From contig JAUNPJ010000024.1 in NCBI GenBank assembly GCA_030536755.1, positions 1 through 45,477 on the forward strand: 45,477 bases of DNA, written 5' to 3'. This DNA is from Eubacteriales bacterium (GTDB lineage: Bacteria; Bacillota; Clostridia; Lachnospirales; Lachnospiraceae). Under the pieces are notes generated by a model, which was not told the DNA's origin, searched no databases, and saw nothing but the letters and a program-made list of their open reading frames with translations. A program made the position numbers and the translations under genes. Positions 1-45,477 of the stretch are shown one piece after another (within the stretch, counting starts at the first letter, position 1; every line of letters begins with the position of its first letter).

Positions 1-126
1 CGAAAACTGTGCCGTTTGAAAGTGTTCCGTTGACCAGGAAAGTGGTGCACATACGCCCCCCCCCCCCCGACAACAGGAAGTTGTTTTGTTTTCATTTTTC
101 ATTAGTTTATTTTTCTTTTTTTCGTT
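1..126. other. Unassigned window start with C13 tract
   Basis: I see no coding region here. Positions 1-50 contain two loosely related sub-repeats (around 1-24 and 25-50), of the kind seen at the ends of some insertion sequences. They are followed by an uninterrupted run of 13 C (56-68). The left side is cut by the window edge, so a mobile-element end is only a guess. Confidence 0.3.
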
Positions 127-127
127 C

Positions 128-156
128 TTGACTTTTCCACTGCTAGCCTTTATACT
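128..156 (+). promoter_or_regulatory. Promoter of the cold-shock gene
   Basis: A -35 box TTGACT (128-133) and a -10 box TATACT (151-156) are separated by exactly 17 bases. Transcription would start near 163 and give a leader of about 160 nt before the cold-shock start codon at 327. Confidence 0.75.
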
Positions 157-189
157 TAAAAGAAGGATAAAAGTCTATACGGGATGTAA

Positions 190-292
190 ATAGAAATCAC
201 TGGTTTTTAGAGAGTATATTACACTAATGTAGTCTGTAAAAACTGGTGACTTTTTTATGCATAGAAATATGCAGAAAATCCCAGTGATCTAT
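190..292 (+). promoter_or_regulatory. Structured cold-shock 5' leader
   Basis: The leader can fold into a long-range helix: ATAGA/TCTAT (190-194 with 288-292) plus TCACTGG/CCAGTGA (197-203 with 281-287). It encloses a perfect 6-bp hairpin with a GAAA tetraloop (258-273). A second ACTGG (242-246) could pair with the same CCAGT (281-285), so two exclusive folds are possible. Long leaders that act as thermosensors are established for E. coli cspA. Extending this to the present gene is inference. Confidence 0.45.
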
Positions 293-326
293 TTATTTTA
301 TTTTTTATTTTTATGGAGGTAACATC

Positions 327-527
327 ATGAACAAAGGAACTGTTAAATGGTTCAACGCAGAAAAAGGTTATGGATTCATTACTGGAGAAGATGGAGCTGA
401 CGTATTCGTTCATTTTTCTGCAATCCAGGGAGAGGGATTCAAGACCTTAGAAGAAGGACAGGCTGTATCTTATGATTTGACAGAAGGCGCTCGCGGAATG
501 CAGGCTGCTAATGTTCAGAAATTATAA
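327..527 (+). CDS. Cold-shock protein, CspA family
   Basis: This 66-residue protein is one complete cold-shock domain, the normal length for bacterial Csp proteins. The two RNA-binding motifs are visible: RNP1-like KGYGFI (about residues 13-18) and RNP2-like VFVHFS (about 26-31). It starts [10 protein letters not shown], as in CspA/CspB. These are small cytoplasmic nucleic-acid chaperones that melt RNA secondary structure. GGAGG lies 7 bases before the ATG. The gene stands alone with its own promoter and terminator, and the leader looks regulatory. The identification is near certain, but which paralogue it is cannot be told from this window. Confidence 0.95.
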
Positions 528-542
528 TATATCTTAGGTCTC

Positions 543-578
543 AAAAAGGGATGGAAACCGAAGGTTCCATCCCTTTTA
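543..578. terminator. Terminator between convergent genes
   Basis: AAAAGGGATGGAA (544-556) pairs with TTCCATCCCTTTT (565-577), with a short CC/GG extension and a GAA loop. The stem ends in T on the plus strand and has A on the other side. It can therefore serve both the cold-shock gene and the convergent small membrane-protein gene. Confidence 0.8.
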
Positions 579-613
579 TGTTAATAATAATCTTAATTCA
601 TTTTCAGTAATTT

Positions 614-868
614 TTATTCTGCTGTTTCTGAGTCCAATCCTAACATATACTCATCAATCGCACTCGCATCCATGACAGTCTCTGTCACTTTCGCGTCCTC
701 ACTCTTTTGCACCTGTCCATATACAGAATATCCCAGCCATCCGATAATTGCCACGATCACAAGAGCTGCTGCTGTCTTCTCAAGAAGCAGCATACGTTTT
801 TCTTTCTTCATAATCTTTTCACGGTTGGCTTTCTTTTTTTTATATTCATCTACTTTCTTCTGGCTCAT
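614..868 (-). CDS. Small single-span membrane protein, unknown function
   Basis: This 84-residue protein has a very basic N-terminal third rich in Lys and Arg (residues 1-29). One hydrophobic segment follows (about 30-51) and then an acidic tail. The charge pattern predicts the N-terminus inside and a short C-terminal region outside. I do not recognise a named family. AAGGAGG lies at a good distance upstream of the ATG, and TATAAT on the minus strand (907-912) is a plausible -10 box. It lies downstream of the DegV gene in the same direction (gap 117 bases), so a shared transcript is possible. No enzymatic motif is visible. Confidence 0.75.
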   Translation of the reverse strand: MSQKKVDEYKKKKANREKIMKKEKRMLLLEKTAAALVIVAIIGWLGYSVYGQVQKSEDAKVTETVMDASAIDEYMLGLDSETAE

Positions 869-985
869 AAATAATTACGCCTCCTTCTGTCAAACATCGT
901 TTTATCATTATACTACAAACATCTGCAAAAGAAAAGAGGCATTAGAAATCCACGTTCCTCCGCCTCAATGAATTCATATTGGTTC

Positions 986-1825
986 TTATACTGCTACGAT
1001 GACGCCGCCGTCATTGGCATACATACTGCTGACGCCTTTTGTGTCAAGGATAATGATATCTTTCAGTTTCATACGTTCCAGAATTGCTTCCTTCAAAATC
1101 TCCGCGCGCTCCGGACAATTGCAGTGGGAAATAGCAAGCACTTTATTCTCACTGTCTGTCGTTTTCTGAATGATAAAATCTACCATCTTCACTAATGCCT
1201 TGTTCATACCTCTTGTCTGGCCAAGCTGGCAGATGGTTCCCTCATCCGTGGATCCCATGACAGGCTTAATCTTCAGCGCAGAGGCTACAAGACCTTTCAC
1301 CAGACCGAGACGTCCATTTTTGCGCAGCGTCTCAAGATTCTCCAATACAAAGAATGTGTGCTGCGTCTCAATATACTTCTCTACGACAGCAACCGTCTCC
1401 TCAAACGGAAGTCCTGCTTCCTCACACTCCACAATCTTCAGGGCAATCAAAGTCTCTCCGATGGATGCAGACCTGGAATTAAATACATGCACCTTCACAT
1501 CCGGATGTTCTTCCTGAAAGAGATTCTTGCCGAGAATCGCACTGTTGTAAGAACCGCTCAGTTCCGCAGATAAAGTCACCGCATAGATATGTTCTGCCTC
1601 ACACTCGTACGCCTTCATATAGCGCTCCGGAGACGGGCAGGATGACTTCGGACAGTTTGGGCTGTCCGCTACTTTTTTCAAAAAGGATGCCTGATCAAAC
1701 GTGGCATCATCTATAATATCTTCCCCCTCTACTGTTAAAACCAGGGGAACGGATTCAAATTTTTCATCATCTCTAAATTTTTCCGGCAGCTCACAGCAGC
1801 TGTCCACCACAATTTTATATTTCAT
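986..1825 (-). CDS. DegV family fatty-acid-binding protein
   Basis: This is a 279-residue protein of normal DegV/FakB length. It opens MKYKIVVDSCCELP, the typical first strand and DxxxDLP-like loop. It has the lipid-headgroup motif TLSAELSGSYNSA near residues 85-97. FakB-type proteins bind a fatty acid and present it to the kinase FakA for phosphorylation, feeding exogenous fatty acids into phospholipid synthesis. That role is established for the family and inferred here, because no fakA is in the window. The reading frame extends 13 codons further upstream, but AAGAGGA sits just before the ATG at 1825, so I start there. The DUF5721 gene is transcribed away from it. Confidence 0.9.
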   Translation of the reverse strand: MKYKIVVDSCCELPEKFRDDEKFESVPLVLTVEGEDIIDDATFDQASFLKKVADSPNCPKSSCPSPERYMKAYECEAEHIYAVTLSAELSGSYNSAILGKNLFQEEHPDVKVHVFNSRSASIGETLIALKIVECEEAGLPFEETVAVVEKYIETQHTFFVLENLETLRKNGRLGLVKGLVASALKIKPVMGSTDEGTICQLGQTRGMNKALVKMVDFIIQKTTDSENKVLAISHCNCPERAEILKEAILERMKLKDIIILDTKGVSSMYANDGGVIVAV

Positions 1826-1991
1826 ATCGTCCTCTTTTCCATTATATGTAGTATTGAATACCACATATATAGTAACATATGCATACCTGTTTGAAAAGGG
1901 GATTCTAAAAAGTTTTTTAATATTTGCATCAAAAGATATGGGCTTTTCAAAAAATATGCTTTATAATACTGAATCAGGAGGATTTTTTTCA

Positions 1992-2495
1992 ATGATTGCA
2001 CTTACCATACTAGACCAAAAAGATTTTATGAACCGACTGCTTCTGGGCGATATCTTCGACGCATTCTGGCTGTCCGAAGCATCGATCACCACCTACAACA
2101 CCTTCACGATTGACGGCACTCTGCACAAAGATTTCTTTGAAGCCCCTGTCCAGGAGGCACTTGAGCGCAGCCGCCGCACCTGTTCTCTCTGGAAAGAGAT
2201 AAAACCTTTCTGCTTTTCTTTCATGAAGGGGAAACATACACCTTTGCATTTTAAAATCGTATTTCAGTTATCCAGAATGAATACGGACAGAGCCGTTGAA
2301 GAAAGCGGTGTTCCATTAAACTGCGATGATGTCAGCGGCCTTTATCTGAATCTTCAATACAATGGCAGCGTTCTGACCTGCACAACAGGAACTTCCCTTC
2401 GCATTTTTACCATGGATAAAACCTTTGACACTGTATGGGACAACATGGTTCTCACCTTTTTCAAACAACATGGGATTGCATTTGAACAATTTTAA
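1992..2495 (+). CDS. DUF5721 family protein
   Basis: This 167-residue protein matches what I remember of DUF5721, a family largely confined to Lachnospiraceae and relatives, with no assigned function. It begins MIALTILDQKDFMNRLLLGD and is a soluble mixed alpha/beta protein with a conserved-looking TYNTFTIDG segment near residue 35. There is no signal peptide or membrane segment. The frame is open much further upstream over the antisense of the DegV gene. AGGAGG at 1977-1982 fixes the start at 1992, and TATAAT lies at 1962-1967. Two Cys residues lie close together in the second half. It is a single gene between degV and htpG. Confidence 0.8.
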   Translation: MIALTILDQKDFMNRLLLGDIFDAFWLSEASITTYNTFTIDGTLHKDFFEAPVQEALERSRRTCSLWKEIKPFCFSFMKGKHTPLHFKIVFQLSRMNTDRAVEESGVPLNCDDVSGLYLNLQYNGSVLTCTTGTSLRIFTMDKTFDTVWDNMVLTFFKQHGIAFEQF

Positions 2496-2535
2496 TCTTT
2501 TTTTGCAGCTTTCTTTTATCTTTTCGCCATTTTTG

Positions 2536-2562
2536 TTAGCACTCATCAAAAAAGAGTGCTGA
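2536..2562 (+). promoter_or_regulatory. CIRCE element (HrcA operator)
   Basis: TTAGCACTC (2536-2544), nine bases, then GAGTGCTGA (2554-2562). This matches the CIRCE consensus TTAGCACTC-N9-GAGTGCTAA at all but one position. It abuts the -35 box of the htpG promoter, an ideal position for repression. HrcA binding to CIRCE is established knowledge, and no hrcA gene is in this window. Confidence 0.92.
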
Positions 2563-2569
2563 TTTTTTC

Positions 2570-2598
2570 TTGACAAGTTGTTCTAGTAGGAGTAGAAT
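2570..2598 (+). promoter_or_regulatory. htpG promoter
   Basis: TTGACA (2570-2575) and TAGAAT (2593-2598) are separated by 17 bases and lie directly after the CIRCE operator. The expected leader to the start codon at 2656 is about 50 nt. Confidence 0.85.
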
Positions 2599-2655
2599 AC
2601 AGTTATTGAACAAACACGGATTTTGTCCGTAAATATATATTAAGGAGTGAATTAT

Positions 2656-4737
2656 ATGGCAGCAAAACATGGCAGCTTATCTATTAACAGTGACAACATT
2701 CTTCCAATTATTAAAAAATGGCTGTATTCCGATCACGATATTTTTGCACGTGAGATGGTTTCCAACGGATGCGATGCGATCACAAAACTCAAAAAACTCG
2801 AGGTAATGGGTGAATATGATTTCCCGGATGGTTACAAACCGATGGTTCGCGTGATCGTCAATCCAGAAGAAAAAACTTTGAAATTCATCGATAACGGTAT
2901 CGGTATGACTGCAGATGAGGTTGAAGAGTATATCACACAGATTGCCTTTTCCGGTGCTACACAGTTCCTGGAGAAATACAAAGACAAAACAACGGATGAC
3001 CAGATGATCGGTCATTTTGGTCTTGGTTTCTACTCTGCATTTATGGTAGCAGATGAAGTTCATATTGATACACTTTCTTATCAGGCAGGCGCTGAGGCTG
3101 TTCACTGGGAATCTGACGGCGGTACGGAATACGAAATTTCTGACTGCGACAGAACAGAGGTTGGTACCGAGATTACCCTGTTCCTCAATGAGAACAGTCT
3201 GGAATTTGCCAACGAATATCGTATGAGAGAAGTTCTCGAAAAATACTGCTCTTTCATGCCGGTAGAGATTTTCCTGTCCAAAGCTAATGCGCCTCAGGAA
3301 TACGAGACCATCGATGAGGCTGACCTTCGCGAGGATGATGTCGTTGTTGAGCATATCCATGAGGATGCAAAGACCGAAGAACGCGAAAATGAAAATGGAG
3401 AGAAAGAGACTGTTGAAATCTCTCCTGCCAGAGAAAAAGTAAAAATCAACAAACGTCCCGTATCCTTAAGTGATACCCATCCGCTGTGGACCAAACATCC
3501 AAACGACTGCACAGACGAAGATTACAAAGAATTTTACCGTAAAGTATTTATGGATTACAAGGAGCCTCTGTTCTGGATCCATCTGAACATGGATTATCCG
3601 TTTAACCTGAAAGGTATCCTGTACTTCCCGAAAATCAACACAGAATACGATTCCATCGAGGGAACGATCAAACTGTACAACAACCAGGTATTCATCGCTG
3701 ACAACATCAAAGAAGTCATTCCTGAGTTCCTGCTCCTGCTCAAAGGTGTGATCGATTGTCCGGACCTTCCTCTGAACGTATCCAGAAGCGCTCTGCAGAA
3801 CGATGGTTTTGTAAAGAAAATTTCTGAGTACATCACAAAGAAAGTTGCTGACAAGCTGATCGGTATGTGCAAGACTCAGAGAGAATCCTATGAGTCCTAC
3901 TGGGATGACATCAGCCCATTCATCAAATTCGGCTGCATCAAGGATTCCAAGTTTGCAGAGAAAATGGATGATTATGTATTGTTCAAGAATCTGGACAACA
4001 AATACCTGACTCTGGAGGATTTCATCAAAGAAAACAAGCCGGAGGAAGCAGAGGAAGCGGCACCGGAAGTTGTGGACAGCGAGACGGAAGAACCGGTTAC
4101 AGAAGAGACCGACAAAGATGATTCCGAAGAAAAAGAGCCGAAGAAAACAACCTTATACTACGTTACGGATGAAGTACAGCAGAGCCAGTACATCAATATG
4201 TTCAAGGATGCCGGCAAAGATGCTGCGATCTTGCATCACAATATTGATACTTCTTACATCACGCATCTGGAAAGCAAAAATGACACTATCGCATTCAAAC
4301 GCATCGATGCCGATGTGGAAGAAAGTCTCAAGGATGAGGAAAGCATTGACGAAGAGACAACTAAGAAATTAACCGATCTGTTCCGCAAAGCACTCTCCAA
4401 CGACAATCTGGAAGTAAAAGTAGAAAATCTGAAGAACGAAAACATTTCTTCTATGATGACATTGTCAGAAGAAAATCGCCGTATGCAGGATATGATGAAG
4501 ATGTACGGTATGGCAGGTATGGATCCATCCATGTTTGGCGGCAGCCAGGCATTGATTCTGAACGGCAAAAATGCACTTGTTCAGTATCTGGCAGACCACC
4601 AGGACAGCGACCATGCAGATCTCATCTGCCAGCAGCTGTACGATCTGGCTATGATCAGTCATAAACAGCTTACTCCAGATGAAATGACAAAATTTATCGC
4701 AAGAAGCAATGAGATTATGATGCTGCTCACCAAATAA
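2656..4737 (+). CDS. htpG: Molecular chaperone HtpG (Hsp90)
   Basis: This is a 693-residue Hsp90 homologue, an ATP-driven cytoplasmic dimeric chaperone. N-terminal GHKL motifs are clear: REMVSNGCDA (E33, N37, D40), DNGIGM (D79-M84) and GHFGLGFYSAFM. The N-to-middle junction has the typical LWTKHP...DYKEFYRKVF. It is about 70 residues longer than E. coli HtpG (624). The extra length lies largely in two charged segments: one near residues 235-265, before the middle domain, and one very acidic stretch near 460-495. A GTG lies nine bases upstream in frame. I start at ATG 2656 because AAGGAG then has normal spacing. Control by CIRCE/HrcA is likely. Confidence 0.97.
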   Translation: MAAKHGSLSINSDNILPIIKKWLYSDHDIFAREMVSNGCDAITKLKKLEVMGEYDFPDGYKPMVRVIVNPEEKTLKFIDNGIGMTADEVEEYITQIAFSGATQFLEKYKDKTTDDQMIGHFGLGFYSAFMVADEVHIDTLSYQAGAEAVHWESDGGTEYEISDCDRTEVGTEITLFLNENSLEFANEYRMREVLEKYCSFMPVEIFLSKANAPQEYETIDEADLREDDVVVEHIHEDAKTEERENENGEKETVEISPAREKVKINKRPVSLSDTHPLWTKHPNDCTDEDYKEFYRKVFMDYKEPLFWIHLNMDYPFNLKGILYFPKINTEYDSIEGTIKLYNNQVFIADNIKEVIPEFLLLLKGVIDCPDLPLNVSRSALQNDGFVKKISEYITKKVADKLIGMCKTQRESYESYWDDISPFIKFGCIKDSKFAEKMDDYVLFKNLDNKYLTLEDFIKENKPEEAEEAAPEVVDSETEEPVTEETDKDDSEEKEPKKTTLYYVTDEVQQSQYINMFKDAGKDAAILHHNIDTSYITHLESKNDTIAFKRIDADVEESLKDEESIDEETTKKLTDLFRKALSNDNLEVKVENLKNENISSMMTLSEENRRMQDMMKMYGMAGMDPSMFGGSQALILNGKNALVQYLADHQDSDHADLICQQLYDLAMISHKQLTPDEMTKFIARSNEIMMLLTK

Positions 4738-4746
4738 AGCTGGTGG

Positions 4747-4800
4747 GACATGGGGACAGGTCTGTGTCCGGGTTTTCCGGACACAGACCTGTCCCCTGTC
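4747..4800. terminator. Long perfect hairpin between convergent genes
   Basis: A 20-bp perfect stem (4752-4771 with 4777-4796) has a 5-nt loop. It is extended by GACA/TGTC (4747-4750 with 4797-4800) across one unpaired base. It lies just after htpG and abuts the stop codon of the convergent FAD-protein gene, so it can terminate both. There is no long T-run directly after the stem on the plus strand. Confidence 0.7.
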
Positions 4801-6192
4801 TCACATTCTTTTTAAAATACTTTCCGCCACGCTGAGTCCGTTTTCACTGGCCTTCTGTAATCCTCTCTTCAGCGAGGAACCGTCAACGATGGCACGCAGT
4901 CCATGGATACTGGTCTCAAAATCTGTATCCACCACCACTTTGTTGGAATAGAATTTCACTTCTACTCCGTAAAGCAGTGTCTCATCACTGGCAATACCAG
5001 GTGTCACCTTATCCAGCGCCTCAATCATCTCTTCAATATCCACCATGATACGGTGAGGAAGAACAAGAGACAAATCCCCCGGCACTGCATCCTTCAGCGT
5101 CGGAATCAGATTATTTCTGCAAAGACGTTCCTCTGTGGTACGTCTTCCCCTCTTGAAATCTCCGAACGTCTGCACCAGTATCTTACCTCCACACAGCATA
5201 TTTCCCATCTGTGCGATCTGCTTGCCGTACTCAATCGGACTGTTAAACGGCTTGGTAAAGTTCTTTGACACCAGAAGCGCAAAGTTCGTATTGTTTGTCT
5301 TATACTCTTTGGATTTGTAAGCATGTCCGTTGACAACAGCCAGTCCGTTCTCATAATATTCCGTCGCCACTTCACCGGAAGGATTGGTACAGAAGGTACG
5401 CACTTTATCATCAAACGTCGGTGTGTAATACACCAGCTTAGCCTCATAAAGATTCTCATTCAGAAACTGCATCACTTCATCGCGCACTTCCACACGCACG
5501 CCGACATCTACCGTTCCAACCTCCGTCTCAATTCCATGATCCTGACAGATATGGCTGAGCCAATCAGCACCCTCGCGTCCCACCGAAGCCACAATTTCCC
5601 GTGCGTAATAAGTGGCTCCTTTATCTGTGACAACACCAACAGCCTGCCCGTTTTCAATAAGAATATCTGTCACCATAGTTTGAAACAGCATCTCTACGCC
5701 TTCTTTTTCCAGATGCTCCTGCAGCCGCTGGTAAATCTTATATCCTTCTTCTGTTCCCAGATGGCGGATTGGACATTCGATCAATTTGAGATTTGCCTGA
5801 ATCGCTCTGCGGCGGATCTCACGGATCTCCGCCTCTTTATCCACTCCATAGACGCTCGTATCCGCACCAAACTTCAGATAGATATCATCTGACTCCTTTA
5901 TCAGTTCCACAGCCCTGTCATACCCAAGAATCGCAGGAAGATTGCCTCCTACATCCGGAGACAGCGAAAGCTTGCCGTCGGAAAATGCACCTGCTCCCGC
6001 AAAGCCTGTCGTGATGGAACACGGCTGACAGCCAACACATTTTTTTGTTTTTCTCTTCGGACACTGACGTTTTTCAATCGAGCGGCCTTTTTCAATCATC
6101 AACACTTTCAGATCCGGTCTTTTTTCTTTCAGACGATAAGCACAGAAAATACCTGACGGACCTGCCCCAATAATAATTACATCATAGCTCAT
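4801..6192 (-). CDS. FAD-dependent oxidoreductase (COG2509-like)
   Basis: This 463-residue protein begins with a dinucleotide-binding fold: MSYDVIIIGAGPSG, then E34 at the end of strand 2, the FAD ribose ligand. A Cys-rich stretch, CPKRKTKKCVGCQPC (about residues 44-58), follows and then GFAGAGAFSDGKL. This is the pattern of the uncharacterised NAD(P)/FAD-dependent oxidoreductase family COG2509. The C-terminal GSSLKRGLQKASENG closes the FAD site. The substrate is unknown. The four clustered Cys could hold an iron-sulphur cluster or a zinc, which is inference. The gene lies 81 bases downstream of metY in the same direction with no clear terminator between, so co-transcription is possible. Confidence 0.85.
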   Translation of the reverse strand: MSYDVIIIGAGPSGIFCAYRLKEKRPDLKVLMIEKGRSIEKRQCPKRKTKKCVGCQPCSITTGFAGAGAFSDGKLSLSPDVGGNLPAILGYDRAVELIKESDDIYLKFGADTSVYGVDKEAEIREIRRRAIQANLKLIECPIRHLGTEEGYKIYQRLQEHLEKEGVEMLFQTMVTDILIENGQAVGVVTDKGATYYAREIVASVGREGADWLSHICQDHGIETEVGTVDVGVRVEVRDEVMQFLNENLYEAKLVYYTPTFDDKVRTFCTNPSGEVATEYYENGLAVVNGHAYKSKEYKTNNTNFALLVSKNFTKPFNSPIEYGKQIAQMGNMLCGGKILVQTFGDFKRGRRTTEERLCRNNLIPTLKDAVPGDLSLVLPHRIMVDIEEMIEALDKVTPGIASDETLLYGVEVKFYSNKVVVDTDFETSIHGLRAIVDGSSLKRGLQKASENGLSVAESILKRM

Positions 6193-6273
6193 TTACATCC
6201 CTCACAGTTCAAATGGATTTGTCTCTCATAGATATCATTATGCTCTATTTTCAGGTCGCCATTCAAAAAGCTC

Positions 6274-7557
6274 TTACGCATTTGCCAGTGCCTGCTCCAG
6301 ATCCGCAATGATATCTTCCACATTCTCAATACCGACAGAAAAACGGATCATTCCCGGAGAAACACCTGCCTCTTTGAGCTGCTGGTCATTGAGCTGACGA
6401 TGTGTATGGCTTGCCGGATGCAGCACCATTGTCTTAGCGTCTGCCACGTGGGTTGCAATCGTTGCCAGCTTCAGGCTGTCCATAAAACGCACAGCTGCTT
6501 CTCTTCCACCCTTTAACTCAAAGGAAATCACACCACAAGTTCCTTTTGGCATATATTTCTTTGCCAACTCATGATATTTGTCTCCCTCAAGTCCCGCATA
6601 AATCACGCTGGATACTTTCTCATGGTTATTCAGATAATGGGCCACTCTGTCCGCATTGTAGCAGTGACGTTCCATACGAAGAGCCAGTGTCTCCAAACCG
6701 ACACTCAGCAGAAAACAGTTCTGCGGGGAAGGAATCGAACCCAGGTCACGCATCAGCTGTACTGTTGCCTTTGTAATATAGGCAGCTTTTCCAAAACGCT
6801 CTGTATAAACAACACCGTGATAGGACTCATCCGGCTGTGTCAGTCCATGATACTTATCTCCATAGGCATTCCAGTCAAAATTACCACTGTCTACAATCGC
6901 ACCGCCTACCTGCATCGCATGTCCATCCATGTATTTGCTGGTGGAATGTGTCACAATATCAGCTCCCCACTCAAACGGACGGCAGTTCACCGGTGTCGCA
7001 AATGTATTATCCACGATCAAAGGCACTTCATGGTCGTGCGCCAGTTTTGCAAATTTTTCAATGTCAAGCACTACCAGAGCCGGATTCGCAATTGTCTCCG
7101 CGAACATAACCTTAGTATTCGGACGAAACGCTTTCGCAATCTCTTCTGCCGGATCATCCGGATTTACGAATGTGCAGTCAATACCGAGCTTTTTCATCGT
7201 AACGCCAAAGAGATTGAAGGTTCCTCCGTAGATGGTAGATGCTGCTACGATATGATCACCGGCCTCGCAGATATTAAACACGGCATAGAAGTTTGCCGCC
7301 TGACCGGAAGAAGTCAGCATACCTGCCACACCACCCTCTAAAGCTGTGATTCTGGCAGCCACCGCATCGTTCGTCGGATTCTGAAGACGAGTATAGAAAT
7401 ATCCCTCCTTCTCCAGTGCAAATAACTGTCCCATATCATCTGTAGAATCATATTTAAATGTTGTACTCTGTACAATTGGAATCATGCATGGCTCACCCTG
7501 TTTTGGAGTGTAACCGGCACGCACACATTTTGTTTCAATCGAATAGTCTTTCATCAT
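6274..7557 (-). CDS. metY: O-acetylhomoserine sulfhydrylase (MetY type)
   Basis: This 427-residue PLP enzyme belongs to the Cys/Met metabolism family. It has the Schiff-base lysine in THSTSKYMDGH (K208), the substrate-side STTFKYDST, and the PLP ring contact around TSSGQAAN. The insert QPDESYHGVVY is typical of O-acetylhomoserine aminocarboxypropyltransferases, at their usual length. The reaction is O-acetylhomoserine plus sulfide giving homocysteine and acetate (direct sulfhydrylation to methionine). Two ATGs stand in tandem (7557 and 7554). AAAGGCGG fits the first. No SAM riboswitch or T-box is visible in the short upstream region, which holds a good promoter against the tRNA-Phe terminator. 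Confidence 0.93.
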   Translation of the reverse strand: MMKDYSIETKCVRAGYTPKQGEPCMIPIVQSTTFKYDSTDDMGQLFALEKEGYFYTRLQNPTNDAVAARITALEGGVAGMLTSSGQAANFYAVFNICEAGDHIVAASTIYGGTFNLFGVTMKKLGIDCTFVNPDDPAEEIAKAFRPNTKVMFAETIANPALVVLDIEKFAKLAHDHEVPLIVDNTFATPVNCRPFEWGADIVTHSTSKYMDGHAMQVGGAIVDSGNFDWNAYGDKYHGLTQPDESYHGVVYTERFGKAAYITKATVQLMRDLGSIPSPQNCFLLSVGLETLALRMERHCYNADRVAHYLNNHEKVSSVIYAGLEGDKYHELAKKYMPKGTCGVISFELKGGREAAVRFMDSLKLATIATHVADAKTMVLHPASHTHRQLNDQQLKEAGVSPGMIRFSVGIENVEDIIADLEQALANA

Positions 7558-7592
7558 TATTTTCCGCCTTTCTGTGAAATCGTTCTCGAATA

Positions 7593-7621
7593 AGTATAGC
7601 ATAGATTCCTGTTTTTTACAA
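7593..7621 (-). promoter_or_regulatory. metY promoter
   Basis: On the minus strand, TTGTAA (7621-7616) and TATACT (7598-7593) have a 17-base spacer. The -35 box touches the T-run of the preceding tRNA-Phe terminator, so the metY transcript starts independently. Confidence 0.65.
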
Positions 7622-7623
7622 AA

Positions 7624-7649
7624 AAATAAGAGCGTCTCCGCTCTTATTT
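7624..7649 (-). terminator. Terminator of tRNA-Phe
   Basis: An 11-bp perfect stem (7624-7634 with 7639-7649) has a 4-nt loop. On the minus strand it is followed by seven T. Confidence 0.85.
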
Positions 7650-7663
7650 CTGAATATAAAAAG

Positions 7664-7736
<73 letters not shown>

Positions 7737-7756
7737 ATTTCTTAATCACGAATGTT

Positions 7757-7785
7757 AGTTTAACACATTCCAGTGCAAAAATCAA
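7757..7785 (-). promoter_or_regulatory. tRNA-Phe promoter
   Basis: On the minus strand, TTGATT (7785-7780) and TAAACT (7762-7757) are separated by 17 bases. They lie 20 bases upstream of the mature tRNA. Confidence 0.6.
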
Positions 7786-7822
7786 CAGTATTTTTCAAAA
7801 AATTTACAAAATTTGTAAAACA

Positions 7823-7864
7823 GAAAAAATTCCCGGCAGCCGCAGCTTTGCAGTCACCGGGAAT
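7823..7864 (-). terminator. Terminator of the 3D-domain protein gene
   Basis: ATTCCCGG (7829-7836) pairs with CCGGGAAT (7857-7864). On the minus strand this is followed by a T-run. It lies just beyond the stop codon at 7872. Confidence 0.75.
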
Positions 7865-7871
7865 CCATGTG

Positions 7872-8969
7872 TTACTCTTGCAATAAATATACATCTGTGT
7901 AGAACACGCCCTTGGCATCTCCTTCTTCATGTGTCGCAACATAAATGTCGATGCAGTTATCGACAATTGCACCGCCACAGTCTTCCGCCACATAAACCTG
8001 CCCGTTGATCACAACTTTCGATCCATACGGAATCTGGCTTGGATTGACCGCAATCGTATGGTTGGTCTGCGCCGTGACACCTGTGGAGGTGATACCGTTT
8101 GCCCATGGGCCGCAGCAGATGCTGCACGGACAATAATGTGTGATACGAAAGAGTCCAAGCGGCTTTAGATTGGCATCAGCAGATACCTGCACTGCCTCGC
8201 CCTGGAGTACCCCCTGCGCATTGGTACTGCTGATTTCCTGAGAAATCTCCTTCGAGGCTTTTGCCCAGATACTCTCACTGTCACCCGGCTGCAGAACTGC
8301 CTCTCCTTCAATCATATCGTCTTCACCTGTAGCATTTGTCGCATTTCCAGCCGTTCCTGCTTTGTTCTCTGCAAGAACACTGTTTGGCACAAAGCCTGTC
8401 AATTCCTCTCCCTGCGCATTTTCAAATCGAATACGGCTCCACTCATTGCTGCAGACACCAGTGCACACCACTTCTTCATTCTCTACGATGTTTCCTATTG
8501 AAAGTCCGTCTCTCATTCCCGGAAAATCCAGCACCTCTGATGCCTCCACAACACGAAGCGTTTCTTCCATCTCCGTCAAAAGCTCCGTGTCTGACAGATA
8601 ATAAGATTCTGCATATCCATATACCTTTTTGCCGGCGGCATTTTTGACCAGTAATTTACTCCATCCATTGTCACAAAGTCCGACACGGCTGACTTTCTGT
8701 CCGAAAGACAGTGTTACGATTGTTGCTGCGTCTGCATCCGGAGATTCCTTGACTGCCAGAGTTGCTGCCTGCGTATACGCTGGTTCCACCATGACGACCA
8801 TTTTGCCGATATTTCCCTTACTATCAGCAAAATTCTGATTCACCACCAGCTCACTTTCCTGATTTAATTTATCCACAGCCCCCTGATAATCCAAAGTTGC
8901 TCCCATCACAATCTGGGAAAAAGCGATTGTCATCGTCATCACTACCGCTGTAAAAATTTTTTTCTTCAA
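7872..8969 (-). CDS. Secreted SH3b and 3D domain cell-wall protein
   Basis: This 365-residue secreted protein has a signal peptide at residues 1-23 (MKKKIFTAVV onward, cleavage probably after VMGA). Two SH3b-like segments follow (about 65-125 and 135-195), then a linker, then a C-terminal 3D domain (about 265-360). The 3D domain keeps its three aspartates around EDCGGAIVDNCIDIY and the entry motif ITHYCPCSICCGPWANG. The 3D fold resembles the catalytic core of MltA lytic transglycosylases and occurs in Rpf/YabE-like peptidoglycan proteins. A role in wall turnover is therefore likely. I start at a TTG (8969) because AAGAGG precedes it and the signal peptide begins there. The longer upstream frame has no such site. 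Confidence 0.85.
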   Translation of the reverse strand: MKKKIFTAVVMTMTIAFSQIVMGATLDYQGAVDKLNQESELVVNQNFADSKGNIGKMVVMVEPAYTQAATLAVKESPDADAATIVTLSFGQKVSRVGLCDNGWSKLLVKNAAGKKVYGYAESYYLSDTELLTEMEETLRVVEASEVLDFPGMRDGLSIGNIVENEEVVCTGVCSNEWSRIRFENAQGEELTGFVPNSVLAENKAGTAGNATNATGEDDMIEGEAVLQPGDSESIWAKASKEISQEISSTNAQGVLQGEAVQVSADANLKPLGLFRITHYCPCSICCGPWANGITSTGVTAQTNHTIAVNPSQIPYGSKVVINGQVYVAEDCGGAIVDNCIDIYVATHEEGDAKGVFYTDVYLLQE

Positions 8970-9091
8970 AATTACTACCTCTTTTCTGTTTTCAGAGAAA
9001 AATTGCTTTCCTTGCTCCCCTGATTTTACTATACTATCGCCCATCTGAAAAGCTTTTTTCACATTTTTTTCAATTTTTTTTAATTTTTCTA

Positions 9092-9120
9092 TTGACAAAC
9101 GGAGCAAAGTAATGTAGAAT
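9092..9120 (+). promoter_or_regulatory. tRNA-Gly operon promoter
   Basis: TTGACA (9092-9097) and TAGAAT (9115-9120) have an ideal 17-base spacer, about 40 bases before the first tRNA-Gly. Confidence 0.85.
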
Positions 9121-9162
9121 CAATTTTGTTGTTGAGGACAACACAAAAACAAAACAGAATAT

Positions 9163-9233
9163 GCGGGTGTAGTTCAATGGTAGAACACTAGCCTTCCAAG
9201 CTAGATACGTGGGTTCGATTCCCATCACCCGCT
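9163..9233 (+). tRNA. tRNA-Gly (TCC)
   Basis: This 71-nt tRNA has a GCGGGTG/CACCCGC acceptor stem and discriminator T. The anticodon stem is CTAGC/GCTAG with loop CTTCCAA, and the T-loop is TTCGATT. CCA is not encoded. It is the first gene of a two-tRNA operon. Confidence 0.96.
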
Positions 9234-9236
9234 TAT

Positions 9237-9309
9237 GCGTGAGTGGCTCAGTTGGTAGAGTACGACCTTGCCAAGGTCGGGGTCGCGGGTTCGAGCCCCG
9301 TCTCACGCT
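9237..9309 (+). tRNA. tRNA-Gly (GCC)
   Basis: This 73-nt tRNA has a GCGTGAG/CTCACGC acceptor stem and discriminator T. The anticodon stem is CGACC/GGTCG with loop TTGCCAA, and the T-loop is TTCGAGC. Only three bases separate it from the preceding tRNA-Gly, so the two are co-transcribed. Confidence 0.96.
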
Positions 9310-9312
9310 CTG

Positions 9313-9345
9313 AAAGATTCATACATCTGTATGAATCTTTTTTTA
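9313..9345 (+). terminator. Terminator of the tRNA-Gly pair
   Basis: AAAGATTCATAC (9313-9324) pairs perfectly with GTATGAATCTTT (9329-9340) over a 4-nt loop and runs into further T. Confidence 0.9.
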
Positions 9346-9362
9346 TATCCAAAACATTGTAC

Positions 9363-9383
9363 AAAGAAAAGACCGCATCGGTC
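9363..9383 (-). terminator. Probable terminator of ispF
   Basis: GACCG (9371-9375) pairs with CGGTC (9379-9383). On the minus strand it is followed by TTTTCTTT. The stem is short, so confidence is moderate. Confidence 0.5.
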
Positions 9384-9403
9384 AGCGATCTTTTTCCCCA
9401 CTT

Positions 9404-9952
9404 CTATTTTTCATTTTCACTGTGACAGCCGCCGCACCCCGGACATCCATCGCCCGATGCCAGCATTACGCCAGCTCCAAGTACGCTGTCAATGGAACAA
9501 ATCGCCTGAGAAGAAATTCCTTCTTTACTTCCGGTAAATCCAAGTCCCTCTTCTGTCGTTGCCTTAATATTGATCTGGTTCTCCTCCAGATGCAGAGTTC
9601 TGGCAATGTTTTTCCTCATTTCAGGAATATGCGGTGCCATTTTCGGTGCCTGTGCAATAATCGTGGCATCTATATTATTAATGACGTATAGATTCTCTTC
9701 CAGAAGATCTCTGACGTGCTCTAAAAGCTTCAGACTGGAAATTCCTTTATAGTTCTCATCGGAATCAGGAAAATGTTTTCCAATATCTCCCAGAGCGGCT
9801 GCACCGAGCAGTGCATCCATAATCGCGTGAAGCAGGACATCTGCATCGGAATGTCCCAGAAGTCCTGTCTCATGAGGAATCTCCACTCCTCCAAGAATCA
9901 GTTTTCTTCCCTCTACAAGACGGTGTACATCGTATCCCATTCCTACTCTCAT
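9404..9952 (-). CDS. ispF: 2-C-methyl-D-erythritol 2,4-cyclodiphosphate synthase
   Basis: IspF makes the cyclodiphosphate intermediate of the MEP isoprenoid pathway. Metal ligands are visible at D8 and H10 (GYDVHRL) and at H42 within the block that includes [21 protein letters not shown] and the C-terminal [11 protein letters not shown] are also present. The protein is 182 residues against about 157 for typical IspF. The excess is a C-terminal tail with the Cys-rich run [12 protein letters not shown]. The start is supported by AGAGAGGA upstream. The gene follows the AraM-like gene by 18 bases in the same direction, so both probably share one transcript. Confidence 0.95.
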
Positions 9953-9970
9953 GGTTTTTTCCTCTCTCTT

Positions 9971-10747
9971 CTATTCTGCCTGTTTGTCCGATTCAATGAT
10001 ACGCAGCGCAAGTTCGGCGAGAAGAAGCGCGCAAATCAATTTCTCACAATCATCCGGATCTCCCTCACTGATTCCGTCCATACAGTTTGCCGCCTGCTTG
10101 ACTGCACTCTTCGCTTTCTTCAAAATTGGCAGATCATCCCACTCATCCTTATGGTTTTTCTGCCACTCCTTGAGTTTGACATAGCTCTCGCTCAATCCAG
10201 ACATTCCGGAAGCATTCAAACTTTCCGGTGCATGCGAAACAATATCCGTATCCGCGATCACACAGATTGGCTCTGCCGCTTTTGCCCTGTATACTTTCCC
10301 GTCATATACCATCTCTGCTGCATCACTGAGGAAACCGCCCTCGCTTGCTGCGGTAGGAACCGATACGACAGGAATTCCCTCTTCGTACGCAATATAACGG
10401 CTCAGATCATGAATGGTTCCGGAGCCGACAGCAAGGATCAGATCCATATCCTCCACACGATTGGCACGGATGATCTCTACTGCTGTTTCATCTGCAAGAA
10501 GCCCCTCCGCTTCCATCATAATCACTTCACAGCGATCATAGATATTCTCCATGATTTCCTCTGTTGCTTCAAATGTATTCGTATCACAAATGATTACTGG
10601 GTGAATGTATTTCCTCAGGAACCCACTTTCCATCAACTCTTCCAGATAACCAACTGCGCCTTCCTCAATAACAATCTCCCGCAGCGCATCATGACCATCC
10701 GGCTTGCACGAGCGGGGTTGGTCTACTTCACTCAAATCAATCTTCAT
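9971..10747 (-). CDS. Shortened AraM/EgsA-like dehydrogenase homologue
   Basis: This 258-residue protein shows the nucleotide-binding half of the glycerol-1-phosphate dehydrogenase/AraM branch of iron-type alcohol dehydrogenases. It has GSGTIHDLSRYIA (108-120), equivalent to the GSGTINDI loop, and PTAASEGGF (131-139), equivalent to PTAxSMDGY. Family members are about 350-400 residues. Here the C-terminal helical domain with the metal-binding histidines is missing, and the metal Asp of the MDG motif is replaced. Catalysis in the usual way is therefore doubtful. In B. subtilis araM lies in the arabinose operon, and here the gene sits just beyond araD but behind a terminator and its own promoter. 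AGGAGG supports start 10747. Confidence 0.7.
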   Translation of the reverse strand: MKIDLSEVDQPRSCKPDGHDALREIVIEEGAVGYLEELMESGFLRKYIHPVIICDTNTFEATEEIMENIYDRCEVIMMEAEGLLADETAVEIIRANRVEDMDLILAVGSGTIHDLSRYIAYEEGIPVVSVPTAASEGGFLSDAAEMVYDGKVYRAKAAEPICVIADTDIVSHAPESLNASGMSGLSESYVKLKEWQKNHKDEWDDLPILKKAKSAVKQAANCMDGISEGDPDDCEKLICALLLAELALRIIESDKQAE

Positions 10748-10794
10748 TATGTAATGCCTCCTAAAAAATTTAATGTGATTCATTCTTCTGAAAT

Positions 10795-10823
10795 ATTATA
10801 CACGATAATCTTTTTTATGGCAA
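10795..10823 (-). promoter_or_regulatory. Promoter of the AraM-like/ispF unit
   Basis: On the minus strand, TTGCCA (10823-10818) and a consensus TATAAT (10800-10795) have a 17-base spacer, about 48 bases before the start at 10747. Confidence 0.75.
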
Positions 10824-10865
10824 CGCCTAATCTGGCATTTCCCACGCTCCGTATTTTTGGATAAA

Positions 10866-10895
10866 GAAAAGAAGCTCCCTCAGAAGCTTCTTTTC
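10866..10895 (-). terminator. Terminator of the ara operon
   Basis: GAAAAGAAGCT (10866-10876) pairs with AGCTTCTTTTC (10885-10895) over an 8-nt loop. On the minus strand a TTT follows. It separates araD from the AraM-like gene. Confidence 0.75.
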
Positions 10896-10945
10896 ATAGA
10901 AAAAAGGAAAAAGGTATATCAAATAAAATACCGATACTGTCTTAA

Positions 10946-11644
10946 TTATTTATTTCCCTGTCCATAATATGCATTCGCACCATGTTTTCTGAAATAGTGC
11001 TTGTCCTGCAGACACTGTGGTGCCGGAGCACAGTGAGGATTGATTGTTTCACAGTGTGCTGCCATCTTGGCAACCTCCTCCAGTACTACCGCATTATGAA
11101 CAGCCTCATGTCCGTCTTTACCCCATGTAAAAGGACCATGATTTTTACAAAGTACACAAGGTACTGCATCTACATCGATCTCTTCCTTCTGGAAGTGCTC
11201 TACGATCAGCTTTCCTGTGTTTGTCTCATAATCTTCCAGCTCTTCTGCTGTCAGATTTCTGACACACGGAATCTCACCATACATATAGTCTGCATGAGTT
11301 GTTCCATAGCATGGAATGCTTCTTCCTGCCTGAGCCCAGCTTGTAGCCCAAACAGAATGTGTATGTACAATTCCTCCAATGCTTGGAAATGCCTTATATA
11401 ATTCGCAATGTGTTGCTGTATCAGAAGAAGGATTCATGTCACCCTCGATCTTGTTCATATTCAGGTCCATAACGACCATGTCTTCTGGTTTCAGTTTGTC
11501 ATAATCCACACCGCTTGGCTTGATTACAAAATATCCTGTCTCACGGTCGATCGCACTTACATTTCCCCATGTAAATGTAACAAGGCCGTATTTTGGCAGT
11601 TCCATATTGGCTTCATATACTTTTTGCTTCAGTTCCTCTAACAT
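10946..11644 (-). CDS. araD: L-ribulose-5-phosphate 4-epimerase
   Basis: This 232-residue protein is virtually the same length as E. coli AraD. It is a class II aldolase-fold zinc enzyme that converts L-ribulose 5-phosphate to D-xylulose 5-phosphate, the last step of arabinose entry into the pentose phosphate pathway. The metal ligands are the two His of VHTHS (H95, H97) and one in the [11 protein letters not shown] block (near 171). Substrate-binding TWGNVSAID and KPSGV are also present. A GAAAGAGGTAA Shine-Dalgarno precedes the ATG. It is the last gene of araA-kinase-araD, 27 bases behind the kinase. The AraD/UlaF/SgbE distinction rests on this context. Confidence 0.95.
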
Positions 11645-11671
11645 GTTCTTTACCTCTTTCAGTTAACTTTA

Positions 11672-13282
11672 TTATTTTGTACACTCAATCGCTTTCTGCT
11701 CTACCGGCAGACCTGCTTTGAATCTCTCGATAAATTTCTCAAAACCTTCCATATCTTCCGGTACAGGATCAATCTTTGTTCCCTCGTCACCTGCAAATAC
11801 TTTCTCAGAAAGATATGCTGCTAAAGTCTCGCCTTCCGCTTTTTTCAGCATATATGCTGCCAGAACTGCGATGCCCCATGCGCCGCCTTCTCCTGCTGTC
11901 TCCATCAGGGATACCGGTGCGCTCATAGCCGCTGCCATGATTCTCTGTCCAACGACCGGTGTCTTAAACAGACCGCCGTGTCCAAGAATCTTGTCAATTT
12001 TTACATGCTCTTCTTTTACAAGAATATCCATACCGATCTTAAGTGCACCAAGTGCAGCGTAAAGATGTGTTCTCATAAAGTTTGCCAGGTTGAACTTGCT
12101 GTCCGGTGTACGCACGAACAATGGTCTTCCCTCTGTGATCGGGATGATGTTCTCTCCTGAATAGTAACCATAGGAAAGAAGATCGCCACAGTCGGCATCA
12201 CCTTCCAGCGCCTTGTTATATAATACAGAAAACAGCTTGTTCATGTCAACCTCAATTCCGAAGCTTTCTGCAAATTCTTTAAAAATATTTACCCATGCAT
12301 TTAAGTCAGAAGTACAGTTGTTTGCATGTGCCATCGCTACCAGATCACCGGACGGTGTTGTAACCATGTCAATCTCTTCATGTACTTTGGAAAGTTCTTT
12401 CTCAAGAACGATCATCGCAAATACAGAAGTTCCTGCAGATACGTTACCAGTTCTCTGTGCAACGCTGTTCGTAGCTGCCATTCCGGTACCTGCATCACCT
12501 TCCGGAGGACACATCGGAACACCAGCCTGCAGCTGACCTGTTACGTCAAGAAGCTTAGCACCTTCCTCGGTCAGAGCACCTGCATCTTCACCGGCAACAA
12601 GCACTTTTGGCATCAGCTCATATACATTGCTCCATCCAAAGCCTTTGTCTGCAACCAATGCATTGAATTTATCGATCATGCCTGCATCATAGTCTTTTTT
12701 GTTCACATCAATCGGGAACATACCGGATGCATCGCCAACACCAAGAACTTTCTGTCCAGACAGTTTCCAGTGGATATATCCAGCCAGTGTAGTAAAGTAA
12801 GCGACATCCTTCACGTGCTCTTCGCCGTCCAGAATACACTGATACAGATGTGCGATACTCCATCTCATAGGAACGTTATACTGGAACAGTTCTGTCAGTT
12901 CTTTGGCAGCCTTTCCTGTATTTGTGTTACGCCATGTGCGAAACGGTACGAGAAGCTCGTCATTTTTGTCAAACGCCATATATCCATGCATCATGGCACT
13001 AAATCCCATTGCCCCAATCTTCTGGATTCCAACGCCATATTTTGTCTTCACATCCTCCAGCATCTTGCCGTAGCAATCCTGCAAACCTGTCCAGATGTCG
13101 TCTAATGTATAAGTCCAGATTCCATTGTCCAGTCTGTTCTCCCAGTCATGTGCACCAGACGCAATCGGTGTATGGTCTTCCCCGATCAAAACAGCTTTGA
13201 TTCTTGTGGAACCAAACTCAATTCCCAGCATTGTATTTCCATTTTCAATTGCCGCCTTTACAGCAGTAACATCCATTCCCAT
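11672..13282 (-). CDS. FGGY-family kinase, probable L-ribulokinase
   Basis: This 536-residue sugar kinase has the FGGY fold. The ATP/phosphate loop [13 protein letters not shown] lies near residue 20, the catalytic-base region is around [14 protein letters not shown], and the late [13 protein letters not shown] and [11 protein letters not shown] lie in domain II. It is flanked by araA and araD, so L-ribulose is the expected substrate. The sequence looks closer to xylulokinase-like FGGY enzymes than to classical AraB. It may therefore be one of the non-orthologous ribulokinases sometimes called AraK, which is inference. GGAGG lies 10 bases upstream of ATG 13282, and a second ATG two codons on is also possible. 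Confidence 0.85.
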
Positions 13283-13341
13283 AAGATAAAATCCTCCTGT
13301 CTCTTACATTTATCAATCAATTTCTATTGTACACCAAAATC

Positions 13342-14838
13342 TTATCTGTAGCAAATAGAATTCCATCTTAATTCATTTTTCAGTGTGCGAATATCTGTAT
13401 TCTTATCGATGACAACACTTTCAATACCCATTGCATCTGCCCAGTCAACCATCTGCTCTACAGACAGGTCATAAGAGAATGCTGTATGATGTGCTCCGCC
13501 TGCATAAATCCATGCTTCTGTACCAACCTGCATATTTGGCTCCGGAGTCCAGAATGCCTGAGCTACCGGCAGATGCGGCATTGGTTTCTCAACCTTCTTG
13601 CAGTTTACTGCATTAATGATCAGACGGAATCTGTTGCCAAGGTCGATCAGGGATGTTGCAACACCTTTGCCCTCTTTTGCGGAGAATACAAGTCTTGCAG
13701 GATCTTCTCTGTCACCCATAGAAAGTGGCTGAACTTTGATTCCAATCGGGCCGTCAGCGATAGATGGGCAGATTTCCAGCATATGAGCCTGGATGATACC
13801 CTCTTTTCCAGGAACCAGATTGTATGTATAATCTTCCAGCATAGAAGTACCTTTTGCGTTTGGTACGTTTGCTGTCATGATCTTCATCAGACGAACCATT
13901 GCAGCTGTCTTCCAGTCACCCTCTGCACCGAATCCGTATCCTTTTTCCATCAGTCTCTGGATTGCCAGACCCGGAAGCTGTTTCAGAGAACCAAGATCAC
14001 CAAAGTGTGTTACGATTGCCTGATAGTTCTTCTCCTCCAGGAATCTCTCGAATCCAATCTCGATACCAGCCTGAACTGCTACATGTTTTTTGAATTCTGC
14101 TGCATCTCTTCCCTCTAACAGAATGTCGTATTTGTCATAGTACTCTTCTACCAGCGCATCGATATCTCCCTTGGATACCTGCTCAACTGCCTCAGCGATC
14201 TCATTAACCGGATAAGCATCTACTTCCCATCCGAATTTGATCTGAGCCTCTACTTTATCGCCTTCTGTAACAGCTACGTTTCTCATGTTATCTGCAATAC
14301 GCATTACACGGATATGGCTGCTTTCCATAACGCCAACAGCAGTGCGCATCCAGGAAGCAATTCTTTCCTGCACATTTTTGTCATCCCAGAATCCCATGAT
14401 TACTTTTCTTTCAATGCCCATACGGCTTACGATATGACCATACTCTCTGTCACCATGAGCAGACTGATATTCGTTCATGAAGTCCATATCGATGGTTTCG
14501 TACGGAATCTCCTGGTTGAACTGTGTATGAAGATGAAGCAATGGTTTTCTGTACTCCTGTAATCCAAGAATCCAGGATTTTGCAGGGGAGAATGTATGCA
14601 TCCATGTAATCACACCGGCACAATCCTCATCAGAATTTGCTTCGTTGAATGTTCTGCGGATCATTTCGTTTGTCAGAAGTGTTGGTTTTAACACAACCTC
14701 AAATGGAAGAACACCTGATTTGTTCAGACCGTCTACCATAATTGCAGAATGCTCTGCTACATGAGCCAGACACTCATCTCCGTATAAATCCTGAGAACCT
14801 GTGCAAAACCAAAATTTGTAATCTCTTCCTGTTTTCAT
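13342..14838 (-). CDS. araA: L-arabinose isomerase
   Basis: This 498-residue protein is nearly the same length as E. coli AraA (500). It converts L-arabinose to L-ribulose with a Mn2+ centre. Family hallmarks are FWFCTGSQDLYG at the N-terminus, VITWMHTFSPAKSWI, GDLGSLKQLPGLAIQR, GFGAEGDWKTAA with a metal Glu, and the late GGAHHTAFS with a metal/catalytic His. AAGGAGG lies seven bases before the ATG. It is the first structural gene of the operon. The regulator gene lies just upstream (72 bases) in the same direction, so the operon may be read from its own promoter, from the regulator promoter, or from both. Confidence 0.97.
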   Translation of the reverse strand: MKTGRDYKFWFCTGSQDLYGDECLAHVAEHSAIMVDGLNKSGVLPFEVVLKPTLLTNEMIRRTFNEANSDEDCAGVITWMHTFSPAKSWILGLQEYRKPLLHLHTQFNQEIPYETIDMDFMNEYQSAHGDREYGHIVSRMGIERKVIMGFWDDKNVQERIASWMRTAVGVMESSHIRVMRIADNMRNVAVTEGDKVEAQIKFGWEVDAYPVNEIAEAVEQVSKGDIDALVEEYYDKYDILLEGRDAAEFKKHVAVQAGIEIGFERFLEEKNYQAIVTHFGDLGSLKQLPGLAIQRLMEKGYGFGAEGDWKTAAMVRLMKIMTANVPNAKGTSMLEDYTYNLVPGKEGIIQAHMLEICPSIADGPIGIKVQPLSMGDREDPARLVFSAKEGKGVATSLIDLGNRFRLIINAVNCKKVEKPMPHLPVAQAFWTPEPNMQVGTEAWIYAGGAHHTAFSYDLSVEQMVDWADAMGIESVVIDKNTDIRTLKNELRWNSICYR

Positions 14839-14910
14839 GTTACATTTCCTCCTTGATTAAAAAATAAAATATATAAGTATAGTTTATATTTTGTCCTTAC
14901 ATTCCGCCTG

Positions 14911-16005
14911 TCAGCAACGCGAAATGCAGGAATTTCCAACAATCAGCTGCGGCTCGATCAGACGCTCCACCTTGCTTTTTTCTTCCGGAACTTTATGTAT
15001 TTTTTCCAGAAGCAGCTCTGCTGCCATCTCTCCGAGCTTCTCCTGCGGATGAGCGATCGTCGTCAGATCAATATCGCCCTTCGCATATACGGAATTGTCA
15101 TATCCTGTGATGGAAATATCTTCCGGCACACGGATATGAAGAAATTTTAATTTCTGATACACCCCCATGGCAATCTGGTCATTGTAGCATACCACACCAT
15201 CTACCGGCATCTTCTTGCGAAGCATCATCTCCAGCACAGCTGCCGGTTTTGTCTTTCTGTCCTCTGTATGAAACCAGATCACATAATCCGGATCATACAG
15301 CAATCCAGCCTCCTGAAACGCCTTGACATAGCCTTTGTGCCGTTCCTTCCCCTGACTGTCATCTGCCTTAAAAATCCCCACAATATGGCGATGTCCCAGT
15401 TCAATCAGATATTTTGTTACAAGATATCCACCCTTACAGTCATTCATCAGAATATGCGGCTTATCCTCCATCTGCTCGTAAATTCCCTGTACAAAAACAT
15501 AAGGAATTCCATATTCGTCCAGCATGTCATACAGATTTGTGTGACGGCAGATCAGCTGGCTTTTGCTCGGCTCAATGATCAGCCCATCCACTTCTTTCCT
15601 TAAGATATCTTCCAGGGCCGCCGCCTCCAGCTTACGGCTGTTTGCTGTATTTTTCAGGATGATGCTGTATCCGTTTGAAGACAGCACGCGGTCCATTCCC
15701 TGAATCAGCCTTGGAAAAATATAATCCGAGATATACGTTGTAACGACCGCAATGTTCTTTGACTCCCGCATATGGCGCACACGTTCGGAACAGAAAGTCC
15801 CTTTTCCATGCTCCGCTTCTATATACCCTTCCGTTGTCAGCATAGACAATGCCTTTCGCACCGTATGACGGCTCAGATTATACTGCATGGACAGTTGATT
15901 CTCACTTGGCAGTTTTTCTCCGGGCTTGATCTCTCCGGACAAAATGTCATTTTTCAGTTTTTCCATCAATACATAATATTTGGTTTTTCCATTTTGACTT
16001 GCCAT
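14911..16005 (-). CDS. araR: GntR/LacI-type arabinose repressor AraR
   Basis: This 364-residue regulator has an N-terminal GntR winged helix (about residues 5-75, with GEKLPSENQLSMQYNLSRHT). A LacI/ribose-binding-like effector domain follows (about 80-360, with ITGYDNSVYAKGDIDLTTI). This fusion is the AraR architecture known from B. subtilis, where L-arabinose releases the repressor from DNA. Position next to araA, the kinase and araD supports that role. Two close ATGs exist. AAGGAG gives normal spacing only to the second (16005). An inverted repeat in its own leader suggests autoregulation. Confidence 0.9.
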   Translation of the reverse strand: MASQNGKTKYYVLMEKLKNDILSGEIKPGEKLPSENQLSMQYNLSRHTVRKALSMLTTEGYIEAEHGKGTFCSERVRHMRESKNIAVVTTYISDYIFPRLIQGMDRVLSSNGYSIILKNTANSRKLEAAALEDILRKEVDGLIIEPSKSQLICRHTNLYDMLDEYGIPYVFVQGIYEQMEDKPHILMNDCKGGYLVTKYLIELGHRHIVGIFKADDSQGKERHKGYVKAFQEAGLLYDPDYVIWFHTEDRKTKPAAVLEMMLRKKMPVDGVVCYNDQIAMGVYQKLKFLHIRVPEDISITGYDNSVYAKGDIDLTTIAHPQEKLGEMAAELLLEKIHKVPEEKSKVERLIEPQLIVGNSCISRC

Positions 16006-16033
16006 TTCCATCTCTCCTTGCTTTTTAGTATAA

Positions 16034-16059
16034 AACTTGTACGGTCGTATATACAAGTT
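16034..16059 (-). promoter_or_regulatory. Candidate AraR operator in the araR leader
   Basis: AACTTGTA (16034-16041) and TACAAGTT (16052-16059) are perfect inverted 8-mers with a 10-base spacer. They resemble the TTGT/ACAA half-sites of the B. subtilis AraR box, though the spacing is wider. The site is about 30 bases before the araR start codon. Confidence 0.45.
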
Positions 16060-16128
16060 GTTGTTTCTGATTATTTCTACAAAGATAAGGTGTATTTATT
16101 GTGCATTTTTACTATATCTTTTCAAAAA

Positions 16129-16189
16129 ACAGAGGACTGTCAAAAAAATCGTACACCATCATGTTCCGTTTTTTTCTGCAGTCCTCTGT
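16129..16189 (-). terminator. Terminator of the sugar ABC transporter operon
   Basis: ACAGAGGACTG (16129-16139) pairs perfectly with CAGTCCTCTGT (16179-16189) around a 39-nt loop. On the minus strand TTTTTT follows. It lies just behind the last permease gene. Confidence 0.75.
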
Positions 16190-16215
16190 GTTTCAACAGA
16201 CTTGTATGTTTTTAT

Positions 16216-17241
16216 TTATCCTTTTTTCTTCATGCTTGAGAAGATAGACTGTAAAACGATGAAGAAGCAAAGCAGTGCGGACAGCACGATACGAACCCAC
16301 CAGCTGGATAAGGTACCCTGTGTTGTGATCAAGCTGGAAATCGTACCTTTGATCAATACACCAAACACCGTACCAAATGGAGTACCAACACCACCGCTAA
16401 GCAATGTACCACCAATTACCGCCGAAGAAATGGCATCCATTTCCATTCCTTTTGCCTGCTCTACGAAACCGGAGCAGCTGTTTAAGCAGAACAGGAATCC
16501 ACCAATACCTGCCAAAAGTCCATCCAGCACATACGCTTTTAATTTTGTTCTTCGCACATTCAGTCCCATCATCAGAGCACTCTGTGCATTGCCTCCTACT
16601 GCATATACACTGCGTCCGAATTTTGTATATTTCATAATGATTGCAATCACGACAAAAATCAGCAGTGCAATGATAACCGTCGGATATATGTACGCCGGGA
16701 TAAAATTTCCCTTTTTGCTGTAAGAGCCGATTGGAAGATAAATTTTATAGTTTGCCCATGCAAGGAATGTCTCATTCTTAATTGCAATCATGTCTTTGCT
16801 GACAATTGCTGTCATACCACGGCCGAAGAACATACCTGCCAGAGTAATGATAAACGGCTGGATATCAAGATAAGAAATCAAAAATCCCTGCACCAGGCCA
16901 AACGCAAGACCGATCGCAATAGCAATCAAAACCGCCATACCGGCGCTTGCTCCGTTCGTTTCCATCTGCTTTGCACATACCATACATACCAAAGCTGTCA
17001 CAGAACCTACCGAAATATCAATTCCGCCGGCAATCATAACAATGGTAAGCCCCATCGCCATAACGAGAAGTCCCGCATTGGAAATAAACAGATTCAAAAA
17101 CATCTGTGGTTTTGCAAAACCCTTATCTGAGAAAACAATCATACCAGCCACATACATCACAACGAACAGCAGCACGGTAACCATCAAAAGAAAACTGTTT
17201 CCAGTCAGCCTGTTTTTCATATTTGAAATTTTATTCTTCAT
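16216..17241 (-). CDS. Sugar ABC transporter permease, YjfF-like
   Basis: This 341-residue membrane protein belongs to the ribose/galactofuranose-type (RbsC, BPD_transp_2) permeases. It has about eight to ten hydrophobic segments. The conserved GGIDISVGSVTAL loop lies near residue 72, QPFIITLAGMFFGRG near 128, and the C-terminal GGTLLSGGVGTPFGT. The gene order SBP-ATPase-permease-permease matches E. coli ytfQ-ytfR-ytfT-yjfF, which imports furanose sugars. Its ATG overlaps the stop codon of the preceding permease (TAATG), so the two are translationally coupled, and GGAGG is inside the upstream gene end. Confidence 0.88.
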   Translation of the reverse strand: MKNKISNMKNRLTGNSFLLMVTVLLFVVMYVAGMIVFSDKGFAKPQMFLNLFISNAGLLVMAMGLTIVMIAGGIDISVGSVTALVCMVCAKQMETNGASAGMAVLIAIAIGLAFGLVQGFLISYLDIQPFIITLAGMFFGRGMTAIVSKDMIAIKNETFLAWANYKIYLPIGSYSKKGNFIPAYIYPTVIIALLIFVVIAIIMKYTKFGRSVYAVGGNAQSALMMGLNVRRTKLKAYVLDGLLAGIGGFLFCLNSCSGFVEQAKGMEMDAISSAVIGGTLLSGGVGTPFGTVFGVLIKGTISSLITTQGTLSSWWVRIVLSALLCFFIVLQSIFSSMKKKG

Positions 17242-18296
17242 TACCGTTCACCTCCTGCTACAGTTTTTGCTGTATTTCTTTTTGCTTTCTGATTGTCCAG
17301 AAATTTCTTGAATACCGGACTTTGCAGCACAACGATCACGACGACTACGATTGCTTTATATACAGGGAGCTGGTCACCGGATACGTTCATTGCATACAAA
17401 GTGGTTGTCAACGCCTGAATGGTAAATGCACCGATAATAGAACCTGCAATGCTGAATTTACCACCACTCAGAATATTACCGCCAAGAGCAACCGCCAGAA
17501 TGGCATCCATCTCAAGATTGAGACCGATGTTGTTAGCATCTGCGGAATAAATACGGCTGGATGCCACCCATCCTGCAATGCCTGCCAGTACACCGCAGAT
17601 GACATAGGTCAGGAATTTGATTAAGGTAGAATTCAGACCTACCAGACGGGATGCATTTCCATTAATACCTACACATTCAATATAAAGTCCCAATGCTGTT
17701 TTTTTCAAAACAAGCATGGTGATCACTACTACGATGGCTGCTACAAAAATCGGTGTCGGGATTGGGCATTTTCCAATATATCCACCAATTGTCTGATAAG
17801 ATTCCACACGGACATAAGTAATCTGCCCCTTTGTAATCAACTGCGCAATACCACGACCAGCCGTATATAAAATCAGCGTAGCAACCATCGGCTGAATATT
17901 CAGCCTGGCAACCAGAAAACCATTGAAAGCTCCGCAGATACCCGATACAACAATACCAGCCAGCACCGCAAGGAAAATAGGTGCTGCCAGTTCATTGACA
18001 GAAACCTGTCCACCAGAAAGAATCTGGCAAATCACTGCACCAGAAACCGCCATAATCGCGCCGACACTGATGTCCTGTCCGCCGGATGCTGCAGTGACCA
18101 ATGTCATACCGACTGCCAGAATCACCAGCTCAGATGCACGGTTTACAACGTCTACAATATAGCCATAAAGAACACCATTGTTTACGGAAATCTTGAAAAA
18201 TCCCGGTGTTGTAATGACGTTAATCAACAATACGGCTGCCAGGCAGACGATTGGCATAAACAACCGCATGGATGTAAATTTTTTAAGCTTCTCCAT
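17241..18296 (-). CDS. Sugar ABC transporter permease, YtfT-like
   Basis: This 351-residue RbsC-type permease is the partner of the YjfF-like subunit. The family loop reads SGGQDISVGAIMAVSGAV and a QPMVATLILYTAGRG block follows. The two different permeases probably form a heterodimeric channel, as inferred for the YtfT/YjfF system. The start is placed at ATG 18296 with GGAGGTGA upstream. This overlaps the end of the ATPase gene by 14 bases, a sign of tight coupling. The frame extends seven codons further upstream without a matching ribosome site. Confidence 0.88.
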   Translation of the reverse strand: MEKLKKFTSMRLFMPIVCLAAVLLINVITTPGFFKISVNNGVLYGYIVDVVNRASELVILAVGMTLVTAASGGQDISVGAIMAVSGAVICQILSGGQVSVNELAAPIFLAVLAGIVVSGICGAFNGFLVARLNIQPMVATLILYTAGRGIAQLITKGQITYVRVESYQTIGGYIGKCPIPTPIFVAAIVVVITMLVLKKTALGLYIECVGINGNASRLVGLNSTLIKFLTYVICGVLAGIAGWVASSRIYSADANNIGLNLEMDAILAVALGGNILSGGKFSIAGSIIGAFTIQALTTTLYAMNVSGDQLPVYKAIVVVVIVVLQSPVFKKFLDNQKAKRNTAKTVAGGER

Positions 18297-19809
18297 TGTT
18301 ATCGTCACCTCCTGCAATTGCTTTCATGATGCCTTCCTGAGACAGCTCGTCTCCGGTCAGCTCACCAACTTTAAATCCATCACGAAGAATAATCATACGG
18401 GAACAGGTACGAAGCATCTCCTCCACCTCAGATGAGATAAAGGTAACGGCCATTCCCTGATCTGCAAGGTCAAGAACCAGCTTCTGGATCTCTGTCTTTG
18501 TACCGATATCAATACCACGTGTCGGCTCGTCCAGAATCAGATAATCCGGCTCTGTCAGCAGCCAGCGTCCAATGATACACTTCTGCTGGTTACCGCCGGA
18601 AAGACTCTTGATCGGTGTCTCACGGCTGGCAGTCTTAATCTGCAGCATTTTAATATATTTGTCAGCGACATCATCCATTTCTTTCTTGCTCATCGGATGG
18701 AACATACCGCGTTTTGCCTGCAGGGCAATGATAATATTCTCACGAACAGACAGATCGGCAATAATACCATCTTTCTTACGGTCCTCAGGAAGATATGCCA
18801 TACCAAGCTTCATCGCATCAATCGGAGCATTGATCTTAACTTCTTTTCCGTCTACTTTCAATTTACCGGTATCCGGCTTATCTGCACCATAAATAGCGCG
18901 AACCAGTTCAGAACGTCCGGATCCAAGCAATCCAGAAAGTCCGATAACCTCACCTTTGTTGATCGACAGATCAAACGGACGGATGGTTCCTTTGTGTCCA
19001 AGCTTCTCTGCTTCAATAATCGCAACTTTTTCCTGTACACCTTTATGGCCGCTCTTAATATCCGCAAGATCATCAAAATCTTTACCCATCATTTTTGCTA
19101 CGAGCATGACTCGCGGCAAATCTTTTGTTGTGTATTCCCCTACCAATTCTCCATTACGAAGTACCGTAATACGATCACAAACTGCATATACCTGTTCCAG
19201 GAAATGCGTTACAAAGATAATTCCTACCCCTTCCGATTTCAGACGGTTCATCAGTACAAACAGCTTCTCCACCTCATCATCATCCAGAGAAGAAGTTGGC
19301 TCATCCAGAATCAGTACACGACACTTCATGTCTACTGCACGCGCAATGGCAATCATTTGCTGTTTTGCCAGAGAACACTCTTCAAGTTTCTGTGTGGCAG
19401 ATGCCTCAATTCCCAAATCTTTCAGGAGTTTGTCTGATTTTTTGTTCATCGTCTTCCAGTCAATAAATCCCGCTTTTCGAGGTTCACGTCCAATAAACAG
19501 GTTCTCTGCCACCGTCAGATTCGGACACAGGTTTACCTCCTGATACACAGTACTGATTCCGTGTGACTGGGCATCCTGTGGTGACCGGTTGATGATCGGA
19601 GCACTCTCACCTTCCATCTTAATCTCACCAGATTCAAATTCATGTACACCTGTCAAAACTTTAATCAATGTTGATTTTCCGGCACCATTCTCTCCCATCA
19701 GTGCATGGATTTCTCCCTGGCGAAGCGTAAAATCCACATGCTGCAATGCCTTTACACCAGGAAATGTCTTGGAGATGTCTCGCATGGTCAATACAACCTT
19801 ATTTTCCAT
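18283..19809 (-). CDS. Sugar ABC transporter ATPase, YtfR-like
   Basis: This 508-residue protein has two fused ABC cassettes, as in RbsA, MglA and YtfR. Cassette 1 has Walker A GENGAGKST (39-47), the signature LAKQQMIAIARAV and Walker B VLILDEPTSSLD. Cassette 2 has a degenerate Walker A (GLLGSGRSE), the signature LSGGNQQK and Walker B YLILDEPTRGID. One active and one relaxed site is normal in this family. It energises the two permeases. A GGGTGAG sequence precedes the ATG. It lies 176 bases from the binding-protein gene, a wider gap than elsewhere in the operon. Confidence 0.92.
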   Translation of the reverse strand: MENKVVLTMRDISKTFPGVKALQHVDFTLRQGEIHALMGENGAGKSTLIKVLTGVHEFESGEIKMEGESAPIINRSPQDAQSHGISTVYQEVNLCPNLTVAENLFIGREPRKAGFIDWKTMNKKSDKLLKDLGIEASATQKLEECSLAKQQMIAIARAVDMKCRVLILDEPTSSLDDDEVEKLFVLMNRLKSEGVGIIFVTHFLEQVYAVCDRITVLRNGELVGEYTTKDLPRVMLVAKMMGKDFDDLADIKSGHKGVQEKVAIIEAEKLGHKGTIRPFDLSINKGEVIGLSGLLGSGRSELVRAIYGADKPDTGKLKVDGKEVKINAPIDAMKLGMAYLPEDRKKDGIIADLSVRENIIIALQAKRGMFHPMSKKEMDDVADKYIKMLQIKTASRETPIKSLSGGNQQKCIIGRWLLTEPDYLILDEPTRGIDIGTKTEIQKLVLDLADQGMAVTFISSEVEEMLRTCSRMIILRDGFKVGELTGDELSQEGIMKAIAGGDDNNGEA

Positions 19810-19985
19810 TTGGTCTCACCCGCTTTCTTCAATCAAATGTCAACTGTTACTTTTCATTTTCTCTCATTTTTGTCATAAAGATGGCGCAGCAACATATTCG
19901 GTCAGTCCTCCCGACTATCTCACCACGCCTGTCTTTAATTAACAGCTATACGCCAAATCTGAGCTTTGATTATGTATAACTTCTT
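19810..19985 (-). other. Gap between binding protein and ATPase genes
   Basis: These 176 bases lie between the solute-binding protein gene and the ATPase gene of one operon. I see no convincing terminator, promoter or small open frame. A processing or attenuation site is common at this place in transport operons, where the binding protein is made in excess, but nothing in the sequence proves it here. Confidence 0.4.
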
Positions 19986-21062
19986 TTAGTATGCACGTGC
20001 ATCAATGACTTCCTGTGTAACTTCTGTTACTTCAAATTTCTCGCCATCGATTTCAACTTCTGCTACGTCTCCACCGTATGCAAAGATACCTTCTTCTACA
20101 TAAGCCTGTTTCTCCACTTCTTCGCCAGCTTCCAGTTTCTTGATGATTTCTTCTACACGAGGACCATGCAATGGGTTGCACTCTGTGTTGCAGATGATTT
20201 TTCCATCTAATGTATCTGTGATACCAGCTTTTGTTGTATCGAAGGACATAACCAGGATATCTCCATCCGGACCAACTGTCTTACCTGCTGCTTCGATTGC
20301 ATCAATTGCACCAAATGCCTCATTGTCGTTCTCGCAGTATACTACGTTGATGTTGTCGTACTGTTTCAGCATGGACTCCATAACTTCCTGTCCTTTTGCC
20401 TGTGTAAACTCACCAGTCTGCATTGCCAGAATGTTCCATCCATACTCAGCAGCCGCATCTTCCAGACCTTTTGTACGTCCGATCTGAGCGGAAGCACCGA
20501 TGGTACCCTGAATATCAACGATGTTGATCTCATCCAGTCCTTTGGCTTGTGCATATGCATTCAGCCATGCGCAGGCTTTTTTGCCTTCCAGCTCGAAGTT
20601 GGAACCAACCCATGCTGTGTAAAGGCTGTCATCCGATACATCTACCATACGGTCAACAATGATTACAGGAATTTCAGCATCTTTTGCTTCCTGAAGAACC
20701 GTATCCCAACCAGTCTCTGTTACAGGTGCAAGTACGATGTAGTCAACTTCCTGCTGAATGAAGTTACGGATTGCAGTAATCTGATTCTCCTGTTTCTGCT
20801 GTGCATCATCAAAGATCAGCTCATATCCGTTTTCCTCAGAGAATGTAGATTTCATAGACTCAGAATTTGCTGTACGCCAGTCAGACTCTGCACCTACCTG
20901 AGAAAATCCGACAGTAATTGTACCGCCTTCTGCTGCATCGCCGCCCTCCTCTGTTGCTGCTGCATCACCGGAAGCTGCGCTGTCAGATCCGCCGCCACAT
21001 CCAACTAACATGGTAGATACCATCGCTGCGCATAATAATGTGCTTACTACTTTTCTTTTCAT
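19986..21062 (-). CDS. Sugar-binding lipoprotein, YtfQ-like
   Basis: This 358-residue solute-binding protein has a lipoprotein signal: MKRKVVSTLLCAAMVSTMLV then the lipobox Cys in LVGCGGG (C22). A Gly/Ser/Ala/Glu-rich linker and a periplasmic-binding-protein type 1 domain follow (about 50-350). ICNTECNPLHGPRVEEII and the EEGIFAYGGDV ending resemble YtfQ, the galactofuranose-binding protein, and related arabinose binders. Since the ara operon lies downstream, L-arabinose or arabinofuranose is the likely ligand (inference). AGGAGG fixes start 21062. The longer frame upstream has no ribosome site. Confidence 0.9.
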   Translation of the reverse strand: MKRKVVSTLLCAAMVSTMLVGCGGGSDSAASGDAAATEEGGDAAEGGTITVGFSQVGAESDWRTANSESMKSTFSEENGYELIFDDAQQKQENQITAIRNFIQQEVDYIVLAPVTETGWDTVLQEAKDAEIPVIIVDRMVDVSDDSLYTAWVGSNFELEGKKACAWLNAYAQAKGLDEINIVDIQGTIGASAQIGRTKGLEDAAAEYGWNILAMQTGEFTQAKGQEVMESMLKQYDNINVVYCENDNEAFGAIDAIEAAGKTVGPDGDILVMSFDTTKAGITDTLDGKIICNTECNPLHGPRVEEIIKKLEAGEEVEKQAYVEEGIFAYGGDVAEVEIDGEKFEVTEVTQEVIDARAY

Positions 21063-21215
21063 TTCTCGTTTCCTCCTGTTTTTTATTTTCGGGTTTCCCC
21101 CTTGTTTTGATGGTCTTATCTTATCAAATATTTTTTGAAAAAAATACGGAGGATTCTCGGTAAATGGTTGATATTTTTTTGAATTTAACCTCACATTTCA
21201 AAAAAGTGTGATTTT

Positions 21216-22712
21216 TTACGATAAAGTTATGTTTTTTTTCGTTCCCATAATAATCGTTGCCTCTGTTCCCACATTTTCTTCACTTTCCAAAAATACTCCA
21301 TATTCTTCTCCGAAATAATACTGGAGCCGCTGGTTCACATTCGACAGCCCAAATCCTCCATCCGACGCAGATTCCAGACCTGCAATCCTCTTGCGCAGTT
21401 CATTCAGTGTCTTTTCATCCATACCTTTTCCGTTATCAATCACCCGAAAAATTAATCGCTCTCCCTTTTGGAAGCCCTGAATCAGAATTTTACCCATTCC
21501 CCGTTTCAATTTGATTCCATGATACAAGGCATTTTCGACCAGAGGCTGTAACGTCAGTTTCGGAATCATATAGTCATAAATCTCTTCCTCTATGTCTATT
21601 TCATATTCCAGAATATCCTGATAACGAAAATGCTGAATCTTCAGATAACTGTCAATATGATTTTTTTCTTCTTCCACCGTAATGTAATCCTGCCCCTTAC
21701 TGAGTGTAGTACGAAAGAAGTCTGACAGCCAGGTAACCATCGACACGACATCTTCTGTCTGCTTTGCCTCAGCCAGCCACATAATCGTATCCAGCGTATT
21801 ATACAAAAAATGAGGATTGATCTGTGCCTGCATCAGTTTCGTCTCTGTCATGCGCAGATTGGCCTGCTCTGTTTTGATATTCTCAACAAGATTTCCGATT
21901 TTTCCTGCCATATCATTAAAACTTGTCGTCAGCACTGCAATCTCATCTTCTGCCTCTGTATCGGTTCTTGCAGAGAAATCACCTTTTGCCAGCAGCTTTG
22001 CCATATCACACAATTGTCGGATGGGTCTTGTCACACTTCTGGAGGCCATCATCGACAGCATCAAGGCAAAGAAAGATACCGCCACCACAATCAGAAAGCA
22101 GAGCTGAAATGCCGTCTTGCACTGTTCCACCATTTCATCCCGGATAATCGAAAAATGTGCATTTTCCGCCGATATATAGTCCTGAATGCCACCTTCGATA
22201 ATTTCAGTCAGCCCATAAATATCCCCTCGCAGAATAGCCAGATTCTCATCGTAATTCACAGCTTTGTCCATATTCTCATCGATTTCCTTCACTTTTCTGC
22301 TCAGAGAATTTAACGTCCTCTGCATGCGCGTGGCAAGATTTTTGTTACTGGATACGGTAGCAATCTCCTCCATTATATCAAAAGCCTGATCCAGCTCCTC
22401 AATATACGAATAAGGATTGACAATTTTTACACCGTTAACAGTAACCCTGCCTTCTTCCAGCATTGATACCGGTTCCCCGCGAATCACGGCCAGATACATA
22501 CTGTAATCCATTCTCTCCCGGAATTCTGTCGAATAATTGTTCGCATAGGTAATACTCTCCGTAACATTGCCGAATGCCTGATTCGTCTCATGAAGCAAAT
22601 ATAATAGATATCCCACCAGTGTAATCATTGGAATCAGAATCAGCAGCGTAACCAATGCCAGTCTTTTATTCAGAGAAAGCTTGTGCATAAAATGATTTTT
22701 TTGTTCTTTCAT
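21216..22712 (-). CDS. Sensor histidine kinase, YesM type
   Basis: This 498-residue membrane kinase has TM1 at about 17-40, an extracellular sensor region of about 160 residues, and TM2 at about 200-223. A HAMP domain (224-276) follows, then the HisKA_5/His_kinase block QAQINPHFLYNTLD with phospho-acceptor H301. The HATPase domain has N-box PLVENALYHGI and G-box DNGKGM...GGFGLSNV. YesM/YesN pairs commonly sense extracellular sugars, directly or through a binding protein, and activate the adjacent importer. Here the importer lies 154 bases downstream. The start codon follows the response-regulator stop codon without any gap, so the two are translationally coupled. Confidence 0.92.
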   Translation of the reverse strand: MKEQKNHFMHKLSLNKRLALVTLLILIPMITLVGYLLYLLHETNQAFGNVTESITYANNYSTEFRERMDYSMYLAVIRGEPVSMLEEGRVTVNGVKIVNPYSYIEELDQAFDIMEEIATVSSNKNLATRMQRTLNSLSRKVKEIDENMDKAVNYDENLAILRGDIYGLTEIIEGGIQDYISAENAHFSIIRDEMVEQCKTAFQLCFLIVVAVSFFALMLSMMASRSVTRPIRQLCDMAKLLAKGDFSARTDTEAEDEIAVLTTSFNDMAGKIGNLVENIKTEQANLRMTETKLMQAQINPHFLYNTLDTIMWLAEAKQTEDVVSMVTWLSDFFRTTLSKGQDYITVEEEKNHIDSYLKIQHFRYQDILEYEIDIEEEIYDYMIPKLTLQPLVENALYHGIKLKRGMGKILIQGFQKGERLIFRVIDNGKGMDEKTLNELRKRIAGLESASDGGFGLSNVNQRLQYYFGEEYGVFLESEENVGTEATIIMGTKKNITLS

Positions 22713-24332
22713 TTACATTTTACCCCTCGCACGATATTCTTTTGGTGTGCATTTCTGTGTCTTCTTGAAAATATAGCTGAAATAATGAGAATCCTTGTAT
22801 CCCACCTCATACCCAATCTCCGAAGTTTTCTTGGATGAGCACATCAGAAGTTCCTTCGCCTTTTCCATCCGTATTTCTGTCAGATACTCCACAAAAGTTT
22901 TTCCCACTTCCTGGCGAAAAATGGAACTGAAATAACTGGGACTCATATTCACACTGGCAGCTACCGCATTCAGTGAAATTGTCTCCGACATATAATGATT
23001 CAGTATATACATCTGCGCACTCTCAATAATATCCGAATAACGTCTTCCGGATGCCGTATCACGAAGCACAAGCATCCCGCGAATCAATTGCTCTACATAA
23101 GCCTTCATCGCCTCTACATCTCCGATATGTTCCGACACGGTTTTCATTTCACCGCATTCCCTTTCAATATCCGCCTGCGTGATATTCAGTTCTTCTCCAA
23201 ACGATACAATCATAATATAAATATCCATGGCAATATACTGGCGCATCATCAGCGAATGCAGCTTATCTTCCATATGCGTTTCGAAACAGGCTTCAATAAA
23301 AGCAGGAAGTTCCTCTTCCGTGCCGTTCCGCAGAAATTTTGCAACCATCTCGCGGATAAACTCCACAGAACCAAGCCCCTGTACATTTGGCTCTTCCCCA
23401 GAATCACCGCCCGGACACAATTCACTCTGGTACACAATCTGGTTGGGCAGTGCCGTAAAACGTCCTGCAAATGCCCGTTCTGCCTCATGAAAAGAATCCT
23501 TCAGATTTCTAAGCCGTGTCACTGGCCTTCCAATTCCACCAAAATATTTTTGTTTTGGATACAGCTTCAAAATCATCGCCAGGCCTTTTCGAATTTCCTC
23601 AATTTTTTCTCTTACCTGCTCTTCACCATCTCCCATACAAAGAAACGCCAAACCTTCCACACCTCTTTGAAAGCAGCAGACATGTTCCATAGAATGTATG
23701 TAACTTTCCACCTGTACCCACGCTTCCACTTCCTGTTCCCCATCTTTTCTCTGACTTCCGTCATCAAGGATTTTAAACAGAACCACATTGTAGCACTCCG
23801 CACTCAGTTCCAGACCCAGACTTCTCCCCTGCTCCAATGCCTCTGTAATCGAAAGAGATTCTTTCAACATACGCGTGAAAAACTGATTTTTCTCGATTTC
23901 CGTATTTTCCTTCATTTCCTCCGCATATCGTCTGAGCAGTTCCTTATCTTCTCTCTCTTTTTTTATTTCCTCCGATACATTTCCAATCGCCTCCAGAAGC
24001 TTCTCCGCTGATATAGGCTTCAGTAAATAATCTGTAATCCCGATACTGATTGCCTGTTGGGCATATTCAAAATCATTGTACCCACTGAGAATGAGAATTT
24101 TAATCTCTGGCATTTCTTTTTTTACCGCCTTGCTCAATTCCAGTCCATCCATAAAAGGCATTTTGATATCCGTGATCAAAATATCCGGCTTTGATTTCAA
24201 AATTAACGGATAAGCCAGTTCTCCATCACTTGCCTCCCCCACAAATTCATATCCTTCCCTTTCCCAGTGAATGCTGTTCTTGATTGCATTCCTCAAGACC
24301 ACCTCATCTTCTACAAGAAATACTTTTATCAT
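22713..24332 (-). CDS. Response regulator, YesN type (REC plus AraC)
   Basis: This 539-residue protein has a receiver domain (1-120) with acidic pocket E8/D9 and phospho-acceptor D55 in ILITDIKMPF, followed by K103-region LLKPISAEKL. A long middle domain is typical of YesN proteins. A C-terminal AraC helix-turn-helix pair (about 435-535) contains AAVNMSPSYFSSIFRQEVGK and GYKDSHYFSYIFKK. It is expected to activate the sugar ABC operon when phosphorylated by the adjacent kinase. GGAGGAAGAT precedes the ATG. It is the first gene of the regulator-kinase pair. Confidence 0.93.
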   Translation of the reverse strand: MIKVFLVEDEVVLRNAIKNSIHWEREGYEFVGEASDGELAYPLILKSKPDILITDIKMPFMDGLELSKAVKKEMPEIKILILSGYNDFEYAQQAISIGITDYLLKPISAEKLLEAIGNVSEEIKKEREDKELLRRYAEEMKENTEIEKNQFFTRMLKESLSITEALEQGRSLGLELSAECYNVVLFKILDDGSQRKDGEQEVEAWVQVESYIHSMEHVCCFQRGVEGLAFLCMGDGEEQVREKIEEIRKGLAMILKLYPKQKYFGGIGRPVTRLRNLKDSFHEAERAFAGRFTALPNQIVYQSELCPGGDSGEEPNVQGLGSVEFIREMVAKFLRNGTEEELPAFIEACFETHMEDKLHSLMMRQYIAMDIYIMIVSFGEELNITQADIERECGEMKTVSEHIGDVEAMKAYVEQLIRGMLVLRDTASGRRYSDIIESAQMYILNHYMSETISLNAVAASVNMSPSYFSSIFRQEVGKTFVEYLTEIRMEKAKELLMCSSKKTSEIGYEVGYKDSHYFSYIFKKTQKCTPKEYRARGKM

Positions 24333-24473
24333 ATCTTCCTCCTACCTCTCTCACGTCACACTTATTTAACCATTTTCTTATCCAAATTGCAAACTTGACC
24401 CTCTTCTTTCTAACTTGTTTTTTCGCATCTGAATACACAATTAAAAAAATTTAATTTTTTTTGAAAAAAGGTG

Positions 24474-24502
24474 TTGACATTTGGCGCATAACAGGTTATT
24501 AT
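24474..24502 (+). promoter_or_regulatory. Promoter of the tRNA-Val/tRNA-Met unit
   Basis: TTGACA (24474-24479) and TATTAT (24497-24502) have a 17-base spacer. They lie 43 bases before the tRNA-Val and point away from the YesN-type regulator gene. Confidence 0.85.
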
Positions 24503-24545
24503 ATACAAGTCGACGGCGATGAGCGGTTGATAAGAAAAAAGATAT

Positions 24546-24618
24546 GGGATCTTAGCTCAGCTGGGAGAGCATCTGCCTTACAAGCAGAGGGTCATAGGTT
24601 CGAGCCCTATAGGTCCCA
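24546..24618 (+). tRNA. tRNA-Val (TAC)
   Basis: This 73-nt tRNA has a GGGATCT/AGGTCCC acceptor stem (one G-T pair) and discriminator A. The anticodon stem is TCTGC/GCAGA with loop CTTACAA, and the T-loop is TTCGAGC. CCA is not encoded. Confidence 0.96.
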
Positions 24619-24635
24619 TACTTCAAAAATAATAT

Positions 24636-24709
24636 GGCGAGATAGCTCAGTTGGCTAGAGCATACGGTTCATACCCGTAGTGTCGAGGGTTCGAATCCCC
24701 CTCTCGCTA
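24636..24709 (+). tRNA. tRNA-Met (CAT), elongator type
   Basis: This 74-nt tRNA has a GGCGAGA/TCTCGCT acceptor stem (G-T at the end) and discriminator A. The anticodon stem is TACGG/CCGTA with loop TTCATAC. A first pair that is base-paired, plus overall similarity to clostridial elongator Met tRNAs, argues against an initiator. A lysidine-modified tRNA-Ile2 also carries CAT and cannot be fully excluded. Confidence 0.85.
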
Positions 24710-24712
24710 CTT

Positions 24713-24744
24713 AATCCTGTAGATCATATCTACAGGATTTTTTG
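24713..24744 (+). terminator. Terminator of the tRNA-Val/Met unit
   Basis: AATCCTGTAGAT (24713-24724) pairs with ATCTACAGGATT (24728-24739) over a 3-nt loop, then T's follow. Confidence 0.88.
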
Positions 24745-24762
24745 TTATCTAAATTTTGATAG

Positions 24763-24845
24763 AAAAAAATACAGCGGCACTTGCATCAAACGGTAAGAAC
24801 TACCAGACAGGAATGCAAGTGCCGCTGCTCTTCTGCAGAAGCTAA
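24763..24845 (-). ncRNA. Candidate small RNA downstream of purL
   Basis: On the minus strand, TTACAT (24878-24873) and TATAGT (24855-24850) have a 17-base spacer, which predicts a start near 24843. The transcript would carry a short CTTCTGCAGAAG hairpin. A 15-bp perfect stem follows (24772-24786 with 24813-24827) enclosing a small GGTA/TACC stem. It would end in a run of seven T (minus strand), so the strong stem doubles as a terminator. There is no open reading frame. I do not recognise an Rfam family. The prediction rests on promoter, structure and terminator alone. Confidence 0.45.
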
Positions 24846-24973
24846 TTCTACTATATCGAATCCCAGCGAAAAATGTAAGCAACAAATTGCAACTGTAAAA
24901 TATATTATTCAAAAAGTTTTAATATTTTTAATTTTTGTACTACTTTATTTATTTTATTCTATTTTAAACAATG

Positions 24974-25012
24974 AAAAAGAAGCCTGTTTCCAAAACAAAC
25001 AGGCTTCTTTTT
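24974..25012 (-). terminator. Terminator of purL
   Basis: A 16-bp perfect stem (24974-24989 with 24997-25012) has a 7-nt loop and a T-rich end on the minus strand. It lies 16 bases beyond the purL stop codon. Confidence 0.9.
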
Positions 25013-25028
25013 GTATATTTACATTTTT

Positions 25029-28000
25029 TTATTTAAAGTAAGCAACACCAGACTCGAAAATCTTGATATCCTGCTCACCATAAATGTTCATAGCCACACC
25101 ATCGTCACGTCGTTCACTGTGAGCCATCTTGCCGAGTACACGTCCATCCGGACTTGTGATACCCTCGATGTTGAAATAAGAGCCATTGACATTCCACTCT
25201 TCACTCTGGCAGAATTCACCGTCAGCCGTTACATACTGTGTTGCAATCTGACCATTTTCGATCAGCTTCTTAATCCACTCGTCGTTGGCAACAAAACGTC
25301 CCTCACCATGAGAAGCAGGGTTACAGTACACACCGCCAAGTTCCGCCAGCTGAAGCCATGGTGATTTGTTGCTGACTACCTTTGTGTAAACCATCTTGGA
25401 GATATGACGGCCGATTGTGTTGTAGGTCAATGTCGGAGAATCCTCTTTCTGCCCGCAGATCTCGCCATACGGAACAAGTCCCAGCTTAATCAACGCCTGG
25501 AATCCATTACAGATACCAAGTGCAAGACCATCTCTCTCATTTAACAGCTTCATAACTGCCTCTTTGATCTTCGCATTCTGGAATGCCGTCGCAAAGAATT
25601 TCGCAGAACCATCCGGCTCATCACCTGCGGAGAATCCACCCGGGAACATAATCATCTGCGCCTGGCTGATGGATTTCTCAAACAGTTCTACAGAATCACG
25701 GATATCTTCCGCTGTCAGGTTTTTAAATACTTTGACATCGACTTCTGCACCTGCACGCTCAAAGGCACGTGTGCTGTCATACTCGCAGTTTGTTCCAGGG
25801 AATACAGGAATAAATACGCGTGGTTTTGCAATTTTATTTTTGCATACATAAATATTCTTTGCATCGTAAAGACCATTCTCATAGGATGGTTTCTCTTTTC
25901 CTTCCTCAGAAGAAACTGTCTTAAATACTCTCTCCAGAGTTCCCTTCCAGGAAACAAGTGCCTCATCATATGTGATTTCTGTATTTCCATAAGAGAATTT
26001 GCCATCGTCTGTTACTTCACCGATCAATGTGTAAGTGATGGAAAGTTCTCCAACCTTACCATCCACAACCTCACAGATAATGTCGCCAAATCCAGGTGCA
26101 AAGAAGTCTCTCGGATCGAGATTGTGCTCAATCTTCACGCCCATCGCGTTACCAAATGCCATCTTGGAGACAGCGGCAGCGATACCATGACGATCCAGTG
26201 CATAAGCAGAAATTACTTTGCCTGCCTGAATGTCATTATGCAGCTTCTCATACTGATCCATCACAGCCGCATAATCCGGCAGGTCATATGCATCCTTCGG
26301 TGCACGCAGCCATACAAGTTTGTTTCCTGCTTTCTTCAGCTCTGGTGTGATCACATCCTGCAGTTTTGCCACATCGACAGCGAAGGAAACAAGTGTCGGC
26401 GGTACATCAATCTCGTTGAAGGTACCGGACATACTGTCTTTTCCACCGATAGAAGGAAGGCCAAATCCAAGCTGAGCCGCATAAGCACCGAGCAATGCTG
26501 CAAATGGCTGGCTCCATCTCTTCGGATCCTCTGTCATACGGCGGAAGTACTCCTGGAATGTGAAGCGGATCTTCTTGTAATCACCGCCAGTAGCCACGAT
26601 CTTCGCTACGGATTCTGTCACTGCATAGGCAGCTCCGTGATATGGACTCCAGGAAGACAGGTATGGATCAAAACCATAGCTCATCATGGTTACGGTATTG
26701 GTCTTTCCATTTAATACAGGAACTTTTGCCACCATGGACTGTGTCTCTGTCAGCTGATATTTTCCGCCGTGAGGCATAAATACGCTTGCTGCGCCGATGG
26801 AACCGTCAAACATTTCCACCAGACCTTTCTGGGAGCATACGTTCAGATCAGCCAGTGTTTCAAGCCATTTTGCATTTACATCCGGCACGTCTGGACGCTC
26901 TTCAAACAGGTTGCCCTCTTTGTTCGGAATCTCAACCTCAACGGTTGTCTCCTGATGTGCACCGTTGGTATCCAGGAATGCACGGGAAATATTTACGATT
27001 TCTTTCCCTCTCCATACGAGAACAAGACGCGGCTCCTCCGTTACAACTGCAACCGGAATTGCCTCCAGGTTCTCCTCGTTTGCATAGCCAAGGAATTTAT
27101 CGACATCTTTCGGGTCTACGACAACTGCCATACGCTCCTGAGACTCAGAAATGGCAATCTCTGTACCGTCCAGACCGGCATATTTTTTCGGAACTTTATC
27201 CAGATCAACACGAAGACCTGCTGCCAGCTCGCCGATTGCCACAGATACACCGCCGGCACCAAAGTCGTTACATTTTTTGATGATATAGCTGACTTCCTCA
27301 CGGCGGAACATACGCTGAATTTTACGCTCGGTCGGCGCATTACCCTTCTGTACCTCTGCACCGCACACTTCAATGGATGCCTCTGTATGTACTTTGGAAG
27401 AACCGGTCGCACCTCCGATACCGTCACGTCCGGTACGTCCTCCCAGAAGGATGATGATATCGCCCGGATCCGAGTTCTCACGGATAACGGCACGTCTCGG
27501 AGCAGCACCCATAACAGCACCGATCTCCATACGTTTTGCCACATAATTCGGATGATAGATTTCTTTTACATAACCGGTTGCCAGACCAATCTGGTTACCA
27601 TAAGAGCTGTAACCATGAGCGGCACTGCGCACCAGTTTTTTCTGAGGAAGCTTTCCTTTTAATGTCTCTTTCACAGACACGGTCGGGTCAGCCGCACCAG
27701 TGACACGCATAGCCTGATATACATACGTACGTCCGGAAAGCGGATCACGGATTGCACCGCCAAGACAGGTAGCCGCACCACCGAAAGGCTCAATCTCTGT
27801 CGGATGATTATGTGTCTCATTCTTGAAGTTGATCAGCCACTCTTCTTCCTTTCCGTCTACATCGACCGGAACAACGATACTGCAGGCATTGATCTCATCA
27901 GACTCTTCCTGATCCTGCAGTTTGCCCTCTGCTTTGAGCTTTTTCATCGCCATCAGTGCCAGATCCATCAGGCAGACAAATTTGTCATCTCTTCCTTTAT

Positions 28001-28793
28001 AGAGAACCTCTCTGTCAGCGAGATATTTTTCATATGTTTTTACGATCGGCTCTTTGTAATCGCCTTCGTCAAATTTTACATCCGTCAGCTCGGTAGAGAA
28101 GGTTGTGTGACGGCAGTGGTCAGACCAGTACGTATCCAGTACACGAACCTCTGTCATAGAAGGATCACGCTTTTCTTCTCCCTTGAAATAATTCTGAATG
28201 TGCTGGAAATCCTTAAATGTCATAGCCAGATTCAAAGAACTGTACAGCTCTTTGAGCTTATCCTCCGGCATATCCTGGAATCCGTCAAAAATCATCACGT
28301 CTGCCGGATCGTCAAATACGGTTACCAGTGTTTCCGGCTTCTGGGCACCTGTCTCACGGGAGTCTACCGGATTGATGCAGTGATTTTTAATCGCTGCAAA
28401 CTCTTCTTCTGAAATATCTCCCTCGATCACATAAGTTGTTGCAGAACGGATAATCGGCTGTGCATCCTCATTCAGAAACTGCACGCACTGAACAGCAGAA
28501 TCTGCTCTCTGGTCAAACTGTCCCGGCAGATACTCTACTGAGAAAATGTGTGAATTTTCAGCTACGTCAAATTTCTCCAGATATAAATCATCTACCGGAG
28601 GCTCCGCAAATACGGTATGACACGCTTTCTCAAATACATCATCGGAAATATTTTCCACATCGTAACGAATCAGCACACGAACTGCAGTTACGGTTTTGAT
28701 TCCGAGATAGCTGCTGATTTCGTGCTTTAAATCTTTTGCCGCAACGGCAAAATCAGGTCTCTTTTCCACGTATACTCGTCTTACGTTGCTCAT
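25029..28793 (-). CDS. purL: Phosphoribosylformylglycinamidine synthase, single-chain
   Basis: This 1254-residue protein is the large fused form of FGAM synthase. It converts FGAR, glutamine and ATP to FGAM in purine synthesis. After an N-terminal PurS-like region come two AIRS-type synthetase halves, with NFKNETHNHPTEIEPFGGAA, GGRTGRDGIGGATGSS and PSIGGKDSMSGTF. The C-terminal class-I glutaminase has its nucleophile in LGICNGFQ and its His/Glu in NPASHGEGRF. Many Firmicutes instead use separate PurS, PurQ and PurL. AAGGAG fixes the start at 28793. No other pur gene is adjacent. The leader is interrupted by a 143-bp mobile-element-like insertion 37 bases before the ATG. Confidence 0.96.
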   Translation of the reverse strand: MSNVRRVYVEKRPDFAVAAKDLKHEISSYLGIKTVTAVRVLIRYDVENISDDVFEKACHTVFAEPPVDDLYLEKFDVAENSHIFSVEYLPGQFDQRADSAVQCVQFLNEDAQPIIRSATTYVIEGDISEEEFAAIKNHCINPVDSRETGAQKPETLVTVFDDPADVMIFDGFQDMPEDKLKELYSSLNLAMTFKDFQHIQNYFKGEEKRDPSMTEVRVLDTYWSDHCRHTTFSTELTDVKFDEGDYKEPIVKTYEKYLADREVLYKGRDDKFVCLMDLALMAMKKLKAEGKLQDQEESDEINACSIVVPVDVDGKEEEWLINFKNETHNHPTEIEPFGGAATCLGGAIRDPLSGRTYVYQAMRVTGAADPTVSVKETLKGKLPQKKLVRSAAHGYSSYGNQIGLATGYVKEIYHPNYVAKRMEIGAVMGAAPRRAVIRENSDPGDIIILLGGRTGRDGIGGATGSSKVHTEASIEVCGAEVQKGNAPTERKIQRMFRREEVSYIIKKCNDFGAGGVSVAIGELAAGLRVDLDKVPKKYAGLDGTEIAISESQERMAVVVDPKDVDKFLGYANEENLEAIPVAVVTEEPRLVLVWRGKEIVNISRAFLDTNGAHQETTVEVEIPNKEGNLFEERPDVPDVNAKWLETLADLNVCSQKGLVEMFDGSIGAASVFMPHGGKYQLTETQSMVAKVPVLNGKTNTVTMMSYGFDPYLSSWSPYHGAAYAVTESVAKIVATGGDYKKIRFTFQEYFRRMTEDPKRWSQPFAALLGAYAAQLGFGLPSIGGKDSMSGTFNEIDVPPTLVSFAVDVAKLQDVITPELKKAGNKLVWLRAPKDAYDLPDYAAVMDQYEKLHNDIQAGKVISAYALDRHGIAAAVSKMAFGNAMGVKIEHNLDPRDFFAPGFGDIICEVVDGKVGELSITYTLIGEVTDDGKFSYGNTEITYDEALVSWKGTLERVFKTVSSEEGKEKPSYENGLYDAKNIYVCKNKIAKPRVFIPVFPGTNCEYDSTRAFERAGAEVDVKVFKNLTAEDIRDSVELFEKSISQAQMIMFPGGFSAGDEPDGSAKFFATAFQNAKIKEAVMKLLNERDGLALGICNGFQALIKLGLVPYGEICGQKEDSPTLTYNTIGRHISKMVYTKVVSNKSPWLQLAELGGVYCNPASHGEGRFVANDEWIKKLIENGQIATQYVTADGEFCQSEEWNVNGSYFNIEGITSPDGRVLGKMAHSERRDDGVAMNIYGEQDIKIFESGVAYFK

Positions 28794-28821
28794 CTTAATC
28801 TCCTTTTTGATTTCATCAAAT

Positions 28822-28829
28822 GTTATCAG
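28822..28829. repeat. Left 8-bp target duplication, copy 1
   Basis: GTTATCAG here is repeated at 28973-28980 on the other side of the 143-bp element, as expected for a target-site duplication left by insertion. Confidence 0.85.
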
Positions 28830-28972
28830 GTTACTGTTCACACGGCACTATCCCGCGAGGTGTTTTGGCATGAATATGCCAAAATCCCGAGACATACAAG
28901 CCAAAATTCCATTGCCGAAGGCAATCTGGAATGAATTTTGGCTAAGTTACTGTGAACGGAGTGAACAGTAAC
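28830..28972. mobile_element. 143-bp MITE-like element, copy 1
   Basis: This is a non-coding element bounded by 12-bp perfect terminal inverted repeats (GTTACTGTTCAC / GTGAACAGTAAC) and flanked by an 8-bp direct repeat, GTTATCAG. Almost the whole interior is self-complementary. One stem pairs 28863-28871 with 28876-28884, a second pairs 28900-28907 with 28935-28942 around an inner 28911-28916/28920-28925 stem, and a third hairpin lies at the right end. It is identical to the copy at 37922-38064 and has the same orientation. It sits in the purL leader. No transposase is in the window, so the parent family is unknown. Confidence 0.88.
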
Positions 28973-28980
28973 GTTATCAG
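28973..28980. repeat. Right 8-bp target duplication, copy 1
   Basis: GTTATCAG matches the sequence on the left side of the element at 28822-28829. Confidence 0.85.
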
Positions 28981-29030
28981 TGTCCCTGAATCGAAAAACC
29001 AAGTGACACACTTGTATTTTCTTACGATTT

Positions 29031-29059
29031 ATAGTACCATACTCCATATCATTAGTAAA
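29031..29059 (-). promoter_or_regulatory. Probable purL promoter
   Basis: On the minus strand, TTTACT (29059-29054) and TACTAT (29036-29031) have a 17-base spacer. Transcription from about 29024 would give a leader of about 230 nt, of which 143 nt are the inserted element. Confidence 0.55.
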
Positions 29060-29125
29060 ATTAATATGTCTTATATTATTTATTATTTATACTAATAGAA
29101 AATCAGATAAATCAGGAGGATTTCC

Positions 29126-30046
29126 ATGGATATCAGTTACGAATTATATAAAGTTTTTTACTGCGTAGCGTCAACACTGAGTTTTTCCGAAGCGTCCCGC
29201 CAGCTTTTTATTTCACAGTCTGCCGTGAGCCAGTCTGTCAAAACGCTCGAACAAAAACTGGGACAGCAGCTTTTTATCCGAAGCACAAAAAAAGTAAAAC
29301 TGACTGCGGAAGGGGAACTGCTCTTTCGCCATATTGAACCAGCCATTCATATGATCCGAAACGGAGAAGCGCAGCTGACCCAGAAAAATTCTTCCGGCGG
29401 TCTTCTTCGCATCGGGGCCAGTGACACGATCTGCCGCTATTTTCTGGTGCCTTATCTGAATCGTTTTCATAAAGAATTTCCAGATGCACACATTCGCGTC
29501 ATGAATCAGACTTCGCTTGGCTGCATTGATCTTCTGGAAAGCGGCCAGGTCGATTTTGTGGTGGTAAATGCACCCAACTCACGCCTGAAAAAAAATGTCT
29601 ACACCAGTCAGGTTCTTCGGGAATTTCAGGATGTCTTCGTCGCGAACAGAACGCATTTTCCACTCGAAAATCAGGAACTTTCCCTTGGTGATCTGACAGA
29701 ATATCCACTTTTGATGCTGGAACAAAACAGTACCACCAGTGAATTTCTCCATCAGATTTTTGAAAAACAAAATCTGCATCTTTCTCCGGAGGTCGAATTA
29801 AACAGCAACGATTTGCTCATCGATCTGGCAGATATCGGACTTGGCATTGCGTCCGTTCCGGATTTTATGCTTTTTAATGCTCCAAAGGAGCTGTTTGTCC
29901 TCAAATTAAAAGACAAGCTGCCAAAACGACAGCTTGTCCTGGTACACAATGAACAGCTTCCGGCCTCTGACGCAGCCGAAAACTTCATGCACTATTTTTC
30001 TTTAGATGAAGACGCTTTCTCTTCACCGATGTTCCATGCTCCTTAA
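29126..30046 (+). CDS. LysR family transcriptional regulator
   Basis: This 306-residue protein has an N-terminal LysR winged helix (about 1-60), with SFSEASRQLFISQSAVSQSVKT in the helix-turn-helix region and FIRSTKKVKLTAEG in the wing. A periplasmic-binding-like effector domain follows (about 90-295). AGGAGG lies just before the ATG. The gene diverges from purL and converges on the sugar-kinase gene, overlapping its last 24 bases. LysR regulators often control the divergent neighbour, but a purL link is not known to me. The effector cannot be read from sequence. Confidence 0.92.
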   Translation: MDISYELYKVFYCVASTLSFSEASRQLFISQSAVSQSVKTLEQKLGQQLFIRSTKKVKLTAEGELLFRHIEPAIHMIRNGEAQLTQKNSSGGLLRIGASDTICRYFLVPYLNRFHKEFPDAHIRVMNQTSLGCIDLLESGQVDFVVVNAPNSRLKKNVYTSQVLREFQDVFVANRTHFPLENQELSLGDLTEYPLLMLEQNSTTSEFLHQIFEKQNLHLSPEVELNSNDLLIDLADIGLGIASVPDFMLFNAPKELFVLKLKDKLPKRQLVLVHNEQLPASDAAENFMHYFSLDEDAFSSPMFHAP

Positions 30047-30967
30047 TACCTGCTCTACCTGAGCAAAATTGTCAATGCCTTCTGCGGCGCCAAGCTTCTG
30101 CACTGTCAGAGCACCGCAGGCATTGGCAATCTTGGCGCATTCTTCTAACGTATATCCCTGGTACAATCCATACAGAAAGCCTGCTACAAAACTGTCTCCG
30201 GCACCTGTGGTATCCACACAGTTGACACCAAAGACAGCCGGTATCGTTAACTTCACCTCTTTGTTTTTGATATAACAGCCTCTGCTTCCCCACTTGATCA
30301 CAACATTTTTCACACCAGCCTCCAAAAGCACACCCGCAATCCGGTCAATGTCTGTCTCACCCGTAAGCATAGATGCCTCCTCATAATTTGGAAGCAGATA
30401 ATCCACATAGGGAAGTGTTTTTTGCAGATCTTCTACAGTTTCCTGATTTTTACATTTTGTCATATCGGCACAGACAATCGCGCCCTGCTCCTTTGCCTGC
30501 CGAAACAGCCAGGACAACTGCTCATCTTTCCAGTCCGGAAATACAAAAATACTCGCAAAACTTACAATCTTCGTTTCCTTTGGAAATGGAAGCCGGATAT
30601 GCTCCTTCGTTAATTTTCGAAGTGTACTCTGCGGATTTGTCAGGAAATTTCGCTCCCCGTTTTTCTGCACCAGTACAACATTCAATCCCGTAGGAATTCC
30701 ATCAGAATTTCCTTCGTTCAGATCAATCCCATATTTTCGACAGTGCTCCCGCACTATTTTTCCGGGGATGTCATCTCCGATAATCGTCTGCAGCCTTACC
30801 GGAAGGCCAAGTTTGCGAAGTATGGTAGCCTCATTGATACCGTCACCGCCCACAGACATTCGGATATCCTCGGCAGGCCAGGAACCGTTTTCAAACACCT
30901 CTTTATCAGCGCCCTGCACCAACACGTCGAGAATAGCGGCTCCGATAATTACAATTTTTTTCTTCAT
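30023..30967 (-). CDS. PfkB family sugar kinase
   Basis: This 314-residue kinase of the ribokinase fold has the N-terminal SVGGDGINEATILRKLG sugar-binding block. The C-terminal PfkB signature DTTGAGDSFVAGFLYG carries the catalytic Asp and anion hole. It phosphorylates a sugar or nucleoside at a primary hydroxyl, but the substrate is undetermined. The length matches the family. Its 3' end overlaps the convergent LysR gene by 24 bases, so each mRNA carries antisense to the other there. No sugar transporter is adjacent, so context does not help with the substrate. Confidence 0.9.
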   Translation of the reverse strand: MKKKIVIIGAAILDVLVQGADKEVFENGSWPAEDIRMSVGGDGINEATILRKLGLPVRLQTIIGDDIPGKIVREHCRKYGIDLNEGNSDGIPTGLNVVLVQKNGERNFLTNPQSTLRKLTKEHIRLPFPKETKIVSFASIFVFPDWKDEQLSWLFRQAKEQGAIVCADMTKCKNQETVEDLQKTLPYVDYLLPNYEEASMLTGETDIDRIAGVLLEAGVKNVVIKWGSRGCYIKNKEVKLTIPAVFGVNCVDTTGAGDSFVAGFLYGLYQGYTLEECAKIANACGALTVQKLGAAEGIDNFAQVEQVLRSMEHR

Positions 30968-31115
30968 ACTCTCTTTTCCTTTTTTTATTTTACATAGTTC
31001 TGATTGCAGGTTATAATCCTATTATAGATACTGTAAATGGTATGAAATTCCTTTCTTATTTTACCACATTTACGTATTGCAGACAAATTGTGCGAACATA
31101 TTTTAAGGAGTTTTT

Positions 31116-31676
31116 ATGACAAAAATCAGTGATTTATTCACCAGCTTTTTTAAGATTGGGATTCTCACCTACGGCGGAGGACTGGCGATGCTTCCCATGC
31201 TCAAACGCGAGGTCGTGGAACATCGGCACTGGACTACCGAGGAGGAACTTCTGGATGTCTACGCCATCAGCCAGTGTACCCCGGGGATTATCGCCGTCAA
31301 CACCGCCACCTATATCGGTTACAAAGAACGAGGCATCGCTGGCGGTATCTTTGCCACTCTCGGCGTTATTTCGCCATCCCTTGTGATCATCTGCCTGGTG
31401 GCATCGGTACTGCGCCAGTTTATGGAAAACGAAATTCTTCTTCACGCCCTGGCAGGCGTACGCATCGTGGTATGTGCTCTTATGCTGAACACTGTAGTGA
31501 CTATGACAAAAAAAGGCGTCAAAGATACTCTTGGAATTTTTCTTTTTCTTGCTGCCTTCCTTCTTGCCACCTTCAGCCCCATTCCGATCGTGGTGCTGAT
31601 CATCGCGGCCGCCTGTACAGGCATTCTCTCACAGAAAATACGAAATTCCAGGCAATCAGGAGACAACAGACAATGA
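31116..31676 (+). CDS. Chromate transporter ChrA, first half
   Basis: This 186-residue membrane protein is a short-chain ChrA (CHR domain) of about five to six hydrophobic segments. Family motifs are FFKIGILTYGGGLAMLPML at the N-terminus and ISQCTPGIIAVNTATYIG. Short-chain ChrA proteins come as adjacent pairs that together equal one long ChrA and export chromate, or in anaerobes perhaps another oxyanion. AAGGAG lies before the ATG. Its stop codon overlaps the start of the second half (ATGA), so both subunits are made together. Confidence 0.9.
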   Translation: MTKISDLFTSFFKIGILTYGGGLAMLPMLKREVVEHRHWTTEEELLDVYAISQCTPGIIAVNTATYIGYKERGIAGGIFATLGVISPSLVIICLVASVLRQFMENEILLHALAGVRIVVCALMLNTVVTMTKKGVKDTLGIFLFLAAFLLATFSPIPIVVLIIAAACTGILSQKIRNSRQSGDNRQ

Positions 31677-32227
31677 TCTACCTTACTTTATTTTATGAAT
31701 TTTTTAAAATCGGTCTTTTTGCCGTGGGTGGAGGTATGGCAACTCTCCCCTTCCTCATGGATCTGACCGATAAATACGACTGGTACACGGCAAGCGAACT
31801 CACAAATATGATTGCAATCAGCGAGAGCACTCCCGGTCCTGTCGGCATCAACATGGCAACTTATGCCGGTTATCAGGCTGCTGGCATTGGCGGTGCTGTT
31901 GTAGCTACCGTTTCCTTAGTGCTTCCAGCTCTGATCATCATCATTGCTGTGGCCCGTTTTATGGAAAAATTTTATAACAATCCTACTGTTCAGAATGCCT
32001 TTTACGGTATTCGGCCTGCCGTAGCCGCAGCAATTGCTTTTGCTGTCTGGGGATTATGTGAAATCACTTTGCTCGGAAAAGATTCTTCCGGTTATCATCC
32101 GCTCTGGCTCAATATTCTGATTTGTGCAGTCATTTTCGAATTGATGCAATTAAAAAAGCTCCGGAAACTTCATCCGCTGTGGTGGATGATCGCCGGAGCT
32201 GTACTGGGCATCGCCCTTCAATTATAA
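31673..32227 (+). CDS. Chromate transporter ChrA, second half
   Basis: This 184-residue partner of the preceding gene repeats the CHR fold: FFKIGLFAVGGGMATLPFL and ISESTPGPVGINMATYAGY. The two halves have clear sequence similarity to each other, as expected from an ancient duplication. They are predicted to insert with opposite topology in the membrane. AGGAGA lies within the end of the first half. The ATG at 31673 shares bases with the upstream TGA. Function in chromate export is by family. Confidence 0.9.
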   Translation: MIYLTLFYEFFKIGLFAVGGGMATLPFLMDLTDKYDWYTASELTNMIAISESTPGPVGINMATYAGYQAAGIGGAVVATVSLVLPALIIIIAVARFMEKFYNNPTVQNAFYGIRPAVAAAIAFAVWGLCEITLLGKDSSGYHPLWLNILICAVIFELMQLKKLRKLHPLWWMIAGAVLGIALQL

Positions 32228-32303
32228 CTTTTTATAGCAGTTTAAGTACCTCTCGTCGTACTTACTGAAAGATGTGTGTCTACTTTTCATGGCATGAGAA
32301 AGC

Positions 32304-32798
32304 TCAAAATAAAATCTGCTGCCAGGATTTTTTCAGCCGTTCCAGAGAATAGGCGGCATTGGCAGGACTGGTGGATGGCAGCCCGACGATGGGCACACCA
32401 GTCTCCGGCAAAATATATTTCTCATACAATTTCTTCGCCATGTTTCCATTGGCATAAATCCGTTTAATCCCACTGTTTTTCAAAATACTTCCGATATCAC
32501 TCGGCACTACATTTTTGATGCTGCTGTCACTGGAGCCTGCAATGTCACAGCTTTGAATTACATCCCAGATGGCAATCCCGTTTTGCAGAAGCATCTGCTT
32601 CTTTTCCTCAATGGTTTGCGGTATCTGCGGCCACTGTGTCAGCGATGCCAACACCTTCCAGAAGCGATTCTGCGGATGCCCGTAATAAAAACGCTGTTCT
32701 CTTGACTTCACAGACGGAAACGTTCCAAGGATCAGGATTCTGGAATGTTCATCATAAACCGGCGCAAACTCATGCGTCTGTCTGGAGCTTTCTGCCAT
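32304..32798 (-). CDS. DNA-deoxyinosine (hypoxanthine) glycosylase
   Basis: This 164-residue protein of the uracil-DNA-glycosylase superfamily is the small type acting on deoxyinosine. It has the N-terminal ILILGTFPSVKSREQRFYYG and GHPQNRFWKVLA, and the late motif LPSTSPANA. It removes hypoxanthine, the deamination product of adenine, from DNA and so starts base-excision repair. It follows nudC closely: the nudC stop and this ATG are two bases apart, with GGAGAG inside the end of nudC. A housecleaning pair is therefore likely. Confidence 0.88.
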   Translation of the reverse strand: MAESSRQTHEFAPVYDEHSRILILGTFPSVKSREQRFYYGHPQNRFWKVLASLTQWPQIPQTIEEKKQMLLQNGIAIWDVIQSCDIAGSSDSSIKNVVPSDIGSILKNSGIKRIYANGNMAKKLYEKYILPETGVPIVGLPSTSPANAAYSLERLKKSWQQILF

Positions 32799-32800
32799 TG

Positions 32801-33637
32801 TTATTTCTCTCCATTTCTGAACATCGTAATCATTTCACTGGTCAGACTGCCATTTGCCGCAGGTTCCGGAAGCTGATCCCGGTCAAACCACTGTGCCAGC
32901 GCCAGCTCCTCCTGATCAAGCGTGATATCCTCCTCTCCGTCCAGATCCACATAAAATCCAAATAGAAGGGTATCGGTAAAAGACCATGGCTGGCTTTTGT
33001 AATAACGAAGGTTCTTCACCTTCAAACCAACCTCTTCCATCACCTCACGCTTTACTGTCTCCTCAATCGTCTCGCCAATCTCTGCGAATCCCGCGATCAG
33101 CGCATAATTCGTATGACCTCTGCCCGCATACTTGGACAGCAAAAGACGATTTCCATGCGTCACTGCCACAATGACTGCCGGACAGAGTTTTGGATATTCC
33201 ATACGTCCGCATTTTGGACAGTATACCATTCTCTCTTTGTCACTGTGCATCATTGGTTCCTGACAGTGTCCGCAAAATAGATGATTCTGATACCAGCGGT
33301 AAAGCTGTGATCCTGTCACTCCGGCAAATGCCTGATATCCCGCTTGTACGGTTCTGAAAATTTCAATGTTTTCAAAGGCATAATTCTGTCCCTTGGGCCA
33401 TACCAGATGTTCCATCAGATAATAGCGTTTGTCATCAATACTGAATAAATACTGGCAATTTTCGTAAATTCCCTCGTTTTCCTGTTCCAGCTCCGCAAAA
33501 GTCGGATATGTAACCTTTTTGTCCACCCATTTGATTAATATCTGTTTTTCATGATAGCACAAGATATAACTTTCCGGAGACGGCGGCAGCGGATGATATT
33601 CATTGTGGTATACATGAGGCGCGATATCCTGAATCAT
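32801..33637 (-). CDS. nudC: NAD+ diphosphatase NudC
   Basis: This 278-residue Nudix hydrolase has the NudC layout: a zinc ribbon with four Cys (C122, C125, C140, C143), the Nudix box from GFAEIGET to REVMEEVG (183-204), and the subfamily motif SQPWSF (215-220). NudC cleaves NADH/NAD+ to NMN and AMP and removes NAD caps from RNA. It is the first gene of a two-gene unit with the deoxyinosine glycosylase. A GGGGA sequence precedes the ATG. Confidence 0.95.
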   Translation of the reverse strand: MIQDIAPHVYHNEYHPLPPSPESYILCYHEKQILIKWVDKKVTYPTFAELEQENEGIYENCQYLFSIDDKRYYLMEHLVWPKGQNYAFENIEIFRTVQAGYQAFAGVTGSQLYRWYQNHLFCGHCQEPMMHSDKERMVYCPKCGRMEYPKLCPAVIVAVTHGNRLLLSKYAGRGHTNYALIAGFAEIGETIEETVKREVMEEVGLKVKNLRYYKSQPWSFTDTLLFGFYVDLDGEEDITLDQEELALAQWFDRDQLPEPAANGSLTSEMITMFRNGEK

Positions 33638-33732
33638 ATAGTTTTTCCCCTTTTCTGATTTTTTATATAATAAACGTTCACTGAGATTATCATATCAAAT
33701 AATCTCTGCAAACTCAACAAATCCAACGTTTT

Positions 33733-34623
33733 TCAATCCTGTTTTCTTCGAAATTCTGACAGTACCAGTCCCGTCAGTACCAGTGCAATGCCGCACAGAG
33801 AGCGAACGGTAATGATCTCATGCAAAACCAATGCCGAGCAGACCGTAGTGATTACCGGTGACAAATAGATATAGACGCTTGTCTTGACCGGTCCCAGCCG
33901 TTTTACCGCAAAATTCCAGGTCACAAAGCAGAGTGCACAGGCAATAAAACTCAAAAATCCAAAGTTCATCAAGATTGTTTTATCCATGAAATCTGCTGCC
34001 GACACATCAAATCCCATGCCTGCTACACACGGAATCATAAAGACGATTCCATAGAAAAATGCACGTCGCGTTGTCTGGATTGTCGGATAGCCAAATTCAC
34101 CAATTTTCTTAATCACTGTAGAATACACGGCCCAGACGGCGGCAGCCAGCATCGCCAGCGCATCTCCGGCCGGATGAATCTGTACATTTTCTCCTCCGGC
34201 AAAACTAAGCAGACAGATACCAGCCATGGAAATCACAAATCCCAGATAAAACGTCCACGCCGGCTTTTTCTCATGCAAAAAAATCATTCCGCAGATTGCC
34301 GTAAAAAACGGAGCAACCGCGACCACAACGCCCACATTCGATGCCTGCGTCATCGTCAGAGCAATGTTTTCCATCAGATAATACATCGTGATACCGGTCA
34401 GACCTGCCAGAATATAGCACCGTTCCTCTTTCCAGGATGTAAACTTCAGCAGATGCGGATGGGCTGCCCACAAAGCCAGATATCCCAACACAAACCGGAT
34501 TAATAAAATTTCGATGGGGCTAAAACGACGCAGCAGTATTTTCGTACAGATAAACGTCGTTCCCCATACAAATGAGGTAAAAAAAGCGGTCAGATGACCT
34601 GTCAGTTGTTTTTTCTTTTCCAT
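33733..34623 (-). CDS. EamA (DMT superfamily) transporter
   Basis: This 296-residue membrane protein has about ten hydrophobic segments arranged as two EamA repeats, beginning FFTSFVWGTTFICTKILLRR. Such proteins export amino acids or other small metabolites, and the substrate cannot be predicted. The start at 34623 follows GGAGG. An 18-codon upstream extension of the frame lacks a ribosome site. It diverges from the methyltransferase gene across a 138-base region. Confidence 0.88.
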   Translation of the reverse strand: MEKKKQLTGHLTAFFTSFVWGTTFICTKILLRRFSPIEILLIRFVLGYLALWAAHPHLLKFTSWKEERCYILAGLTGITMYYLMENIALTMTQASNVGVVVAVAPFFTAICGMIFLHEKKPAWTFYLGFVISMAGICLLSFAGGENVQIHPAGDALAMLAAAVWAVYSTVIKKIGEFGYPTIQTTRRAFFYGIVFMIPCVAGMGFDVSAADFMDKTILMNFGFLSFIACALCFVTWNFAVKRLGPVKTSVYIYLSPVITTVCSALVLHEIITVRSLCGIALVLTGLVLSEFRRKQD

Positions 34624-34689
34624 GTCGTAAAATCCTCCAAAGGACAGTGTAACATAAGCGGTTCGCAATTCCAACATGGTTTTTCATTG

Positions 34690-34717
34690 TTGGTTTTCTC
34701 CGAAAATATGCTAAAAT
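34690..34717 (+). promoter_or_regulatory. Possible promoter of the TylF-like gene
   Basis: TTGGTT (34690-34695) and TAAAAT (34712-34717) have a 16-base spacer, 44 bases before the start codon. The match is moderate. Confidence 0.4.
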
Positions 34718-34761
34718 AAAAGTAAAACAATGAATCATTTTCCAAAGAAAGGATTTCACTT

Positions 34762-35616
34762 ATGAAGACTACCATCATTCTCGGCGCCGGACCTTTCGGC
34801 CGCGCCTGTGCGAATTTACTGAATGACAAGCATCTGCATCTGCTGGCATTTGCCGACAACAATCCATCACTTCACGGCACATTCATTCGCCATATCCCTG
34901 TCATATCTGTGGAGCATGCCGTGCGCCAGACACCAGATATCTTTTTGATCGGCGTGATGGGGAGTGACCGCACACAAGAATTGAAAGAACAGGTGCACAC
35001 CCTTGGATTTCGTGGAACATTTATGACGGTCGAAGAATTGTACCAGACCTACGATATTCGAAGTGCCACCCTGTACCGCATCGCCGAGCGGCTTCACCGG
35101 CAGCAGGTAGACGGAGCTGTCGCCGAACTCGGTGTGTACAAAGGAGATACGGCCTGGAAACTGAATCTTCTATTCCCTGACCGCAAGCTTTATCTTTTCG
35201 ATACGTTCTCAGGATTTGACAAACGAGATGTAGAAAAAGAAAAAAACGAACAATTTTCCCGCGCAGAAGCCGGTGACTTTGCAGACACGAGTGAATTTGC
35301 AGTCCGCAAGCGCCTGCTCTTTCCCCACCAGGCCATCTTTCGAAAAGGCTTTTTCCCGGAGACAGCCGAAGGACTGGAAGAAGAGACCTATGCCCTCGTC
35401 AGTCTGGATGCCGATTTATACGCCCCGATTCTCGCCGGGCTGGAATACTTCTATCCAAGACTGAATCACGGCGGCATGATTCTGCTCCACGACTACAACA
35501 ACCAGCGCTTCTCCGGAGCAAAACACGCGGTCGAAGATTACGAAAAAAAATATGGTGTACTTGCACTTGTCCCACTGTGTGACCTGCATGGAACAGCCGT
35601 GATTGTACATCCATAA
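34762..35616 (+). CDS. TylF/MycF-like methyltransferase with Rossmann N-domain
   Basis: This 284-residue protein has an N-terminal nucleotide-binding-like domain (about 1-85, MKTTIILGAGPFGRACANLL) and a C-terminal class-I methyltransferase related to the macrocin O-methyltransferase TylF (about 100-284). The SAM loop is VAELGVYKGDTAWKL, and SLDADLYAP and LLHDYNN supply the metal/substrate region. TylF proteins methylate sugar hydroxyls. The N-domain resembles those that bind nucleotide-linked or acyl sugars. A role in cell-surface glycan decoration is possible but unsupported by neighbours. AAAGGA precedes the ATG. Confidence 0.8.
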   Translation: MKTTIILGAGPFGRACANLLNDKHLHLLAFADNNPSLHGTFIRHIPVISVEHAVRQTPDIFLIGVMGSDRTQELKEQVHTLGFRGTFMTVEELYQTYDIRSATLYRIAERLHRQQVDGAVAELGVYKGDTAWKLNLLFPDRKLYLFDTFSGFDKRDVEKEKNEQFSRAEAGDFADTSEFAVRKRLLFPHQAIFRKGFFPETAEGLEEETYALVSLDADLYAPILAGLEYFYPRLNHGGMILLHDYNNQRFSGAKHAVEDYEKKYGVLALVPLCDLHGTAVIVHP

Positions 35617-35724
35617 TTTTCAAGAAAATTTCCATTCGTATTGACCTCATTTCCAAATCGTGTTATCACAGATGCAAACATATGTTCCGAATATTTGTTT
35701 GTTTCTTTAATCGAGGTAGTCACT

Positions 35725-37140
35725 ATGGAAATCACAAAAGAATTGTCTCTTCAGGAAAAACTGCATATTCTGGCAGATGCGGCCAAATACGATGTTGCCT
35801 GTACCTCCAGCGGCGTGGATCGCAAAGGAAAGCAAGGCTTCCTTGGTAATTCGGCAGCCTGCGGTATCTGCCACAGCTTTGCATCGGACGGAAGATGTAT
35901 CTCTCTTCTGAAGATCCTTTTGACAAACCATTGCATCTACGACTGTAAATATTGCCAGAACCGTGTTTCCAATGATATTGTCCGTGCTGCGTTTACTCCG
36001 CAGGAGGTCTGCGAAATTACGATAGAATTTTATAAGCGAAACTATATCGAAGGTCTGTTTTTGAGTTCAGGCATCGATAAAAATCCCACGCATACCATGG
36101 AACAGATCTGTCAGGTTCTCTATCTTCTTCGCACAACGTATCATTTTAACGGATACATCCATGTGAAGGCAGTTCCGGGTGCACCGGATGAACTGCTGAC
36201 AACAGCAGGCTACCTGGCTGACCGTATGAGCATCAATCTGGAACTGCCCACAGAGGACGGCATGCGAAAACTCGCCCCGAACAAAACACACCAGGCTATT
36301 CTGCGGCCAATGGGACAGATGACAAAGACCATTGCTGCCCATCGCCTTGCCATCGGTAAAAATGCCCGCATGGAAAGAAGCCGCATCAATCAGTATCTGA
36401 CAAACAGTATTTTTTCAGATAAATTACTGGAATCCGACAGCAAAAGTCTGGAACTCCCTTCCTCCGTTAAAAACGAAGTACCAAACCGCCCCTTTGCGTC
36501 GGCAGGACAGAGTACCCAGATGATCATCGGTGCCACACAGGAGACAGATTACCATTTGCTTCGCACTACCCAGTATCTGTATCAGTCCTATGATCTCAAG
36601 AGAGTCTTTTTTTCTGCCTATGTGCCTTTGAATGAAGACCAGAATCTTCCCGCTCTCGATACACCTGTCCCGCTGCTTCGGGAACACCGCCTTTATCAGG
36701 CGGACTGGCTGCTTCGCTACTATGGCTTTCAGGCCGAAGAACTTCTCTCAGAGGAACGTCCCAATTTTAATGAGCTTCTCGATCCGAAATGCGAGTGGGC
36801 ACTGCGCCATCTCGATCATTTCCCCGTAGAGATCAATCATGCATCCTACGATATACTACTTCGCATTCCGGGTATCGGTCCCAAATCCGCAGCAAGAATC
36901 GTACAGGCATGTCGCTATGGAACTGTAGACTTTCCTCATCTGAAAAAAATGGGCGTCGTACTGAAACGGGCGCATTATTTTATTACCTGCAGTGGAAAAA
37001 TGATGTACAAAACACCCATCGAAGAAACGTACATTGCCAGACAGCTCATCGGAGCCGACAGAAAAGAAAACTGGGAAGCCACTCACAAAAACGATTACCA
37101 GCAGATGTCCCTGTTTTTTGATTTTGGTCTGCAATCATAA
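35725..37140 (+). CDS. Putative DNA repair/modification radical SAM protein
   Basis: This 471-residue protein of the TIGR03916 type has the radical-SAM CX3CX2C cluster (C70, C74, C77, CIYDCKYC), preceded by more Cys (C26, C46, C49, C58) that could bind a second metal site. A helix-hairpin-helix DNA-binding motif, LLRIPGIGPKSAARIVQACR (378-397), follows. The last residues, QQMSLF, resemble the QLSLF sliding-clamp-binding motif. No reaction is established for the family to my knowledge. Start 35725 follows GAGG. The frame is open 28 codons further upstream. It is followed after 17 bases by the DUF4130 gene, its usual partner. Confidence 0.85.
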   Translation: MEITKELSLQEKLHILADAAKYDVACTSSGVDRKGKQGFLGNSAACGICHSFASDGRCISLLKILLTNHCIYDCKYCQNRVSNDIVRAAFTPQEVCEITIEFYKRNYIEGLFLSSGIDKNPTHTMEQICQVLYLLRTTYHFNGYIHVKAVPGAPDELLTTAGYLADRMSINLELPTEDGMRKLAPNKTHQAILRPMGQMTKTIAAHRLAIGKNARMERSRINQYLTNSIFSDKLLESDSKSLELPSSVKNEVPNRPFASAGQSTQMIIGATQETDYHLLRTTQYLYQSYDLKRVFFSAYVPLNEDQNLPALDTPVPLLREHRLYQADWLLRYYGFQAEELLSEERPNFNELLDPKCEWALRHLDHFPVEINHASYDILLRIPGIGPKSAARIVQACRYGTVDFPHLKKMGVVLKRAHYFITCSGKMMYKTPIEETYIARQLIGADRKENWEATHKNDYQQMSLFFDFGLQS

Positions 37141-37157
37141 TTTCAGGAGGAATTGTT

Positions 37158-37916
37158 ATGTATATCTATACCTGTCAACAAACCTTTGAAGCCATGATGA
37201 CCTGCATCTATGACGCATGGGCAAGCCGGAAAGGACACAAGAATATACGTCTGGAGCTGGAGCCCATCGAACAGCCGGAGCTGTTCTGCGAATATGTTCA
37301 CATCGATGCTGACCCTGAAAAGGTCAAAAAAGTCGTGCGCTCTGTTCAAACGAAGATTTCCTGGAAAGCATTCGGCCAGATTTACCGTGCCGCCATGTCC
37401 TGTGAACCAGACCGCCTCGATGCCATCTATCGTTTTCTGATTCTCGGATTTACCTGCGGCGGTCAGGTCACAAGGATGCTGACCGAAACCTCCGTAATGC
37501 GGATTCTGGAACTTTCCAGAAAAGTCAGCAATGAAGCGCATTATTTTCGAGAGTTCGCACGCTTTTCCTCGGTGGACGGCAAAATTTACATCAGCCATAT
37601 CGAACCAAAATGCAACATTCTGGAGCTGACCGCCCGTCATTTTGCCGACCGAATGCCATCCGAATACTGGATCATGATCGACGACGCACGAAATCTCGCC
37701 GCTGTTCATCCCAAAGACGAAGGGCTCTACCTCACCACACTGTCCGCAAAGGAGATGAAGAAACTGCAGGAAGTCGAAAAACAGAAGGATCTCTATACCG
37801 AACTATGGAAAGAATTCTTCCAGTCCATCGGCATTGAGGCAAGAAAGAATCCAACCTGCCAGCGGAACATGATGCCTCTGTGGTACCGAAAACATATGAC
37901 CGAATTTCAACCGTAA
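37158..37916 (+). CDS. DUF4130 (TIGR03915) DNA-metabolism partner protein
   Basis: This 252-residue protein of the TIGR03915 family is annotated only as a probable DNA metabolism protein and is almost always encoded beside the radical-SAM protein. It begins MYIYTCQQTFEAMMTCIYDA. A mid-protein ISHIEPKCNILELTARHFADR block and the C-terminal NPTCQRNMMPLWYRKHMTEF look conserved. It is soluble with no signal peptide. AGGAGGA lies upstream. The pair may work together on damaged or modified DNA (family-level inference). The TAA stop is the first three bases of the target duplication of a MITE-like element. Confidence 0.85.
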   Translation: MYIYTCQQTFEAMMTCIYDAWASRKGHKNIRLELEPIEQPELFCEYVHIDADPEKVKKVVRSVQTKISWKAFGQIYRAAMSCEPDRLDAIYRFLILGFTCGGQVTRMLTETSVMRILELSRKVSNEAHYFREFARFSSVDGKIYISHIEPKCNILELTARHFADRMPSEYWIMIDDARNLAAVHPKDEGLYLTTLSAKEMKKLQEVEKQKDLYTELWKEFFQSIGIEARKNPTCQRNMMPLWYRKHMTEFQP

Positions 37917-37921
37917 ATAGT
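37914..37921. repeat. Left 8-bp target duplication, copy 2
   Basis: TAAATAGT, which includes the stop codon of the DUF4130 gene, is repeated at 38065-38072. Confidence 0.85.
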
Positions 37922-38064
37922 GTTACTGTTCACACGGCACTATCCCGCGAGGTGTTTTGGCATGAATATGCCAAAATCCCGAGACATACAAGCCAAAATT
38001 CCATTGCCGAAGGCAATCTGGAATGAATTTTGGCTAAGTTACTGTGAACGGAGTGAACAGTAAC
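37922..38064. mobile_element. 143-bp MITE-like element, copy 2
   Basis: The sequence is identical over all 143 bases to the element at 28830-28972 and lies in the same orientation 9.1 kb away. It is flanked by its own different 8-bp direct repeat (TAAATAGT), which shows that it inserted independently. It lies between the end of the DUF4130 gene and the promoter of tRNA-Trp. Confidence 0.88.
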
Positions 38065-38072
38065 TAAATAGT
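38065..38072. repeat. Right 8-bp target duplication, copy 2
   Basis: TAAATAGT matches the left flank at 37914-37921. Confidence 0.85.
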
Positions 38073-38104
38073 TATAGATTCCCTCTGTTTTGAGGATAAA
38101 AATA

Positions 38105-38134
38105 TTGACAATCTATGCGAATCTGTGGTATAAA
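38105..38134 (+). promoter_or_regulatory. tRNA-Trp promoter (plus copy)
   Basis: TTGACA (38105-38110) and TATAAA (38129-38134) have an 18-base spacer, about 30 bases before the tRNA. Confidence 0.75.
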
Positions 38135-38165
38135 TAACAAGTGGTTACTTACTGTATTCCACTAA

Positions 38166-38236
38166 AGGGGATTGGTCAAATGGTATGACAGGAGTCTCCA
38201 AAACTCTTAGCGGGAGTTCGATTCTCTCATCCCCTG
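38166..38236 (+). tRNA. tRNA-Trp (CCA), plus-strand copy
   Basis: This 71-nt tRNA has an AGGGGAT/ATCCCCT acceptor stem and discriminator G. The anticodon stem is GGAGT/ACTCT with loop CTCCAAA. It is identical over its length to the minus-strand copy at 45266-45336. 3' CCA is not encoded. Confidence 0.96.
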
Positions 38237-38242
38237 TTTATA

Positions 38243-38286
38243 GAAGGCTGGAAGTGCTTGAGAAGCAAGTATTTCTGGCTTTTTTG
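38243..38286 (+). terminator. Terminator of tRNA-Trp (plus copy)
   Basis: The stem is formed by 38246-38260 and 38266-38280 with several G-U pairs and is followed by TTTTTT. A closely similar terminator follows the other tRNA-Trp copy. Confidence 0.75.
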
Positions 38287-38342
38287 TTTCGCGTTTCTTA
38301 TTTTTTGACTATAAATGAGCAAATATCGAAATTTGCACAAAT

Positions 38343-38540
38343 CTACTTTACCAACTCTAAAACATCTTCCAGTGATGCAACATTTGTTATGAATTGATGC
38401 AAGTCGCCGAACTGTTCCCATTTTATCTGCTCCTGCAAATAGGAATATCCTTTTTCAAAGAAAATATAGCTTGTCGAAGCTGTAAAAATGCAGAATTTTT
38501 TCAAGATCCCAACAACCAAAATTTTGAAAGCTGAAAGGAA
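38343..38540 (-). pseudogene. Possible C-terminal gene remnant
   Basis: On the minus strand one frame is open for about 65 codons, with no stop, up to the TAG at 38343-38345. It reads as plausible protein (for example SYIFFEKGYSYLQEQIKWEQ, later FITNVASLEDVLELVK). It has no start codon with a ribosome site and runs into the antisense of the helicase start. I read it as a possible decayed gene end. I do not recognise the family, and chance is a serious alternative. Confidence 0.3.
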
Positions 38541-38545
38541 GAACC

Positions 38546-40816
38546 ATGTTCAAAAATTACATCCTGAACGAAATTACAAAAGAGAAAAATCACATTACAA
38601 ACCAACTGGATAATAACTATTGCAAAGCAAATGCTATTCGCAAAAGACGAAAAAAATCCCTTAAAATATATCATCAAACAGAAGAATACCAGGCATCTCT
38701 TGAAGAGGCACTGGCCAAATCAAAAAGGTATCAGAAACTCATTTCCGAACACGCTACAGAAGACGAAGATCTAAAAAAAGAATACGATGCCTTCGAACAA
38801 AGACAAAAAGAACAAAAAGAGCGGGAAAAGAAAAGACAGGAAGAAAAGCGTTTACAACAGCTACGTGTTCAAGAAAAACTGACCGAGATGGAACAATGCC
38901 TGAAAAAATTGGATTTTACACCATTGTTTAAAAAATACACCCAAAAAAGGATCCGTGAAATAGAACAATCTTACTCCCTGGACGTTATCTCTATTGAAAC
39001 TTATGATGATTACTTCCAAAGCGACTATATTTACAACAAGAAATATTCTGAATTATCCGCAGAAAATTTCGATGACTTCATAAATTCTCTCGAATATATA
39101 GAGTGGAGCAATATTTTTATTATCTATGAGGATATATTTGATGATATTTTTCATGCTTTTACTGAATTACAAAAATTCAAGGAAGATGATGATCTTTGCG
39201 ATTCGCTCACTGACTACTTAACAGATATCATTTCTGACTATGATTATGAAATTGAGTCAGAATTAAGCAGTCGCTTTACAAAATCTTACATCCTTGAACT
39301 GATCAGGAAAAATCCTCACTATTGCCTGATGATAAAAGATATGGAAGACAGAGAGCAAAAATTGAAACAGGAAAAACAAGAGTTAGAAGAACGCAGAGAA
39401 TTCTTACGAAAAACAATCCTACAAAAAATACCGGATAATTACATTGACTTTTTCCCGGAAGCCAGAAAAATAAAGCGGAATTTTATTTTACATATAGGTC
39501 CGACAAATTCAGGGAAAACATTTCATGCCACACAAGCTTTGAAGTCAGCCAAAAACGGTATTTATTTAGCTCCCTTAAGACTTCTCGCAATCGAGCAATA
39601 TGTTCAATTAAACAAGGAAGGATTTCCTTGTTCTCTTATAACCGGAGAAGAAGAAAAACATATTGAAAATTCTTTTTTCCAATCCTCAACCATTGAGATG
39701 GCAGATCTGACAAGACAATACGCCGTCGCCGTGATCGATGAGGCACAGATGATAAAAGATTCAGATCGAGGGGGAGCATGGACAGCCGCAATTTTAGGGA
39801 TTTGTACGAAAGAAATCCATATCTGTGCTGCGTTAGAAGCTGAAGAGATATTAATCAAATTAATACAAGACTGCAAAGATTCGTACAAAGTTCTGCACTA
39901 TGAAAGACAATGCCCACTTATATGCGAAAAGCAGCCTTTTTCGTTTCCAAGTTCTGTAAAAAAACACGATGCACTTATTGTGTTCTCGAAAAAAAGTGTC
40001 CATGCAATAGCCGGGGAACTCCAAAGAACAGGAACAAAGTGCAGTATGATTTACGGATCGCTGCCCTATGAGGTGAGAAAAAACGAAGCAGATAAGTTTA
40101 TTGCTGGTGAAACAGATGTACTTGTAGCTACAGATGCAATTGGCATGGGATTAAATCTTCCGATCGAACGCATTGTATTTCTTGAAACAACAAAATTCGA
40201 TGGAAAAACAAAAAGACGGATAAATCCAGAAGAAATACGACAAATAGCGGGAAGAGCTGGGAGAAAAGGTATTTATGATGTGGGATATTATAATGCAGAT
40301 ACATCCATAGACTTCATTCAAAAAAGCATCCTTGTTCAGACAGATCCCATTAAAAAAGCCGTACTTGCCTTTCCAACACATTTGCTGTATCTAAATGCGC
40401 CATTATCTGAAATTTTTGAAAGATGGAATGAATTGCATATAAATGATGCATTTGTAAAACAAAATCTGGAACGTGAATTACATTTATGTAAATTCATGGA
40501 AAACTATAGCAAAGACAAACAGATTATATATAAATTTTCCACAATTCCATTCAACGAAAATTCAGAACAATTAATGGAATTATGGACCGAAATGTTTTTT
40601 GCTGAAATACAAGGTAATGTGTATCCATTTCTGTTATCCGATAAGCACATAACTTCTGACATACATTCCCTTGAAGAAATCTACCGGATCTGCGATTTGT
40701 TTTATTGCTATTACCGGAGATTTAATCACACGCAATTTCTGGAAGACACAGAAACTGTACGAAAACAAATAACAAAAAGGCTGATAGAACTTTTGTCTCA
40801 TCAAAAAAGGCAATAA
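38546..40816 (+). CDS. SUV3-like RNA/DNA helicase
   Basis: This 756-residue superfamily-2 helicase is most like the SUV3 family of mitochondria and alphaproteobacteria. Motif I is GPTNSGKT (318-325), motif Ia region YLAPLRLLAIEQY, motif II DEAQ (398-401), then VLVATDAIGMGLNLPI and motif VI QIAGRAGR (566-573). The first 300 residues are a lineage-specific, highly charged region with predicted coiled coils (about 60-125 and 275-300). The SUV3 C-terminal domain seems reduced. SUV3 unwinds RNA for exonucleolytic decay. The bacterial role is unknown. Base use is AT-rich (many AAA, ATA, AGA) compared with the left half of the window, suggesting transfer. AAAGGAAG precedes the ATG. Confidence 0.85.
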   Translation: MFKNYILNEITKEKNHITNQLDNNYCKANAIRKRRKKSLKIYHQTEEYQASLEEALAKSKRYQKLISEHATEDEDLKKEYDAFEQRQKEQKEREKKRQEEKRLQQLRVQEKLTEMEQCLKKLDFTPLFKKYTQKRIREIEQSYSLDVISIETYDDYFQSDYIYNKKYSELSAENFDDFINSLEYIEWSNIFIIYEDIFDDIFHAFTELQKFKEDDDLCDSLTDYLTDIISDYDYEIESELSSRFTKSYILELIRKNPHYCLMIKDMEDREQKLKQEKQELEERREFLRKTILQKIPDNYIDFFPEARKIKRNFILHIGPTNSGKTFHATQALKSAKNGIYLAPLRLLAIEQYVQLNKEGFPCSLITGEEEKHIENSFFQSSTIEMADLTRQYAVAVIDEAQMIKDSDRGGAWTAAILGICTKEIHICAALEAEEILIKLIQDCKDSYKVLHYERQCPLICEKQPFSFPSSVKKHDALIVFSKKSVHAIAGELQRTGTKCSMIYGSLPYEVRKNEADKFIAGETDVLVATDAIGMGLNLPIERIVFLETTKFDGKTKRRINPEEIRQIAGRAGRKGIYDVGYYNADTSIDFIQKSILVQTDPIKKAVLAFPTHLLYLNAPLSEIFERWNELHINDAFVKQNLERELHLCKFMENYSKDKQIIYKFSTIPFNENSEQLMELWTEMFFAEIQGNVYPFLLSDKHITSDIHSLEEIYRICDLFYCYYRRFNHTQFLEDTETVRKQITKRLIELLSHQKRQ

Positions 40817-40834
40817 TCTTTTAATCAACCAAGA

Positions 40835-40861
40835 GCGGTAAACCCAGAAGTGGCTTACCGC
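40835..40861 (+). terminator. Weak terminator-like hairpin after the helicase gene
   Basis: GCGGTAA (40835-40841) pairs with TTACCGC (40855-40861), with CC/GG inside. There is no T-run behind it, so the terminator role is uncertain. Confidence 0.35.
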
Positions 40862-40924
40862 CCCGATCATGATTTAGGTATATATAATTTTGCTTTAAAT
40901 TATTTCTCTAACTTTGGGTGTATT

Positions 40925-41188
40925 TCATTCATTCTGATACAAACGATAGAATTCATTATAAGTTCGCTTTAATGTTCCATACTTACCGGAATTGCGAATA
41001 CCATAGATTTCATCTACACTGTAAGACAAAGAAGGAATTCCTTCTCTTGTTACAATTACATAATAATTATCCGTATTCTGAATTGCATCAGCAAAAGCAT
41101 CACTCATTACAAAGCTATTTCCCTCATCAATAAAAACGATACTGTCCTGCATCATAGAAAGCTGCGCCGACCATGTTCGACCTTCCAA
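40925..41188 (-). CDS. Small protein, possible remnant of a P-loop family
   Basis: This 87-residue protein is unusual in beginning at TTG, with a good AAGGAG nine bases before it. It contains SIVFIDEGNSFVMSDAF, which looks like a Walker-B strand and what follows it. NYYVIVTREGIP and YSVDEIYGIRNSGKYGTL come next. From memory this resembles the C-terminal part of larger clostridial P-loop proteins of unknown function. No Walker A precedes it, so it may be a 5'-truncated remnant that keeps or has gained a ribosome site. It lies 34 bases behind the transglutaminase-like gene in the same direction and could be expressed with it. Confidence 0.5.
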   Translation of the reverse strand: MEGRTWSAQLSMMQDSIVFIDEGNSFVMSDAFADAIQNTDNYYVIVTREGIPSLSYSVDEIYGIRNSGKYGTLKRTYNEFYRLYQNE

Positions 41189-41222
41189 AACAGTACACTC
41201 CTTAAATCAAATATTTTCCTTC

Positions 41223-43175
41223 TTATTTTACCACCACGGTACAGATTACTTTCTTCGTTCCTGCCTTAACAGTAATCTTCGCTGTTCCTTTCTTGATTCC
41301 CTTGATCACGCCTTTGGAAGTAACCGTTGCAACAGACTTATTGGATGAACTGTATGTCACCTTGCTCTGGCTGGTAATCGGCGCAATGACCGGCTTTAAT
41401 GTCAGTGTTTTTCCCTTCTTAACCGTTACCTTCGTAAACGGAAGTTTTATGGAAGATGCTGCAACTGTGCCTTTTTGAACTTTCACCTTGATTACTTTTT
41501 CCAGACCACTTTCCAAAGTAATCGTAATCTCTGCATTTCCTGTTTTGTTTTGTGCCGCAATGGTACAGGTTCCATCTGTTTTTCCAGCTACCTTTACCAC
41601 TTTTGTATTGCTCGACTCCCATGATTTCACAGAATCACCATTCGCAAAGGACACACGGAAGGCTGCCGTCTTCTGTTTGATCTGCATTGTCAGGGAAGAC
41701 TGCGTGACGGAAATTGTCTTTTTCAGTTTTTCTCCAATTTCCCTTGTCTCACTGACATTTTCACATCCCTTACAGATTCTCTCCTGTATTTCAGGTTCGA
41801 AGATGGTTGCAGCAGAAAGCCGGCTCCACTCACTCCAGATATGATTCGTTTCATCGATTGGAGTAATCTTCTGCTCTTCCAAAATCATTTTACATACCGA
41901 GCAATGACTTCCCTTCGTCAATCCCGTACCTATACAGGTGGCCGCCATAGCCTGATCAATCACTGGTGTATGATCCGCTTTGGCAATTTTTCCTCTCTCC
42001 TTGTTTCCGCATATAGAACAGATTCTTTGTCGAATTCCCTCCTCCATGCAGGTGGATGCTTTTAACGTTTTCCAGACACCATATAGATGGGTATGCTCCG
42101 CATTATAGTCCGCACTTGCCATTGGGTATGCTTGATAAAAATTTGCAGATGCATAATCTGTATATCTGGCATGATCTCCAAAATTCTTATCTGTTTTGAG
42201 AAAATATTCATAGTCCTGACGCCCTGCATCCCAAGTCGCATCCAGATTATAATAGTAATTTCCAATTTTTACAATATTCCAGCCATGTGACCCGCCATTT
42301 CCAATTCCCGAAATATAACGAGCGTCAATTCCGGCTTCCAGTGCCATGCGATAAAACAGCACTGCATATCCCTGACATACTGCTTTTTTATCAATCAAAG
42401 CAGCATACGCGGTATGTTTTCGTTTATATGTATCATCATATAAATGGTCATAATCATAAGTAACATTCTCCGTGAGATAATCGTAAATCGCCTTAATTTT
42501 CTGATAGTCACTCATGGACGCATCATTCAATCTCAGACTGGATTTCAACGACGCAATCTTCTTGTCTACATCCGCTTCCTGTGCCGCACTGGTGTAATAG
42601 GTGACCGTATAAGTCAGTGTGATATAATAAGTTCCGCCTGAATAACTGTAAGAATAACTACAATTCCATCCTGCATACTGCCATAAAAGATAATCACCTT
42701 CTTTTGGATTGCCAGTGTGCGTCACCGCTCCATCTACAATCTTATGCGAAATATCCGGACTTTCTTTTGTCGAAACATTTACTACAATTCTTTTTGTACG
42801 TTTTTTCATCTGTTCCCGAAAAGAAACACTTGCCTTGCTCACAGACAGATATTCACTCGCTGAAAGAGAAACATTTTCTTCTGAAGGAAGAACATCTGCA
42901 TCTGGTTTTACCAGTTCCTCTTCGGAAATGATATCCCGATAAAGAGGATTGACATATATTTCTGTAAATATTTGAGATGGATTGCTTTGTGTCTTCTCCT
43001 CATCACAAAGAATCTCTTCCGAATCAGAGTTTTCCTCTAATTCAACCTCAACATCCGTTACCATTTGTTCGTCTTCCTCAACTAAGACTTCCGCCAGGAT
43101 TGTTCCCCGCAACAAAGACAAACACATCACCCATGTCAAAAACACTGCAAGCAAACGAGAATACTTCTTCCTCAT
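41223..43175 (-). CDS. Secreted transglutaminase-like protein with Ig-like domains
   Basis: This 650-residue secreted protein has a signal peptide at residues 1-29, then an acidic low-complexity segment (33-100). A transglutaminase-like core (about 220-345) has the full triad C267 (KKAVCQGYA), H297 (GGSHGWNIV) and D312 (YYNLDATWD). Cys-pair repeats follow (C376/C386/C389, C414/C425/C428 and one more near 470) that look like small zinc- or disulphide-stabilised units. Two bacterial Ig-like (Big2) domains lie at the end (about 485-565 and 570-650). It has no LPXTG anchor. Such proteins may crosslink or cleave surface or host proteins. The activity is not predictable. An extended -10 (TGGTATAGT on the minus strand, near 43213-43221) lies upstream. 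Confidence 0.85.
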   Translation of the reverse strand: MRKKYSRLLAVFLTWVMCLSLLRGTILAEVLVEEDEQMVTDVEVELEENSDSEEILCDEEKTQSNPSQIFTEIYVNPLYRDIISEEELVKPDADVLPSEENVSLSASEYLSVSKASVSFREQMKKRTKRIVVNVSTKESPDISHKIVDGAVTHTGNPKEGDYLLWQYAGWNCSYSYSYSGGTYYITLTYTVTYYTSAAQEADVDKKIASLKSSLRLNDASMSDYQKIKAIYDYLTENVTYDYDHLYDDTYKRKHTAYAALIDKKAVCQGYAVLFYRMALEAGIDARYISGIGNGGSHGWNIVKIGNYYYNLDATWDAGRQDYEYFLKTDKNFGDHARYTDYASANFYQAYPMASADYNAEHTHLYGVWKTLKASTCMEEGIRQRICSICGNKERGKIAKADHTPVIDQAMAATCIGTGLTKGSHCSVCKMILEEQKITPIDETNHIWSEWSRLSAATIFEPEIQERICKGCENVSETREIGEKLKKTISVTQSSLTMQIKQKTAAFRVSFANGDSVKSWESSNTKVVKVAGKTDGTCTIAAQNKTGNAEITITLESGLEKVIKVKVQKGTVAASSIKLPFTKVTVKKGKTLTLKPVIAPITSQSKVTYSSSNKSVATVTSKGVIKGIKKGTAKITVKAGTKKVICTVVVK

Positions 43176-43266
43176 ACTTTTTCCTCCTGTACATCAAATT
43201 TTTCTTATCTTCACTATACCATAAAATATAAGATGAAAAAGGATTTTCTGCGAAAAATAAGAATAC

Positions 43267-43293
43267 TTGACACAAAAAGCAATACGTTATAAT
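43267..43293 (+). promoter_or_regulatory. Possible threonine aldolase promoter
   Basis: A consensus TTGACA (43267-43272) and a consensus TATAAT (43288-43293) are only 15 bases apart, shorter than ideal. A leader of about 145 nt would follow. Confidence 0.45.
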
Positions 43294-43442
43294 AAAATCA
43301 GGCAAAGGAGCTTCCACCAAAGTTTCATATGGTTTTGAAAAAAGCTGCTATGGCTTTGAACTGCTTTTGTGAAAAAAGCTATTTTCCCAGTGTGAACTAT
43401 GATACAATACTCTTAACAAATAGAAAGGCAAGGAACACAAAG

Positions 43443-44468
43443 ATGATTTCTTTTGAAAATGACTATATTGCAGGGGCGCATCCATTGATTTTGCAGCGTT
43501 TTGTGGAGACAAATCTGGAGAGTCTTACCGGATACGGTGCGGACCGTTATTGTGAAAGTGCCAAGGAAAAAATCAAGAAAGCCTGCGAGTGCCCGGAAGC
43601 AGAAGTGGAATTTCTTGTAGGGGGAACACAGACAAATGCTGTTGTAATATCTACGATGCTGCATGATTATGAAGGTGTGATCACAGCCAATACCGGACAT
43701 ATCAGTACACATGAGGCCGGAGCCATCGAGTACACAGGTCATGAGGTATTGGAAATTCCAGCAGAAAATGGAAAGATTACATCCGATACGTTAAAAACAT
43801 TTATTGATAATTTCTACGCAGATGCAAACCATGAACATATGGTATTTCCCGGAATGGTTTATATTTCCCATCCGACGGAATATGGAACCTTGTACACTAA
43901 AAATGAGTTAAAAAAGATTTCCGAGATTTGTCATTCTTATCATATACCACTTTATCTGGATGGTGCACGTCTTGGATATGGATTGATGAGTCTGGAAAGT
44001 GATCTGACTCTGCCAGATATCGCCCGTTTATGTGATGTATTTTATATTGGAGGAACAAAAGTCGGTGCTTTGTGTGGCGAGGCCGTTGTTTTCACCAGAA
44101 AAAATAAGCCAAAATACTTTATGACTTCTGTAAAAAAACGTGGTGCTTTACTGGCAAAAGGCCGTTTGTTGGGAATCCAGTTTGATACCCTTTTTACAGA
44201 CAATCTGTATTTTGACATTTCCCGCCATGCGATTATGATGGCTGAAAAATTAAAGGCTATTTTTCATGAGAAGGGACTTCGTTTCTATCTGGAATCTCCG
44301 ACAAATCAACAATTTATTATTCTCGAAAATACAAAAATAGAGAAACTGAAAGAAAAAGTTCGGTTTAGTTTCTGGGAAAAATATGACGAAGATCATACGG
44401 TGGTTCGTTTTGCGACAAGCTGGGCGACAACAGAAGAGGATTTAAACATATTAAAAAACATCTTGTAA
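43443..44468 (+). CDS. Low-specificity L-threonine aldolase
   Basis: This 341-residue PLP enzyme of the beta-eliminating-lyase/threonine aldolase family cleaves L-threonine or allo-threonine to glycine and acetaldehyde. Motifs are the PLP phosphate loop GGTQTNAVV (60-68), HISTHEAGAIE (86-96) with the stacking His, LDGARLGYGL (172-181) with the PLP Asp, and the Schiff-base lysine in YIGGTKVGAL (K206). The frame is open 38 codons upstream, but AAGGA precedes ATG 43443 and the family normally begins at such a MISFxNDY. It stands alone. The length is normal. Confidence 0.92.
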   Translation: MISFENDYIAGAHPLILQRFVETNLESLTGYGADRYCESAKEKIKKACECPEAEVEFLVGGTQTNAVVISTMLHDYEGVITANTGHISTHEAGAIEYTGHEVLEIPAENGKITSDTLKTFIDNFYADANHEHMVFPGMVYISHPTEYGTLYTKNELKKISEICHSYHIPLYLDGARLGYGLMSLESDLTLPDIARLCDVFYIGGTKVGALCGEAVVFTRKNKPKYFMTSVKKRGALLAKGRLLGIQFDTLFTDNLYFDISRHAIMMAEKLKAIFHEKGLRFYLESPTNQQFIILENTKIEKLKEKVRFSFWEKYDEDHTVVRFATSWATTEEDLNILKNIL

Positions 44469-44551
44469 AGCAAAAGAGCATTGAGATTTCATGTTTAGAA
44501 AAATATAGGAAAAATGTTAACACAAAATCAAAAAAGAAAGGAAAAACGATT

Positions 44552-45091
44552 ATGAAAAAGTTATTAACTCTTATTTTGGCATGTACAATGATACTCTCCT
44601 GCCCTGTTTCTGCCTCTGCCGCATCTGCGAAGTATACAAAAGCAACAAAAGCATATGAATCATGGATGAAGAAAAATTGTTCCAAACCATATTCCTATGC
44701 TTATTACGACATTGTAGATATTGATCAGAACGGTATTCCGGAATTACTGCTTTCCAACCAATATACACAAAATCGTTTATACACATATGATTATTCTAAG
44801 AAAAAGATGGTTCTTCTGGCAAAGAGCGATCTCGGAAGAAATTTTCCAAATGAGAAAATCATGATGTACAATACAAAGAAAAAAACCGTTGAAATCGTAT
44901 TTTGGGATACACAAAAAACAGTACGAAAATTTTACCAAGTAAAAGGTACAAAACTGAAAACGATTAAGACGTATGAATGGGGAGGCACATGTCGGATTAA
45001 CGGAAAAAAATGCTCTGACTCTGCATATCATAAAAATTTAGATAAAGATTTAAAATCTTATAAAGGAATGCGTTATTATAAACGTTACTAA
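44552..45091 (+). CDS. Small secreted protein of unknown function
   Basis: This 179-residue protein has a clear signal peptide (about 1-24, MKKLLTLILACTMILSCPVS, cleavage near ASA-AS). The mature part is very basic and Tyr/Lys rich. One segment, DIVDIDQNGIPELLL (about 53-67), has the spacing of a calcium-binding EF-hand/dockerin-like loop followed by PELLL, a motif common in secreted clostridial proteins of unknown function. The single loop may bind calcium (inference). AAAGAAAGGAAA lies upstream. I do not recognise the family. It sits between the threonine aldolase and the second tRNA-Trp. Confidence 0.75.
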   Translation: MKKLLTLILACTMILSCPVSASAASAKYTKATKAYESWMKKNCSKPYSYAYYDIVDIDQNGIPELLLSNQYTQNRLYTYDYSKKKMVLLAKSDLGRNFPNEKIMMYNTKKKTVEIVFWDTQKTVRKFYQVKGTKLKTIKTYEWGGTCRINGKKCSDSAYHKNLDKDLKSYKGMRYYKRY

Positions 45092-45143
45092 ATCTCACCA
45101 TTCTAAACATGAATACTCTGTTGAATAAACCAGAAAAAGATCC

Positions 45144-45172
45144 GCCGGGAGAATCTGTCGCATTCTTCCGGC
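45144..45172 (+). terminator. Hairpin after the small secreted protein gene
   Basis: GCCGGGAGAAT (45144-45154) pairs with ATTCTTCCGGC (45162-45172) with one G-T pair and a 7-nt loop. There is no proper T-run, so the terminator role is tentative. Confidence 0.4.
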
Positions 45173-45215
45173 ATTCGTTATAGCCAATACTTTTATATGA
45201 AATTTTTCGAACAAA

Positions 45216-45258
45216 CAAAAAAGCCAGAAATGCTTGACTTTCAAGCACTTCCAGCCTT
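45216..45258 (-). terminator. Terminator of tRNA-Trp (minus copy)
   Basis: The stem lies between about 45223-45237 and 45242-45256, with TTTTTT behind it on the minus strand. It is nearly the same sequence as the terminator behind the plus-strand tRNA-Trp. Confidence 0.75.
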
Positions 45259-45265
45259 TGACCAA

Positions 45266-45336
45266 CAGGGGATGAGAGAATCGAACTCCCGCTAAGAGTT
45301 TTGGAGACTCCTGTCATACCATTTGACCAATCCCCT
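45266..45336 (-). tRNA. tRNA-Trp (CCA), minus-strand copy
   Basis: This 71-nt tRNA has the anticodon loop CTCCAAA and is identical to the copy at 38166-38236 but inverted. It lies about 100 bases downstream of the 3' end of a 23S rRNA gene and is probably co-transcribed with that rRNA operon. Confidence 0.96.
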
Positions 45337-45348
45337 TTATAAAAATAG

Positions 45349-45368
45349 AGTGACTATTTCTAGTCACT
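45349..45368 (-). other. Hairpin in the rRNA-tRNA spacer
   Basis: An 8-bp perfect stem AGTGACTA/TAGTCACT with a TTTC loop lies between the 23S rRNA end and tRNA-Trp. It lacks a T-run. An RNA-processing site is a possible reading. Confidence 0.4.
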
Positions 45369-45439
45369 GATATTTACTGATTTTAAAGTATATCTTCAAA
45401 ACTACATACATGTGACATTTTTTCCAAGACTTAAGCATT

Positions 45440-45477
45440 GGTTACGCCCTCACCCGATTAGTAGCAGTCAGCTCCAT
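45440..45477 (-). rRNA. 23S rRNA, 3' end (partial)
   Basis: Read on the minus strand, the last bases of the window contain GAGCTGACTGCTACTAATCG followed by a GGGTGAGGGCGTAACC end. This aligns with the conserved 3' terminus of bacterial 23S rRNA (normally ...ACTAATCGGTCGAGGACTTAACC-like). Only about 38 bases are inside the window. Confidence 0.75.

Follow-up and report, generated by a model that had tools for sequence, protein, structure and literature searches.

In the radical-SAM superfamily, the cluster held by a CX3CX2C motif cleaves SAM to yield a 5'-deoxyadenosyl radical. To our knowledge, this chemistry is well known on DNA for one enzyme only, spore photoproduct lyase (SPL, SplB). Other members of the superfamily, among them TYW1, LipA, MiaB/RimO and MoaA, carry three cysteines outside CX3CX2C and have tRNA, ribosomal protein, lipoyl carrier proteins and GTP as their substrates; we know of no clamp tail in any of these enzymes. 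N-terminal auxiliary cysteines are described as CX12CX12C in TYW1 and CX4CX5C in LipA, and also for MTTases (PMC5352715), and in alpha- and betaproteobacteria LexA is predicted to control a splB gene (PMC3323433). LexA-type control has likewise been predicted for the COG1573-COG4277 operon in Bacteroidetes by PMC8565304, and the same paper points to previous work that placed such a UDG system in the SOS response of Verrucomicrobia and Alphaproteobacteria; for some groups, SOS control of the UDG-linked version is thus already in the literature.

Here we analyse a stretch of 45,477 nucleotides (the window) that encodes full-length members of both TIGR03916, which we take to be COG4277, and TIGR03915. 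A sequence-only reading of this DNA had proposed that the pair is a clamp-recruited radical enzyme acting on DNA. The features collected in Table 1, and their conservation in relatives, argue at a probability of roughly 0.7 that the pair is a DNA-damage-induced, replication-clamp-tethered two-component radical-SAM enzyme working on damaged DNA.

Results

Family membership of the gene pair

The two genes match TIGR03916 and TIGR03915 above cut-off, as the sequence-only reading had claimed, and 17 bases separate the radical-SAM stop codon from the ATG of the DUF4130 partner. The first protein also matches PF04055 (31.2 bits, above the 29.5 cut-off), and the cysteine triad of the radical-SAM cluster was correctly recognised at C70/C74/C77. 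Sequence searches of the PDB with the radical-SAM protein matched mainly HhH and radical-SAM core fragments and gave no credible match for the DUF4130 partner, and a PADLOC scan of both proteins returned 0 anti-phage defence families. Homologues occur in 14 named bacterial phyla by one count, 11 of which have the clamp motif described below, and also in archaea.

Table 1. Coordinates of the genes, protein features and putative operators
Feature	Residues	Positions	Strand	Remarks
Radical-SAM protein, TIGR03916	471 aa	35725-37140	+	684.6 bits, profile 1-415 of 415 (rSAM_link_UDG, curated cut-off 343.5; NCBIfam)
DUF4130 partner, TIGR03915	252 aa	37158-37916	+	282.6 bits (cut-off 112.25; NCBIfam); DUF4130 178.6 bits (cut-off 27; Pfam)
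Radical-SAM CX3CX2C	C70/C74/C77	35932-35955	+	invariant, 191/191 aligned rows
N-terminal auxiliary cysteines	C26, C49, C58	35800-35898 (35800-35802, 35869-35871, 35896-35898)	+	proposed three-Cys Fe-S site
Helix-hairpin-helix (HhH)	368-395	36826-36909	+	PF12836 25.2 bits (Pfam cut-off 27), PF00633 20.9 bits, both sub-cut-off
Linker from HhH to tail motif	420-459	36982-37101	+	variable length in relatives
Beta-clamp-binding-type motif QMSLF	460-464	37102-37116	+	conserved in relatives, pLDDT <50 at 456-471
LexA/SOS-box-like operator CAAACATATGTTCC		35675-35688	+	8/10 specified positions of CGAAC-N4-GTTCG; shuffle p 0.05, modest alone
Second, abutting LexA-box-like site CGAATATTTGTTTG		35688-35701	+	8/10
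Deoxyinosine glycosylase, TIGR04274		32304-32798	opposite to pair	two genes between it and the pair
NudC-type NAD diphosphatase		32801-33637	opposite to pair	as above

The clamp-type tail and its archaeal replacement

The window protein ends in a stretch that reads Q459-Q460-M-S-L-F464. It had been fitted to the sliding-clamp motif QL[SD]LF; the motif is indeed there, and the strict fit fails, since methionine, found at position 2 in 17/152 bacterial rows, must be permitted. Using regular expressions composed after the first tails had been inspected, a clamp-type motif was found in 131/152 bacterial homologues versus 5.8 in shuffled tails, and the strict form in 29/152 versus 0.04; left out of the tail counts were 20 duplicates, L112 (open end), the fragments L183 and L184, and L001/L002, which are the window itself. 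In the last 45 residues of other ORFs on the same loci the motif occurs in 11/854 (strict form 0/854), and it is found in the same interval of 0/146 bacterial DUF4130 partners, the set that remains after removing duplicates and archaeal loci, 17 of which hold a loose motif somewhere inside the frame. Eight of the 21 bacterial rows without the pattern are one step off (QPSLF, QISLF, QASLF, QATLF, EPMSLF), and some, namely L087, L093, L107 and L114, have no motif-like tail.

In bacterial rows with the motif, the linker that precedes it is 15-42 residues long (median 30). The AlphaFold2 model of the radical-SAM protein (mean pLDDT 87.6, pTM 0.86) has helices spanning 434-453 and is disordered beginning at 456, and the pLDDT of <50 at 456-471 indicates no packed structure for the tail motif. 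A QLxLF-type peptide that is kept in relatives and lies, in the model, within a flexible region is the arrangement expected of a beta-clamp binder, and both the conservation and, in the model, the exposure on which the sequence-only reading had staked its proposal are borne out.

What does the tail look like where the clamp is PCNA? The 39 archaeal homologues come from genomes taken as archaeal, in which PCNA_N is found in 39/40 and DnaN in 0/40 (DnaN is present in 8/8 bacterial genomes). None of these 39 tails carries the bacterial motif, and 37 carry a PCNA-box-like QxxhxxF/Y/W versus 0.8 in shuffles, the corresponding bacterial figure being 11/152 versus 7.3; the second aromatic residue of the classical PIP box is present in only 3/39 archaeal tails. 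On the tree the switch maps to a single change, so it counts as one event kept through two radiations. A terminal [LIMV]xx[FYW] is found in 9/12 archaeal DUF4130 partners, versus 17/170 other archaeal ORFs and 14/146 bacterial DUF4130. Separately, the L183 fragment has a C-terminal PIP-like QAKISSFF.

Taken as a whole, this pattern suggests that the radical-SAM protein is very probably tethered to the replication clamp by its tail. One could argue that the motif is a matter of chance or a structural element unrelated to the clamp, given the 21 bacterial rows that do without it. Such an explanation is highly improbable: the motif is enriched relative to shuffles, to other ORFs and to the operon partner, the model leaves the tail disordered, and in archaea a PIP-like box stands in its place.

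HhH domain, auxiliary cysteines and DUF4130

A helix-hairpin-helix had been placed at 378-397, and the PF12836 match (Table 1) bears this out: the core glycines G383 and G385 of its G-x-G are invariant in 191/191 rows, and PDB sequence searches matched this region to ComEA/RuvA HhH domains. The proposed extra cluster C46/C49/C58 survives in part. C49 (148/152 bacterial rows) and C58 (149/152) are conserved, C46 is cysteine in only 12/152, and C26 (150/152) belongs in its place. The resulting N-terminal spacing, CX22CX8C, supplies the three further conserved cysteines expected where a radical-SAM enzyme has a three-Cys auxiliary cluster, and by analogy with TYW1, LipA and MiaB we infer that C26/C49/C58 may hold a further [4Fe-4S] cluster that leaves one position open, a cluster predicted here from sequence.

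Among 188 homologues, the C26/C49/C58 triad and DUF4130 are both present in 157 and both absent in 31, with 0 discordant. Kept out of this table were L161, which has a shortened frame and DUF4130, and L036 and L127, which have the triad and no DUF4130 found in their draft genomes and so count against the rule. DUF4130 was scored present through whole-genome searches in L014, L024, L053, L069, L083, L087, L092 and L125; for L155 the search covered the plasmid only, and one of the archaeal matches, G541, scores 24.4 bits, below the family cut-off. The N-terminus of L112, from a genome without DUF4130, has by eye a Y at the C49 position. Counting only well supported branches, two to three independent pairs underlie the rule, and this number is too small for statistical significance. 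The reading that a second bacterial clade is mostly DUF4130-free was rejected, because single-sequence phmmer had missed its divergent partners and a whole-genome PF13566 search finds DUF4130 in 13/14.

These cysteines bear on the possibility that the pair directly reverses a pyrimidine photoproduct in the manner of SPL. A radical-SAM protein linked to DNA binding and repair would suit such a reaction, and DUF4130 has been linked with SplB-like radical SAM photolyases (PMC3765255). However, a search of NCBIfam at E 0.001 returned only TIGR03916 and a weak ThiH match for the window protein, no SPL family, and the relatives are found in the gut and among archaea that are deep or have reduced genomes. 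We also know of no counterpart in SPL to the triad or to DUF4130, and we consider an SPL-like reversal quite unlikely.

LexA-type operators

The two abutting sites upstream of the pair are modest alone, and the whole window holds 11 LexA-like matches versus 13.6 expected, no excess, so that their weight comes from relatives. In Bacillota, sites matching at least 8/10 lie upstream of the start in 45/65 rows (window included) versus 1/65 in an in-gene control. Perfect GAAC-N7-GAAC in either orientation precedes the gene in 11/11 Alphaproteobacteria (control 0/11), perfect CTGT-N8-ACAG in 3/3 Betaproteobacteria (0/3), and a LexA box with at most one mismatch in 8/8 Gammaproteobacteria (0/8). Within named Clostridia the excess is modest (13/19 versus 8/19 at two mismatches or fewer, 5/19 versus 0/19 at one or fewer), and the published Bacteroidetes motif CTAA-N5-TTAG is perfect in 1/14 rows. 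A LexA-like gene lies upstream in L068; the perfect alpha-type box of clostridial row L119 is presumably a chance match. A promoter, TTGACC-17-TATCAC, that we read ahead of the LexA site did not pass a promoter scan.

With a box at the promoter that is kept in relatives, we consider it likely that the radical-SAM/DUF4130 operon of the window belongs to the SOS regulon, and the LexA boxes also lend support to action on DNA damage. If the enzyme instead modified bases of newly made DNA behind the fork, clamp recruitment would suit it, the NCBI family name leaves 'modification' open, and three-Cys auxiliary clusters occur in the RNA-base modifiers TYW1 and MiaB (PMC5352715). LexA-type operators, however, suit a damage response rather than constitutive marking, and a modifying role is improbable.

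Gene neighbourhood and UdgX fusions

A deoxyinosine glycosylase and NudC had been cited as lying nearby. Both are present (Table 1), and as support for function they were rejected: they lie on the other strand beyond two intervening genes, and their families are absent from the 25 commonest of 152 families in relatives' operon neighbours (96 of 111 neighbours scanned). The same scan gave no strong recurring operon partner beyond DUF4130, the top families (HTH) occurring in 3 members only.

In many proteobacteria the neighbour of the radical-SAM gene is a UdgX-DUF4130 fusion (annotated in L152-L154), and TIGR03914, the UdgX link, and TIGR03915 were joined in 3/3 such ORFs scanned; the DUF4130 of the window is not fused. 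In a wider set of DUF4130 reading frames, GEQPG is found in 20/79 and KRR[LI]H in 13/79. An alternative hypothesis makes a protein at the fork the target of the radical, which would release or trim UdgX or another protein stuck on an abasic site, or modify a clamp or polymerase. These fusions favour it, as does the covalent bond of UdgX to the abasic site, for which RecA-dependent pathways or proteases are only proposed as means of resolution (PMC10359453). However, GEQPG is absent from 63 DUF4130 frames of the window's phylum and from the archaeal partners, although the pair is equally conserved there, and we regard a protein target as unlikely.

Discussion

The conserved, exposed tail and the LexA boxes support the earlier idea of a clamp-recruited radical enzyme acting on DNA, and it is probable that the radical-SAM/DUF4130 pair acts on DNA lesions. 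How might such an enzyme work? Release of LexA would switch the operon on, the radical-SAM subunit may grip DNA through its HhH domain, and the flexible C-terminal peptide, with strong support from its conservation, would hang this subunit on the clamp, PCNA in archaea and the beta clamp in bacteria. The C70/C74/C77 cluster would yield the 5'-deoxyadenosyl radical, which may attack the lesion nucleotide, and the predicted C26/C49/C58 cluster, with DUF4130 as its apparent constant companion, may take up a second ligand or pass on an electron during a DUF4130-requiring step. As UdgX removes uracil and then remains covalently attached to the abasic site, a uracil/abasic-type lesion or the protein-DNA adduct itself would be the likeliest substrate class in UdgX-fused proteobacteria. 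Any single named reaction for the pair is doubtful, and direct reversal of a lesion, as first suggested, is a guess.

A broader and more tentative proposal, to which we give somewhat less than even odds, is an ancient form of radical DNA lesion repair, as old as the archaeal/bacterial sequence split, in which the enzyme rides the beta clamp or PCNA with a rewritten docking peptide, has its second three-Cys site only with DUF4130, and carries out a two-cluster reaction performed by no known repair pathway. If this is true, 'solo' forms that lack DUF4130 would carry out a version with a single cluster. Our literature search found no paper that mentions the clamp motif, its exchange for a PIP-like box, the cysteines C26/C49/C58 or their link with DUF4130.

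Because the tail changes from a beta-clamp motif to a PIP-like box, short peptides would allow a direct test of clamp binding, and the tie between C26/C49/C58 and DUF4130, with the second Fe-S cluster that it predicts, offers a handle on the role of DUF4130. TIGR03916 is a far wider family than spore photoproduct lyase, with putative clamp recruitment and LexA-type operators in several bacterial lineages, and the evidence points to the TIGR03916/DUF4130 pair as a little-studied, hitherto uncharacterised DNA-damage system at the replication fork.

Gene pair and genomic setting

The radical-SAM protein is a full-length member of TIGR03916 (684.6 bits, NCBIfam), and the partner gene that begins 17 bases after it encodes a full-length member of TIGR03915 (282.6 bits), which bears out the pairing proposed in the sequence-only reading. 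Both families are already known and named, NCBI describing TIGR03916 as putative DNA modification/repair and TIGR03915 as putative DNA repair. As that reading had also stated, no demonstrated reaction for the pair was found in the literature searched.

Features located in the window
Feature	Position	Strand or placement	Basis
Radical-SAM protein, 471 residues	35725-37140	+	ORF call, NCBIfam TIGR03916 match
DUF4130 protein, 252 residues	37158-37916	+	ORF call, NCBIfam TIGR03915 match
Two abutting LexA-box-like sites	35675-35701	24 to 50 bases upstream of start codon	motif scan
Composite protein	34762-35616		
Inverted repeat	37922-37933 and 38053-38064	just past DUF4130 gene	
Helicase, 756 aa	38546-40816		PF22527 DEXQc_Suv3, 202 bits

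The helicase is Suv3-type in a bacterium, and the composite protein joins a weak NeuD/Rex-like N-terminal stretch (below cut-off) to a TylF-type O-methyltransferase domain. The inverted repeat is a perfect 12-nt match (GTTACTGTTCAC / GTGAACAGTAAC) with arms 119 nt apart. At two homologue loci (L092 and L125) the radical-SAM frame runs 717 residues stop to stop, so the frame either has a long extension at its N-terminus or takes in unrelated sequence upstream. Homologues are also encoded in ten phage-collection records (MT835514, MT835935, six other 'Bacteriophage sp.', CAKLQH020000003 and CAKLQF020000004); in the Acinetobacter 'phage' record CAKLQH020000003 the homologue sits beside glyS/glyQ and further chromosome-like genes, so this record may be host DNA.

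A conserved clamp-type motif in a tail predicted to be disordered

Three sources supplied homologues: 299 genomes from the phylum of the window, with 65 above the cut-off of the family and 66 regions read; named genomes across many phyla, of which the best 80 of 591 loci were taken; and plasmid and phage records, with 9 loci. F419 of the window protein, the final residue of the core, served as the anchor for aligning the tails. The region after F419 varies in length and composition, and in bacterial rows the linker preceding the motif spans 15-42 residues. The clamp-binding-type peptide first noticed in the window protein (QMSLF) proved to be conserved across the family, such that Q-[LM]-x-[LIMFVW]-[FLIW] or its six-residue form occurs in 131 of 152 bacterial tails, compared with 5.8 in shuffled tails, and the strict QL[SD]LF in 29 of 152, compared with 0.04. 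The Q460 column of the alignment holds Q in 147 of these 152 rows, and in several Alphaproteobacteria the motif is the exact protein end (PPPEQLSLF). The patterns were fixed after the first tails had been seen; the three controls (shuffles, other ORFs and partners) apply identical patterns. Within the last 45 residues, the motif is present in 11/854 other bacterial ORFs of the same loci (strict form 0/854) and in 0/146 DUF4130 partners, 17/146 of which contain the loose pattern somewhere inside. Twenty-one of the 152 bacterial rows miss the motif, 8 being one step off and some having nothing similar; the misses include two rows from Chlorobiota and one each from Chloroflexota and Fibrobacterota.

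An AlphaFold2 run on a 79-sequence alignment of the radical-SAM protein gave a model with mean pLDDT 87.6 and pTM 0.86, in which pLDDT is mostly >90 up to residue ~440, except for an insert near 220-250. Residues 456-471, which contain the motif, fall below 50. For this reason, the tail is predicted to be disordered and not buried in the fold, burial being the outcome that would speak against docking.

A second C-terminal peptide, [TSMA]G[EQDP][LIFM] (TGEL, TGEI, SGQL), forms the very end of 32/152 bacterial homologues, 28 of which have the clamp motif before it (for example at loci L006, L013, L045, L080 and L121); the window protein lacks it. This end may merit attention since, according to an excerpt of PMC5352715, a serine from the C-terminus of LipA secures its auxiliary cluster.

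Replacement by a PIP-like peptide in archaea

Archaea have PCNA, and PCNA partners dock through another type of peptide, the PIP box (approximately QxxhxxFF). How, then, do archaeal homologues end? One named-genome match was from Micrarchaeota (L086); a homologue is found in 19/87 genomes of that phylum and in 40/241 of a wider set of relatives, those 19 included, and these sets yielded 39 usable archaeal sequences. The bacterial motif occurs in 0/39 of their tails, and Qxx[LIMV]xx[FYW] lies near the C-terminus in 37/39 (QARISAFL, QTTLQKFF, QSNLDNFQ, QSTLAEWG, QANLIQFA), compared with 0.8 in shuffles. One of the two exceptions ends DATLMRWLT; the other, a distant sequence, has no similar peptide. 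The second aromatic residue of the classical PIP box is present in only 3/39, and in bacterial tails the PIP pattern (11/152) is near its shuffle value of 7.3. PCNA_N was detected in 39/40 genomes taken as archaeal and the bacterial clamp in 0/40, the latter being present in 8/8 bacterial genomes checked. The DUF4130 partner ends [LIMV]xx[FYW] in 9/12 archaeal cases versus 17/170 other archaeal ORFs and 14/146 bacterial partners. On the trees one change separates archaea from bacteria, so the replacement is one switch, each peptide being kept on its side while the flanking linker changed. Tail conservation, predicted disorder and the PIP-like switch together give good support to the earlier proposal that the radical enzyme is recruited by the clamp, and we infer that the tail would bind the clamp.

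Auxiliary cysteines track DUF4130

The sequence-only reading had grouped C46, C49 and C58 as an extra cysteine cluster. Among the 152 bacterial rows, C49 (148) and C58 (149) hold, whereas C46 is Cys in just 12 and its place is taken by C26 (150). In the 39 archaeal sequences, C26 is present in 36, C49 in 13 and C58 in 12. DUF4130 presence was determined by whole-genome searches, except for the bacterial locus L155, where only the plasmid was searched. All 12 archaeal genomes with the full triad contain DUF4130, one match lying below the family's cut-off, and the searches found none in the other 28. Nor was DUF4130 found in the genomes of the triad-less bacterial loci L067, L093 and L114, or on the L155 plasmid. 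Both features occur together in 157 rows, neither in 31 and only one in 0. This count does not include a truncated row, nor two rows from draft genomes that have the triad but in which no DUF4130 was found. The trees show 6-7 places where the two features change; only 2-3 independent pairs lie on well supported branches, so kinship-corrected statistics are weak.

In TYW1, LipA, MiaB, RimO and MoaA, three cysteines outside CX3CX2C bind a second [4Fe-4S] cluster, one site of which is potentially free (excerpt of PMC5352715). C26/C49/C58 are likewise three cysteines outside CX3CX2C, and by analogy they may hold such a cluster, with a potentially free site. The retention of C26 in the solo form (members without the full triad in whose genomes DUF4130 was not found) suggests that this residue has a further role.

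Solo-form members comprise archaeal loci L169-L182, L189-L196 and L201-L205 and bacterial loci L067, L093 and L114; the archaeal ones keep the PIP-like tail, except L204. In the Chloroflexi genome of L114, an IrrE-like metallopeptidase (PF06114, L114:4375-4950) lies upstream of the solo-form radical-SAM gene.

Many proteobacteria have a partner gene in which DUF4130 is fused to UdgX, an enzyme that removes uracil and remains covalently attached to the abasic site (excerpt of PMC10359453). TIGR03915 and TIGR03914 share a single ORF in 3/3 such ORFs scanned, and the partners at L152-L154 are annotated as UdgX; the one Pseudomonas partner scanned (L128) matches TIGR03915 alone. GEQPG occurs in 20 and KRR[LI]H in 13 of the 79 wider-set partner frames, whereas GEQPG is found in 0/63 partner frames from the window's phylum.

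Putative LexA operators upstream of the pair

LexA-box-like matches show no excess over the window as a whole and the best site has a shuffle p of 0.05, so the two window sites, taken alone, would be unremarkable. Across the window's phylum, a site of 8/10 or better lies upstream in 45/65 rows versus 1/65 in an equal in-gene stretch. The LexA box consensus is class-specific, being GAAC-N7-GAAC in Alphaproteobacteria and CTGT-N8-ACAG in Beta- and Gammaproteobacteria. Perfect matches, in either orientation for the former, are found in 11/11 Alphaproteobacteria (control 0/11) and 3/3 Betaproteobacteria (control 0/3), and matches with at most one mismatch in 8/8 Gammaproteobacteria (control 0/8). 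Judged by these consensus sequences, each class carries the box read by its own LexA. The signal is weaker in named Clostridia, with a box in 13/19 versus 8/19 controls at up to two mismatches and in 5/19 versus 0/19 at up to one, and in Bacteroidota, where just 1/14 rows has a perfect CTAA-N5-TTAG, a motif published for Bacteroidetes LexA. In a Margulisiibacteriota genome, a LexA-like gene (L068:4403-4993) immediately precedes the genes for the radical-SAM protein and DUF4130.

We take COG4277 to be the TIGR03916 family. For Bacteroidetes, a published study predicts that a COG1573-COG4277 operon is under LexA-type SOS control and cites earlier work on such a system in Verrucomicrobia and Alphaproteobacteria (excerpt of PMC8565304), and an excerpt of PMC9380542 includes an unnamed radical SAM protein in a Streptomyces LexA regulon.

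Proposed model for the pair

The papers found by our searches contain no description of the clamp tail, the PIP-like switch or the cysteine-DUF4130 rule. We propose that damage would lift LexA and so allow the pair to be made, whereupon the radical-SAM subunit would use its tail to dock on the clamp and its helix-hairpin-helix to dock on DNA, the presumed substrate. DUF4130, plus UdgX where fused, would find or hold the lesion. The reaction itself would be carried out by the 5'-deoxyadenosyl radical, with assistance from the auxiliary site in forms that have DUF4130; direct reversal is one of several options. Overall, TIGR03916 and TIGR03915 probably form a damage-induced, clamp-docked radical-SAM/DUF4130 pair.
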